Of a stretch of 64,000 bases of DNA, positions 1-64,000 are shown piece by piece. The first letter of the stretch is position 1. The number at the start of each line of letters is the position of its first letter. A program made the translations under genes and the position numbers. Source of the stretch: Mesostigma viride (lineage: Eukaryota; Streptophyta; Mesostigmatophyceae; Mesostigmatales; Mesostigmataceae); the NCBI GenBank assembly GCA_009746045.1, contig RPFO01000167.1, positions 498,001-562,000 of the forward strand. The letters are read 5' to 3'. The notes beneath the pieces were generated by a model. The model did no database searches. It was given only the letters and a program-made list of their open reading frames with translations, and was not told the DNA's origin.

Positions 1-9
1 AAGGATCCT

Positions 10-1224
10 TTAAATCAGATGACACTTGAGGAAGGTGAGAATTCCCATAACAGGTCTAAGCACTTCATTCATTAACATTTGAAAAGAGGCAGGAGAGTTA
101 CAGAGTCCCATAGCCGCTACTCTAAACTGGTAATGACCAAAAGGGGTAGCAAAGGCGGTTTTATGGCAATCCTCAGGCGCTATACGCAGTTGCCAAAAAC
201 CATCCGCACAATCCAGTACCGTGAAACAGGTAGAACCTTTAACCTTATTAAATATATCATCAATACGAGGTAGAGGGTATTTAGACTTCACAGTAATATC
301 ATTTAACTTCCTATAATCAGTAACTAGGCGAAACTTGCCATTTGGCTTAGGAACTAACAGGACACCAGCTGAGTAGGGGGAGTTACTAGGCTCTATCAAT
401 CCTGCTTCTAATAGTGACACTAAAATCTGTTTTAGTTCCTTTAATTCGGTAGGGCCCATTCTATACATCGGAGAGTGCGTAGGAACTGCACCGTCCTTGA
501 TAACTACACGGTGTAAAACAGAACGAGGAGGAGGATAAGAAGGAGTCTTTTCTTCAAAAACTTTTGAGGAATCTATCACAGCCATGTATCTTACTATTTC
601 ATTTTCAGTAAATCCCACTCCTATTGTATCCACTGTGTTTACATCTATATCCACACTATTATTAGTGATAGGTATCTCCTGTACTTCTAACTGAAGGAAC
701 ATACATAATAGGTATCCATATTCCTTTAGTTCAGATCGCAATTCATCATTGGACATTAATACTTCAGGTATAGGTCTTACAGGAGGATCAACAGGTGTAG
801 GAGGAGTAATATCTACCAAGGATAAATTTTCTAATCTATAATGACGTTCCGGTACCCAGTAAGAGCTATCTGGAAACCAAATGACCATGGTATCATAATT
901 AATAGTAATCTTATTATCCTGGTGCCAATCTAATCCTAGTAATACATCAGCTGTAGTGATAGGGCCTATAGTGGCCGTCAGGTTGACAGTACGTCCTTGT
1001 ATGACCAGGGGAAGGGACACCGTACCCGGGGAATGACTGGTGCGACCGTCAGCATAATGGACAGTGACAGTTTTGGTGTGAGGGATAGGGACTAGTCCTA
1101 AACGCCTAACTAGGGCCTCGCTCACAAAGGAGCTAGCCGCACCGCTATCCACTAACACAGAGACGTTCAAAAGTTCATCAGCATGCAAGAAGGGGTCTAC
1201 AACAGTATGGGGAACGGCCACCAT
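10..1224 (-). pseudogene. pol: gypsy protease and partial reverse transcriptase
   Basis: Aspartic protease with active-site DSGA near residue 26, followed by retropepsin-like sequence and the LLGLDW segment near residue 95. RT begins near residue 285 (LVPKPNGKFRLVTDYRKLN) and continues through motif A (FTVLDCADGFWQL) and the FATPFGHYQFRVAAMGL region, which is typical Ty3/gypsy RT. The frame then drifts into non-RT sequence and stops before a YxDD box, so the catalytic site is incomplete here: either a frameshift or a junction close to the window edge. The gag stop upstream (1360-1362) is followed 11 codons later by a second in-frame stop, so simple readthrough from gag is not supported. The ATG at 1224 was chosen because it precedes the protease fold by about 20 residues. 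Confidence 0.8.
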
Positions 1225-1359
1225 TCAAAAACATAAGAGGACGGACACGTAGTGGTAGGGATGATTCAGCTCCTACAGAGGTTATAAAAACAGGCAGGCG
1301 AAAATTATTATCTGGGGTACTATTTAAGGACCTGTCCAGGTTACCCCAGGCTGACAGGC

Positions 1360-3080
1360 CTACTGTTCCCCCTCCCCCCCCAAATCCATAGGAACTAACC
1401 CCGAAGAAGACCCTGGCGAAAAAGCCACTGCTGGAGGGTCACGAGGGAGCGAAGAGGGTGCGGGAGCCTGATTATCATAGGGGAACCCTGGGGGTCCTGT
1501 CTGCACAGCATTCAGCCTACTAGGGGTAGCTGAGGGAATGCGTCCTGGAGTGGGACGAATAGGAGCACGCTGAGGGGTACGAGGAGGGCGAGCGTCGGGA
1601 TGAGGGGGAGCACCCGAAAGGAACTTGGGGCACTCACGTTTAAGATGACCTACTTCCTTACAATGATAGCATGTGATATGAGAGACATCCAGAGCTGAAA
1701 GGTCAGTAACGCAAATATCTAATTCTTCTACATAGGAGTTCTCCTCCTCAGGGGTAAGGCTAATATTATTAATACGGGAACGGGTAGGAAGAGAAGGAGT
1801 GGTGAAGAAATCTGCTACTCGTAAGAGATGCTGACGCACATGCTTGAGGGGTAGATCAGTAAAACGGTAGGCAGAGAACTGGCGCTTTACTTCACGTAAT
1901 AAGGGTCTACTGAGGCCTTGTAGGAAGCGAGCACGTACTTCTGCGCCCGACAAATCCCTAATTCGTACCATCTGTGCATCAAATTCTTTCATATACTCCT
2001 TAAACGATTTAGTACCCTGCTGCAAGGTACCAAAGGCTAATCTATCCTGCCAATCTGCATCAGGAGGGACTAAATGGTTCTCTAAACGCTTAAACAATTC
2101 TGCTACTGAGTTAGGGTAGGCATGAGAGGCCAAAGACTCACACTGGATGAGGTTAGCAAGCTCAGGAGTAATACAGGTAGTAAGATAGTGAGGGACTAGT
2201 ACAGCATCAGAGAGACGCCATCTATTATGATTTTGCCACGACTCTGTATTCTGGGTAAGCAACATAATAAAAGTGAAAAACTGTTGAGGGGTAGACTTAA
2301 CATCCAACTTGGGTAGGTTAGCAAAGAGGGGAAGAGCAGGGGGCTTAGGGGGATTAGAAGGTCAGATTTACCCATAGGGCCACTGTCTTCCACTGCTACA
2401 TACGAGGGATAGAAGGAAGGAAGAGGAAAGGTTTTGGATAGGGGTCTAGAAGGGGCCACCGTTTCAGGATGGTGCCCATAGGAGAAGGGAACAGTATATT
2501 GCTCACGAAGGGAGGAGTAGGCAAAATGATCATAGTTTCTGTCATCTAGAGGCATGGTGCTGAAATCACTATTAACTTCTAAATCAGCCACACGGGTAGG
2601 GACCTGGGCAGCCTCGTAGGCCGTATCGGGGTAGGACCAAGAAGCAGGTGGATAAAAGGGAACTGCACTAGGGCGCCCAGAAGGACCGACAGGGGCAGAG
2701 GTACGACCCGTGTTGAAAGCAGGGATGGAAGGCACAGGATGGGGAGGAGGCCTAGAAGCATTGTCAGGGAGTGAGGACCGAATTGAAGGTTGAGCCAAGG
2801 TTGCAGGAGGGGCAGGGGCCTGGTTCATAGCAAAAGAGGGTTCATCACTAAATCTGACACGTTGTTCAAAGGTAGGTGGGGTAATTGAGGGACGACGGCG
2901 ACCACCAGGAACAGGAGAAGGAGGTGAGGTACGCAGATTACCTTGAGGAGTGAGATGGTGCACCGTTTCCAAGGAGTCCCGTCGGTTACCACGAGTATTG
3001 TTATTGTTATTAGTATTATTATTAGTAGTATTAGTAGTATTGGTAGGTATAGGCGACATATCTCCACCCACTGGATCCAT
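1360..3080 (-). pseudogene. gag: gypsy Gag with zinc knuckle, one frameshift
   Basis: The N-terminal part (3080 down to about 2350) is low-complexity: Asn/Thr-rich then Pro/Ser-rich, starting MDPVGGDMSP. The second frame (from about 2345 to 1360) holds a capsid-like helical region (WQDRLAFGTLQQGTKSFKEY, residues 85-104 of that frame), which matches the retrotransposon gag family, then a CCHC zinc knuckle CYHCKEVGHLKREC and a Pro/Arg-rich tail. The two frames join in a 5-G run at 2348-2352 (plus strand), where a single-base loss explains the break. Binds and packages element RNA. The frameshift could be genuine decay or an assembly error. Confidence 0.75.
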
Positions 3081-3202
3081 CTTTAATGAAGTAAAGGAAA
3101 GAAGACAACAACGTTGCCTTAAGAAAGGAATAGGAATCTAAATGGAAGCAATAAAGGAAAAAGGAAAAACCTTGAATGTCTTAAGCAAAGAAACAATTAA
3201 AA

Positions 3203-3589
3203 TCAATCCTTTTTAACCACAGTAATGGATAGGGAACCAAACTCTAAGGTGAGAGGAGTATCTGAGCTAGATGAGGATGCAGCCCGTTTAGGGGGAGAAG
3301 AAGGAGGAGTAGCAAAGACTAGAGATTCCACTGGAGGACGACCATGAGGGATAGAGCGTACGTGTAGGCCTAAATCTGATTCACTATGGTCTATAAGGAA
3401 CTGCTGAGCTTCTTCAAAGGTCACAAATTTCTTATACCTAATTACGTTGTATACACGGTTCTGAACTATCTTCCTAGCGTCGGACCAAGAAAGGAAAATG
3501 GCGGACCATTGAGGCGTAATCACTACGTAATATTTGGCTAAGCTATTATCGCTGGAAGAATGGGAAGGAGCAGTAAAAGCACGACGCAC
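3203..3589 (-). CDS. RNase H1 N-terminal / viroplasmin-like domain ORF
   Basis: 128-residue ORF upstream of gag in the same orientation. Residues about 18-70 match the pattern of the RNase H1 hybrid-binding domain, also found in caulimovirus P6: KYYVV, then IFLSW, a conserved V, then YKKFVTFEEAQQFL. This fold binds RNA/DNA hybrids or dsRNA. The rest is Ser/Pro-rich. The first codon of the open frame is GTG, so the true start is uncertain; no ATG precedes the domain in frame. A separate hybrid-binding ORF ahead of gag is unusual. It could be the 5' end of a longer Gag precursor reached by splicing or frameshifting. Domain assignment is by eye. Confidence 0.6.
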   Translation of the reverse strand: MRRAFTAPSHSSSDNSLAKYYVVITPQWSAIFLSWSDARKIVQNRVYNVIRYKKFVTFEEAQQFLIDHSESDLGLHVRSIPHGRPPVESLVFATPPSSPPKRAASSSSSDTPLTLEFGSLSITVVKKD

Positions 3590-5351
3590 TAAGCGATTTT
3601 TCTACGCGTCGTAGAGGTATACGAGTTGTTAACGTTGCGGAAACGAAAAAGTACATTAAAAGTATACCGTTTCGACAGGTGCACTTTAACGTACGCGGGC
3701 TGGATCTGATTTTGTGGTTGTAACGTTTGTTTGTACAGAAAAGATACGGCACAGCCGTATCCCTAGCGAGAATTTTTTCGTGCCTGACACTAGCTGTTCG
3801 TGTCCTGAACAATTTTCTGAACTTCACGGAGGCTTTCAAAGTGTGTAACGCTTTTGTCGTTACGACTCGTTAACGAAACAAAAGTGTTTAGTTCGTAGCC
3901 AACTAGGTCCCAGATACGGCGCTTGGAGTCATGTCTTGTATGTGGTTCGTATTTTTTTCGTCCAAGATACTTGTAAGATATATAATATGTTCTTGTCCAT
4001 ATGACTTAGAGGCAGGTGTACTGTCATCGCATCTTGCAGGTGTACCAGTACTGGCTGCAATTTGTAGTTTTGAAGGTTCAGGATAATCAACGCATCCGTT
4101 TAACGTATACTGATCGCCCACAACAACAACAACGAGGGTGCAACATGCAGCCTTTTCTAGAAATATTCGATGCATTGGGACTTGGGCGTTTTTAGGGGGA
4201 CGAGTAATTTACAACATGCGTGAGTTACGCCACGGAAGGGTACACGCCATGATGAAATCCGCACCTTGCGCGAGAACGGGTTATCAGCGCAAGTGGGGAC
4301 ATTTGAGTCTGGGCGAGGGGGGCATTCTGTTTATCGATCAATGTCGATGCTATCAGGGTTTACACATCCTCGTGAATAGAATTTTATGTCCACGCAGGCT
4401 TTAGCCATTCGATCCTATTAGGGTTATTTCACAATCTCGTGAATAGAATATCATTTCCACGCAGGCTTTCGCCATTCGAATTGTGAAAGCCTGCGTGGAA
4501 ATGAAATCTCCACCTTGCGCCAGGTGGACAGTTCGCGCTGAATCTTCCGATGGAACAACCGCAGAGCTACACTTATAGGATTGGGAAAATTCAGGTGGAA
4601 AAATACTGCCTTCTTGGTCGTCAGTGCCAGATGAGTAATCGCTTATCATATTTCCATTTTATACTCATGGCCGGGCAGTCTGCGCCAGCCCAAGCATCCA
4701 GATTTGGTACGGGATGTCCGCTGATGCGTTTGCTGGGAATGCGGACGCGTTTATAGGTAATCTTTGAACGCAGCATCAACTGGTAATCATAAACGATGCG
4801 TGCATGATGCGGCTATGGCGACTATGCCTGTAAAGCAATGGTATGTGTGGGATATGAGGGTCCCGGCCATTGGAATCCGGTCAGGACGTGAACGAGCCAG
4901 GTACGGCAACGTGTTTGCGTGTCCTTTGCAGCGGATTACGTCTCCCATGCATTATATTTGACGAGATTTTTTGTGCACCTTTCAGCAAGCTTCCATGCCT
5001 GCTGTAAAAAGCGGTATTAGCCCTGAAAGTGACCAGTTTATGGCATTTCTTTGGAGCATATCATTTCGTTAGTTCAGGTAGGCAACATGTTTGTATTCCA
5101 ACACCTTTGGCAAACTTTTTTAGCTTGTTATAATGCATTCTTGTATTGCATGTCATAGTTGGCCGTATGCGCGCGTAACCCACACACGTATATTAAAAAT
5201 TAAATTAAATTAAATTATAACATGCCTCCGTTGGGAGATCATGTAGCACATATTCCATGAGGGATGAGAAATAGTGCTTTTCATCGCATTTAAGTTGTCC
5301 TGCAAGCGTAGGATGCGAGCCTGCCGCTTGCTCGGGGTATTCGGGGTTGAG
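3590..5351. other. non-coding flank between G1 and R1
   Basis: No convincing coding region. The first few hundred bases may be the G1 LTR or leader. Around 4370-4505 there are two copies of an approximately 48-bp motif and a 20-bp inverted repeat (listed separately). The stretch 5205-5351 is AT-rich at its start and ends with the target site of R1. ORFs here are short and show no recognisable domains. Confidence 0.6.
4451..4504. repeat. 20-bp perfect inverted repeat, 14-bp loop
   Basis: Arms at 4451-4470 and 4485-4504 are perfect reverse complements (TCATTTCCACGCAGGCTTTC and its complement). The left arm and its surroundings are also repeated directly at about 4371-4425 (CTCGTGAATAGAAT... 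CACGCAGGCTTT). It could be a terminator-like hairpin, the end of a small inverted-repeat element, or a local rearrangement. Confidence 0.7.
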
Positions 5352-5356
5352 GTTGT

Positions 5357-6009
5357 AGTTAGCATTTTGGGTAACCAATATGCTAAGTGGATGCAGTTTG
5401 GAAAGACCTTTCCAACGCCGTGCTGACCGCCTGAAACAGACAAGGGACAAGAAAGATATGAGGTCCCGAAGTCCTAGCCGTCCGCGATTGGCGAGGGTGC
5501 AACCTTCTGGGGTAGTGGACAGGACACGTGGCAGGCCGTGCCTGCACAGGCTTAGCCTGACTATCACGTGACTGTAGTCCACGTAGACCAGGAGGGACAG
5601 CAGCCTAGGCGACTGGTGGGGTACTGGAACTGGCACAAGGCTGCAAGGATACTAGGTCTTGCAGGCTTGTGACAGGTCCTGTACTTCCTAGGTTGCAGGT
5701 AGCTAGGTAAATCCAGTTCGTCCTGGCTCTGCAAGGATGCCAGTGGACGTTGAGGATTTGCTAGCAAGCCTGCAATATGCCTCGTCACACCGATGGGAAC
5801 GAGGAGCAACAAAGAGGCATATAGCTTGGTCATGAGGATGGCCAAGCTATCTCGGAAGCACGCGCTCTGGTTGCCCACTTGAACGTGGAAGTGACCAACA
5901 AGGTGTGGCTTGGTGTTTGGGCTAAAGGTTGCTGTCCCCAGCAATTGGCTCAAGCTTATATAGCGTGAAAGACCAAGAGCTCACACGCTCTGGGCTGGTT
6001 CGTCTAACT
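5357..6009 (+). repeat. R1 5' LTR (653 bp)
   Basis: Starts AGTTAGCATTTTGGG and ends GGTTCGTCTAACT. Both ends are fixed by the target duplication and by comparison with four other copies (11069, 24958, 40303, 43084). The first 30 bp contain an inverted repeat TTAGCAT...ATGCTAA, and the last 60 bp contain AGCGTG...CACGCT. There is no TG...CA. Differs from the 3' LTR at a few bases plus small indels. Confidence 0.9.
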
Positions 6010-6019
6010 CGTACTATTG
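6010..6019 (+). promoter_or_regulatory. R1 putative primer-binding site (non-tRNA)
   Basis: CGTACTATTG directly follows the 5' LTR. It does not start with TGG as a PBS for a tRNA 3' end would. Its exact reverse complement lies in the R1 3' region at 42761-42770. Complementarity begins at the first base after the LTR and does not extend into it. Confidence 0.7.
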
Positions 6020-6036
6020 GTTCCGTGGCGCATTTC

Positions 6037-7176
6037 ATGTCGGAAGAAATTCCGGCGCTTGAGCAATCGCCAAGCCAAGGAGCCGCAGTGCCGCGGCAGG
6101 AGGCAGAAGGACCTCTGCATCCATACAGCCAGCCAGAAACCGCGTCCACGTTTGTACAAGCTGCGCATTTGGCGAGGGGCTTGGCGCGGGGAGGCTGGGT
6201 AGCTGTTTTCGGCAACTCGGAAGGGCCGTCTGCCAACGACCCTGTTGTGATGCGTGTGCGGGCCACGACTTCTCCGGGGGAGACGAGTCGTGTGACGGTG
6301 GAGCGCTTGATTGCGCTGAGAGACGAGGTCGCAGCGCTTATCTACAGCCTTGAGATCGCCTATCAAGGTGGTCACGTTACGCTGCACGGTTTGGATCTTG
6401 CTCGAGAGGCGTTGGGACAGCTAGTCGCCATCAGCCTTGGTGCCACCCGATTATTTAACCATTGGGTCGCAACGAGTTCCCTCGGTGAAGGGACGAACGC
6501 TTCACATCTCGTGCGTGACGCGCAGGTGCGTGAGCAGGACAGCCCCTGGTCCTCGCAAGAAGTAGTTGCTCAAACCTGTGAGCACCTTGTTAACATTTTG
6601 CTTCAAGAGTCGCGAGGCCACGCAGATCGGTGGCTTATCACCACGCGTCCTGCCGGCATCTGGTCCACATTAGACACTCCTCGTGTTGTTGGAGCCCCCG
6701 GTGCATACGGTCCGTCGGTGGAAATCGTCACAGGTCGGGACCTGTCTCCACAGGCAGTGCACGACGAGTTCGTCGACCGCCCGTCGGGTGTTATTGCACG
6801 CTCGTCCCAGCAGTTGGACGAGGGAGACGGTTCTGCAGCAGGGTTCTCCGAGCGGCAACGTGCAGATTATCACATCCCGCCGGAGCCGTTGCACGACTAC
6901 AGCACCTACGGCCTTGGGGCATACAACGAGCGACGAGGTGGGGGAGGACGCTGGGTGCGTAACGTGGTGTGGGGCAGGCGCCCTAACGAGAGGCGTGTGC
7001 CGTTTGACCAAACCACAGACGGGAGGCCCGTCAGTCGCCTTCTTGGACCTTATTCTGAGGAGGAGGTGCGAGCTATTTCTCGGGTGAGGACGCCGGTGGC
7101 TGTCACTGCTGAAGAGCGGGAGAGAGAAGCCGCCGCTGAGGCAGAGCGCGAGGCAGAGGAGCTGCCTGACGCTTGA
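6037..7176 (+). CDS. R1 ORF1, unknown function (379 aa)
   Basis: Starts at MSEEIPALEQ only 27 nt after the LTR. This ATG was chosen because the homologous ORFs of R4 and R6 start 24 nt after their LTRs, and the longer open frame runs back into the LTR. The protein has a mixed helical middle (about residues 85-210), an Arg/Gly-rich patch (GGGGRWVRNVVWGRRPNERR, near residue 315) and an acidic/Ala-rich helical tail (EEREREAAAEAEREAEE). I do not recognise a family. It precedes gag in the genomic RNA with a 58-nt spacer, so gag would need reinitiation, splicing or an internal start. Same ORF: 19921-21060, and 25636-26283 plus 33785-34281; diverged homologues in R4 and R6. Confidence 0.7.
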   Translation: MSEEIPALEQSPSQGAAVPRQEAEGPLHPYSQPETASTFVQAAHLARGLARGGWVAVFGNSEGPSANDPVVMRVRATTSPGETSRVTVERLIALRDEVAALIYSLEIAYQGGHVTLHGLDLAREALGQLVAISLGATRLFNHWVATSSLGEGTNASHLVRDAQVREQDSPWSSQEVVAQTCEHLVNILLQESRGHADRWLITTRPAGIWSTLDTPRVVGAPGAYGPSVEIVTGRDLSPQAVHDEFVDRPSGVIARSSQQLDEGDGSAAGFSERQRADYHIPPEPLHDYSTYGLGAYNERRGGGGRWVRNVVWGRRPNERRVPFDQTTDGRPVSRLLGPYSEEEVRAISRVRTPVAVTAEEREREAAAEAEREAEELPDA

Positions 7177-7234
7177 AGTCCTGTCTTCTTTTGCATACCC
7201 TTGCGTGTTGCAGTGTCGCTTTGTACATAATATA

Positions 7235-8623
7235 ATGCCTCGTGGGAAGGCCGGCGACGGCGACAAAGGCGAGGAGGAGAGGCCTGTGGAGACGGGCCAG
7301 GTGGTGCGAAAGGAGAAGGAGCCCATGGCGGGGGAAGCGATCCCTGCTAGCAACGGCGACGGGAGCAAGAGGCCGGGAGGCAAGCGCAAACATGAGGAGG
7401 CGATGGAGGAGGCCAAGCGGGCGCGGGCAGAGTGGCCTTCAGATGCTGTGCTGGTGGCTGGCGGCCGGACAACCAACGCTGGAGAAACGTAAGAGGGACT
7501 TGTCCTCTGACGATAATGGTAAGCGTCGTCATGTAGATGTGCCCTCCCCCAACCCTGCTGGCCCAAGTGGTGTCGTAACTGTGACGCCCGCTGTGGCTGG
7601 TGTCGCTGCTGTGACGCCCCCTGTGGCTGAGACAGTTAGGGCGTTACCGGGGTCGAGGCCTCACATGAGCGCCGTATCCGTCATGAATGGCCAAAAGCCT
7701 CTCTGTCCACCATTAGCGCAGGAAGCACTAGATAAATGGCTTGAGGACATGGAGCTAGTGGTGCTCTCTGTGGATCCCACCGTGAATCTAGTGCAGGTCT
7801 TTCATTCCTCAACATGCAACCGGGCTTCCTCTGAACGTGTGCGAGAAAAGACTAGGGTGGCTGTGAAGGACAAGCTAACCTGGGCACAGTTCCTGGATGG
7901 ACTAAGGGAGGAGTTTTCGGATAAGGTCTTAACCTCACAAACTACTATAAACACCAGTATGACACGTTCGAGATCATTGGCCCTGTGGCAGAGGAGTGGG
8001 CCAGGCTCAACCGTATCAGAGACAAGGGGGCCAAGTATGGCTTCCTGGTCACAGATAGAGCCCTGGCAGACTATTTCCTGGACCGAATGGGGTTGAGTGT
8101 GGATGGGAGGAACAGTGCCCGCATGTTTCTGAACCAGACAGATGGGTCCTTGCGTGCTCTAGAGCTGGTTATCCTTAGTATCAGGAAGCCAGACCCTGCC
8201 TGCAAAGCCATTCAGTCCCACGGCAGCAATGCCACCTCCGCTGCACAGGCCCAAGGTGATGTCCCCGGGTACCCAGCCCGTGGTGGGGCAAGGCCTAACA
8301 AGCGTAGGCGCTTCAGACGCCAGAGGAATGGGGCTCAGGGTGGCAAGGGTGCAGGTTCCCAAGGAGGGGTTGGGAGCCAGCAAGCTGGTGGTCAGCAGGG
8401 CAAGGGTGGCCAAGGGCAAGGCAAGAGCCAAGCTCAAGGCAATCAGGGCAAGCAGGGTGGGCAGTCTCAGGGAGGCCAGGGGAAGCCTGGCAAGGGTGGG
8501 GCTGGGTCTGGAAAGAAGGGTGGAGCATGCTTTGTGTGTGGCAAGGAAGGTCACTGGCGTCGTGAGTGCCCTGACAGGAAGGCCAAGCCTGCTGGAGCAG
8601 GGGGCCAGTCTGGGCAGCAGTGA
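7235..8623 (+). pseudogene. gag: R1 Gag with zinc knuckle, two frame breaks
   Basis: Starts MPRGKAGDGD in a TATA-rich context. Contains a basic N-terminus, a capsid-like segment (DKWLEDMELVV through WAQFLDGLREEFSDK), a long Gly/Gln/Lys-rich stretch and a CCHC knuckle CFVCGKEGHWRREC near the end. Compared with R2 and R3, this copy has 4 extra bases near 7464 and lacks one A in an AAA run near 7932, so the frame is broken twice. Ends QQ-UGA at 8621-8623, in frame with pol. Role: particle core and RNA binding. Confidence 0.8.
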
Positions 8624-8627
8624 CTAG
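8621..8627 (+). promoter_or_regulatory. stop-codon readthrough context UGA-CUA-G
   Basis: Gag ends in UGA directly followed by CUAG, the context known for efficient readthrough in several viral and cellular mRNAs. Pol continues in the same frame without another stop. The sequence TGACTA recurs as TAGTCA at 8648-8653, so a 6-bp stem involving the stop is possible. The identical context occurs in R2, R3 and the diverged R4. Confidence 0.7.
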
Positions 8628-11068
8628 CTACATCATCCCCTGTAAATAGTCAATCACCCCTTGGGGAAGGTGTGCTGGATGTACATAAGGACGGGGGTGT
8701 GCCCCTTGTGCAGCACCAAGGGTGTAAGGATGTTGTTCTTCCACTGGATTGCAATAACAATGCTGCAGCTGAATTCCCTATGCCTCATGCAGGTGGTGGG
8801 TCTCCAGCAGGTGCTGGCCTGGAGGGCCAAAGGACCTTGCTGGAAGGGCCTGGAGCGGTCCAGGGTGCAGGGCCTGGCTTGGGGCGTCAGGATGGCCTGC
8901 AGGGAAGCCCTGGAACCTCAGGAGTGGATCATGTGTCCCCACACACGGTTCAGACGTCTCGCCAGGTCAGTACTGAGAGAGTGCTGAGCTATGCTGAGGC
9001 TGGCCATAGGTTACATCACATGTTTGGACATTCTGGGCAGGCAGCAATGTTTGCTTGGAAGTTAGGTAGGGAGCCTTTGTGGGAGGCATGCCAGGCTGCT
9101 GCTGAGAACTGTGGTTGCCAGGAGAATGCTGTTCACCCACCCCAGTCCCATGCTAGGAAGCCTGCTAGAGAGCGTGGCGACATCCAGATGGATATCCAGC
9201 ATATTCGGGGCTTGTATATATTAGTGGGGGTGGACAGGTTCAGTAGATATAGACTGATAGGCGTTCTACCTGGTATGCAGGAGCATCACTTGTTGTTGGG
9301 TATGAAGGCCCTGATCCCAGGCTTTGGGGTATGCAAGAGTGTGCAGGCAGACTTGCAGTTTGACTGTTTGCTCAAGCATCAGGACCAGCTGCCTTGTAAG
9401 CTGGTAGTAGTCCCCAGGGAGAGTCATGGGCAGCAAGGGGCTGTGGAGAGATCCATACGTGAAGTGAAGACAGTGGTGCTAGCAGCAGAGTCAGTGCCAC
9501 TTGTGGCATCTGCCTTAGAGAGGGCAGCCTGGTGTAAGGGGATAGAAGAGCAGCTGAACCACAGGGTTAATTATTACTTTGATGGTGTGGCTGTCTCTCC
9601 CCTGGCCCTGCAGTATAGCTTACTACCTGAGAATGTGGTGCAGGCCAGTCTTAGAAAGGCAGACAGGCTGTTTGCCCAGCTGAGACGTAAGGACAAGAAC
9701 TGGAATGTGCTGAGGCCTCAGGTGGGGCTGAAGGTCAGGATGTGGAAGGAACCATCTATTCCAGGCAAGCGGGGGAAGTGGCAGGATGGGGTGGTCACTC
9801 GTGTAGAAGAAGCTAACAGATCTTGCCTGGTGGCTTTGGAAAAGGATCCAAGGCACGTGTACAGGTTGTCCTGGGCTCATGTCAAGGAGAGAAGGCCACA
9901 TGCAATCTGGCCTGCAGACGGGCCAGGCCCTCCCAGCTGGGTTGAGGAGCCAGGCCAGAGCCAGGCAGCAGCAGCTAACAATCCTCTGGTGGTGGATGAT
10001 GGTCTGTCCCTACTGGAAGATGACGAGCAGGAGGCTGCTGAAGCAACTGTCACAAGGCCAGAGGGGACGGGGCAGCCACCTAAGGCCCGGGGGCCTCTCA
10101 TGGCGGACGTCATCCGAGCACTCATGCGCAGCAAACATGATCCCAAGGTATCCAAACTCACGGGGTGGGGGTCGTGCTGGGCAGCTACAATGGAGGTAGA
10201 TACCAACTCACAGGTGTCTGTCATCAGGGAAGAGGATGCTGTAGGCTTACAGATGTCCCATCCCAGTTGCCTTGCTGTGTCTGATTTCTCAGGAAAGGTG
10301 TCCATGAAGATCCTTGGGGAAGTGAGTGTGCCTATCTTAGGGGTGCCCACCACGTTCTGTGTGGTAGAGGGCTATCAGGGGCCTGCCATTCTGGGTCAGA
10401 ACTTCTTGTGCATGCCAGGGGTTACTTTGACCTCTGATGAGTTGGCACTAGAAGGCAGGGGCAGCCTCCCCCTTGAAAGATATCACTATTCCCAGGGTCT
10501 TGCAGTGGCGGTGAAGGCTGTTAAGAGTCAGCCAGCTGAGGGTCCTCAAGGTCAGGAGCCCATAGCTGAGGACCTGTTAATCATCCCAACCACCTTTGAT
10601 CCACGGCAGTTAGGGGTAAACAGGTACCAGATAGCTGCTCACAGTCCTATTCCCTGGCGCCAGCTAGTCGAGATGATGCAGAGCCCCAAGATGGCTAAGG
10701 CATGGACTCTTGGCTTTGTTGCTTCTGGGCATGAGTGGATAGTTTCCAACTGTGCAGAGCCTGTGGATGAGCTGCCAGAAGTTCACCAGCTGCTCAGATT
10801 GATGTTTGTCCTCAAGCTCAAGGAGGTAGATGGTGTCCAGGTGCCACATGTCAGACCAGTTGTAACCGAGTATCATGGCACTGGCCAGTTGTTAGACGAG
10901 GAGCTCTATACTCCAGGGATGCTGCATGACACGTGGAGGATTCTGCTGTGTATATTTCTGTCTTTTCTGGTCAAGGGTGTGCCCTATAGCTCTGTGCTGA
11001 TTGATTTCAAGAGGGCTTTTCTCAAGGGTGACCAAGATCAGGCTAGGCAGACTTGGAGAGATATCCCT
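8624..11068 (+). pseudogene. pol: R1 Pol 5' part: integrase, protease, start of RT
   Basis: Open from the base after the gag UGA; the first in-frame methionine-like codon (8672) is GTG, so pol is expected only as a Gag-Pol readthrough product. Numbering from 8672: integrase zinc-binding H116/H120 and C140/C147-C149; catalytic D174, D227 (VQADLQF) and E259 (GAVERSIREVK); SH3-like tail at 350-405; aspartic protease DTNS at 510-513 with the flap/ILG motif at 573-575; RT starting about 690 with motif A DFKRAFLKG at 778-786. The frame is cut at ATATCCCT, where R2's LTR begins; the continuation is at 40946. Protease lies between integrase and RT, unlike Ty1/copia. Confidence 0.85.
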
Positions 11069-11228
11069 AGTTAGCATTTTGGGTAACCAATATGCTAAGT
11101 GGATGCAGTTTGGAAAGACCTTTCCAACGCCGTGCTGACTGCCTGAAACAGACAAGGGACAAGAAAGATATGAGGTCCCGAAGTCCTAGCCGTCCGCGAT
11201 TGGCGAGGGTGCAACCTTCTGGGGTAGT
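11069..11228 (+). repeat. R2 LTR, left part
   Basis: First 160 bp of the R1/R3-type LTR, beginning AGTTAGC after TATCCCT. Interrupted at GGGGTAGT by R4 and resumed at 19407. Confidence 0.85.
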
Positions 11229-11872
11229 ATTTAGATGAACGCGGATCAGTGAGTTTCTGGTCTTCCCAAGATGTGATGAATGGAGCCATGGTTTCAACCA
11301 GCGGCTTTTAACCTTTACCACAGTTGCCTCACTACCCTGTGGTCACTAGCCTGAGGCGGCAGTACCCACGGACGGTGTTGGGAAAAGACGCTTGGCCACT
11401 GCTGTGTCCGAGCCTTTCTAGGTCTCACCATTGCTGCCAGGCCTTGCACGCCTTGGCAGGTCCGCCACTGTCAATTTCCTTGGTTGCATCAATCCAGGAC
11501 GTCTGTCCTTCCATGAATGACAGTAACGCTCTGGATTTATCCGTCATGACAAGTACCCGTCCATCCCAGGCCTGCAGGACTGCCAGTCCTGAAGTCCTGT
11601 GACATTCTTGGTACCATCAACCAATATTGACCACAGTACCTCCTAGTGACAGTCGGTCCTGTGACACGTAACGTGTGATGGTTCACCCAACACTGCCACG
11701 TGCCCTGTCCCTCACGTGTCCTTAGTCCTGGTACTGCTGTAGCGTCCGGCGGCATTACTTCGGGACTTGATAACTCTCAAGTTCCTTGTCCAAATGAGGC
11801 GTTTAGCACGGCGTTGGAAAGGCCACTTCAAGTATGATATGCTTAGCATATTGCATCACCAATATGCTAACT
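11229..11872 (-). repeat. R4 3' LTR (644 bp)
   Basis: In element orientation it starts AGTTAGCATATTGGTG and ends CATCTAAAT. The first bases form a 10-bp inverted repeat (TTAGCATATT...AATATGCTAA). Matches 18758-19401 almost completely. Confidence 0.9.
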
Positions 11873-12835
11873 CCAACCCTTTCTTGTTTTGGAGCTGCAA
11901 GCTTCACACCATGACCAACCCATTCCTTGCTGCCTTGTGAAATGGACACCTGGTTACCCTGGACTTATAATAAGCCTCATGAGCACCCCTTTTGCCACCT
12001 TAATGGTATCCTTCTTAGGGATCTATGGTTCAACCCTGCCATCTGATCATTAACTTGACCTGCAGGTCATCCCCAACCCTTTCTTTTGCAACTGTACCTT
12101 GGCTTGGGCTTAAAGGAGGATATTGAATATTCCTTAGGCAACATATCCTGGATATCTGAATGAGAGGCCCTGACTACAGGAAACGTATTACAGTGAGTTC
12201 CTGGTCTTCCCAGTTATCACTGGCGCCCGTTTCATGGCGCCCGCCCCGAGCGTTCCAGGCATCATCCATCCAAATGTTCACCAATGGAAACCACTTCAAC
12301 ACCACTGTGCCACTGCTTGATGGGGAGCCCATGTCATCACTGGGTGTTAAAGCCCAGGAGTCATACATACCAGGCTGTGGCTCAACTAGGGAATCGAACC
12401 CTACCCCAGAACCCCAGGTTAAACTTAACCTGGTCACATGACAGACAACAAGAGAGATTGGCATACAACATGATTATGTTTTATTATAGAATATCCACCA
12501 AAACCAATGTTGAGTGTTCCCAGTGGACCAGCCTGCACCAGCAAGGCCCAACTGTCAGGTTACAACACCATAATATCCAAGGTTGTCACTTATTCACAGC
12601 TAAAGAAAACTAAACAAGAGAGATATATACAAACAACCTGGAAGAACTCTCAACATGGCCTGCCCTGTCATGGCCTAACTGCCCGAGGCCAAAGGCATCC
12701 CACTGTGCTAATCCTTTACAGGAAGAGCTTGCTCCTGTTGAGCCTTCTACCTGCTTGGTGACAGGTAGGCTACCTGTTGCCCTCCCCCCTGGGGACAACA
12801 GCACTGGTCAGCCACCAACTGGCAAAGGCTGGACT
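11873..12835 (-). other. R4 3' untranslated region with conserved motifs
   Basis: Non-coding. In element orientation it holds, in order: an AATAAA-containing stretch near 12482, a hairpin CCAGGTTAAGTTTAACCTGG (12415-12434), a tRNA T-arm-like GGGTTCGATTCCC (12389-12401), a conserved GGGCT...CCC hairpin block, two CGGGCGCC boxes (12236-12243 and 12222-12229), an AGTGA...TCACT stem, and ACTGTAATACG (12184-12194), the complement of the sequence just after the R4 5' LTR. The same order occurs in R1 and R3. Confidence 0.7.
12184..12194 (-). promoter_or_regulatory. R4 PBS complement in the 3' region
   Basis: Plus-strand CGTATTACAGT here and ACTGTAATACG at 18747-18757 form an 11-nt perfect inverted pair. 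The second lies immediately after the 5' LTR in element orientation. Pairing stops at the LTR boundary. Confidence 0.7.
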
Positions 12836-15800
12836 TCAAGTCCCACCAGAAAAGGGGTACATGAGCCCTTTGAGCACAGGGTATTGTAGCTCAGCCTTGC
12901 TCTCCAGCTTGGTGAGGGCGTCTGCTGGGTTGTCAACACCAGGCACATGTTCAAGATGAGCAAGGTAAGACATCTCCTTCAGCAACAAATAATCCAGATC
13001 CCTGCTCCTGGCGAGCTGTCTGTGCACAAACTGCACCATGCCCATGCTGTCTGTCTTGACCAGTGTGTGCAGCTGCAAGCTACAGGAAGCTACCTGACAG
13101 AGCTGGTAGAATAACTCCCTGAGGTAAAGAGCAGTGTGTAGCCCCTCACATATTGCCCTGCACTCAGCAATGTCACTGCTGGGCGTCACCCTGTTCTGTA
13201 ACCTACTGTACCAGCTGACCAGAGAAGTGTGCTCCTGTTGTAGTGTAATGAGTGCTGCTGCCCTACCCCTGACATCCGTCACCTTCCTGCTGTCCATGGA
13301 ACTGTCCACAAAAAGCACCATGTTGAGTGGTTTGTACAAGTCCACAGCTGCCAGTATGAGTGGAGGTGAGCTCCTGACAGACTCAACCACCTGCTCTGCC
13401 CCTACCTCAACCAGCTGAGCATCTGTGAGCCTACTCAGCACCAACAAATCTGGGGCACAAATGCTAGCTAGCCAAGCCAACATTCCCCTGATTGTGGCAC
13501 ACCTGGCCTGGGTAATGGGCTGCTGGAGGGCATCAATGATCTGCTGAGGATAGTTGTTGCCACCCTCCATCTTGATAAACCAAGTACCTGCCCTCTTGAT
13601 CAGCGTGGCCTGCATTCCACAAAACACCATGGGCTCATCCTGCTTCATGTGCTGGACCTTTCCTAACTCAAACCTCTTCTGGATCTTGGACAGTACTGAA
13701 TCCACCCACTCAGGAGGCCCTAAAAGGTGCAGGTCATCTCCATGCAGAGATGCAAACACAGGCAACCCTTCATGAGTACTCTGGAACAAGCAAGGATCAA
13801 CTGGAGACACAGTAAAGCCACAGTGAGTTTTCAGAAACTTTTCCAGGCTCTTTCTCCAGATGATAGGGCTGGACCTGAGACCCTCCAAACCCTTGAGTAT
13901 TCTGAGATATTTTGACTTGATCTCTGCTCTCCACACCTTGGGCACTGTTACAAAGAAGGGAGGGATATCACGCCACGTCTCCTTGGCCTGCTCCACATCA
14001 CCTTGAGAAAAGCCCTCTTGAAATCAATCAGCACAGAGCTGTACGCAATGCCCTTGACCAGGAAAGACAGATATATACACAGAACAATCCTCCAGGTATC
14101 ATGCAGCATCCCAGGCGTATACAACTCCTCATCTGTCAGCTCCCCCGTGCCATGGTACTCAGTCACAACTGGCCTCACATGTGGCACCTGCACACCGTCT
14201 ATCTCCTTCAGCTTGAGCACAAACAAGAGCCTTAGCAACTGATGCTCCCTGGGCAACTCATCCACAGGCTCAGCACAGTTAGACACTATCCAGTCATGCC
14301 CACTGGAGACAAACCCTAGAATCCATGCCTTAGCCATCTTGGGGCTTTGCATCAACTCTACCAACTGGTGCCAGGAAATAGGACTGTGACCAGCAATCTG
14401 GTACTTGTGCACCCCCAAGTCCCGTGGATCTAGGGTGGTTGGGATGATCAACAAGTCCTCAGCAATGGGCTCCTTGCCTTCAGGCCCCACACTCTGCTGC
14501 CCCTTCACAGCCTTGACTGCCACAGCTAGACCCTTGGAGTAGTGATATCTCTGGAGGGGCAAACTGCCGTGACCTTCTAGTGCAAGCTCATCTGCTGACA
14601 GAGTCACTCCTGGCATGCACAAGAAATTCTGGCCCAAAATGGCAGGCCCCTGGTACCCTTCCACCACACAGAACGCAGTGGGGACACCCAGGATAGGCAC
14701 AGTCACTTCCCCTAGGATCTTCATTGTTACAGTGCCCGTAAAGTCACTCACTGCCCTGCAGCCAGCCTTATTCACCTTCAGGCCCTGAGCATCCTCCACC
14801 CTGATGATAGACACCTCTGAGTTAGTATCCACTTCTAGGGTAGCAGCCCAGCAAGAACCCCATTCAGTCAACTTAGATACCTTGGGATCCTTGTGCTTGT
14901 TGAACATGAGCGACCGGACAATGTCTGCCATGAGTGGCCTCTTGGACCCTGGTGCAGGCCCAGCCCCCGTTGGCTCCACCACAGGTGATGCAGTTGCCTC
15001 CTGCACCTCATCATCATCAGAGGGATAGCCACCTCCCACGTCAGTGACAGGCACATCAACTACCTGGTCCTTAACCTGGCCCTCCAGCCAACACTGGGGT
15101 CCAGGCCCGTCTGCAGGCCAGATTGCATGTGGCTTGCGTTCCTTGACGTTGGCCCAGCTCAACCTGTAAACATGCCTGGGATTACTCTCCAAGGCCACAA
15201 GGCAGGAACGATTGGCATCTTCCACACAGGTCACCACCCCGTTCTGCCACTTGCCCCTCTTGCCCTGCATTGATGGCTCCTTCCACATTCTGACCTTCAG
15301 CCCCACCTGAGGCCTCAGCACATTCCAGCCCCTATCCTTGCGTCTCAACTGAGCAAACACCCTGTCTGCTTTCCTCAAGCAAGCCTGGACCACTTCCTGG
15401 GCTAGCATCCCAAACTGCAGTGCTACAGGATTGACAGCCACCCCGTCATAATAGTAGTTTATTCTGAGGTTCAACTGTTCTTCCACCTGCCTGGTCCACA
15501 CTGCCCTCTCCAAAGCAGATGCTACCAGTGGCACCTTAGGTTCTGCCAGCACTACGGTCTTGACCTCCCTGATGGATCTCTCCACAGCACCTTGCTGTCC
15601 ATGGCTCTCCCTGGGCGTGACCAGCAGCTTGCATGGCAGTTGCTCCTGCTGTGACAGTAGGCACTCAAACTGAATATCAGCCTGTACTGTCTTGTACACC
15701 CCAAAGCCTGGTAAGAGAGTCTGCAAGCCCAGCAGCAGGGTATTCCCCTTCATATCTGGCAGAATCTGGAGCAGCCTGTACCTGCTAAATCTGTCCACTG

Positions 15801-16374
15801 CCACCAAAATGTATAAGCCCCTGATATGCTGGACGTCTACCTGGATGTCCCCCTTCTCCCTGGCAGGCTCCCTAGCATGGGACCTTGGCTTCTTGGCAGC
15901 ATTCTCCTTACAAGCACATTGCTCAGCTGCAGCCCTGCATGCTTCCCTCAGTGGCTCATCTCCAATCTTCCAACCAAACATCTCAGCCATGGCTGTGTGA
16001 CCAAAGATATTGTGCAGCCTGCGTCCAGCATCCGTGTAGCTCAGTTGCCTAGCCAGATTACGCACCTGGGAAGACGCCTGGACGGGCCCTGCGTGTGAGG
16101 ACGCAACATCCACCTTCTGCATCTTGGATCCAGAGGACCCAGCAGACCCTCCCAGCAGAGCATCTAGGCTCCCAGAGCCAACCCTGTCTGGGGACCCTCC
16201 ACCTGTTGACAGTTGAGGGGATTGTTGTGCTGCAGCATGCATGCAATCTTGTGGAATGAGAACATCAGTACACCCCTGGTGCTGATCAGAGGTGGCACCC
16301 TGCCCAGATTTATTTACATGTGAAGCTGTGTCCCCACAGGGTGTCTCACTATGTACACGGGACTGCTTCACTAG
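12836..16374 (-). pseudogene. pol: R4 Pol: integrase, protease, RT, RNase H
   Basis: Continuous in frame with gag after UGA-CUA-G. Two frames: 16371-13948 (807 codons) and 13996-12836 (386 codons). The break is at FLK, where one G of an expected GGG is missing near 14006 (CTCAAGGTGAT). The first frame contains the integrase zinc site (RRLHNIFGH ... CACKENA), VQADIQF and GAVERSIREVK, then protease EVDTNSEVSII and ILGQNFL. The second frame contains RT with LEGLRSSPIIW and LHGDDLHLLG, then RNase H (VDSSMDSRKVT, SSDIAECRAI, TDSMGMVQFV, VDNPADALTK). Same integrase-protease-RT-RNase H order as R1. Confidence 0.85.
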
Positions 16375-17699
16375 TCACTTCTGATCAGACTGCCCCTTCT
16401 TCTTGTTTGGGCAATCCCTCTTCCAGTGACCTTCCTTGCCACAAGCAAAACACTTGCTCTTGCCAGACCCTCCCCCTGGGGCCTTGCTGTCCTGCTTGTT
16501 CTGGTTGCCTGAGGCCTGATTGTTATTCTGCCCCTGGCCACCACCCTTACCCTGCTGATGGCTGTTACGGTTGCCAGACTGGTTCCCCTGATTCTGGTTC
16601 CCCTGCTGACCTCCTCCACCACCCTGGTTCTGCTCCTTCTGGGCCTGCTTCCTTCTCCTGCTACCATACCGTGTCCCAGATGGGGTACGGTTCTTGCCCT
16701 GGCTAGCCTGAGACGCTGACCCTCCCTGAGAACTGATACCCTTGCAGGTAGGGACCCGGGTCCTGAAGTTTAGTATCACACGCTTCAGAGCCCCCCAGGT
16801 GCCATCAGTGAGATCACAGAGCTGCCTAGCAGTAGCCCTACCTTCCTCTGACAAGCCCATCTTATCAAAGAAGTGGTCTGCTGCTGCCCTGACTGTCACA
16901 CTGAAGCCCTGCTTCTTGCCTGCCTCCACGATCAACTCAAACCTGGCCAGCTCAGCAGCCACCTCACCCTTGATCTCAAACTCATCAAATTCTCTCTTCT
17001 TTTCCATGGTGAGATTGTGAACCCTGTCAGAAAACTCCTCCTTGATGTCATCCAGGAACTGCAGCCAAGTGTGCCCCTCTTTCAGAGCATGCCTAGCCAT
17101 GTCATTGACCCTTTCAGACGACCCCTTGTTTGCGGTGGAAGAGTGAAACACCCTGACAATATCCACACCTGCTGCGACAGAGCCCACAACTAGCTTCATG
17201 TCATCAAGCCATTTATCCAGGTTGTCTTGCTTCAGGGAGGGTTGAGCGCTTTCTGCCCATTCATGACTGTCACAGCATCAGAAAATGGACGGGTGCCAGG
17301 CAACACACTCCCCACACGCACTGGTGGTGCCTGGGGAGGGTCAATCCTAGCCTCCAAACGCTCGGGCAACATACCAGACACCCTATCGTGAACAGCAGCT
17401 TGCTTTGCAGCACGCACACCTGGGGTGACGATGGCGTCCTCCTCACCAGGCGTTGTGAGCACCACTGCCTCCGTAGGTCGCCTGGCACGCTTGACTTTCT
17501 CCGCCTCAGCTTGCCCATCACGCCACCGCTTGTGTGTTCTCCCGGCTCTGGGGTCCATCTCTGGGATAGGTTGCCCAGCTGGCGCCTCCACGCCCCTCTC
17601 CTCCATCGCCTCCCCTTCCTCTCTGGCGATGTCCTCCTCTGCCGTTCGCTCCCGTTGCTCCTCGAATGTCGCCGCACCCCGGCTTGCCCTCCTAGGCAT
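16375..17699 (-). pseudogene. gag: R4 Gag with zinc knuckle, one frameshift
   Basis: Starts MPRRASRGAATFEEQ. The N-terminal frame runs to VMNGQKALNPP, then a one-base loss in a CCC run near 17237 stops it. The second frame carries DKWLDDMKLVV, the capsid-like region, a Gln/Gly/Asn-rich linker and the knuckle CFACGKEGHWKRDC. Ends K-UGA at 16375-16377, followed by CUAG. Homologous to R1 gag along its length. Confidence 0.8.
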
Positions 17700-17767
17700 T
17701 ATATACAATGGCTGCGACCAACTTTGCAACAAGAAAACAGCAAACTCTCCACCTATCCTCCACCCCC

Positions 17768-18733
17768 TCAAGCCTCGTTTTCAGACGAAGCTTCTCCTGC
17801 AACCGGTGCAGGTGCTGGCTCGTGGAACGGTCCCTCCACCGGATTCAATGGCTGCCCCTGGTCGTCGTGAGTAGGCACAGGCCTAATAACCACCGGAAGC
17901 CTCAAACCATACGCGTAATCACGTATCCAGCGAGAACGCCCCCACCTCAGCAAATGAGCCTCACCTAAACCAACGTTGTCGTCAATGTGGTAGCGATTAA
18001 GCTCGTCCCGCTGCGCCTGCTCACGGCCCTCCTGAGAGCCGTCGCCCTCGTGACGCCTCTGGGCCGGCTGTACTACCGCCCCTGCTGGCTGATCTACGAA
18101 GTCGTAGAAGGCGTCGTCGGCTGAGACCTCTCGACCGCCAACCACGTCGACAGTCAAACTTAGCTGGTTTAACTCTCGGCGAGAATGTGGAGTATCCCGA
18201 CTAGTGTAGATGGAGAAGGGATTAAGAGTAATGAAGACACGATCAGCAGCGCCTCTGGTCAACTCTAAGACAGAGTGCGCCAGATTCTGGCACTCTGCCA
18301 CCAACGCCTGCGTACTGCCACGAACGATGGCCTCCCGCCTGTCCCGGGCGACCTGCACCACGTTTGGCACGCCGGTGTAGTCGTCCCCAAGGCGGAGATT
18401 GGCGACAAGGTCGTTTATCTCTCGGGCACCCCCGAGGCTTATGGCAATTATCTGCAAAAGCAGAGTGACCACCTGCTCAAACGCGAATGCGTTTGTGTGG
18501 CCAGCCCGCCAAGACGCTGGCAGCCTTCTGATGATTTCCGCGAGGTCCTCGCGAAATCTCAGCAGCTGCTCGGCTGCTCCTCGGACGTACTCGCCCGGTG
18601 CCGACACCGCACGAATATTTCGGCGCACTTCCTCCGAGTCCTCGTGCCCTCCTGCGGGTACTGGACTGGACGCCGCTACCGTTGCTGCACGCGCAAAGGT
18701 ATTTGTCCTAGCTTCAGAGTCCGAATTCGACAT
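17768..18733 (-). CDS. R4 ORF1, unknown function (321 aa)
   Basis: Starts MSNSDSEART 24 nt after the 5' LTR. Aligns with R1 ORF1 in its middle (LLLQIIAISLGGAREINDLVA versus QLVAISLGATRLFNHWVA) and in the VVGGREVSADDAFYDFVDQP segment (R1: IVTGRDLSPQAVHDEFVDRP). Ends acidic, SSENEA. Intact here. No recognised domain; expressed ahead of gag. Confidence 0.7.
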   Translation of the reverse strand: MSNSDSEARTNTFARAATVAASSPVPAGGHEDSEEVRRNIRAVSAPGEYVRGAAEQLLRFREDLAEIIRRLPASWRAGHTNAFAFEQVVTLLLQIIAISLGGAREINDLVANLRLGDDYTGVPNVVQVARDRREAIVRGSTQALVAECQNLAHSVLELTRGAADRVFITLNPFSIYTSRDTPHSRRELNQLSLTVDVVGGREVSADDAFYDFVDQPAGAVVQPAQRRHEGDGSQEGREQAQRDELNRYHIDDNVGLGEAHLLRWGRSRWIRDYAYGLRLPVVIRPVPTHDDQGQPLNPVEGPFHEPAPAPVAGEASSENEA

Positions 18734-18746
18734 ATCCGTCGACCAG

Positions 18747-18757
18747 ACTGTAATACG
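18747..18757 (-). promoter_or_regulatory. R4 putative primer-binding site
   Basis: In element orientation CGTATTACAGT, directly after the 5' LTR. Not tRNA-like. Its perfect 11-nt complement is at 12184-12194. Confidence 0.65.
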
Positions 18758-19401
18758 ATTTAGATGAACGCGGATCAGTGAGTTTCTGGTCTTCCCAAGA
18801 TGTGATGAATGGAGCCATGGTTTCAACCAGCGGCTTTTAACCTTTACCACAGTTGCCTCACTACCCTGTGGTCACTAGCCTGAGGCGGCAGTACCCACGG
18901 ACGGTGTTGGGAAAAGACGCTTGGCCACTGCTGTGTCCGAGCCTTTCTAGGTCTCACCATTGCTGCCAGGCCTTGCACGCCTTGGCAGGTCCGCCACTGT
19001 CAATTTCCTTGGTTGCATCAATCCAGGACGTCTGTCCTTCCATGAATGACAGTAACGCTCTGGATTTATCCGTCATGACAAGTACCCGTCCATCCCAGGC
19101 CTGCAGGACTGCCAGTCCTGAAGTCCTGTGACATTCTTGGTACCATCAACCAATATTGACCACAGTACCTCCTAGTGACAGTCGGTCCTGTGACACGTAA
19201 CGTGTGATGGTTCACCCAACACTGCCACGTGCCCTGTCCCTCACGTGTCCTTAGTCCTGGTACTGCTGTAGCGTCCGGCGGCATTACTTCGGGACTTGAT
19301 AACTCTCAAGTTCCTTGTCCAAATGAGGCGTTTAGCACGGCGTTGGAAAGGCCACTTCAAGTATGACATGCTTAGCATATTGCATCACCAATATGCTAAC
19401 T
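18758..19401 (-). repeat. R4 5' LTR (644 bp)
   Basis: Element-orientation start AGTTAGCATATTGG at 19401, end CTAAAT at 18758. One visible difference from the other LTR. Confidence 0.9.
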
Positions 19402-19406
19402 GTAGT

Positions 19407-19893
19407 GGACAGGACACGTGGCAGGCCGTGCCTGCACAGGCTTAACCTGACTATCACGTGACTGTAGTCCACGTAGACCAGGAGGGACAGCAGCCTGCGA
19501 CTGGTGGGGTACTGGAACTGGCACAAGGCTGCAAGGATACTAGGTCTTGCAGGCTTGTGACAGGTCCTGTACTTCCTAGGTTGCAGGTAGCTAGGTAAAT
19601 CCAGTTCGTCCTGGCTCTGCAAGGATGCCAGTGGACGTTGAGGATTTGCTAGCAAGCCTGCAATATGCCTCGTCACACCGATGGGAACGAGGAGCAACAA
19701 AGAGGCATATAGCTTGGTCATGAGGATGGCCAAGCTATCTCGGAAGCACGCGCTCTGGTTGCCCACTTGAACGTGGAAGTGACCAACAAGGTGTGGCTTG
19801 GTGTTTGGGCTAAAGGTTGCTGTCCCCAGCAATTGGCTCAAGCTTAGCGTGAAAGACCAAGAGCTCACACGCTCTGGGCTGGTTCGTCTAACT
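19407..19893 (+). repeat. R2 LTR, right part
   Basis: Resumes the R1/R3-type LTR after the second GTAGT copy and ends GGTTCGTCTAACT. It matches the R3 5' LTR at diagnostic sites (CTTAACCTG, CAGCCTGCGAC) but lacks the TATA insertion near its end that R1 and R3 5' LTRs have. Confidence 0.85.
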
Positions 19894-19920
19894 CGTACTA
19901 TTGGTTCCGTGGCGCATTTC

Positions 19921-21060
19921 ATGTCGGAAGAAATTCCGGCGCTTGAGCAATCGCCAAGCCAAGGAGCCGCAGTGCCGCGGCAGGAGGCAGAAGGACCTCT
20001 GCATCCATACAGCCAGCCAGAAACCGCGTCCACGTTTGTACAAGCTGCGCATTTGGCGAGGGGCTTGGCGCGGGGAGGCTGGGTAGCTGTTTTCGGCAAC
20101 TCGGAAGGGCCGTCTGCCAACGACCCTGTTGTGATGCGTGTGCGGGCCACGACTTCTCCGGGGGAGACGAGTCGTGTGACGGTGGAGCGCTTGATTGCGC
20201 TAAGAGACGAGGTCGCAGCGCTTATCTACAGCCTTGAGATCGCCTATCAAGGTGGTCACGTTACGCTGCACGGTTTGGATCTTGCTCGAGAGGCGTTGGG
20301 ACAGCTAGTCGCCATCAGCCTTGGTGCCACCCGATTATTTAACCATTGGGTCGCAACGAGTTCCCTCGGTGAAGGGACGAACGCTTCACATCTCGTGCGT
20401 GACGCGCAGGTGCGTGAGCAGGACAGCCCCTGGTCCTCGCAAGAAGTAGTTGCTCAAACCTGTGAGCACCTTGTTAACATTTTGCTTCAAGAGTCGCGAG
20501 GCCACGCAGATCGGTGGCTTATCACCACGCGTCCTGCCGGCATCTGGTCCACATTAGACACTCCTCGTGTTGTTGGAGCCCCCGGTGCATACGGTCCGTC
20601 GGTGGAAATCGTCACAGGTCGGGACCTGTCTCCACAGGCAGTGCACGACGAGTTCGTCGACCGCCCGTCGGGTGTTATTGCACGCTCGTCCCAGCAGTTG
20701 GACGAGGGAGACGGTTCTGCAGCAGGGTTCTCCGAGCGGCAACGTGCAGATTATCACATCCCGCCGGAGCCGTTGCACGACTACAGCACCTACGGCCTTG
20801 GGGCATACAACGAGCGACGAGGTGGGGGAGGACGCTGGGTGCGTAACGTGGTGTGGGGCAGGCGCCCTAACGAGAGGCGTGTGCCGTTTGACCAAACCAC
20901 AGACGGGAGGCCCGTCAGTCGCCTTCTTGGACCTTATTCTGAGGAGGAGGTGCGAGCTATTCCTCGGGTGAGGACGCCGGTGGCTGTCACTGCTGAAGAG
21001 CGGGAGAGAGAAGCCGCCGCTGAGGCAGAGCGCGAGGCAGAAGAGCTGCCCGACGCTTGA
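19921..21060 (+). CDS. R2 ORF1, intact copy
   Basis: 379 codons from MSEEIPALEQ, the same protein as R1 ORF1 apart from one substitution near the end (AIPRV for AISRV). It shows the R3 version of each nucleotide difference checked. Starts 27 nt after the LTR. Function unknown. Uninterrupted here, whereas the R3 copy is split by R5, so the exchange that made R2 predates R5. Confidence 0.7.
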   Translation: MSEEIPALEQSPSQGAAVPRQEAEGPLHPYSQPETASTFVQAAHLARGLARGGWVAVFGNSEGPSANDPVVMRVRATTSPGETSRVTVERLIALRDEVAALIYSLEIAYQGGHVTLHGLDLAREALGQLVAISLGATRLFNHWVATSSLGEGTNASHLVRDAQVREQDSPWSSQEVVAQTCEHLVNILLQESRGHADRWLITTRPAGIWSTLDTPRVVGAPGAYGPSVEIVTGRDLSPQAVHDEFVDRPSGVIARSSQQLDEGDGSAAGFSERQRADYHIPPEPLHDYSTYGLGAYNERRGGGGRWVRNVVWGRRPNERRVPFDQTTDGRPVSRLLGPYSEEEVRAIPRVRTPVAVTAEEREREAAAEAEREAEELPDA

Positions 21061-21118
21061 AGTCCTGTCTTCTTTTGCATACCCTTGCGTGTTGCAGTGT
21101 CGCTTTGTACAAAATATA

Positions 21119-22512
21119 ATGCCTCGTGGGAAGGCCGGCGACGGCGACAAAGGCGAGGAGGAGAGGCCTGTGGAGACGGGCCAGGTGGTGCGAAAGGAGA
21201 AGGAGCCCATGGCGGGGGAAGCGATCCCTGCTAGCAACGGTGACGGGAGCAAGAGGCCGGGAGGCAAGCGCAAACATGAGGAGGCGATGGAGGAGGCCAA
21301 GCGGGCGCAGGCGGAGTGGCCTTCAGATGCTGTGCTGGTGGCTGGCGGACAACCAACGCTGGAGAAACGTAAGAGGGACTTGTCCTCTGACGATAATGGT
21401 AAGCGTCGTCATGTAGATGTGCCCTCCCCCAACCCTGCTGGCCCAAGTGGTGTCATAACTGTGGCGCCCGCTGTGGCTGGTGTCGCTGCTGTGACGCCCC
21501 CTGTGGCTGAGACAGTTAGGGCGTTACCGGGGTCGAGGCCTCACATGAGCGCCGTATCCGTCATGAATGGCCAAAAGCCTCTCTGTCCACCATTAGCGCA
21601 GGAAGCACTAGATAAATGGCTTGAGGACATGGAGCTGGTGGTGCTCTCTGTGGATCCCACCGTGAATCTAGTGCAAGTCTTTCATTCCTCAACATGCAAC
21701 CGTGATTCCTCTGAACGTGTGCGAGAAAAGACTAGGGTGGCTGTGAAGGACAAGCTAATCTGGGCACAGTTCCTGGATGGACTGAGGGAGGAGTTTTCAG
21801 ATAAGGTCTTAAACCTCACAAACTACTATAAACACCAGTATGACACGTTCGAGATCATTGGCCCTGTGGCAGAGGAGTGGGCCAGGCTCAACCGTATCAG
21901 AGACAAGGGGGCCAAGTATGGCTTCCTGGTCACAGATAGAGCCCTGGCAGACTATTTCCTGGACCGAATTAATTAATGGGGTTGAGTGTGGATGGGAGGA
22001 ACAGCGCCCGCATGTTTCTGAACCAGACAGATGGGTCCTTGCGTGCTCTAGAGCTGGTTATCCTTAGTATCAGGAAGCCAGACCCTGCCTGCAAAGCCAT
22101 TCAGTCCCACGGCAGCAATGCCACCTCCGCTGCACAGGCCCAAGGTGATGTCCCCGGGTACCCAGCCCGTGGTGGGGCAAGGCCTAACAAGCGTAGGCGC
22201 TTCAGACGCCAGAGGAATGGGGCTCAGGGTGGCAAGGGTGCAGGTTCCCAAGGAGGGGTTGGGAGCCAGCAAGCTGGTGGTCAGCAGGGCAAGGGTGGCC
22301 AAGGGCAAGGCAAGAGCCAAGCTCAAGGCAATCAGGGCAAGCAGGGTGGGCAGTCTCAGGGAGGCCAGGGGAAGCCTGGCAAGGGTGGGGCTGGGTCTGG
22401 AAAGAAGGGTGGAGCATGCTTTGTGTGTGGCAAGGAAGGTCACTGGCGTCGTGAGTGCCCTGACAGGAAGGCCAAGCCTGCTGGAGCAGGGGGCCAGTCT
22501 GGGCAGCAGTGA
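21119..22512 (+). pseudogene. gag: R2 Gag broken by an 8-bp TTAATTAA insertion
   Basis: Frame 1 runs MPRGKAG to ADYFLDRIN and stops at TAA made by an extra TTAATTAA near 21969-21976. The rest (from 21976) carries MGLSVDGRNSARMFLN, the Gly/Gln linker and the knuckle CFVCGKEGHWRREC. R3 has the same insertion; R1 does not. Ends QQ-UGA-CUA-G at 22510. Confidence 0.8.
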
Positions 22513-24957
22513 CTAGCTACATCATCCCCTGTAAATAGTCAATCACCCCTTGGGGAAGGTGTGCTGGATGTACATAAGGACGGGGGTGTGCCCCTTGTGC
22601 AGCACCAAGGGTGTAAGGATGTTGTTCTTCCACTGGATTGCAATAACAATGCTGCAGCTGAATTCCCTATGCCTCATGCAGGTGGTGGGTCTCCAGCAGG
22701 TGCTGGCCTGGAGGGCCAAAGGACCTTGCTGGAAGGGCCTGGAGCGGTCCAGGGTGCAGGGCCTGGCTTGGGGCGTCAGGATGGCCTGCAGGGAAGCCCT
22801 GGAACCTCAGGAGTGGATCATGTGTCCCCACACACGGTTCAGACGTCTCGCCAGGTCAGTACTGAGAGAGTGCTGAGCTATGCTGAGGCTGGCCATAGGT
22901 TACATCACATGTTTGGACATTCTGGGCAGGCAGCAATGTTTGCTTGGAAGTTAGGTAGGAAGCCTTTGTGGGAGGCATGCCAGGCTGCTGCTGAGAACTG
23001 TGGTTGCCAGGAGAATGCTGTTCACCCACCCCAGTCCCATGCTAGGGAGCCTGCTAGAGAGCGTGGCGACATCCAGATGGATATCCAGCATATTCGGGGC
23101 TTGTATGTATTAGTGGGGGTGGACAGGTTCAGTAGATATAGACTGATAGGCGTTCTACCTGGTATGCAGGAGCATCACTTGTTGTTGGGTATGAAGGCCC
23201 TGATCCCAGGCTTTGGGGTATGCAAGAGTGTGCAGGCAGACTTGCAGTTTGACTGTTTGCTCAAGCATCAGGACCAGCTGCCTTGTAAGCTGGTAGTAGT
23301 CCCCAGGGAGAGTCATGGGCAGCAAGGGGCTGTGGAGAGATCCATACGTGAAGTGAAGACAGTGGTGCTAGCAGCAGAGTCAGTGCCACTTGTGGCATCT
23401 GCCTTAGAGAGGGCAGCCTGGTGTAAGGGGATAGAAGAGCAGCTGAACCACAGGGTTAATTATTACTTTGATGGTGTGGCTGTCTCTCCCCTGGCCCTGC
23501 AGTATAGCTTACTACCTGAGAATGTGGTGCAGGCCAGTCTTAGAAAGGCAGACAGGCTGTTTGCCCAGCTGAGACGTAAGGACAAGAACTGGAATGTGCT
23601 GAGGCCTCAGGTGGGGCTGAAGGTCAGGATGTGGAAGGAACCATCTATTCCAGGCAAGCGGGGGAAGTGGCAGGATGGGGTGGTCACTCGTGTAGAAGAA
23701 GCTAACAGATCTTGCCTGGTGGCTTTGGAAAAGGATCCAAGGCACGTGTACAGGTTGTCCTGGGCTCATGTCAAGGAGAGAAGGCCACATGCAATCTGGC
23801 CTGCAGACGGGCCAGGCCCTCCCAGCTGGGTTGAGGAGCCAGGCCAGAGCCAGGCAGCAGCAGCTAACAATCCTCTGGTGGTGGATGATGGTCTGTCCCT
23901 ACTGGAAGATGACGAGCAGGAGGCTGCTGAAGCAACTGTCACAAGGCCAGAGGGGACGGGGCAGCCACCTAAGGCCCGGGGGCCTCTCATGGCGGACGTC
24001 ATCCGAGCACTCATGCGCAGCAAACATGATCCCAAGGTATCCAAACTCACGGGGTGGGGGTCGTGCTGGGCAGCTACAATGGAGGTAGATACCAACTCAC
24101 AGGTGTCTGTCATCAGGGAAGAGGATGCTGTAGGCTTACAGATGTCCCATCCCAGTTGCCTTGCTGTGTCTGATTTCTCAGGAAAGGTGTCCATGAAGAT
24201 CCTTGGGGAAGTGAGTGTGCCTATCTTAGGGGTGCCCACCACGTTCTGTGTGGTAGAGGGCTATCAGGGGCCTGCCATTCTGGGTCAGAACTTCTTGTGC
24301 ATGCCAGGGGTTACTTTGACCTCTGATGAGTTGGCACTAGAAGGCAGGGGCAGCCTCCCCCTTGAAAGATATCACTATTCCCAGGGTCTTGCAGTGGCGG
24401 TGAAGGCTGTTAAGAGTCAGCCAGCTGAGGGTCCTCAAGGTCAGGAGCCCATAGCTGAGGACCTGTTAATCATCCCAACCACCTTTGATCCACGGCAGTT
24501 AGGGGTAAACAGGTACCAGATAGCTGCTCACAGTCCTATTCCCTGGCGCCAGCTAGTCGAGATGATGCAGAGCCCCAAGATGGCTAAGGCATGGACTCTT
24601 GGCTTTGTTGCTTCTGGGCATGAGTGGATAGTTTCCAACTGTGCAGAGCCTGTGGATGAGCTGCCAGAAGTTCACCAGCTGCTCAGATTGATGTTTGTCC
24701 TCAAGCTCAAGGAGGTAGATGGTGTCCAGGTGCCACATGTCAGACCAGTTGTAACCGAGTATCATGGCACTGGCCAGTTGTTAGACGAGGAGCTCTATAC
24801 TCCAGGGATGCTGCATGACACGTGGAGGATTCTGCTGTGTATATTTCTGTCTTTTCTGGTCAAGGGTGTGCCCTATAGCTCTGTGCTGATTGATTTCAAG
24901 AGGGCTTTTCTCAAGGGTGACCAAGATCAGGCTAGGCAGACTTGGAGAGATATCCCT
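22513..24957 (+). pseudogene. pol: R2 Pol 5' part: integrase, protease, start of RT
   Basis: In frame after the gag UGA. Same domains and residues as R1 Pol (HHCC integrase, DDE, DTNS protease, DFKRAFLKGD of RT). At more than ten sites that distinguish R1 from R3 it has the R1 base (for example ATTCGGGG and GGCGTTCTACC, where R3 has ATCAGGGG and GCGTTCTACC). Ends at TATCCCT, where the R3 LTR starts. No downstream half of its own exists. Confidence 0.85.
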
Positions 24958-25608
24958 AGTTAGCATTTTGGGTAACCAATATGCTAAGTGGATGCAGTTT
25001 GGAAAGACCTTTCCAACGCCGTGCTGACCGCCTGAAACAGACAAGGGACAAGAAAGATATGAGGTCCCGAAGTCCTAGCCGTCCGCGATTGGCGAGGGTG
25101 CAACCTTCTGGGGTAGTGGACAGGACACGTGGCAGGCCGTGCCTGCACAGGCTTAACCTGACTATCACGTGACTGTAGTCCACGTAGACCAGGAGGGACA
25201 GCAGCCTGCGACTGGTGGGGTACTGGAACTGGCACAAGGCTGCAAGGATGCTAGGTCTTGCAGGCTTGTGACAGGTCCTGTACTTCCTAGGTTGCAGGTA
25301 GCTAGGTAAATCCAGTTCGTCCTGGCTCTGCAAGGATGCCAGTGGACGTTGAGGATTTGCTAGCAAGCCTGCAATATGCCTCGTCACACCGATGGGAACG
25401 AGGAGCAACAAAGAGGCATATAGCTTGGTCATGAGGATGGCCAAGCTATCTCGGAAGCACGCGCTCTGGTTGCCCACTTGAACGTGGAAGTGACCAACAA
25501 GGTGTGGCTTGGTGTTTGGGCTAAAGGTTGCTGTCCCCAGCAATTGGCTCAAGCTTATATAGCGTGAAAGACCAAGAGCTCACACGCTCTGGGCTGGTTC
25601 GTCTAACT
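24958..25608 (+). repeat. R3 5' LTR (651 bp)
   Basis: AGTTAGCATTTTGGGTAACC to GGTTCGTCTAACT. Differs from 40303-40945 at about three bases and several 1-4 bp indels. Confidence 0.9.
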
Positions 25609-25618
25609 CGTACTATTG
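25609..25618 (+). promoter_or_regulatory. R3 putative primer-binding site
   Basis: CGTACTATTG directly after the LTR. Perfect 10-nt complement at 39982-39991 in the R3 3' region. Confidence 0.7.
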
Positions 25619-25635
25619 GTTCCGTGGCGCATTTC

Positions 25636-26283
25636 ATGTCGGAAGAAATTCCGGCGCTTGAGCAATCGCCAAGCCAAGGAGCCGCAGTGCCGCGGCAGGA
25701 GGCAGAAGGACCTCTGCATCCATACAGCCAGCCAGAAACCGCGTCCACGTTTGTACAAGCTGCGCATTTGGCGAGGGGCTTGGCGCGGGGAGGCTGGGTA
25801 GCTGTTTTCGGCAACTCGGAAGGGCCGTCTGCCAACGACCCTGTTGTGATGCGTGTGCGGGCCACGACTTCTCCGGGGGAGACGAGTCGTGTGACGGTGG
25901 AGCGCTTGATTGCGCTAAGAGACGAGGTCGCAGCGCTTATCTACAGCCTTGAGATCGCCTATCAAGGTGGTCACGTTACGCTGCACGGTTTGGATCTTGC
26001 TCGAGAGGCGTTGGGACAGCTAGTCGCCATCAGCCTTGGTGCCACCCGATTATTTAACCATTGGGTCGCAACGAGTTCCCTCGGTGAAGGGACGAACGCT
26101 TCACATCTCGTGCGTGACGCGCAGGTGCGTGAGCAGGACAGCCCCTGGTCCTCGCAAGAAGTAGTTGCTCAAACCTGTGAGCACCTTGTTAACATTTTGC
26201 TTCAAGAGTCGCGAGGCCACGCAGATCGGTGGCTTATCACCACGCGTCCTGCCGGCATCTGGTCCACATTAGACACTCCTCGT
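25636..26283 (+). pseudogene. R3 ORF1, part 1 (interrupted by R5)
   Basis: 216 codons of ORF1 from MSEEIPALEQ up to DTPR, where the R5 insertion cuts in after CTCGT. The rest resumes at 33785. Function unknown. Confidence 0.75.
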
Positions 26284-26662
26284 AGTTATGCAACACGAAG
26301 CTTGGAATGCTCGGGCACTGCCAAATGGCGAGAGTGTGCGTGAACGACGAAACACCTTGGCATTAGGATAGAATGGCACATATACTGCTGGCCAGCCGTC
26401 AACGATGGCTGGCCAGACTTTGCGTAAGTTAAACTAACTTACTGATCCTGGACGGACTAGCCTATCAGTTACAACCTGATCTAGTCAGTCCTAACATGAC
26501 AACTACAGTCCCGGTACTGAGGTACCGGCTCATCACATACTGAGTATAGCCACGTGTCCATGCCACGACTGCTCTAGTCCAGCACCGTCCCAGTACCCAA
26601 TTGGGCGCCGGCGGTGCTGGCACGTGTCCACTTAGGCTACAGGCGGGAGACTTAGACTAACT
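26284..26662 (-). repeat. R5 3' LTR (379 bp)
   Basis: Element-orientation start AGTTAGTCTAAG, end GCATAACT. Contains an internal perfect inverted repeat GTAAGTTA-AAC-TAACTTAC. The purine-rich AAAGTGGG directly precedes it in element orientation and may be the polypurine tract. Confidence 0.9.
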
Positions 26663-27046
26663 CCCACTTTAAGTTTTCTTTGGGTTTCAACAGAAACACA
26701 CATAGCCATCAAATGGACGCAGCCATTCCCAATGCCTTAAAAAAACTGTCAGATAACCTACTAGGACCCAAAGGTCACCTCACACATGTACAAGAGATGC
26801 ATTAAAAAGGCCCCATGTCTCAAGCATGGTTTCTTAACTGAGTGAGATGGGTGCTCCAGGCCCCAGCATGTCATGGTCATCCAAACAAGTGTCTCACAAA
26901 ATTTTATTCAATAAATAACACATTCATCATGTCCCAACTTTCTAGACCAGTGCTTCTCACTGTCAGAAAACTACCCAGCTGCCACTGCAGCCTTTCAGCT
27001 GCAGTATTAGGCAGGGGGTCATGGGCTAACATGTACAATGTGCCAG
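26663..27046 (-). other. R5 3' untranslated region
   Basis: Non-coding. Element orientation: AATAAA near 26912, a hairpin CCATG-CTTGAGA-CATGG (26814-26830), then TTTTTAATGCA, the complement of the sequence after the 5' LTR. No CGGGCGCC boxes or T-arm motif seen. Confidence 0.65.
26798..26808 (-). promoter_or_regulatory. R5 PBS complement in the 3' region
   Basis: Plus-strand TGCATTAAAAA here pairs with plus-strand TTTTTAATGCA at 33395-33405, immediately next to the 5' LTR. 11 nt perfect, ending at the LTR boundary. Confidence 0.7.
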
Positions 27047-30000
27047 TCACTTCAGACTGTAACCAGGGTTCATCAACCCATACAAGACCTGGTATTGTGG
27101 TCCTGCTGCTTGTGGCACCTTGGTCAGTGCATCTGCAGCATTGTCTTTGTCCCTGACGTGGGCTTTAGACTCCAGGTACTTGCATTCCTGTTTTAGCACA
27201 ATCCAATCCAGGTCCGAGTGTACAGCCAAAGGATTGGCAAGGAAAGAGATGATAGATTGAGAGTCAGTCAGCAAATGTGCTTTCACTCCTGCAGAGCTAC
27301 CAGCCTGGTGTTGAAGCCAGACCAGCAAGTGATTGAGATACCTTGCATGCAAGACAGAAGATACCACAGCCCTGCATTCAGCTACATTGCTACTCACAGC
27401 TTTCCTCTTGTGCAATCTACTGAACCAGGAGACTAGTGACTTCTTCCCACCTTGGTTATGCAGGAAAAACAATCCAGCCTCTCTGGCTTGAACCTTGGTA
27501 ACTACCCTGGACTCCATTGAACTATCCATCATGCACGTGATGTGAATGGGAGTAAACAGGTCCAGTGAGTGAAGCATCAAAGGTGGACCATCATGCAACA
27601 ACTGCTTGATTGCCCGTGCTCCTACCTCCTGTAGTACCTCATCATCTACCCTGCTCACAAAAGCCAGGTGGGGTGCACATGTAGCACATAGCCAACCAAG
27701 CTTGCCTCTAATGGTAGGGCACATGTCAGGGGTGATGTGAACAGGCAGGACATCCAGACAAGACTTAATGTATTCAGCAGAGGCCTGCATGGAACAAACC
27801 CAGCTGCCCTGCTGCTGCAGCAACTCAAGCATCATGCCACAGAACTTGACTGGCTCCTTGCCCAGCTCTAGCTGCTTGCCAATCTCAAAACTGGCAGACA
27901 CCTGAGCTATGAAAGCATCCACTGCAGCTCTAGGACCTGAGATTAACTGATCATCCCCATGCCAGACAAACATCATCATTCCATCAGGGTGTGGGATGAC
28001 AAACAAGCAAGGGTCAATGTCATCATAGGTGGCCCCTAGCTTCATGAATACCTCCTGTGCAGACAGCCTAAAAATTTTTGGAGCTGACTGCAACCCTTCA
28101 ACCCCCAGGTTTGGCCTCAACAAGGGTTGAACAATATCCCTGTGCCACACCTTAGGAGTATTCACCACGTATACCTGACCTCTCCAGACCTGCTGTGCTA
28201 TGGCAGGGTCCCCCTTTAGAAAGGCTCTTTTGATATCTGTGGCTTTACACACATAATCCTTCCCTGTATTAAGCTGATGCAAAAACAAGGAAAGCAACAC
28301 CTTGAGAGACGTTTGCTGAATACCAGGAGTATAAAGCTCAGCCTCTGTCAGCTCTGTAGAGCCCCTGAACTCAGTGACACATGGCCTAGCATGGAAAATG
28401 GGTGGTCCCCCATCAGCCTGAGGTTTATGCTTGCACACAAACTTTAACCTTAGCTTCTTGGCTCCAGCTGGCATAGCATCAAGAGGAGTCACAGGTGGTG
28501 TGTGTGTGGGACTACGTGCATCTGGAACAACCCACTCCTCCCTGGCTTTGGTAAAAGCCTCCAGCCACTTAAGAAACCCAATCTGCGTCTGGCAGTCCCG
28601 TACAATATCATCATAGGACAGGGGAGACATGGATGCAACATCCCATCTACCAAGCCCAAACGCTGAAGGGTGTAGCTTTTGAGAGTGTATGAGGTCCTCC
28701 ACACACGGTTCCTGACCTGGGAGGTACTTGGGCTTAACTGCATTGATGGCAGCATCCAACCCAGTGCTAATCTGGCTCAAAGGGATTTTAAAATGATCTA
28801 GAGGCACCTGTCCTACCCCTGCCACACTCAACCTCCCAGCTGAGATGACAACACCAGGGTAAGATACAAAAGGTTCCCCTAACAGGGCATTCCCTGAGTA
28901 ACCCTCAACCACCTGAAATGGAGTGGGCATACCCAAGATTTGAATGCTCACCTGACCTTTGACCTGCATTTTGGTTTTGCCTGAAAAATCTGACACTCTA
29001 GCCCATGGTGAGGCCTTCATTTTCAGACCAGATACAGCTGCTGCACTGATGATACTCACCTGTGCTTGGGTGTCTACAGCCAAAATACTAGGATCTTGAC
29101 CTGCATCCCCTACAGCATTGACTTGTGCTGTACCTGTTGCCACAACTGCTTTAGTGTTGTGTGCCTTGTGCAAGGCCTTAAGAATCTCAGCAAATGACTT
29201 CCTGGGAACGACAGGATCTGCTCTATTTTGTGACTCCTCCAGGTGTGAGGGAGGTGCTACCTGCTGCTCACCCTGTGCACCGTCCTCCTGCCCAGGTGGA
29301 CTATTGGGTTGTAGTGGGGCTGCACTACTGAGGAACACAGGAGCTTCTACTGTGGTGCTAGTGCTTGCATCAATGACGTCCTTAGCCAATTCATTGGGTG
29401 AGATCAATCCACCAGACTCCTGCTCTGAATCCATGTCCAAGAATTCTACCCCTGACACGTCTGCCAGTGGTGGGTAATAAAGCTTGAGTCTATGCTTGCT
29501 GACCACACGCTCTCTGTCATGTTGTATAGTGACTGCAGTCCCTTCTTCATGAATTTTGGTGACTACAGCTGGACCGTGCCATCTGGCAGAGTGTGCTCTT
29601 CCTCTGTCACCCTCTCTGAAAAACAACACATGGTCCCCCACTTCAAACACAGGCCTGGCATTATTTTTGTCTTTCTTTGCCAGCAACTTGGCTAAGTGCT
29701 GCCTTTGTGTGTTGTAGTGAGTGTGTACCTCTGAAGCATAGCTGCCTGACTGAAGGCCAGTTGGGGTGATTTCCCCAAAAGGTGAGGACATTATTGGTTT
29801 GGCGTTTAGCTGGGTAGTCACCCCTGCTGCCCAAGATGCCCTGTCAGCATAGCTACCAGAGTCAGCCAACCTGGATGGCATTTTTCTTATCACATCCCTG
29901 ATGGCTCTCATGGTACGTTCTACCAACCCCTGACGTTCATGATCTTGAGCCCCAGACACTTCTATCTTGGGCAGGTCATTCCTGTCCTGGATGCAGAGAA

Positions 30001-30676
30001 ACTGCTGATCCAGCATTACTTTTTCAATGGGGTGAAAACGTGCCAAGGCTATCTGTAAAGCTCTGTGCAGCTGCTCTTTATCCATCCCAGGCAGGGGCTC
30101 CACTACCACAAACCTTGACCAGGCATCCTTTATGACTAGGTAGTATACCGTGTCCTTCACCACGTGTATAACATCCCCAACCAGTTTGCCTCTAGCCAGT
30201 GGTGGTGTGGCCACATGCCATTTTCTGGGCTTAGGAGCATATAGCTGACATTGCTCACAGTGCTTACGTACGTGCCTGCACATCTGTTCCAGATCATGGC
30301 CTTGTATTTTATTGGCTAGCCTTTCAGCCACAGCCTCATGGCCCATAACCTTGTGCAGTTGCTCTGCTAGAGCACCATACGTGATTACCTTTTCTGCTGC
30401 TGCACTAAGGGAAGCTATGGTGGGGTCACGCATCATGTGTGACAGTGTCATGTCATATGCCACTTCCCAATCCACATCATCACACTCAGGCAACACTTGG
30501 CAGACAGAAGGTAACAGGAAACCATTTGTGAAAAATGGTGAGGGTAGCTTACAGGTGTCACCCTGGTCTGCCGCCCCCGCGCGGTTGTAGCGCCCTGGCG
30601 TGTCTTGTTGTGCCTGGGTGCCGTGCAGCGCGCTCCTGCTGCAATGGGGTGACGTGTTTTCCAGCATCCAGGACAA
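27047..30676 (-). CDS. pol: R5 Pol: integrase, protease, RT, RNase H
   Basis: 1,209-codon open frame, intact through all catalytic domains. Integrase zinc site H108, H113, C140, C143; likely catalytic D168 (GDVIH), D223 (MLDQQF), E253 (GLVERTMRAIR). SH3-like segment near 343-400. Protease AVDTQAQVSII with D535-T-Q-A and LLG at 598-600. RT motif A ATDIKRAFLKGD near 805; active box FVWHGDDQLI near 895. RNase H DSSMESRVVTK, SSNVAECRAV, TDSQSII, DNAADALTK. The first codons are not a proven start: the zinc-knuckle frame overlaps this one, and the join near 30550-30580 lies in a GGGGG run. Probably made as Gag-Pol. It contrasts with Ty1/copia by having protease after integrase. Confidence 0.85.
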   Translation of the reverse strand: MSWMLENTSPHCSRSALHGTQAQQDTPGRYNRAGAADQGDTCKLPSPFFTNGFLLPSVCQVLPECDDVDWEVAYDMTLSHMMRDPTIASLSAAAEKVITYGALAEQLHKVMGHEAVAERLANKIQGHDLEQMCRHVRKHCEQCQLYAPKPRKWHVATPPLARGKLVGDVIHVVKDTVYYLVIKDAWSRFVVVEPLPGMDKEQLHRALQIALARFHPIEKVMLDQQFLCIQDRNDLPKIEVSGAQDHERQGLVERTMRAIRDVIRKMPSRLADSGSYADRASWAAGVTTQLNAKPIMSSPFGEITPTGLQSGSYASEVHTHYNTQRQHLAKLLAKKDKNNARPVFEVGDHVLFFREGDRGRAHSARWHGPAVVTKIHEEGTAVTIQHDRERVVSKHRLKLYYPPLADVSGVEFLDMDSEQESGGLISPNELAKDVIDASTSTTVEAPVFLSSAAPLQPNSPPGQEDGAQGEQQVAPPSHLEESQNRADPVVPRKSFAEILKALHKAHNTKAVVATGTAQVNAVGDAGQDPSILAVDTQAQVSIISAAAVSGLKMKASPWARVSDFSGKTKMQVKGQVSIQILGMPTPFQVVEGYSGNALLGEPFVSYPGVVISAGRLSVAGVGQVPLDHFKIPLSQISTGLDAAINAVKPKYLPGQEPCVEDLIHSQKLHPSAFGLGRWDVASMSPLSYDDIVRDCQTQIGFLKWLEAFTKAREEWVVPDARSPTHTPPVTPLDAMPAGAKKLRLKFVCKHKPQADGGPPIFHARPCVTEFRGSTELTEAELYTPGIQQTSLKVLLSLFLHQLNTGKDYVCKATDIKRAFLKGDPAIAQQVWRGQVYVVNTPKVWHRDIVQPLLRPNLGVEGLQSAPKIFRLSAQEVFMKLGATYDDIDPCLFVIPHPDGMMMFVWHGDDQLISGPRAAVDAFIAQVSASFEIGKQLELGKEPVKFCGMMLELLQQQGSWVCSMQASAEYIKSCLDVLPVHITPDMCPTIRGKLGWLCATCAPHLAFVSRVDDEVLQEVGARAIKQLLHDGPPLMLHSLDLFTPIHITCMMDSSMESRVVTKVQAREAGLFFLHNQGGKKSLVSWFSRLHKRKAVSSNVAECRAVVSSVLHARYLNHLLVWLQHQAGSSAGVKAHLLTDSQSIISFLANPLAVHSDLDWIVLKQECKYLESKAHVRDKDNAADALTKVPQAAGPQYQVLYGLMNPGYSLK

Positions 30677-31662
30677 ACATCAACGTCAGAACCATAGTCG
30701 GGTTTGCCCTTCCAGCAATCATCTTTTAGGTGCCCCTTACAAAGGCACCTAGTGCAATGTTTGGTGGGGTCATGAGGCAACCTCTTGTCCCCCCCTGCTG
30801 GCTTAGCACCCCCTGGCTTGCTAGCTCCCCCACTTTGTTTTCTGTTTTTATTGTTATTGTTCTTTCCCCCCCCTTGTTTCCACCTCCCCCACTTTTGTTG
30901 TTTTTGTTTTTATCCCCCCCATTACCGCCTTTACCTGGGCTACCAGCGACTGCATCTGCTTCTTGGAGAGCCCCGTACCTGAGGCTTCCTCCCCCTTTAC
31001 CTGCTTCACCTTTCCATCCTTGGCTGCAGCAGCAAACGGCTCTAGGCATTGCTGCACATAGGCCATTGCCTTCCTGAAGTCCTCCCACTTATCCTTCAGA
31101 CCTGCCAGGATTACTGACAGGGTGGTAGGGTCCAGTTCTGCCTTTTGTAGCCATAGGTGTACTAGGTACTTGGCATTGAGCTTCTTCAGCTCCTCATCCC
31201 CCTCTATGTACATGACATATTTTTTGTTGTCACTCACATAGTCACGCTTATTGACCTTATAGGCCTCTATCCACTGGAAGCCCTTAAGCACTTCTAAGTG
31301 CTCCCCCGTGGTAACAAGTGCCCTAAGATCAACCATGAACTGCGCCCACAACACATTTTCTGCCACGTCTACCCCGCTGCTGGCACGCTTTTGGTACAAT
31401 TGTACCAACTGCTGGATAGGCTTGGCAGATTGATGGATGGGTGTGGACGCACGTAGAGAGGCAAACCAATCACGGACATTGTCGCTACATAGCATATGCA
31501 TGGGACAACTTAAACAACCACTCCCTAGCTTCGTCCTGGGTATGGCCCTCTGGCAAACCCGGAAACACTAGCTTGTCCTCTTTCTTTTTTGGATCAAACC
31601 TGGGCCTGTTCAAGGCCATATTGGAGATTGTGGTCGTTCCTGCTGGTTGTGGCTGCTGCTGC

Positions 31663-31694
<32 letters not shown>

Positions 31695-33302
31695 CCGCTC
31701 CCCGCCCTCGTGCCGTGTTGGTGCAGACTCCTGGGTGCCGTGTCCACCCCCGCCCTGGTTGCCCCCCCTCTCCCCGTCATCCTCCCCCTCGTCCCTCTCG
31801 TCCCTCCTGCGTTTTTGCTGTGGCTGGCACGCCTCCTCCGGTGCCCTTCGCTTTGTTGGCTTCAGCGAGGCCACCAGCCTCGCCACCGTGTCTACTAGGC
31901 GGCCATGCTCGCCCGGGGTGAGCTCCCGCCCCTCGTCCAGCATCTGCTGGGCCAGTTGGAGTTGCCTCCGGATGTCCTCCCGGTGCGACAAGGTCGCTGG
32001 ACCGGGTTCGCCCCGGTGCGTCACCCTGGTCCTTGCCGCTGTGCCGTCTCGGTTTGAAATGGTATGCGTTGGCTGCGACAAGAAATGGTACAGTTGCTCG
32101 GTGGAAATGCGTTCATCCGGCATCAAACCAAATTCAGCTCTTACCGCCTCCCCCATGCATCCCCTCACAGCAGCCTTCTTGATGTTCTTCGACATACGGC
32201 GTCGCTGCTTCAGCATACGCCTCTCCAGGCGACCTACGCTGGCCTCCCAGATGGCCAGCTTCCGACGGTAGCGCTCCTCGGCTTCCCGACGAGCCGGCCC
32301 CTGCAGTGGTGCCAACTCGGCGACCTTCCGGTATTTCCAGGATTTCATGTCGCGGGTGAGACGCTCACACCGCACCTTGGTGTGAGACATCTTCACCCTA
32401 ATCCTGGCCGCGAGCGCCTCCGCCCTGTCGCGCTCTTGCTGCTCGCGCAGCTTCCTCTGCGCAATCTCCTCGCGCCTGCGCTGCTTCCTCGCCCTCTCCT
32501 CCTGGAAGACCTCCATCCTGCGCTTGGCCTCCTTCTCTCGCGCCTGCATAGCTGGAGTCATCTCCACCATGTCGTCAGCGTCCGAAGCCGACGGGCCCGT
32601 CAGAGAGAACTCCGACTCTTGTAGCACCCCGTCGATCTCCCGCGGGATCGTCTCGGACCTGCGGAGACGTTGAAAACAAGCCAGGTCGCCCCGCCTGACC
32701 ACCTCGTAGGTCGGCGAGGCCGGCCTCCTCAGGGCCGCTCGGACCCTCGCAGCATCCTCCATCTGAGCCGCCCGCTCACGTGACCTCACGTCCAGCCTCC
32801 TCTCCTCAGCTGACTCCTGCTCAGCCATGCGACGTGCCAGTGCCGCATCGGCCTCCACCTGAGCCGAACGTGCCTCATCCGCCGATGAGGGCTGCATCCC
32901 GAACAACCCGAGAGAGCTCGAGTCGGACTCCCCGCCCGACTGCTCCCCCGAGGAGGTGACACCCGGACCCGCACCACATGGTGCATATGGCGGGCCCCGG
33001 GGTGCACGAGCCACTACTGGCGTCGAACCCCTCACCCTCCGCATTAATGGAATGCGGACCACCTCTTGGACGACATCCCTGTACGTCGGGTCGTCTTCCT
33101 CAATGTCGTCTGGATGCGTCTCATCCCGGGTCTGACGCTCCAGGATTTCCTGACGCAGGCTGGCCAAGTCTGAATCGGACGTCCCCGAGTCATCAGACAT
33201 CGGGGACGTCGAAGACGACTGGTACTTCGTCACCGACGGCGACTCCTCCTCCGAGGAAGTCGCGCCCTTCAAAGCCTTTCCTTTGTTGTTCTTGGGCGCC
33301 AT
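30448..33302 (-). pseudogene. gag: R5 Gag: coiled coil, polyQ, zinc knuckle, frame breaks
   Basis: Starts MAPKNNKGKALKGATSSEEE at 33302, about 100 nt after the 5' LTR. The first frame (605 codons, to 31485) is acidic and Ser-rich, then an Arg/Glu-rich coiled-coil region (about residues 255-330), a polyglutamine run from CAG repeats (near 535-550) and a start of the capsid-like fold (DEAREWLFKLSHAYAM). A UAG then requires a +1 shift to the second frame (31501-30854: VRDWFASLR to KKQMQSLVAQ). Two further breaks fall in runs of C7 (near 30914-30920) and C8 (near 30866-30873). The last frame has the knuckle CTRCLCKGHLKDDC. Homopolymer error is a real alternative to decay. Confidence 0.75.
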
Positions 33303-33394
33303 TGGTACAAAAAATGGGTAAAAAAATGGAATGGGTGTTTGCGAACTGAACGTTTCGCACGCTCGTCGTCTTGTCGTGTGTATTGTTTTTGGAG

Positions 33395-33405
33395 TTTTTA
33401 ATGCA
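33395..33405 (-). promoter_or_regulatory. R5 putative primer-binding site
   Basis: Element-orientation TGCATTAAAAA directly after the 5' LTR. Not tRNA-like. Pairs with 26798-26808. Confidence 0.65.
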
Positions 33406-33784
33406 AGTTATGCAACACGAAGCTTGGAATGCTCGGGCACTGCCAAATGGCGAGAGTGTGCGTGAACGACGAGACACCTTGGCATTAGGATAGAATGGCA
33501 CATATACTGCTGGCCAGCCGTCAACGATGGCTGGCCAGACTTTGCGTAAGTTAAACTAACTTACTGATCCTGGACGGACTAGCCTATCAGTTACAACCTG
33601 ATCTAGTCAGTCCTAACATGACAACTACAGTCCCGGTACTGAGGTACCGGCTCATCACATACTGAGTATAGCCACGTGTCCATGCCACGACTGCTCTAGT
33701 CCAGCACCGTCCCAGTACCCAATTGGGCGCCGGCGGTGCTGGCACGTGTCCACTTAGGCTACAGGCGGGAGACTTAGACTAACT
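33406..33784 (-). repeat. R5 5' LTR (379 bp)
   Basis: Same as 26284-26662 except one A/G difference (GACGAGACACC here versus GACGAAACACC). Ends defined by CTCGT duplications. Confidence 0.9.
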
Positions 33785-34281
33785 CTCGTGTTGTTGGAGC
33801 CCCCGGTGCATACGGTCCGTCGGTGGAAATCGTCACAGGTCGGGACCTGTCTCCACAGGCAGTGCACGACGAGTTCGTCGACCGCCCGTCGGGTGTTATT
33901 GCACGCTCGTCCCAGCAGTTGGACGAGGGAGACGGTTCTGCAGCAGGGTTCTCCGAGCGGCAACGTGCAGATTATCACATCCCGCCGGAGCCGTTGCACG
34001 ACTACAGCACCTACGGCCTTGGGGCATACAACGAGCGACGAGGTGGGGGAGGACGCTGGGTGCGTAACGTGGTGTGGGGCAGGCGCCCTAACGAGAGGCG
34101 TGTGCCGTTTGACCAAACCACAGACGGGAGGCCCGTCAGTCGCCTTCTTGGACCTTATTCTGAGGAGGAGGTGCGAGCTATTCCTCGGGTGAGGACGCCG
34201 GTGGCTGTCACTGCTGAAGAGCGGGAGAGAGAAGCCGCCGCTGAGGCAGAGCGCGAGGCAGAAGAGCTGCCCGACGCTTGA
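33785..34281 (+). pseudogene. R3 ORF1, part 2
   Basis: Resumes after R5 with the duplicated CTCGT, giving VVGAPGAYGPSVEIV... to the acidic C-terminus ending LPDA. Matches R1 and R2 ORF1. The GTG/ATG-like starts within it are not real starts. Confidence 0.75.
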
Positions 34282-34339
34282 AGTCCTGTCTTCTTTTGCA
34301 TACCCTTGCGTGTTGCAGTGTCGCTTTGTACAAAATATA

Positions 34340-35733
34340 ATGCCTCGTGGGAAGGCCGGCGACGGCGACAAAGGCGAGGAGGAGAGGCCTGTGGAGACGG
34401 GCCAGGTGGTGCGAAAGGAGAAGGAGCCCATGGCGGGGGAAGCGATCCCTGCTAGCAACGGTGACGGGAGCAAGAGGCCGGGAGGCAAGCGCAAACATGA
34501 GGAGGCGATGGAGGAGGCCAAGCGGGCGCAGGCGGAGTGGCCTTCAGATGCTGTGCTGGTGGCTGGCGGACAACCAACGCTGGAGAAACGTAAGAGGGAC
34601 TTGTCCTCTGACGATAATGGTAAGCGTCGTCATGTAGATGTGCCCTCCCCCAACCCTGCTGGCCCAAGTGGTGTCATAACTGTGGCGCCCGCTGTGGCTG
34701 GTGTCGCTGCTGTGACGCCCCCTGTGGCTGAGACAGTTAGGGCGTTACCGGGGTCGAGGCCTCACATGAGCGCCGTATCCGTCATGAATGGCCAAAAGCC
34801 TCTCTGTCCACCATTAGCGCAGGAAGCACTAGATAAATGGCTTGAGGACATGGAGCTGGTGGTGCTCTCTGTGGATCCCACCGTGAATCTAGTGCAAGTC
34901 TTTCATTCCTCAACATGCAACCGTGATTCCTCTGAACGTGTGCGAGAAAAGACTAGGGTGGCTGTGAAGGACAAGCTAACCTGGGCACAGTTCCTGGATG
35001 GACTGAGGGAGGAGTTTTCAGATAAGGTCTTAAACCTCACAAACTACTATAAACACCAGTATGACACGTTCGAGATCATTGGCCCTGTGGCAGAGGAGTG
35101 GGCCAGGCTCAACCGTATCAGAGACAAGGGGGCCAAGTATGGCTTCCTGGTCACAGATAGAGCCCTGGCAGACTATTTCCTGGACCGAATTAATTAATGG
35201 GGTTGAGTGTGGATGGGAGGAACAGCGCCCGCATGTTTCTGAACCAGACAGATGGGTCCTTGCGTGCTCTAGAGCTGGTTATCCTTAGTATCAGGAAGCC
35301 AGACCCTGCCTGCAAAGCCATTCAGTCCCACGGCAGCAATGCCACCTCCGCTGCACAGGCCCAAGGTGATGTCCCCGGGTACCCAGCCCGTGGTGGGGCA
35401 AGGCCTAACAAGCGTAGGCGCTTCAGGCGCCAGAGGAATGGGGCTCAGGGTGGCAAGGGTGCAGGTTCCCAAGGAGGGGTTGGGAGCCAGCAAGCTGGTG
35501 GTCAGCAGGGCAAGGGTGGCCAAGGGCAAGGCAAGAGCCAAGCTCAAGGCAATCAGGGCAAGCAGGGTGGGCAGTCTCAGGGAGGCCAGGGGAAGCCTGG
35601 CAAGGGTGGGGCTGGGTCTGGAAAGAAGGGTGGAGCATGCTTTGTGTGTGGCAAGGAAGGTCACTGGCGTCGTGAGTGCCCTGACAGGAAGGCCAAGCCT
35701 GCTGGAGCAGGGGGCCAGTCTGGGCAGCAGTGA
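34340..35733 (+). pseudogene. gag: R3 Gag with the TTAATTAA insertion
   Basis: As in R2: frame stops at DRIN because of an 8-bp insertion near 35190-35198, then continues from MGLSVDGRN to the knuckle CFVCGKEGHWRREC. Ends QQ-UGA at 35731-35733, followed by CUAG. Because both R2 and R3 carry the insertion, either R3 moved with a defective gag helped in trans, or it arose before the R1-R3 exchange. Confidence 0.8.
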
Positions 35734-38700
35734 CTAGCTACATCATCCCCTGTAAATAGTCAATCACCCCTTGGGGAAGGTGTGCTGGATGTACATAAGG
35801 ACGGGGGTGTGCCCCTTGTGCAGCACCAAGGGTGTAAAGATGTTGTTCTTCCACTGGATTGCAATAACAATGCTGCAGCTGAATTCCCTATGCCTCATGC
35901 AGGTGGTGGGTCTCCAGCAGGTGCTGGCCTGGAGGGCCAAAGGACCTTGCTGGAAGGGCCTGGAGCGGTCCAGGGTGCAGGGCCTGGCTTGGGGCGTCAG
36001 GATGGCCTGCAGGGAAGCCCTGGAACCTCAGGAGTGGATCATGTGTCCCCACACACGGTTCAGACGTCTCGCCAGGTCAGTACTGAGAGAGTGCTGAGCT
36101 ATGCTGAGGCTGGCCATAGGTTGCATCACATGTTTGGACATTCTGGGCAGGCAGCAATGTTTGCTTGGAAGTTAGGTAGGAAGCCTTTGTGGGAGGCATG
36201 CCAGGCTGCTGCTGAGAACTGTGGTTGCCAGGAGAATGCTGTTCACCCACCCCAGTCCCATGCTAGGGAGCCTGCTAGAGAGCGTGGCGACATCCAGATG
36301 GATATCCAGCATATCAGGGGCTTGTATATATTAGTGGGGGTGGACAGGTTCAGTAGATATAGACTGATAGCGTTCTACCTGGTATGCAGGAGCATCACTT
36401 GTTGTTGGGTATGAAGGCCCTGATCCCAGGCTTTGGGGTATGCAAGAGTGTGCAGGCAGACTTGCAGTTTGACTGTTTGCTCAAGCATCAGGACCAGCTG
36501 CCTTGTAAGCTGGTAGTAGTCCCCAGGGAGAGTCATGGGCAGCAAGGGGCTGTAGAGAGATCCATACGTGAAGTGAAGACAGTGGTGCTAGCAGCAGAGT
36601 CAGTGCCACTTGTGGCATCTGCCTTAGAGAGGGCAGCCTGGTGTAAGGGGATAGAAGAGCAGCTGAACCACAGGGTTAATTATTACTTTGATGGTGTGGC
36701 TGTCTCTCCCCTGGCCCTGCAGTATAGCTTACTACCTGAGAATGTGGTGCAGGCCAGTCTTAGAAAGGCAGACAGGCTGTTTGCCCAGCTGAGACGTAAG
36801 GACAAGAACTGGAATGTGCTGAGGCCTCAGGTGGGGCTGAAGGTCAGGATGTGGAAGGAACCATCTATTCCAGGCAAGCGGGGGAAGTGGCAGGATGGGG
36901 TTGTCACTCGTGTGGAAGAAGCTAACAGATCTTGCCTGGTGGCTTTGGAAAAGGATCCAAGGCACGTGTACAGGTTGTCCTGGGCTCATGTCAAGGAGAG
37001 AAGGCCACATGCAATCTGGCCTGCAGACGGGCCAGGCCCTCCCAGCTGGGTTGAGGAGCCAGGCCAGAGCCAGGCAGCAGCAGCTAACAATCCTCTGGTG
37101 GTGGATGATGGTCTGTCCCTACTGGAAGATGACGAGCAGGAGGCTGCTGAAGCAACTGTCACAAGGCCAGAGGGGACGGGGCAGCCACCTAAGGCCCGGG
37201 GGCCTCTCATGGCGGACGTCATCCGAGCACTCATGCGCAGCAAACATGATCCCAAGGTATCCAAGCTCACGGGGTGGGGGTCGTGCTGGGCAGCTACAAT
37301 GGAGGTAGATACCAACTCACAGGTGTCTGTCATCAGGGAAGAGGATGCTGTAGGCTTACAGATGTCCCATCCCAGTTGCCTTGCTGTGTCTGATTTCTCA
37401 GGAAAGGTGTCCATGAAGATCCTTGGGGAAGTGAGTGTGCCTATCTTAGGGGTGCCCACCACGTTCTGTGTGGTAGAGGGCTATCAGGGGCCTGCCATTC
37501 TGGGTCAGAACTTCTTGTGCATGCCAGGGGTTACTTTGACCTCTGATGAGTTGGCACTAGAAGGCAGGGGCAGCCTCCCCCTTGAAAGATATCACTATTC
37601 CCAGGGTCTTGCAGTGGCGGTGAAGGCTGTTAAGAGTCAGCCAGCTGAGGGTCCTCAAGGTCAGGAGCCCATAGCTGAGGACCTGTTGATAATCCCAACC
37701 ACCTTTGATCCACGGCAGTTAGGGGTAAACAGGTACCAGATAGCTGCTCACAGTCCTATTCCCTGGCGCCAGCTAGTCGAGATGATGCAGAGCCCCAAGA
37801 TGGCTAAGGCATGGACTCTTGGCTTTGTTGCTTCTGGGCATGAGTGGATAGTTTCCAACTGTGCAGAACCTGTGGATGAGCTGCCAGAAGTTCACCAGCT
37901 GCTCAGATTGATGTTTGTCCTCAAGCTCAAGGAGGTAGATGGTGTCCAGGTGCCACATGTCAGACCAGTTGTAACCGAGTATCATGGCACTGGCCAGTTG
38001 TTAGATGAGGAGCTCTATACTCCAGGGATGCTGCATGACACGTGGAGGATTCTGCTGTGTATATTTCTGTCTTTTCTGGTCAAGGGTGTGCCCTATAGCT
38101 CTGTGCTGATTGATTTCAAGAGGGCTTTTCTCAAGGGTGACCAAGATCAGGCTAGGCAGACTTGGAGAGATATCCCTCCTTTCTTTGTGACTGTACCTGC
38201 TGTATGGAGAGCAGAGATAAAGGCCAGGTACCTGAGAATTCTGAAAGGGTTGGAAGGTCTCAGGTCCAGTCCCATTATCTGGAGAAAGAGCCTAGAGAAA
38301 TTCTTGAAGAATACTTGTGGGTTTTCTGTGTCTCCAGTGGATCCCTGTTTGTTCCAAGGGTCCCACAATGGCCTTCCTGTCTTTGCCTCACTGCATGGTG
38401 ATGACCTGCATCTCATAGGTCCACCAGACTGGGTTGAGGCTGTTTTGGCCAAGATCCAGAAGCGGTTTGAGCTGGGTAAGATACAGCACATGGTGGAGAA
38501 TGAGCCTATGGTCTTCTGTGGCATGCAGGCTACGTTGTTCCAAGCCAAGGGCTCGTGGTTCATCAGGATGGAGGGTGGTAAGGACTACCCACAGCAGATT
38601 GTAGATGCATTGCAGGAGCCCATCACGCAGGCTAGGTGTGCTACCATCAGGGGCATGCTGGCATGGCTTGCAAGTATATGTGCCCCTGACCTGCTGGTTT

Positions 38701-39301
38701 TGAGTCGACTCACTGATTCCCAGCTGGTTGAGGTGGGTGCTGAGAGTGTGGTGCAGGCTGTCATGATGTCTCCCCCTCTTATACTGGGTCCTGTGGATTT
38801 GTACAAGCCCCTTGACATGATCCTTTATGTTGACAGTTCTATGGACAATAGGAAGGTCACAGAAGTCAGGGGCAGGGCAGCAGCATAGTCACCCTGGAGC
38901 AAGATCACACCTCACTTGTTACCTGGTACAGTCGGTTGCAAAACAGGGTTACACCCAGCAGTGATATTGCTGAGTGCAGGGCAATCTGTGAAGGGCTGCA
39001 TACTGCTCTTTACTTAAGGGAGCTATTCTACCAGCTATGTCAAGTGGCTTCCTGTAGGTTGCAGCTGCACACACTGGTGAGGACTGATAGCATGGGCATG
39101 GTGCAGTTTGTGCACAGGCAGCTAGCCAGGAGCAGGGACCTTGACTACTTGTTGCTCAAGGAGATGTCCTACCTAGCTCACATTGAACATGTGCCTGGTG
39201 TGGATAACCCTGCAGATGCCCTCACCAAGCTGGAGGAGAAGGCGGAGCGGCAGTACCCCCTGCTCCGTGGGCTCATGGACCCCTTGCACGGGCGGCCATA
39301 G
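35734..39301 (+). pseudogene. pol: R3 Pol, full length with two 1-nt deletions
   Basis: The only copy of this family in one piece from integrase to RNase H. Integrase and protease as in R1. RT: DFKRAFLKGD, then TWRDIPPFF, LEGLRSSPIIW, DPCLF and LHGDDLHLIG. RNase H: VDSSMDNRKVT, WYSRLQNRVT, SSDIAECRAI, TDSMGMVQFV, HVPGVDNPADALTK. Frame broken by loss of one G near 36371 (GATAGCG for GATAGGCG) and one A near 38885 (GCATAG for GCAATAG, intact in the R1 copy at 41655). Expected product of UGA readthrough from gag. Confidence 0.88.
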
Positions 39302-40302
39302 AGACCAGGCCTTGCTTCAGCTTGGGTGTCCCCGGTGGGTTGTTTGACCAAAGTGCCAAGTGGTGACTGGTGCTTGCTGGTTGACAACTGGTCCTTCAGG
39401 GTTAGGTACACCCTCCTGGACAGGAGTTGGTGTGGAATGTCACTCCTACCAGCTGAGAATCATGCCTGGCCCTCCCCATGGGGTTCAGAAGAGTCGCCAG
39501 GACTTAAGTCGACGCCTTTGGCCTCAAACAGTTAGGCCATGCAAGGGCAACCCGAATGCTGGTTCTTACAGGTTGCTGTACATATGTTTTCTAGTGCTTG
39601 TTTCCAACCTGTTGCTAATAAAGAACCTGGTTGTGTGACCATGTGGACATGGTTGCCAGGGAGCCACATTCTGGGTTATATAATGCTTGAATAAAACATA
39701 ATCATGTCATTCTCATGTTGTTCACATGGTTGTCATGTTTGTCTTGTGAAAGTTCCAGGTCACCTATAAACCTGGAGGTTGGGGTGGGGTTCAATTCCCC
39801 AGCAGAGCCACAGCCTGGCATGAATGACTCCTGGGCTTAACACCCAGTGAAGACATGGGCTCCCCAAGGAGACAGCATTAATCTAGGTGCTACCTGGTTC
39901 TTTGAGCAGAAGGGAAAGGTTGGCCAAGGCGGGCGCCATAAGAACGGGCGCCTGTGATAACTGTGAAAGACCAGGAACTCACAATAGTACGTTCTTGGCA
40001 TCCTGTAATCCCAGCCATTGAGCTAGGTAATGTACCTTGACCTTAATCCACACCAAGTTCCCAAGGAAAGGTTGGGAGCTGACCAAGGGGTCAGGGGATA
40101 ACCTGGGGTGACCTCTGATTCACTGGCCAGCATACCTAAGCTGTTCCAAGGGCACATATGTTGTGTTCCCAAAAGGAAGGCAGGAACCTGGGCCCTGACA
40201 GGTCTGATCAACCTCAAGGGACCAAGCGATCTGTGGCTGAGTGGGCACAAGCTAGGCTAGGTTGTTTCAAGCTGGTCCAGCTCCAAAAGAAGAAAGGGTT
40301 GG
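39302..40302 (+). other. R3 3' untranslated region with conserved motifs
   Basis: Non-coding. Two AATAAA sites (39617 and about 39691), hairpin CCAGGT...ACCTGG, T-arm-like GGGGTTCAATTCCCC (39786-39800), CTGGG...CCCAG hairpin, CGGGCGCC boxes (39930-39937 and 39945-39952), TGTGA...TCACA stem, and CAATAGTACG (39982-39991), the complement of 25609-25618. The poly(A)-like signals lie upstream of these motifs, so which RNA includes them is open. Confidence 0.7.
39982..39991 (+). promoter_or_regulatory. R3 PBS complement
   Basis: CAATAGTACG, exact reverse complement of the 10 nt after the R3 5' LTR. Confidence 0.7.
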
Positions 40303-40945
40303 AGTTAGCATTTTGGGCAACCAATATGCTAAGTGGATGCAGTTTGGAAAGACCTTTCCAACGCCGTGCTGACCGCCTGAAACAGACAAGGGACAAGAAA
40401 GATATGAGGTCCCGAAGTCCTAGCCGTCCGCGTGGCGAGGGTGCAACCTTCTGGGTAGTGGACAGGACACGTGGCAGGCCGTGCCTGCACAGGCTTAGCC
40501 TGACTATCACGTGACTGTAGTCCACGTAGACCAGGAGGACAGCAGCCTGCGACTGGTGGGGTACTGGAACTGGCACAAGGCTGCAAGGATACTAGGTCTT
40601 GCAGGCTTGTGACAGGTCCTGTACTTCCTAGGTTGCAGGTAGCTAGGTAAATCCAGTTCGTCCTGGCTCTGCAAGGATGCCAGTGGACGTTGAGGATTTG
40701 CTAGCAAGCCTGCAATATGCCTCGTCACACCGATGGGAACGAGGAGCAACAAAGAGGCATATAGCTTGGTCATGAGGATGGCCAAGCTATCTCGGAAGCA
40801 CGCGCTCTGGTTGCCCACTTGAACGTGGAAGTGACCAACAAGGTGTGGCTTGGTGTTTGGGCTAAAGGTTGCTGTCCCCAGCAATTGGCTCAAGCTTAGC
40901 GTGAAAGACCAAGAGCTCACACGCTCTGGGCTGGTTCGTCTAACT
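40303..40945 (+). repeat. R3 3' LTR (643 bp)
   Basis: AGTTAGC to CTAACT, followed by TCCCT and the outer pol sequence. Shows several 1-bp losses in short runs relative to the other copies (for example CTGGGTAG for CTGGGGTAG). Confidence 0.9.
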
Positions 40946-42075
40946 TCCCTCCTTTCTTTGTGACTGTACCTGCTGTATGGAGAGCAGAGATAAAGGCCAG
41001 GTACCTGAGAATTCTGAAAGGGTTGGAAGGTCTCAGGTCCAGTCCCATTATCTGGAGAAAGAGCCTAGAGAAATTCTTGAAGAATACTTGTGGGTTTTCT
41101 GTGTCTCCAGTGGATCCCTGTTTGTTCCAAGGGTCCCACAATGGCCTTCCTGTCTTTGCCTCACTGCATGGTGATGACCTGCATCTCATAGGTCCACCAG
41201 ACTGGGTTGAGGCTGTTTTGGCCAAGATCCAGAAGCGGTTTGAGCTGGGTAAGATACAGCACATGGTGGAAGATGAGCCTATGGTCTTCTGTGGCATGCA
41301 GGCTACGTTGTTCCAAGCCAAGGGCTCGTGGTTCATCAGGATGGAGGGTGGTAAGGACTACCCACAGCAGATTGTAGATGCATTGCAGGAGCCCATCACG
41401 CAGGCTAGGTGTGCTACCATCAGGGGCATGCTGGCATGGCTTGCAAGTATATGTGCGCCTGACCTGCTGGTTTTGAGTCGACTCACTGATTCCCAGCTGG
41501 TTGAGGTGGGTGCTGAGAGTGTGGTGCAGGCTGTCATGATGTCTCCCCCTCTTATACTGGGTCCTGTGGATTTGTACAAGCCCCTTGACATGATCCTTTA
41601 TGTTGACAGTTCTATGGACAATAGGAAGGTCACAGAAGTCAGGGGCAGGGCAGCAGCAATAGTCACCCTGGAGCAAGATCACACCTCACTTGTTACCTGG
41701 TACAGTCGGTTGCAAAACAGGGTTACACCCAGCAGTGATATTGCTGAGTGCAGGGCAATCTGTGAAGGGCTGCATACTGCTCTTTACTTAAGGGAGCTAT
41801 TCTACCAGCTATGTCAAGTGGCTTCCTGTAGGTTGCAGCTGCACACACTGGTGAGGACTGATAGCATGGGCATGGTGCAGTTTGTGCACAGGCAGCTAGC
41901 CAGGAGCAGGGACCTTGACTACTTGTTGCTCAAGGAGATGTCCTACCTAGCTCACATTGAACATGTGCCTGGTGTGGATAACCCTGCAGATGCCCTCACC
42001 AAGCTGGAGGAGAAGGCGGAGCGGCAGTACCCCCTGCTCCGTGGGCTCATGGACCCCTTGCACGGGCGGCCATAG
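40946..42075 (+). pseudogene. pol: R1 Pol 3' part: RT and RNase H
   Basis: Starts with the second TCCCT copy and continues CTTTCTTTGTGACTG, exactly where the R1 and R2 5' parts stop. 371 codons open: LEGLRSSPIIW, DPCLF, LHGDDLHLIG, RNase H VDSSMDNRKVT, SSDIAECRAI, TDSMGMVQFV, VDNPADALTK, ending HGRP. Intact frame. Only one such 3' half exists for two 5' halves (R1 and R2). Confidence 0.85.
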
Positions 42076-42563
42076 AGACCAGGCCTTGCTTCAGCTTGGG
42101 TGTCCCCGGTGGGTTGTGTGACCAAAGTGCCACGTGGTGACTGCATGGTGCTTGCTGGTTGACAACTGGTCCTTCAGGGTTAGGTACACCCTCCTGGACA
42201 GGAGTTGGTGTGGAATGTCACTCCTACCAGCTGAGAATCATGCCTGGCCCTCCCCATGGGGTTCAGAAGAGTCGCCAGGACTTAAGTCGACGCCTTTGGC
42301 CTCAAACAGTTAGGCCATGCAAGGGCAACCCGAATGCTGGTTCTTACAGGTTGCTGTACATATGTTTTCTAGTGCTTGTTTCCAACCTGTTGCTAATAAA
42401 GAACCTGGTTGTGTGACCATGGGACATGGTTGCCAGGGAGCCACATTCTGGGTTATATAATGCTTGAATAAAACATAATCATGTCATTCTCATGTTGTTC
42501 ACATGGTTGTCATGTTTGTCTTGTGAGAAGTTCCAGGTCACCTATAAACCTGGAGGTTGGGGT

Positions 42564-42578
42564 GGGGTTCAATTCCCC
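42564..42578 (+). other. tRNA T-arm / B-box-like hairpin
   Basis: GGGGTTCAATTCCCC: 4-bp stem with the seven-base loop TTCAATT and the Pol III B-box consensus GGTTCRANNCC. Equivalent motifs sit at 39786 (R3), 12389-12401 (R4, minus) and 54292-54304 (R6). No complete cloverleaf was found. Confidence 0.55.
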
Positions 42579-42760
42579 AGCAGAGCCACAGCCTGGCATG
42601 AATGACTCCTGGGCTTAACACCCAGTGAAGACATGGGCTCCCCAAGGAGACAGCATTAATCTAGGTGCTACCTGGGTTCTTTGAGCAGAAGGGAAAGGTT
42701 GGCCAAGGCGGGCGCCATAAGAACGGGCGCCTGTGATAACTGTGAAAGACCAGGAACTCA

Positions 42761-42770
42761 CAATAGTACG
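42761..42770 (+). promoter_or_regulatory. R1 PBS complement
   Basis: CAATAGTACG, exact reverse complement of 6010-6019. Directly follows the TGTGA...TCACA stem, with which its first bases overlap. Confidence 0.7.
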
Positions 42771-43083
42771 TTCTTGGCATCCTGTAATCCCAGCCATTGA
42801 GCTAGGTAATGTACCTTGACCTTAATCCACCACCAAGTTCCCAAGGAAAGGTTGGGAGCTGACCAAGGGGTCAGGGGATAACCTGGGGTGACCTCTGATT
42901 CACTGGCCAGCATACCTAAGCTGTTCCAAGGGCACATATGTTGTGTTCCCAAAAGGAAGGCAGGAACCTGGGCCCTGACAGGTCTGATCAACCTCAAGGG
43001 ACCAAGCGATCTGTGGCTGAGTGGGCACAAGCTAGGCTAGGTTGTTTCAAGCTGGTCCAGCTCCACAAAGAAGAAAGGGTTGG

Positions 43084-43730
43084 AGTTAGCATTTTGGGTA
43101 ACCAATATGCTAAGTGGATGCAGTTTGGAAAGACCTTTCCAACGCCGTGCTGACCGCCTGAAACAGACAAGGGACAAGAAAGATATGAGGTCCCGAAGTC
43201 CTAGCCGTCCGCGATTGGCGAGGGTGCAACCTTCTGGGGTAGTGGACAGGACACGTGGCAGGCCGTGCCTGCACAGGCTTAACCTGACTATCACGTGACT
43301 GTAGTCCACGTAGACCAGGAGGGACAGCAGCCTGCGACTGGTGGGGTACTGGAACTGGCACAAGGCTGCAAGGATACTAGGTCTTGCAGGCTTGTGACAG
43401 GTCCTGTACTTCCTAGGTTGCAGGTAGCTAGGTAAATCCAGTTCGTCCTGGCTCTGCAAGGATGCCAGTGGACGTTGAGGATTTGCTAGCAAGCCTGCAA
43501 TATGCCTCGTCACACCGATGGGAACGAGGAGCAACAAAGAGGCATATAGCTTGGTCATGAGGATGGCCAAGCTATCTCGGAAGCACGCGCTCTGGTTGCC
43601 CACTTGAACGTGGAAGTGACCAACAAGGTGTGGCTTGGTGTTTGGGCTAAAGGTTGCTGTCCCCAGCAATTGGCTCAAGCTTTGCGTGAAAGACCAAGAG
43701 CTCACACGCTCTGGGCTGGTTCGTCTAACT
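43084..43730 (+). repeat. R1 3' LTR (647 bp)
   Basis: AGTTAGC to CTAACT, followed by the GTTGT target duplication. Few differences from 5357-6009 (CTTAACCTG, CAGCCTGCGAC, CTTTGCG near the end). Confidence 0.9.
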
Positions 43731-43735
43731 GTTGT

Positions 43736-46700
43736 GGCCCGAAATACCGGCACCACCATGGCTTTCACCGGACGGTTATTGTAGGTCGAGGCATGGTAGT
43801 GGAACGTTATATACATGTACATACGTGTAGGTCTAATGGGTTATCCGGGTCGTCTGACCCAAGGAAACCACCATTGGACTATCCAACTAAGTTGTCCAAT
43901 GTTGATATTGAGATTCCCTACCCTACCTGGGAAGTTAGGGGGGGTAGACTTTTCCTTGGGGAAAAAAGATCGTCTTTTGCATGGCCAACTTTGAGTAGAG
44001 CTATCATCCAAATGCTTTGATAAAGCCAAGGTATTATTGCATATAATCTGAAAGCCCTTGAAGTGTAGTTACTCCTAGCATCTTGGTTGGGGGTATTTGG
44101 AGTTTGGCGAAAATCCTGCGTCGTTTTCACTTGCACGTTCAGTTGCTACGTCATGGAAGCATCACTTTTTTTTTCAGTGATTATCATGGTGATTATTGCC
44201 AGTTTGCCACCAAGCCTTTCGCGTACAGTTGCGACCTTGTGTACACAGCTATCAGGTACTTGGTGTGAACTGCCAGCTGTCAGGTCGTGCAGCTCATTAC
44301 CACAGGGCACAAAACACTTCACATACTTCTTAAGGGGACTCGCACGCCCAAAAGCCTGAAAAACTGACTTTAATGAATATCAGTTCCAATGCACTTGGGA
44401 ACCATCTAGTGATGATTGAGTACCATAAATATGATGTTTGGGCATTCATGCCACCACTTGTTGGGGGTACTACCCCCAACCACGCACCGGTGGCGAGCTA
44501 AAAATAGAAAAGACGCTATTTATGAGATATTTTGCCCAAGACAAACCACTTATCCAAATGACCTGCCCATACATTCCTGCAAAGTTCCCCCACTTCTAAA
44601 AAATCTGGGCTATTCACATGGTCAAAATAATCACATTTGTTTGAGTTCTTAATTTCCCCGCAAAATCGGTACTTTTTTGAGCAAAAAAAAATAAATCAAA
44701 TCATCAACACATCGAATGGGGTCATCCATACATGCGATATTCCACTGAGTGGGGGGAAACACAACCCCAAAGTTTGAGCTCATTCTGACAAGCGTAGCTC
44801 AAGTTATTGATTTTCCTGTGATGCCACCTGGGTAGACGCTAAAAGACAATTGAGCTAGTGCTGAGCCAAAATGACATCTGTTTTGCTACCCTAGACACGC
44901 AAAAACATGCCCACTTTGATCACGGAGTGTGGGGAGGATGTCCGGAGCGTCATACACCCCACCCCTCCATCGGCACAGCCAGCCTTGTGAGTCTACCCTT
45001 AACAACAAGGCTGGTATGACGACACGCCTGAGCAGCATATGTAATGCCTATCTCAGGCTAATAATGTGTGATTTTGTGCCAACAACCAAGTTGTTCCACC
45101 CAACAACAGATCTTCAACACATCTTCAACAAAACCCTCTTCCAAAATGCCCAACAAGCCGGACACGTGGAGGACCATGCACACACGCAGTATATAAAGAG
45201 AAAATAAGCTGACTTTTTATCCAGCCAACCTGTGGCTAGCTGCTCTGGTTAGCATGACAAAGGCTATCATTTACTCAGTGGGAAAGGTGAAGAGACCATT
45301 GGAACAACCTACCTGACGCATGTGCCACCAAAGCATTGTGTCCCGCAAAATGCACACTGCCTCCTTTCTAACAAGCACGAGCCACTTTCTTTAGGAGACA
45401 GGTGCCAGCTCGTCAGTGTCTGGGGGAATGATGCCGCTGCTTAGGAAGACCGCGTGAATTTCCTCGAACACAACTGTCTATTAAGCAAAAGAAATTTCAG
45501 AGAAGCATGGAAATAAAAGCATTACACCTTCCCGACAGGTTGCGGGCCACGCGCTGCAGAAAGCCAGCCACGTCACAGACGAACTTGCTAAAAGACATCC
45601 AGGAATCCAGCGATGCAGCGCCAGGACCCGCAACTTCCTGGCAGCATCTGGCCGGAAAGAAGGCAAAAAGCTTACGCTCAACGAGCTAAGAAAGCAGGGA
45701 AACGCTAGATTAAGACGTTTAATACAAGAACGTACCATATCGGGCATCTATTCGTGCCCAGGCGGACAAGAAAGGCCACCCTTTCATGGAGAGGTTGGGC
45801 GCGCATCGCGCAGGCCTAATGTTATCTTACCGCAAAATGACGGGAAAGGTAAAGATAACAGCGGGAATTTTTACGGCTTTAGAAACGTCATTAAACTAGC
45901 TTTCCTTACGACCATCAAAACTGGCAACAATCGACAATCACACCGGCAGGCATCCATTATACTTTATTCATCCCGACAGAAATTCAGGCCGGACCCCCCC
46001 TGCCGATGGCAAAGAAAAAAAGCCCGCGACATTATAGATCGCAACCATCCCACCATAAATTAGAATCAGTAACTAATTTTCTCCAACAATCGAGCATTGT
46101 TTCTGCTTTCCGCGGGCCAGATTTGTCACGTTTCGCCTAAAAGCAGTCGCCATGGCCACTTCCGCAAGGGGTGCGCGCACCGTGCACACACTTTTCACGG
46201 TACGGAGGGTACCGCGGAATTTTTTTGGCGCGGAAAATATTCGCCGCGCCGAGTCCCCTTAAACTCTTGAAAACGTTATGGATACTTTTACCAAATTCTT
46301 GCCATGGCAAGTACAATAAGCGCCGGACCGCTCCAAGTCCTTTTCAAACTCTTGAAAACTTTAGGCATACTTTTGCCTAATTCTTGCCATAGCTAGTACA
46401 GCTATGTACACTGCTAGTACAACAAGCTCCTGACCGCGGGCATATCAGTCAGTCAGTGGAAAGTCGCTATCTAGCTATATATTTGGAATAAACGTACACC
46501 TATTTATCTGGAAAAAAAGTCGCTATCTAGTCTCACAGCTGAAAGTCGCTATCTGGGCACGTACGGTATAGTTGTGTATCACCTGCGGTATTGTTGTGTA
46601 CATGCATGCAGCCCGGCCCGGCATCGTGCCGTCGCCGTGCCGACAACGTTTTCTCGAACAACTAGAATTTGAATTTTAGGGACTGGAGCGGCTGGCACGC

Positions 46701-47552
46701 TAGCGGCACGACCAACGGAACAAGAGAACCGAGATTTGCGATCGGTGAAATTGGCACTCTAGTGACCTACTTTCCCAGAAAGTGTCCATCCACACAGCAA
46801 CCGACTCACGCTCACACGTCGTGAGGAGTTGCCGATAGGATAAAGAAGCCGAACGATGAATCGCTGTACATAAATGCCACGCTAACGGGGTCGTGAACTG
46901 ACTTCTTGCAATCACAATGAAAGTGCCCGGCCCAACAACAAATTGGCGACACACGACCCCGCAACTGGAAAAGAATTCTGGCCACATTGATATATACATC
47001 GGTTTGATAAAGAAAAACCTCGCATTCGGTTCTGGCTAGCCTCAAACGCATGCGCCCTGAAACCTTTATCCACCTGGCGGCCAACATTTACCCAGTTTGG
47101 GCAGATAGACCTGGCTAAATACGAGGGCGAGCGGAAGTAATTGTTGATGCATAGCCATCTGCTTCCTGCGCTTTGTAATTGTAATGAATTGTTCGCAAAT
47201 TGGCGTCTCTAGCGGTTACTCCTCTGTGCACAGCTGGCGACCAAGAAGACTTCATTGGCAGCCGGGCTGCGGATGCGCGTCGTTGGAATATTAGCAACGT
47301 TAACATGTTTGCTGCGTTTTTTGTGAAGCCAACTACATTTGGGAGACTTGGCAAGGTTGCCTCCAATCGTTGAAGTCACAACCTGGGTGTCAATTCACGT
47401 TTACTAGCCACGGTCATAGTAACATTTTAATGGCATTTGTCCGAGTTTCAACATTGGTTTTCACTCTGCTCTGATGGAGTTAAGGGCCTAGCTCCGTGGT
47501 TTTGTCGCCTGCTAACGTAGTGAATCTTCCATCCCACCCCCACCCGCACTTC
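43736..47552. other. non-coding flank right of R1
   Basis: No convincing gene in either strand; ORFs are short and lack domains. Continues the pre-insertion sequence from 5352. Contains a degenerate two-copy repeat of about 87 bp (AAACTCTTGAAAAC... GACCG at 46261 and 46347) and three copies of AAGTCGCTATCT (46462, 46517, 46544). Confidence 0.55.
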
Positions 47553-47554
47553 TC

Positions 47555-47650
<96 letters not shown>

Positions 47651-47713
47651 TGTCTCTCTCTCTCTCTCTCTCCTCTGTCTCTCTCTGTCTCTATCTCTAT
47701 CTCTATGTCTATC
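47553..47713. repeat. TC microsatellite, target of R6
   Basis: About 150 bp of (TC)n with scattered TG and CTAT variants. The CTATCTC-type tail continues after R6 at 55571. The 80-codon Ser/Leu ORF through it is a reading of the repeat. Confidence 0.95.
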
Positions 47714-48329
47714 AGTTAACGTAAAGGATTTACGTTAGATGGATAGAGATTGTTACGCTCTTTCCAACGGCACCTTGAACGCCTCATTTGGTTAAGGAAC
47801 GTAAAAGTTATGACGTTTCCTAGGCTGTGCCGACAGTACCCGGCGCGCCACGTTGTGGGCGCGTACGGACACAGGATGTACAAGTGTCACTTTGATAGTC
47901 CGCAGGACGTTGACAGGACTTGTACAGGACTTGATGGTCAATTGATAGGTAGGCGCGCTGTAGCGCGCCAGGACCTATGAGACAATTGATGCTGAGCAGT
48001 GTACGGATAGGTCCACAGGACTAGCCGTATGGACAATTGATAGATCTGCGCGCCAAAGGCGTGCCAGAGTCTGTGTAATCAATTGATTGATAGTTCAGCT
48101 GTGACAGTGCAGCTGAGTACTTGGACGCGTCCCTAGCAACCTATATGTGTGACTTGGTAGCACCGGGACGCTAGTTCTTGCGTGCACGTTCTCTTGGCAC
48201 TGCGACCCTGTCGTCTGTGCTGCGTGCAGTCTTGGAAGTGACGTGACTTACGTCTGTGTTCCTTATTCTTAATAAAGGCAACATTCCTGCAAGAACCATG
48301 GCGGAATTCAGGGCAACTCTCTCACAACT
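47714..48329 (+). repeat. R6 5' LTR (616 bp)
   Basis: Starts AGTTAACGTAAAGGATTTAC, with a 9-bp inverted repeat TAACGTAAA-GGA-TTTACGTTA, and ends CTCACAACT. An AATAAA at about 48271 lies near its end. Confidence 0.9.
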
Positions 48330-48337
48330 CGTATTAC
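48330..48337 (+). promoter_or_regulatory. R6 putative primer-binding site
   Basis: CGTATTAC directly after the LTR. Reverse complement GTAATACG at 54507-54514. Shortest of the four families (8 nt). Confidence 0.55.
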
Positions 48338-48353
48338 TCGCCTTTTCACGATC

Positions 48354-49103
48354 ATGCCAAATTCCGAGGAATTCCGCATTCCCACCGACGAGGAGGTAGC
48401 TGCTCCGCCGGCTGATCCATTACCGGCTACGCGTTCGCGCGAGCCACGGCCGGCTGCGCCATCGTGGCAAGCACTTCTTGACGAAGTCACCGTTTTCCTC
48501 GACGAGTTACATCGTCGACAGCGAGCAGCTCTCCCTTTGCTGGGAGATTTTCCCGAGAACCCCCGTCTGCCGCAGCTGGTGCCGGCGATTCGCGGGCCAT
48601 TAGACCAAATCCGAAATATTCTTTCGGCTTTTACGGTTCAGGTCCGAGGCGGCCTGCGTTCGGTGAACGAAGTCACCACCGCCATCGAGGAGGTCGACAA
48701 CGCAATTTCCTCGCTCACCGGATACCAGCGCAATTTGCAAAACTGGGCCTCGACGCGCACGGGGGGCGCGCCGGTGGTCACTACAAACTTGTTTCAAGAC
48801 ATCGCATTGCTTTCGCTGCTTACACGCGGCATTCGCACTCGCGAGCGACAGGTCCTTATAAACCTGGTCGCATTTCTCTCGGCCTTGCGAGAGTGGATTC
48901 CCGCAGGCTGGGAGCTGCTTTCCATTTTTACTCATCCTCTTCGTCTCGTCGCGCGTCGGCGCATCGCAATTTTCGATCCGACGCAAAACCCGGCGAACAC
49001 ACCGGTTTTTATTCATACCGGTGCAGGTCCGGCTCACACGCCGGAAATGGAGGATCCTGAGTTTACCTATGAGTACTGCGATTTCCGGGGCCTCGACTAC
49101 TGA
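48354..49103 (+). CDS. R6 ORF1, unknown function (249 aa)
   Basis: MPNSEEFRIPTDEEVAAPPA..., 24 nt after the LTR. Similar architecture to R4 ORF1: acidic/Pro start, helical middle (LLDEVTVFLDELHRRQRAALP), a segment ending HPLRLVARRRIAIFD with similarity to the RVFITLNPFSIY region of R4, and an acidic tail. Shorter than the R1 and R4 versions. Intact. No recognised family. Confidence 0.65.
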   Translation: MPNSEEFRIPTDEEVAAPPADPLPATRSREPRPAAPSWQALLDEVTVFLDELHRRQRAALPLLGDFPENPRLPQLVPAIRGPLDQIRNILSAFTVQVRGGLRSVNEVTTAIEEVDNAISSLTGYQRNLQNWASTRTGGAPVVTTNLFQDIALLSLLTRGIRTRERQVLINLVAFLSALREWIPAGWELLSIFTHPLRLVARRRIAIFDPTQNPANTPVFIHTGAGPAHTPEMEDPEFTYEYCDFRGLDY

Positions 49104-49272
49104 ATAAGTCGGCCATTTTTTATTCCAGTGCTCGTCGGCGTTTAGTCGACTTTTCAGCGGCGTTTCGCGGGGGGCGGCGGCGACACCGGTGCAGGCGGCA
49201 TTCGTCGACAGTTGTACATACTTTCTTTTGCTGCTTTACTCTGGTGTTTGCTAAGACAGCGTGTTGTATATC

Positions 49273-50385
49273 ATGGCGGACGGGCGCCGTAGCAAGGGTG
49301 CTCCAGCTAGTGGTAATAATGGAGGTGCAGGTAGTGGGACCGCTCACGTAGATGACGTGGGGGTTACCGGCGAGATTACCAATGTACCTGTTAATAATAA
49401 TACACATGCTGTCTCTGGATTTGATCTTACCACTCAGGGCTTATTAATTGTTAATCAGCTGCAACCTGTAACATCAGACTCCAAGCCTAAGCAGGCTGAA
49501 GAGTTTGTAGAAGGGCTGGAAGGGTTTCCTAGTTTGTACGGGGGTACCAACTACTATCAGATCTGGATAGGCAGCAGCACGTTTGGCAAGTGCACTGATC
49601 AGATCAAAGACCTAACCAGGGAATGCAAGAAGGCCAACAAGGCCTGGGCAGTATATGTAGCTGAGCTGAAGGAGCTGCTTGAAGACCAGCGCAAGAAGGT
49701 CGGCATCCATTGGCAAGACAAGTATCAAGGGTGGGAGGTCAAGGGGGATCTCATCCAGAATTTCCTTAGCTATTGCAAAATGGTTGAGGAAGGCAGGGCC
49801 CACGGTTTCAACGTGGCAGACAACATAGCCCTGACCAACTGGTTGAAGGTCTCTGGGCTGGATAAGGCCACACGTGGATCTCTAAAGGTCATGTGTGCCC
49901 CACACTCAACCCTCAAGGCCTACAAGGTCATAATCAAACAAGCACTCGAGGCAGAGGAGCTGTTTGAGGGTGGAGTGCCAGCAGTGAAGGCAACCCAGGC
50001 AGGTGGGCGTACCCAGGGGGGCTCCAAATCGTCTGAGGCTGACAGAAGCCAAGGAGGGCGTAGGGGCAACCACAACAAGCGGAAGGCCAATCATTCACCC
50101 GACCCTGACGGGAGGTCACACTCCAAGTCGGTGTTCAGGCGGGTGGGTGGTCAGCCCAAGCAGGGCAACGCATCTGACAACGGGGGCGGTGGCCAGGGCA
50201 AGTCAAAGATACAATGCTACCTGTGCAAGGGGTGGGGGCATATCAAGAAGGAGTGTCCCAGCTTCAAGAAGACCCAGGGCCAGGGCAGCAACAAGAATAA
50301 CAACAACAAAAACAACAACAAAAACAAGTCCCAGGCAGGCCAGCCTTCAAAGGGCAGTCAGCAAGAAGACAACAAGGAGCAGTGA
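49273..50385 (+). CDS. gag: R6 Gag with zinc knuckle
   Basis: 370 codons from MADGRRSKGAPASG; an upstream in-frame codon at 49261 is not ATG. Capsid-like middle (QEWVY-type WAVYVAELKELLEDQRKK, FNVADNIALTNWL), basic linker, knuckle CYLCKGWGHIKKEC, then an Asn/Lys-rich tail. Intact. Stops EQ-UGA followed by CUG, close to but not the CUA context of R1-R4. The frame stays open to about 50525. Confidence 0.8.
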   Translation: MADGRRSKGAPASGNNGGAGSGTAHVDDVGVTGEITNVPVNNNTHAVSGFDLTTQGLLIVNQLQPVTSDSKPKQAEEFVEGLEGFPSLYGGTNYYQIWIGSSTFGKCTDQIKDLTRECKKANKAWAVYVAELKELLEDQRKKVGIHWQDKYQGWEVKGDLIQNFLSYCKMVEEGRAHGFNVADNIALTNWLKVSGLDKATRGSLKVMCAPHSTLKAYKVIIKQALEAEELFEGGVPAVKATQAGGRTQGGSKSSEADRSQGGRRGNHNKRKANHSPDPDGRSHSKSVFRRVGGQPKQGNASDNGGGGQGKSKIQCYLCKGWGHIKKECPSFKKTQGQGSNKNNNNKNNNKNKSQAGQPSKGSQQEDNKEQ

Positions 50386-53300
50386 CTGTCTGAGGCAACC
50401 CCTACACACCTTAATTCACCCAAGGGGGAGGCCAGGTGCTCCAATGCAGATTTTATATCTGGGCAACAAGAGGGTGATCTCCAGGTTCAGGTGGCCCCAG
50501 GTCACCTGGAGAGGTACAGGTTCCTATGAAGACGTCCTTGACAGCTGGTGCAGCTGTAAGAATGTCTGACCCCATGCATCCTCGTGCTGGGCACGAGGGT
50601 GGACCTCTCATTTTGAGAGAAACCAATGTACAACCACAGAGGGGTGTGAAGGCCTCTGGTGGTATGCATGTGGTCCCTGCTGGCGGTCCAGGTGTTGGGC
50701 ATGAGCAGGGTGACTCAGGCTCTGAGTCAGAACAGGATGGAAGTCAGCATGGTGATGCTGGACAACCTGACAGCACAGTCCTGACTGTGCCAGGGACTGC
50801 TTCCTCTGTGTACCAGGAGTTGGGTGCCCGAATCCACAACATGTTTGGGCATGCCACTTCTCTGTCAAACAACTTTGCCTTCCGTATGGGCAGGGCACCC
50901 CTTCTCAAGGCGTGTCAGCAAGCTGCCTCACGGTGTAAGTGCCAGTTGTCCTCCAACAAGCCCAGGAAATCACATGCCAAAGCTCTACCTCAGAGCATTG
51001 GTGATCTGCAGTGTGATATCCAACACATCAGGGGCATGCAACTGTTGGTGTGCGTGGACAGGTACACAAATACAAGGTGCTAGAGCATTTACCTTCTATG
51101 AAGAACAGGTACTTGCTGGCTGCCCTGCAGAATGTAAGAGCCAAGTTTCCTACCACAAGGATCCAGGTGGACATGCAGTTTCAGCATCTCAAGGGTGATC
51201 CCACCCTTCCTGAGTTGCTGGTTACACCTAGGGAGGCTCATGGGCAGCAGGGTGCTATAGAGAGGGCAATCCAGGAGGTCAAGAAATTGATCATCTCTGA
51301 AGACTGGGTACCCTTGTCTGCACCTGCACTTGTCAGGAGTGCATGGCTGAGGAACGTGGAGCAGCAGCTGAACAGCAGGGTTAATTTCTACTATGATGGA
51401 GTTGCTGTCAGCCCAATGGGTCTATATCATGGCCTGTGCCCACCACATGTGCTGGAGGGCTGGAAACATGCTGCACATGTCACCTTTGCCAAGCTGAGGG
51501 AGAAGGACCGGGGTTGGAAGATGCTGGAGCCACAAGTGGGTCAGAAGGTCCTAGCTTGGAAGGAACCTAGCCTTTATGGCAAACGTGGTAGCTGGAGTCC
51601 TGGGGTGGTTACCCAGGTTGATGAAGCTAGCCACGCATGCTTGGTCAGCATGGAGGACGAACCAAAGCATGTGCACCGGCTGAGTTGGTCATATGTCAAG
51701 CCTAACCTGATGAATGAGGGCAGTCAGGCACAAGGCTCACAGGATCTGCAGGATTTTCAGGTCCCAAGTGACATCACTGACGCAACGACCACATCTGTTG
51801 CAGGGGAATCTGTCAGCCCTGGCCAGGTTGCAGAGGTACTTGTTGAACAGGCTGCAAGGTCAACAGCTGGGGAGTCAACTGTCAAGCCCAAGGCTCTAAC
51901 CAAGCCCAGGGGGACAAGTTTGGCTGGATTGATTGGGGCTCTACAAAGGCCAAGAAGCAGCCCAAGGTAGCCAAGCTCAGGTGGCATGGCAATCTGGGGC
52001 TGGACACTGCCTTAGAGGTAGACACTAATTCTCAGGTTTCCATCATTGGGACCAGAGCTGCAGCAGGGTACAGCATGACTGAACCCAGCTATCAGTTTGT
52101 GTCTGACTTCAGTGGCGGGGTACACGTGAAGGTACTGGGTGAGGTATCTATTCCTATCCTTGGACAGGACACTGCTTTTTGTGTCTTGGAGGGCTATCAG
52201 GGACCTGCTCTTCTGGGGCAGAATTTCCTATGCCAGGATGGGGTAGTGATCACGTCCTCTCTCCTGACTAAGGAAGGGGCTGGTCAGGTCCCACTGATTA
52301 ATTTCAGGACCACTCACCTATCACGTGCAGTAACCAGGTCGGTTAAGCGTGTGCAAGTGTGCCAGGGGCAGGAGCCCTTGGTTGATGACCTCATATTGCC
52401 AGCTGCTAGTCATCCAAGCAGTTTGGGCATTGGTCCTCACTCACTTGCTGGACACAGCCCTATCAACTACCAAGGCCTGGTGAAGCTCATGTCCTCTCCC
52501 ATTATGTGTCCCCAGGTCACACTGGGTCTGATTAAATCTGGGGAGGACTGGATCTCCAAGAAATGCGTGGAACCTGTCAATGACCTGCCTCCTGCACGAC
52601 GTCTACTCAAGCTCAAGTTTGTCATCAAGATGAAGGAGGTGGACGGGGTCAAGGTACCACATGTCAGGCCAGTGCTGAATGAGTTCAAGGGTACTGGTGA
52701 GTGCACTGCTGAGGAGTTGTATACCCCTGGCATGCTGCATGACACTTGGAGGCTGCTGCTGTGTGTATTTCTAGGCCTTCTCAACAAGGGCTTGGACTAT
52801 GGCTCAGTGGTGGTAGACTTCAAGAGGGCATTTCTGGAGGGGATGCAGATGTGGCACAGGAAAAGTGGGAGGGCAAGACGCCTTTCTATGTCAGGGTGCC
52901 TGCTGTATGGAAAAGGGACATTCACACTGAGTTCCTTAAAATCCTCAAGGGCCTGGAGGGCCTGAGGTCAAGTCCAATAATCTGGAGGGAGACTCTCAAC
53001 CGTTTCCTGAAGGAGCATTGCAACTTGAAGGTCTCTCCTGTAGACCCCTGTCTGTTTCTGGGGCAATGGGAAGGCCTACCAGTGTATGCTTCGCTGCACG
53101 GGGATGACCTACATCTGATAGCTCCCACGTCGTGGCTTAAGGAGCTGATCTCCATCATTAAGTCCAAGTTTCCTCTGGGTAGGGAGCAATGGCAGGTGGA
53201 GAATGAGCCTCTGCTGTTTGTGGGCATGGAGGCCACACTGGTGAAGAAGGGGGGGAGTGGCGTATGCTGCTGGTGGGGGGCAATGATTATCAAGAGACCC

Positions 53301-54007
53301 TCATTAGCAAGCTTCCTCCAGTCATCACACAGGCACTGTGTCCCATGGTGAGGGGCATGGTTGCTTGGGTGGCAGGCATTTCCAGGCCAGACCTTATGGT
53401 CATAGCCAGGTTGCCTGATGACATGCTGGTGGAGCTAGGGTCTGCCAAGGTGGCTGATCAGGTCAGGGCTTCATCTGGCATTCTGTTGTCTGCAGTGGAT
53501 TTATCACAACCCATTTGCATGGAGCTGTATGTGGATAGCTCAATGGACAGCAGGCAGGTCTCCAAGGTCAGGGGCAGGGCTGCAGGGCTCTTTGTGCTCA
53601 GACAGGAAGGCCTGGGGAGTTTGGTGAGCTGGTTTAGTCGCCTGCACAAACGGGTGGCTGTCAGCAGTGATGTGGCAGAATGCAGGGCTATTTGTGAAGG
53701 CATTCACACAAGCCTTTATCTGAAGGAGTTGCTTCATCAGATGACTTCTAACACTCCTTGGCCACTTCAGGTTACCACTCTTCTAAAAACAGACTCCATG
53801 GGGATGGTGCAGTTTGTGCACAGGCAGATGGCCAGAAGTAGGGACTTGGATTATCTCCTTCTTAAGGAATTGTCCTCCTTGGCCAATATTGAGCATATCC
53901 CTGGGGTTGACAATCCTGCTGATGCTTTGACCAAGCTAGTGCAGAAGGCAGCAGTGCAATACAAGGTTCTTCAGTCTCTGATGGACCCATCTCAGCAAGC
54001 TGTCTAA
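50386..54007 (+). pseudogene. pol: R6 Pol with several frame breaks
   Basis: Recognisable in order: integrase zinc site (ARIHNMFGH ... CKCQLSSNK), MQFQHLKG and GAIERAIQEVK; protease EVDTNSQVSII with LLGQNFL; RT with DFKRAFLEG, LEGLRSSPIIW, LHGDDLHLIA; RNase H with VDSSMDSRQVSK, SSDVAECRAI, TDSMGMVQFV, VDNPADALTK. Frame changes near 50525, 51070, 51960, 52843 (a missing G before GATGCAG, the same FL-x-G-D position as in R4) and 53255. The LTRs are nearly identical, so decay after insertion would have to be fast, or the copy moved in trans, or the assembly carries errors. Confidence 0.8.
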
Positions 54008-54956
54008 GCTGGTGCCTGGTTATAGGGCATTGGAGAGCAGATTGTGTGGTAGTGTCAGCATTGTGACTGGCATAATACCTGTATTTTAGTCTGTACTAAG
54101 GCTCATGGACCATGGTACACTCACTCTGATTTTAATCAGGATACAGCCAGGTTTTGGCTGGGGTTCATGCTGTTGACTACACAAGGTTGACAGGTCCATT
54201 ACAGACCATGTATTCTATTTTAAAAGAAATGTATATTTGTACATACTTCTCACAATGGTCTGGGAACCTTTATTCTGGGGTTTATAGGGCGGGGTTCGAT
54301 TCCCTGGTATTATGTTTCTACAAGCTGGCCTGTTCAGGTGTTTGCCTGTTCAGACTTCCCTAGTTCCCCAGGGCAGGATTTAATTGTTGCCTATGTGTTT
54401 CATTTTGTCATTTGTTTGCTGTGGCAGTTTACCATCTGGCAAGTAGACGGGCGCCGTAAGACGGGCGCCAATAGACCCCTGTTGAGAGAATGACAGGCAA
54501 ACTATTGTAATACGCCTTACTTTGTCAAGTGGTATTTTAATTGTCATGGATTTATTGTACTTATATTGAATATGTACTGGGTTTTATGGGATTAGTATCT
54601 GGGATTAATGTAACTCACCGCCAGAAGGTCATTGTACTGGAGGCTCTACCGAGGTGATGGGATTAATTCCTGGAGAAGACCTCATAGAATTAACCTGTAT
54701 GTATTTAATTTTGTGTGTTCTAATATCTGGTGGTACTCTGTAATGCCACTTCCATAGGTTTTTATCCATTTCTCATGGAATGGTTTTCCCTGTGGCAGAT
54801 CTGTTTCTTTTCCAGTTCCTTAAAAGAAAAGGCTGGGGGAATGGCAATGGCCATTAAAGACATCTGTTCAAGCTTCAAGCTGGAGTGAAGGACATTTCAA
54901 GCTACTTCAAGGGTCCCTGGCAGGGGATGTGATCCCTAAAGAAAAGAAGGGATTGG
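54008..54956 (+). other. R6 3' untranslated region with conserved motifs
   Basis: Non-coding. T-arm-like GGGTTCGATTCCC (54292-54304), CGGGCGCC boxes (54448-54455 and 54462-54469), CCTGT...ACAGG stem (54477-54497), PBS complement GTAATACG (54507-54514). Ends AAGAAGGGATTGG before the LTR, a possible polypurine tract. Confidence 0.65.
54507..54514 (+). promoter_or_regulatory. R6 PBS complement
   Basis: GTAATACG, exact complement of 48330-48337, 10 nt after the CCTGT...ACAGG stem. Confidence 0.55.
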
Positions 54957-55570
54957 AGTTAACGTAAAGGATTTACGTTAGATGGATAGAGATTGTTACG
55001 CTCTTTCCAACGGCACCTTGAACGCCTCATTTGGTTAAGGAACGTAAAAGTTATGACGTTTCCTAGGCTGTGCCGACAGTACCCGGCGCGCCACTGTGGG
55101 CGCGTACGGACACAGGATGTACAAGTGTCACTTTGATAGTCCGCAGGACGTTGACAGGACTTGTACAGGACTTGATGGTCAATTGATAGGTAGGCGCGCT
55201 GTAGCGCGCCAGGACCTATGAGACAATTGATGCTGAGCAGTGTACGGATAGGTCCACAGGACTAGCCGTATGGACAATTGATAGATCTGCGCGCCAAAGG
55301 CGTGCCAGAGTCTGTGTAATCAATTGATTGATAGTTCAGCTGTGACAGTGCAGCTGAGTACTTGGACGCGTCCCTAGCAACCTATATGTGTGACTTGGTA
55401 GCACCGGGACGCTAGTTCTTGCGTGCACGTTCTCTTGGCACTGCGACCCTGTCGTCTGTGCTGCGTGCAGTCTTGGAAGTGACGTGACTTACGTCTGTGT
55501 TCCTTATTCTTAATAAAGGCAACATTCCTGCAAGAACCATGGCGGAATTCAGGGCAACTCTCTCACAACT
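54957..55570 (+). repeat. R6 3' LTR (614 bp)
   Basis: AGTTAACG to CTCACAACT, then CTATC and the rest of the microsatellite. Confidence 0.9.
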
Positions 55571-56310
55571 CTATCTCTATCTCTATCTCTCTCCCCCTTC
55601 CCACCCCCCGCTCTCTTGTCCCTCCCGCACCCCTCGTCTCTCTTTCCCTTTCCCTTGGCTGTTGAGAAGGACTGGGGTGAAAACTCCAGACCGTTGGTGG
55701 CTGCCTTCAAGCAGGAAGTTTCAAGGATCAACAAGTTTTTGTGAGCTGTCTGATATGGTCACTGCTGCGACAAAGGTGAGTTATCTCGTTTTTCATGCAA
55801 TTTTTTTGCTGTAGCTAGGTAAGCCGGCCATTTTGTACTCCCCTTTCTTTTGCTCTAACGATTTATTCTTGTTGTGGTTTATATGGTCCCGTTAAGTGGC
55901 ATGCATTGTCATTATCCACATTAGTGCGAGAAACCATCCGCAGTGTTGTAGCTTGCATCTACAACAACAGTTTTTGCTGACGCCACCACTGCTATTACCA
56001 ACATTAAGTCATTCTTGCTTTTTTCTAAGCACTCTTTTTCCTCTTAGGCGGTTGGTTGGGATACCAGCCACCCTTGCACGCATAAATTCAAGCACCGGGT
56101 GCATGTGAAAACACAACCAAGGCAAGAATGTCCCCCTATCGCAATATCCCACCCACGCAACGCACCCAATGCAGCAAGAATGGGACCACCTTGTCGCCAT
56201 GAGCTCTAGCACCGTTGCCACCCCTAGCTTTCTACTGTTCTTGTCCATCCTTATTTACAAGGGCTGCTTTGCTTGCATTTCTGGCTCAGTGCCAGTTTGC
56301 ACTTGCAAGC
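55571..56310. other. flank right of R6, no gene assigned
   Basis: Begins with the microsatellite tail and a C/T-rich tract. A short open stretch at about 55674-55742 (DWGENSRPLVAAFKQEV) followed by a good splice-donor match AAAG-GTGAGT at 55775-55784 could be a host exon, but it is isolated and unsupported. Confidence 0.4.
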
Positions 56311-56319
56311 TTGCTAAGA

Positions 56320-56730
56320 CAAGAATGCAGCTTGCAAAGGGCAAGGGCAAGCACCCGGGTAAGAGCAAAGGCAACTGCACGAGCAAAGGAAAGGGAAACT
56401 GGAAGAGCAAGCACAAGGCCAAGGAAAGGACAAAGGCACTTGTGCTTGCCAAAAGGGCAGGCTCAAAGGAAAGGACAAGGGCAAGGGCAGGGGCAGGCAC
56501 AAGGGAAGCGGATAAGGGCAAGGGCAGGCGCAAGGGAAAGAGATAAGGACAAGTTTAGCACGAGGGAACGGACAAGGGCAAGGGCAGGCACAAGGGAAAA
56601 GATGAAGACAAGGGCAGGCACTAGGGAAAGGATGAGGGCAACGGCAAACACTGGGGATCAACAGGGGCAAGGGCAGATGCTAGGGTAACAGTTAGGGCAA
56701 AGGCAGGCACAAGAGAAAAATAAGGGGCCG
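56320..56730. repeat. purine-rich minisatellite (AAGGGCAAGGGCAGGCAC-type)
   Basis: Degenerate units of AAGGACAAGGGCAGGCACAAGG. The Lys/Gly-rich plus ORFs and Leu/Pro/Cys-rich minus ORFs here are by-products of the repeat. Confidence 0.8.
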
Positions 56731-56973
56731 TGAAGTATAAGTGGAAATGCGGGTGGCGACATGGGCTTCGATCGGGCCTGCTGATGCAAATGCAGATTTC
56801 AACTGCAGTGACAAACACAAGCGTAGACATAGGTAACGACAAATTCCTTGCATGCGTGCCTTGCTCTTCACCGGCTGGCTCGTTTGCTAGTTGTCTAACA
56901 GTTTCTACTGATAAACATCACTTGCCATTGTAAGGTCTGCCTTGCTGCCGTGCTAGTGGGTAGCAGGGTGCTC

Positions 56974-57190
56974 GTGCTTGTTCCTTGTCAAGGAAGGGAT
57001 GCATGTGGAGTAGGTGGGTGGGTGTGCTTGTTCCTTGCCAAGGGAGGGATGCACAAAGGTTAGATAGGTGCACGTGCTTGTTTCTTGTCAAGGGAGGGAC
57101 CCACAAAGGGTAGGTGGGGGCACATGGTTGTGCCTCGTCAAGGGCGGGATGCACGAAGGGTAGGTGGGGGCATGTGGTTGGTCCTTGTCT
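56974..57190. repeat. 50-bp tandem repeat, about 4 copies
   Basis: Units start GTGCTTGTTCCTTGTCAAGG at 56974, 57024, 57074 and about 57124, and a partial unit at 57174. The spacing is exactly 50 bp. Confidence 0.85.
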
Positions 57191-57920
57191 TTTCACCGCC
57201 CAAGAGATGGCGATGTAGCATGCATTATACATTTATTCGTGCATTAAAAATCACTTTCCTTACAAGCGGCCTTTGCCGACTCCATCTGCCGTTGCCATTT
57301 CTCCGTATTGCTTTGTCCGGACACGGTTTTTGTGTCGCAGGTCTTCCCCCGCAAAGGCACAAGCTGCCTGCGCGCGGAATTCTGTGCAGACACCTCGGTT
57401 TCCAACACGACGGCTTCCCGCACATATCGAGCTCTGGATGTACAACATCTTCTTCCCCCGGCGCACTTACTCCCGGATGGAGCTTCTGTGCGGTGCCGAC
57501 ATCCCCGGAGCTGTCCTAAGCACCGCATGGAAACAGTATTTCAAGCCACGAAGAGAAGCCACGAGTTTGATATTGACTTGGTATTGTCGTCAGAAGACTT
57601 GATATGCTCTTTTCTGTGAAGGCGTTGGATTTTTGTGTATGACATGTAATCTTGCATGTAATAATGAAATGTTTTATGAAATAGAAACTTGTCTTGCATG
57701 AGCCTTGCTGCAAACGCCATTCATTTTTTTTTCCCCCGGGTAAATGTGTGTTAGGGGTTAGGTTGACCGAAATGATAAGTGAAATTCTAATCAGTGACAT
57801 GCGTACTGCAATTTAGAACGACATAGCGACATGATTGTAGTACCGGTAGTGAACGCGAGAAGCGTAGTCAACCTGCCTCCGGCTGTGATCCGTTAACAGC
57901 TGTGCCCTTGATGGATCTTT
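57191..57920. other. no feature recognised
   Basis: Overlapping short ORFs around 57225-57620 on both strands, none with a recognisable domain or homologue elsewhere in the window. Confidence 0.5.
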
Positions 57921-58185
57921 GACAAATCCGTTGCCGTATCCGCGCCGTAATTAAAAACGTATCGTATCACTTTATATCGGGATCCTCAACGTGGACTGAA
58001 CAAATCCATGACAAATCCGTTCCCGTATCTGTGTCGTAACTTAAAACTTAACGTATCACAATACAAACAGATCTTCAACTTGTACTTGACGGATCGTTGG
58101 CAGATCCGTTGCCGTATCCGTGTCATATTTAATAACGGTACGTACAACATTACCAAAAGATCTTACGCAAGATACGACATTGCTA
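57921..58185. repeat. 89-90-bp tandem repeat, about 3 copies
   Basis: Units keyed on GACAAATCCGTTGCCGTATC at 57921, 58010 and 58100 (diverged). They share a TAAAAACGTATCG-like middle. Position next to G2 suggests an LTR or upstream repeat of that element. Confidence 0.75.
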
Positions 58186-58752
58186 CGACCAAACCTACGT
58201 AAAGTAAATTTGTACGCCAAAGCTACGTTAAAGTATCCAAAACGTAAGCCTACGCTGACGCATACAGATAGTAAAAGTATACTTTCGTATTAGTATACTT
58301 TGCGTGTCTAGTAAAGTATACTTTTACGACGCGTAGGAAAATCGCTTAGTGGCGCTGGCCCATGGTAACGCACCTGGTGGGTCTTGTGGCGTCACGCTAG
58401 CAGTAGGAGGAGTAGGCGACTTATCTGGTTGATCTGGAGCACCGAAAGCAGCACGAGGGCGGCAATAGTCCAGCTCTCGTCCTAAAATCAGCGACCAGTC
58501 CCTCTGCGGGTGCGGCCGTCTAATAAAACAGCAGCACGAAGGAAAAGGTATAGTCTACCACGACGCTACTCGTCTCACTGTTGCCGAACCAAACAATTAT
58601 CCTCTATCTACGACAGGAAGAGAATTATCCTCTATCTACGACAGGAAGAAAACTTGCGCAGGAAAACAAAGCGAAGGAGCTATCTACGAAAGGGTTTATC
58701 CGCTACGAGCAGGTCTAGCATCTAGGCAGATCGTGTCCCGAACCGGGCAGCA

Positions 58753-59109
58753 CTACTCTCCCAGCTTGACGGCGACCCGCCCATTACCTGTCAAGAAAGT
58801 GTCGTCTTCGTATCCCTGGACGCGGAAGGGTTCTTGCAAAGGCGTATGTGACAAAGGACCGTCGTCTCGTTCTCTACCTACGAAAGTTCCTCCGGAACCA
58901 TTGTTACGTCCTAAACTTCTACCTCCACCTCTACCTCTACTGGGCCTGATACTACCTAAATTGGTCAGGCCTCCTCTACTCAAACCCCTAGCGAAAGACG
59001 AACTAGACGGAGCTGATCTCAATGCATTCACGTATGTGTTGCTATAATACGCCATACAACCATTTACCCGAACCCGTTTATTCCATGCAGGAATAGAGGA
59101 AGGAAACAC
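58753..59109 (-). CDS. Arg/Gly-rich ORF downstream of the G2 integrase
   Basis: 118 codons with an RGG-type stretch SRGRGGGRSLGRNNGSGG near residues 58-75. Such stretches often bind RNA. No homologue recognised. It might be a Gag-like tail of another element, or chance. The plus-strand ORF over the same bases looks like its shadow. Confidence 0.35.
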   Translation of the reverse strand: MFPSSIPAWNKRVRVNGCMAYYSNTYVNALRSAPSSSSFARGLSRGGLTNLGSIRPSRGRGGGRSLGRNNGSGGTFVGRERDDGPLSHTPLQEPFRVQGYEDDTFLTGNGRVAVKLGE

Positions 59110-59359
59110 ACTACACTGCCGTGACCCAAGCCTATATGTGTTAATTCATTTAACACACGCCGAGTGACCACACGAGGGGTAGAACGTGCATAAATGGTCA
59201 CCAACGGTCCAACATGCTCGGGCCGACCTGGCCCTCGCCTACAGATACACAGGCAGATGCACAGATGCACGCTGGTCCACTACATTCTACCAAAGGATAA
59301 GGACCACTAATAAAGTACGCGGCGCGGCGCCCAAAAGCACCCAATGTACCACAGTACTG

Positions 59360-60724
59360 TTACGAGGACAATAGTGTCCCAGTTGGAACTACACGTAAAC
59401 CTAGGAACAACCGAGGCAAAGGACCTAATTTACGTCCGTAACTACAAGAATTGTTACGCGACGTAACATGTCCCACGATCGCTGCCACCTCATCCTCCTG
59501 TTCCCCCGTGTCCGGATTGAATTCCAGCGGGGCTGGGGGATTGACCCGGCCCTGGATGGTGTTCTGGTGATACAACTTGAGCTGGTCACGATGGAAGCGG
59601 TTGGACGTGAGGTTCCATGACACTGGGATGTCCACCTGGAACATGACATCGTCGAATTAACTTGGCGAGGACCTTGTAGGGACCCAGGAACATGGGACGA
59701 AGCTTAGTCTTCAGCTCCTTCTCCACCTTGTGTGAAAATCGTCCGATCTGCGGGCCCTCCACCAGGACCCAATCGCCCACCTCGATGGACGGCGTCCGGT
59801 TATCCCGCTTGCCGGCTGTCCTCTCCAGATACCGCTCTGTCGCTGCGCGGTAGCCCTGGACTGCGCTGTTATGCGCCTGGTGCATCCGCTGCAGCAGCCG
59901 ATCGACCCCCTGAAGGGTGCCCAGCTTGACCTGATCCTCTCCAAGTCCGGGGCTCAGGAGCAATTCGGGCGGCGTGAGAGGGTGTCGGCCGGAGTTGAGG
60001 AAAAAGGGGGTAAATCCATGGGCGGCCTGGGGGGCATTGTTCAGGGAGAACTCCACCAAGCCCAGAAGTTCCTCCCAATTGCTGCCCACCGCATCGGTGT
60101 AGTGTCGCATGGTCTCTTGCACTGTGCGGTTCAGCCGCTCCACCAGATGCGACGACGAGCGGTGATAGGCCGTGCCCAGAGACACCTTGGTGCCCAGCCG
60201 TTCGAAAAACTCCTGCCAGAATTTGGCCGTGAAGAGCTTGTCGCGGTCAGAGATGAACTGTCGGCTGATCGAGACCGTGGAACCGAAACACGTGCGTCAG
60301 GTATATCTTGGCGCACTCCTCCGCCGTGAGGTCGGCCGGACACGGGGCCAGGTGACACATACGCGTCAGGCGGTCCACGAACACCAAGACCATGCTGTCG
60401 CCGCTCTTCGTCTTCTTGAACGGGCCGATGAAGTCCATCATGATGGAATCCCACGGACCCATCGGATCAGGCAACGTCTTCTTAGGGACAGCTTGAGAGC
60501 CCGTGTTCCTGGACTTCATGATCTGGCACGAGGGGCACTGGCGCACATACGTCTCGGTATACTCCTTCATCCCTGGCCAGTAGAAATGCTTTCGGGCCCG
60601 GGGAAGGATCGAGGCGGTGGCTTCCTTGATGTCCACCTAGGAGGGAATCATGGAGCTCGTGGAGCAAGGCGGCCCTACAAAGCTCAGGGACGTACAGCCG
60701 CCATGTCGCGTCTGCGTGCCACAA
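59360..60724 (-). pseudogene. pol: gypsy integrase with frameshifts
   Basis: Starts in the connection region (TWRLYVPELCRAALLHELHDS) before the zinc-binding domain (GGH, then CPSCQ). Core: MMDFIGP with the first catalytic Asp, SDRDKLF with the second, and SSSHLVERLNRTVQ with the Glu. The tail (VGDWVLVEGPQIGRFSHKVEK) fits the gypsy GPY/F-type integrase C-terminus and ends with a segment (EVAAIVGH) that could be a degenerate chromodomain. Frame changes near 60640, 60262 and 59640 make it non-functional as read. Catalyses strand transfer in an intact element. Confidence 0.75.
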
Positions 60725-60849
60725 TCTCCGGCGCCACCATCATGGCGGCTGGCCACTCAGCTTAATTTGGTAAAACCCAAGTGAGCTGAGCTGACGTGCC
60801 TGCCTTAACTGCATGCCCTGTGGGGTGGGCGAGGACCTGTCCCATGATT
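60704..60849. repeat. direct repeat copy 1 (146 bp)
   Basis: TGTCGCGTCTGCGTGCCACA to CCTGTCCCATGATT, matching 62102-62244 except a 3-bp indel and one base. Its left edge is the break point of G2. Confidence 0.85.
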
Positions 60850-62101
60850 AATGAAAAGAGGGCTCTCAGCCGAGGACAAGGAACTGTCCCTCGTGCCTGA
60901 TGACCACCTTCTTGATCCCCTTGTGTACCGTCGCGTGCCGCGTTTGAATATCCTTGCTGGGGCGTTAGCTAGACGCTCCAACTACTCTAATTGCGACAAT
61001 ATGATGGTGCAAGAGGGTGCTTTTGCCTCCCCTGCTATAGAACAATGCTTTCACAACACACACTTTGCACAGTCTGATGATGAAGCCGCACATGCGGAAT
61101 TTATTGAGAAAGTTAATACAATTACAACACGTTGATAGTCTCAATATCGATGCACTCCATGCTCACGAGCCCGCAGTTAGGCAGCGCTCCATGACATGCT
61201 ACCGGCCTTGCTCCCAAGGAAAGGGAGAAACACGAAGGCCACTAACGAGAGACTCGAAGAGACTACACGCTGCGTGAGAGTCCTCTTCGACTATGAACCA
61301 AACCATTCGTCATGCCACACGCATGACACACGCCACACTTGTCAGTCCAGCCAGGAATGCCAAAACTATCTTGCTGCCTGAACCATGCAAATAGAAACCG
61401 CATTCCAGTTGCCGTCCTGGCTTTCTACCACACATGCCAACAAAAGCAGGAAGGCATCCCGACAAATCTAAATTGCTACCCTGTTGCCGATCTCATCTCC
61501 TAGAGGCTCCGGCATTTCTGTCCCTGGGAATGTCCGGCATTGAGTCACGTCCACCAAGGTCGAAGCATAATATCCTTCAGACAATCTGCACGCTCACACC
61601 TTGCGTGTGAGTGGCCCAGCAAACATTGCGTCTAATCGTTCCTTTCTAGAAGAAATCCCTTTGTAGGGCTGCCAGCGATTTCGCATTCATTCCAGCGATC
61701 TGGCTCCGCACCGCAAATTGTCCTTTTCCATTTTCTGTCCAGTCCTCATAACGTTGACCCGCTATTCTACACCACAAAGACACCTGGCCTGTCAATAGCC
61801 TCGGCGCTGTTGAAGTCCAGCAGTCCAGCTTCAGCTCCAGCTGTCCACTAACACGCGTATGATCCTCTCGACGCTGCGCACTTGTGCTGCCGTCCGCTCA
61901 AGTCAGTGCTGCGCGCCCAGCTGTGCCTGGCCCGGCGCGCGTGCACGTACACTTTCGTCCGCTCTTATGCTGCAAGTGCTAGTGTCCCCCCCGGTCACTA
62001 GCCTTTGTCGAAAATGCGTAGAAAACAAATTCCTTGCGCACGTCACCGGTCTTGTGCATAGTGGGCGCCGCCCGGATGACATAGCTCGCGTCCGTGACAG
62101 C
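60850..62101. other. 1.25-kb stretch between direct repeats, no gene recognised
   Basis: The best plus-strand ORF (60851-61135, 94 codons, MKRGLSAEDKELSLVPDDHLL) has no recognisable domain. Could be the body of an LTR, a small non-autonomous element, or unrelated DNA. Confidence 0.45.
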
Positions 62102-62244
62102 TGTCGCGTCTGCGTGCCACAATCTCCGGCGCCACCATGGCGGCTGGCCACTCAGCTTAATTTGGTAAAACCCAAATGAGCTGAGCTGACGTGCCTGCCT
62201 TAACTGCATGCCCTGTGGGGTGGGCGAGGACCTGTCCCATGATT
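62102..62244. repeat. direct repeat copy 2 (143 bp), next to a polypurine tract
   Basis: Ends exactly at 62244. The following CCCCCCCTCGCT (62245-62256) reads AGCGAGGGGGGG on the minus strand, a polypurine tract downstream of the G3 integrase. So this repeat probably begins the G3 3' LTR. Confidence 0.6.
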
Positions 62245-62270
62245 CCCCCCCTCGCTGGCGACCGGCCCCA

Positions 62271-64000
62271 TCACGAAGACAGCGATCGTACCAAGACAAG
62301 GGCAGCGGTGACCGCAGTCAAGCTGCGGGAGGTAAACTGCGCAGCGGTGCACACTGGACAAAACCAATCCCCCTCCGGAATGCTGGTGACCACTGGCTGC
62401 AAGCACTGCATGTGCCAACCACAGTTACACTGATCACACAATAACATGGACTCCGCCTGATCGACCCGGTGACAAACCTGACACTGGGCGTCCTTGACTC
62501 GGCGAGACGTGTGCGGTTGGAGGTCGTGGACCAAATTGGGCAGCGAGCAGGGACTGAGATTGCTGAGGTTGTCAGTCGTACGGCTCCCGTCGGCGCCCTC
62601 CAAAATTGCCACTCCCGATGGTTTGATAGCCACAATGCGCAAAATGGTGGGCCCCGCCTCCACATCCAAAGTGTGCTTCAGCTGAGTGCGCAGGAAAACA
62701 TACTGCCCTGGCCTAAACCGCAGCTGGCGAGCCATGTATGCGCCCCCCCGGCGCTGAGCGTAACGCAGGGAGTCCCTGTGCTGAGCAATGAACAAGTTGT
62801 TCATCGCGATGGGCATGACCTTCTTAAAAGTCTCTGCCCTGGCCAGCACCTCAACCAAAAATTGCTGAGCGTTGTCGAAGGCCATGGGTTCGGGGTGCGC
62901 AACCTGTGCCTCCGTAGGCAAAAGAGGATTACGCCCGAACAGAAGGAAATACGGGGAGAAGGTAGCGAGAGACTCCTGGGGAGACATGCGATAACCCATG
63001 GCAATCCATGCCAACTCGCGATCCCACCTGGCCGACTCCGGCACCTGCAGGCTCCACTTGCGCAGCGCCTGCTTGACGGTCTGCACCAATCTCTCAGCCA
63101 AACCATTGGCCTGAGGATGCTCCCGAGAAGTGCGACGGTGATCAATAAGACATCCATCCAGCAACTCCTGGAACTCACCCCTGAACTCACCACCCTGGTC
63201 CGTGACTACCTCCGCGGGAGCCCCAAACCTGGTTATGATGTCCGCAAAATGCTTCGCTGTGGTAGCGGCATGCTTGTCAGCAATGGGGATCAACTCAACC
63301 CATTTGCTAAAGCTCTCCACGCATACCATGACATAGAGGTTGCCGTCAGGGCTCTCCTGAAACGGCCCGCACAGATCGACGTGCCAGCGATAAAACAAGC
63401 CCTTGATGGGAAGCGACATCAGCTCCTTGGCACCATGATCTGCGCTAAAGTTAGCCTTGGTTCGAGCACACGGGACACAGCTGGCCACTACCTGGGCCAC
63501 CGTGTGTCGCATGTTATTCCACCAATAGCTGGTCCGTACGAGGCTGAGCGTGCGATTGCCACCCAAGTGACCATACCGCTCGTGGTACGCCTGCACTATA
63601 GCAACGCGCTTGTCAGGCGGTGGGACGACCACCCTACGCTTGCCCAACAGCTTGTACAAAACCCCATCTTCCCAACCATAGGTTGCAGCCCTGTGCTGCA
63701 CCCTGTTCAACTCCGTTGCCTTCTGAGCAGGAGTCCAATCGACTGGAGTAGGAGTCAAGACAGCACCCTGCACTTGCTCCAACACTCGACCATCTAGCCA
63801 GATATCAGCGGTGTAGCAATCAGCAAGAGAGCTACGCGCTAAGAGAGCCTGCACAGCGATCAGCTGCTGCAGAGAAGGATCAATGTCAAAGGACAGAGAC
63901 CTACCCTCTTCCATAGCGCACACAGCTTTGGATGGCGTGAATGGCGACGGCCGCACCGGGTCGTCGCTGATGCCGAAGTCCGCCACAGAGTACTCGACAC
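62271..64000 (-). CDS. pol: G3: Ty3/gypsy integrase with C-terminal PHD finger
   Basis: Open to the window edge, so the N-terminal part of Pol is missing; the codon at 63986 read as a start is GTG. Numbering from 63986: zinc-binding H135, H140, C170, C173; catalytic D204 (WHVDLCGP), D263 (VTDQGGEF), E299 (NGLAERL), a perfect D-x58-D-x35-E; C-terminal region FRPGQYVFLRTQ near 424-435; then a complete C4HC3 PHD finger: C502, C505, C517, C520, H525, C528, C543, C546 (MLLCDQCNCGWHMQCL ... WFCPVC). No frame break. PHD fingers of this type often read histone H3 tails, so it may steer integration to certain chromatin. It replaces the chromodomain found in many gypsy integrases. Confidence 0.88.
   Translation of the reverse strand, partial: VEYSVADFGISDDPVRPSPFTPSKAVCAMEEGRSLSFDIDPSLQQLIAVQALLARSSLADCYTADIWLDGRVLEQVQGAVLTPTPVDWTPAQKATELNRVQHRAATYGWEDGVLYKLLGKRRVVVPPPDKRVAIVQAYHERYGHLGGNRTLSLVRTSYWWNNMRHTVAQVVASCVPCARTKANFSADHGAKELMSLPIKGLFYRWHVDLCGPFQESPDGNLYVMVCVESFSKWVELIPIADKHAATTAKHFADIITRFGAPAEVVTDQGGEFRGEFQELLDGCLIDHRRTSREHPQANGLAERLVQTVKQALRKWSLQVPESARWDRELAWIAMGYRMSPQESLATFSPYFLLFGRNPLLPTEAQVAHPEPMAFDNAQQFLVEVLARAETFKKVMPIAMNNLFIAQHRDSLRYAQRRGGAYMARQLRFRPGQYVFLRTQLKHTLDVEAGPTILRIVAIKPSGVAILEGADGSRTTDNLSNLSPCSLPNLVHDLQPHTSRRVKDAQCQVCHRVDQAESMLLCDQCNCGWHMQCLQPVVTSIPEGDWFCPVCTAAQFTSRSLTAVTAALVLVRSLSS

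Follow-up and report, generated by a model that had tools for sequence, protein, structure and literature searches.

Covarying complementarity between the primer-binding position and the 3' noncoding region of copia-like LTR elements in Mesostigma viride: a candidate 3'UTR-borne self-primer

In LTR elements of four families, the bases that immediately follow the 5' LTR are matched by an exact reverse complement within the same element's 3' noncoding region, and the two segments change together from family to family. We consider a self-primer carried in the 3'UTR to be the best explanation for these Ty1/copia-like elements, and a probable one; the complementarity is observed, and from it we infer priming.

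Paired segments in the window elements

The window, the whole 64,000-nucleotide stretch of DNA analyzed, lies in an assembly of 440 Mb (2243 contigs) and contains nested LTR elements. These comprise family A (R1, R2, and R3), family B (R4), family C (R6), and family D (R5). The A copies are approximately 98–99.6% identical in their shared parts, and identity to A is approximately 75% for B and 65% for C. Perfect 5-bp target duplications surround each element (GTTGT, TCCCT, ACTAC, CTATC, ACGAG). The LTRs start with AGTTA and end with AACT (A, C, D, and family I, described below) or AAAT (B, and families G and T, also below). Matches to the Pfam RVT_2 model had E-values of 9e-7 for D and 1e-4 to 4e-3 for A, B, and C; all are below the Pfam curated cut-off and thus weak, and they tentatively place A–D as Ty1/copia-like, with an RVT_2-type reverse transcriptase (RT). 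A very weak protease match in family A (E 0.29, residues 312–385) lies ahead of the RT (506–707), and family B has an rve match (E 0.019) at 175–210. These weak matches (window 36363–38888, plus strand, and 13951–16374, minus strand) suggest that the order in the lineage may be integrase-protease-RT instead of protease-integrase-RT. Comparison of the A/B polyprotein with solved structures gave a single match (E 0.69), which was left unused. Between 5357 and 43730, within the outer target duplication GTTGT, the A copies follow the pattern X a X a X a b X b X, in which X is an LTR and a and b denote internal parts; unequal exchange inside a nested insertion could give such an arrangement. A further retroelement with Retrotrans_gag, aspartic protease, and RVT_1 matches is present on the minus strand at 10–2361.

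The features of the four families are located in the window as follows.

5357..6009, plus strand: 5' LTR of family A (R1, outer copy), AGTTAG...CTAACT, target duplication GTTGT on both sides
6010..6019, plus strand: primer-binding position of family A, CGTACTATTG, flush with the LTR
42565..42577, plus strand: T-arm/B-box-like motif of family A, GGGTTCAATTCCC, in the 3' noncoding region (by motif count)
42709..42731, plus strand: tandem of the family A 3' domain, CGGGCGCC...ACGGGCGCC
42761..42770, plus strand: complement of the family A primer-binding position, CAATAGTACG, exact reverse complement
43084..43730, plus strand: outer 3' LTR of family A
25609..25618, plus strand: primer-binding position of R3 (family A), exact pair
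39930..39952, plus strand: GGCGCC tandem of the R3 domain
39982..39991, plus strand: complement in R3, exact pair
18747..18757, minus strand: primer-binding position of family B (R4), CGTATTACAGT; 5' LTR at 18758–19401
12389..12401, minus strand: T-arm-like motif of family B, GGGTTCGATTCCC
12222..12243, minus strand: GGCGCC tandem of the family B domain
12184..12194, minus strand: complement in family B, ACTGTAATACG; 3' LTR at 11229–11872
48330..48337, plus strand: primer-binding position of family C (R6), CGTATTAC; 5' LTR at 47714–48329
54292..54304, plus strand: T-arm-like motif of family C, GGGTTCGATTCCC
54448..54469, plus strand: GGCGCC tandem of the family C domain
54507..54514, plus strand: complement in family C, GTAATACG; 3' LTR from 54957
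33395..33405, minus strand: primer-binding position of family D (R5), TGCATTAAAAA; 5' LTR at 33406–33784
26798..26808, minus strand: complement in family D, TTTTTAATGCA; 3' LTR at 26284–26662

The initial annotation had described an exact reverse complement of the post-LTR bases in each element's own 3' noncoding region, and all five of its coordinate pairs proved exact. The 5' segment is flush with the LTR as claimed, the LTR ends being fixed by the perfect target duplications. Because R1 and R3 are near-identical and form one family, the five pairs collapse to the four families reported (A, B, C, and D). The paired segments are 8–11 bases long, and the complement sits 135 to approximately 440 nt upstream of the 3' LTR. 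When the 60 nt on each side of the LTR end were compared with the 3' noncoding region, the flush k-mer was the longest Watson-Crick match in A, B, and D. In family C, where pairing in the window copy spans only 8 bases, the flush 8-mer tied with three further 8-mers, so that C is weak on its own. Admitting G-U pairs produced longer matches elsewhere in A, B, and C and none in D, and the count was therefore restricted to Watson-Crick matches. For a random k-mer of like composition, the chance of a complement in the 3' noncoding region is 9e-4 for A, 2e-4 for B, 1.6e-2 for C, and 2e-4 for D, the result for D coming from one copy. Across the whole elements of A–D, site prefixes of at least 7 bases have a single complement per element, located in the 3' noncoding region. 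Duplex folds contained extra pairing past the first block (GTTCC in A, CTGGTC in B), which was not clear in all families and was left unused.

Junctions and covariation in further copies

We also examined copies elsewhere in the assembly; the 3' domain was read first, then the expected 5' region. In the first round, nine copies were taken from the first 100 places listed for the tandem of the 3' domain, and five of them yielded a junction (T1, G1, G2, C2, B2). In the second, eight junctions came from 19 more copies, with another stretch also read for H1. The third round yielded 12 junctions from 20 copies (C 7/9, B 2/4, I 2/5, G 1/2). One more C copy and five C copies with extended LTRs brought the total to 31 junctions from 54 copies. 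The initial annotation had proposed covariation and flushness across copies as its check, and a matching partner was present in every one of the 31 copies whose junction could be read. Complementarity to the copy's own tail covered the first 9 bases in C, the first 10 in A, G, and T, and the first 11 in B and I. Family T has the tail CAATAATACG and the junction CGTATTATTG; family G has the tail CAATAGTACG and the junction CGTACTATTG; and family I has the junction CGTATTACAAT, 11 bases complementary to its tail ATTGTAATACG. For T and I, the 3' domain had been read ahead of the junctions, which then proved to carry the partner. Variation within family A followed the same rule, with no exceptions: the tail AATAATACG pairs with the junction CGTATTATTG in three of eight copies tried (the other five lacked a junction), and the tail AATAGTACG pairs with CGTACTATTG in four of eight (four lacked a junction).

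Most of positions 1–4, 6, and 7 were fixed by the patterns used to search for junctions, which leaves positions 5, 8, and 9–11 for an independent test. Six of the C copies add little to the 31, having been selected by means of a pattern or site that already contained CGTATTAC. The 23 copies without a junction (24 stretches) showed no similarity to any of the nine family junctions, indicating that these junctions were lost or displaced and are not counter-examples. In family H the domain was present and the junction absent from the two stretches examined.

Covariation was scored over eight distinct rows (A, A-a/T, A-b/G, B, C main, C window, I, and D). Here 7 of 11 pairs were altered on both sides, which bears out the claim that the segments change together. 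Positions 1–8 were paired in all rows, and pairing was found in 92% of all cells, compared to 20–52% with slid partners. Cells with changes on both sides numbered 14 versus 4.8 in shuffles, a value reached in none of 500 shuffles, although kinship among the rows inflates such counts. Positions 8 and 9 had both-side changes in at least three of the eight rows, and T and A-a carry an identical change in different surroundings. By one covariation measure, further pair types, shuffles were not exceeded (425 of 500).

The conserved 3' domain

The 3' regions of A, B, and C align, with CGGGCGCC, 5–6 bases, ACGGGCGCC, a hairpin, and a tail ending in TAATACG or TAGTACG. The complement of the primer position is the tail of this conserved RNA domain, predicted to be folded, in A–C and their relatives; by the 3' domain, A, B, C, G, H, I, and T are related. 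The GGCGCC tandem has four occurrences in the window, where 0 are expected, and 1482 across the 440-Mb genome, compared to 1 for a control pattern, and it is also found in at least 120 stretches of viral contigs. Predicted folds of the domain beat shuffles with z-scores of −2.1 to −2.6 for A, B, and C and −2.8 to −3.3 for G, T, H, and I. The central bases of the tail are mostly unpaired in the predicted folds of A, B, and C. A helix is predicted between the strand before the second GGCGCC and the bases starting at the last two of the tail; it has 6–8 bp in six of seven families, where it is kept despite differing sequence, and 2 bp in C. Own partners gave a mean of 6.3 bp for this helix versus 3.8 for swapped ones. 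The first GGCGCC unit can form a predicted alternative outer helix, and the domain might therefore act as a switch or form a pseudoknot.

A T-arm-like motif, GGGTTCRATTCCC, begins 143–158 nt upstream of the tandem in A, B, and C, and is found four times in the window (0 expected). The family A stretch around this motif folded no better than shuffles (z −0.9), and ARAGORN detected no tRNAs in the window. Rfam gave four matches in the window at E-values up to 1, all of them short of the threshold of their family, and identity of the domain with a known RNA family was accordingly rejected. Family D lacks a domain of the A–C type, and its 3' fold was no better than shuffles (z −1.0). By eye, the U5 ends of A and B (window 5960–6009 and 18758–18830) contain an imperfect copy of one portion of the domain hairpin (GTGAAAGACCAAGAGCTCAC and GGGAAGACCAGAAACTCACTG, respectively), and these copies differ between A and B as their domains do.

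Proposed initiation at the junction and its possible primers

Some C junctions carry additional sequence at the primer site. In the junctions read, the C-type LTRs are lengthened by a 12-base unit, CGTATTACAACT, which is present once or twice ahead of CGTATTACACGC, directly behind the old LTR end, and in one case together with CGTATT; ACAACTCGTATTACAACT had 69 genome matches versus 0 for the control. The three C elements with both LTR ends read have the same number of units at both. In two C copies (C1:184839 and C14:336248) the 5' LTR is normal and CGTATTACAACT stands between the 3' LTR and the target duplication (AATAG and GGAGG); the unit is present in both at the 3' LTR only and inside the duplication. 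Of 20 C 3' ends fetched, 18 show the LTR end, and one of these carries the unit (four of 18 by eye); it was found in none of 19 3' ends of other families. The unit matches the complement of the C domain over 10 of 12 bases and the primer site over 9, its last two bases being CT. Except in their last two bases, these additions fit initiation at the junction, as primer-templated plus-strand ends could leave them. It is our conjecture that the primer copy may have joined the LTR end through the ACA that it shares with the LTR end ACAACT. A pattern search for a domain with AGTTGTAATACG, the full unit sequence, gave no matches, so that if the unit copied the primer letter for letter, the primer was not the C tail.

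In LTR elements the 3' end of the primer pairs next to U5 and sets the U5 border, with which the segment described here is flush. The genomic RNA of A–D would hold, in its 3' noncoding region, an 8–11-base segment complementary to the bases directly after the 5' LTR. The tail could pair in cis with the primer position of its own RNA, which would join the two ends, or with that of another RNA in the same particle. A cut directly behind the tail (...UACG or ...UGCA) would follow; the element's own RNase H may make it, as has been reported for Tf1, and the resulting 3'-OH would prime minus-strand DNA into U5. Complementarity, flush position, covariation, and domain conservation come from the DNA; pairing of the RNA, its cutting, priming, and action in cis or trans are deduced from these. 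The element's own 3' tail is the only partner found for the primer place and both change together, making self-priming the simplest account. We further think it likely, if a little less firmly, that this copia lineage swapped the host tRNA for an encoded 3' primer module, a folded RNA whose cleavable tail covaries with the primer site.

Set beside known systems, the best explanation would be a further form of self-priming, the known kind being derived from the 5' LTR. A passage of PMC6317226 gives three kinds of primer for plant LTR elements (tRNA, half tRNA, and a self primer from the 5' LTR), and PMC8515867, in the part concerned, treats the family as tRNA-primed. In Tf1/sushi-type elements, which also include Tcn1 and plant TAR, the primer site is likewise paired with RNA of the element itself, over approximately 11 bases adjoining the LTR, and the Tf1 primer arises when RNase H cleaves the paired RNA (passages of PMC7175516 and PMC6317226). 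The Tf1-type site is complementary to the 5' end of the RNA in the LTR, whereas the partner here is in the 3' noncoding region; neither LTR of A–D contains a complement to at least 7 bases of the site, which rules out an LTR self-primer of the Tf1 type. In Ty1 (CYC5:CYC3) and Ty3 (bipartite site), 5' and 3' RNA regions likewise interact, with importance for initiation (PMC4974528, in part); those elements use initiator tRNA-Met, whereas the complementarity described here falls on the primer position itself. Half-tRNA primed copia elements (Osser, Bryco, Bianca, and others) also lack a TGG start, but the site here varies by family together with the element's own 3' segment. The fungal copia element GalEa similarly lacks a tRNA-type site after the LTR, according to part of PMC5445492. 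Its Conserved Hairpin Site is a local hairpin, in which a palindromic 9-mer follows the LTR and recurs in inverse form 12–41 bp downstream, and its LTR borders are TGT and CA; the elements described here have a distant partner and AGTTA...AACT/AAAT LTRs. No description of a 3'UTR primer was found in the titles and abstract openings searched, most subscription journals being outside that search. If true, a 3'UTR module would be a primer source additional to tRNA, half tRNA, and 5' LTR RNA; it would free the families from tRNA dependence, might let them keep family-private primers, and would leave a natural covariation record of primer choice. It would also be relevant to elements described as having no primer site, among them GalEa (PMC5445492, in part).

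The same complementarity has other potential sources. Chance, or shared ancestry without function, gains from the relatedness of A, B, C, G, H, I, and T in the 3' domain, related rows inflating covariation counts. Seven pairs changed on both sides, with positions 8 and 9 changed in at least three of eight rows, slid partners fail, and D, outside the alignment of the others, still has 11 bases; we therefore regard this source as highly improbable. The initial annotation had proposed that a segment of the element's own RNA primes minus-strand synthesis or that the ends pair to circularize the RNA. Covariation and flushness in 31 of 31 copies uphold the pairing common to both and support the proposal in part. 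Pairing might only join the two RNA ends, like CYC5:CYC3, with synthesis started by a different primer at this position or close to it: efficient initiation in Ty1 depends on 5'-3' pairing (a passage of PMC4974528), and covariation argues for pairing, not for priming. This is nevertheless unlikely in our view, as the segment takes up the bases that a primer requires, flush with the LTR in all 31 copies, while CYC5 of Ty1 lies downstream of the primer site (PMC4974528, same passage). The Ty1-type layout, with complementarity beside a separate tRNA site, was not found in A–D. The initial annotation stated that none of the window sites starts with TGG; no TGG start was found at the junctions read, in window elements or further copies, which also argues against end-joining alone.

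Priming by a host RNA, either a half tRNA or a small RNA, would make the 3' segment a mimic, decoy, or relic of that RNA. The T-arm-like motif and compact domain in the A–C 3' region are consistent with such a source, as are the half-tRNA primers known in copia (PMC6317226, in part) and the last two bases of the 12-base units, which match no domain found. We consider it quite unlikely, since the primer positions vary by family and subfamily and track each element's own tail, as one host RNA would not. Control copia families of the same genome have tRNA-type TGG sites (TGGTATCGGAG in E1 and E2, TGGCATCGGAG in E9), and at most 5 complementary bases of the site are present in their own 3' stretch. 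Six copia families were tried as controls; an LTR pair was found in three, and E3, E8, and E10, without an LTR pair, were dropped. Twenty tRNA stretches matched the sites of our elements over at most 5 bases; the tRNA-type control sites also matched this incomplete nuclear set over only 5 or 6, indicating that the right tRNAs are missing from the 20. Among 63 listed tRNA matches, eight, with eight different scores, were on contig G000:C2011 (1.49 Mb), which is perhaps bacterial.
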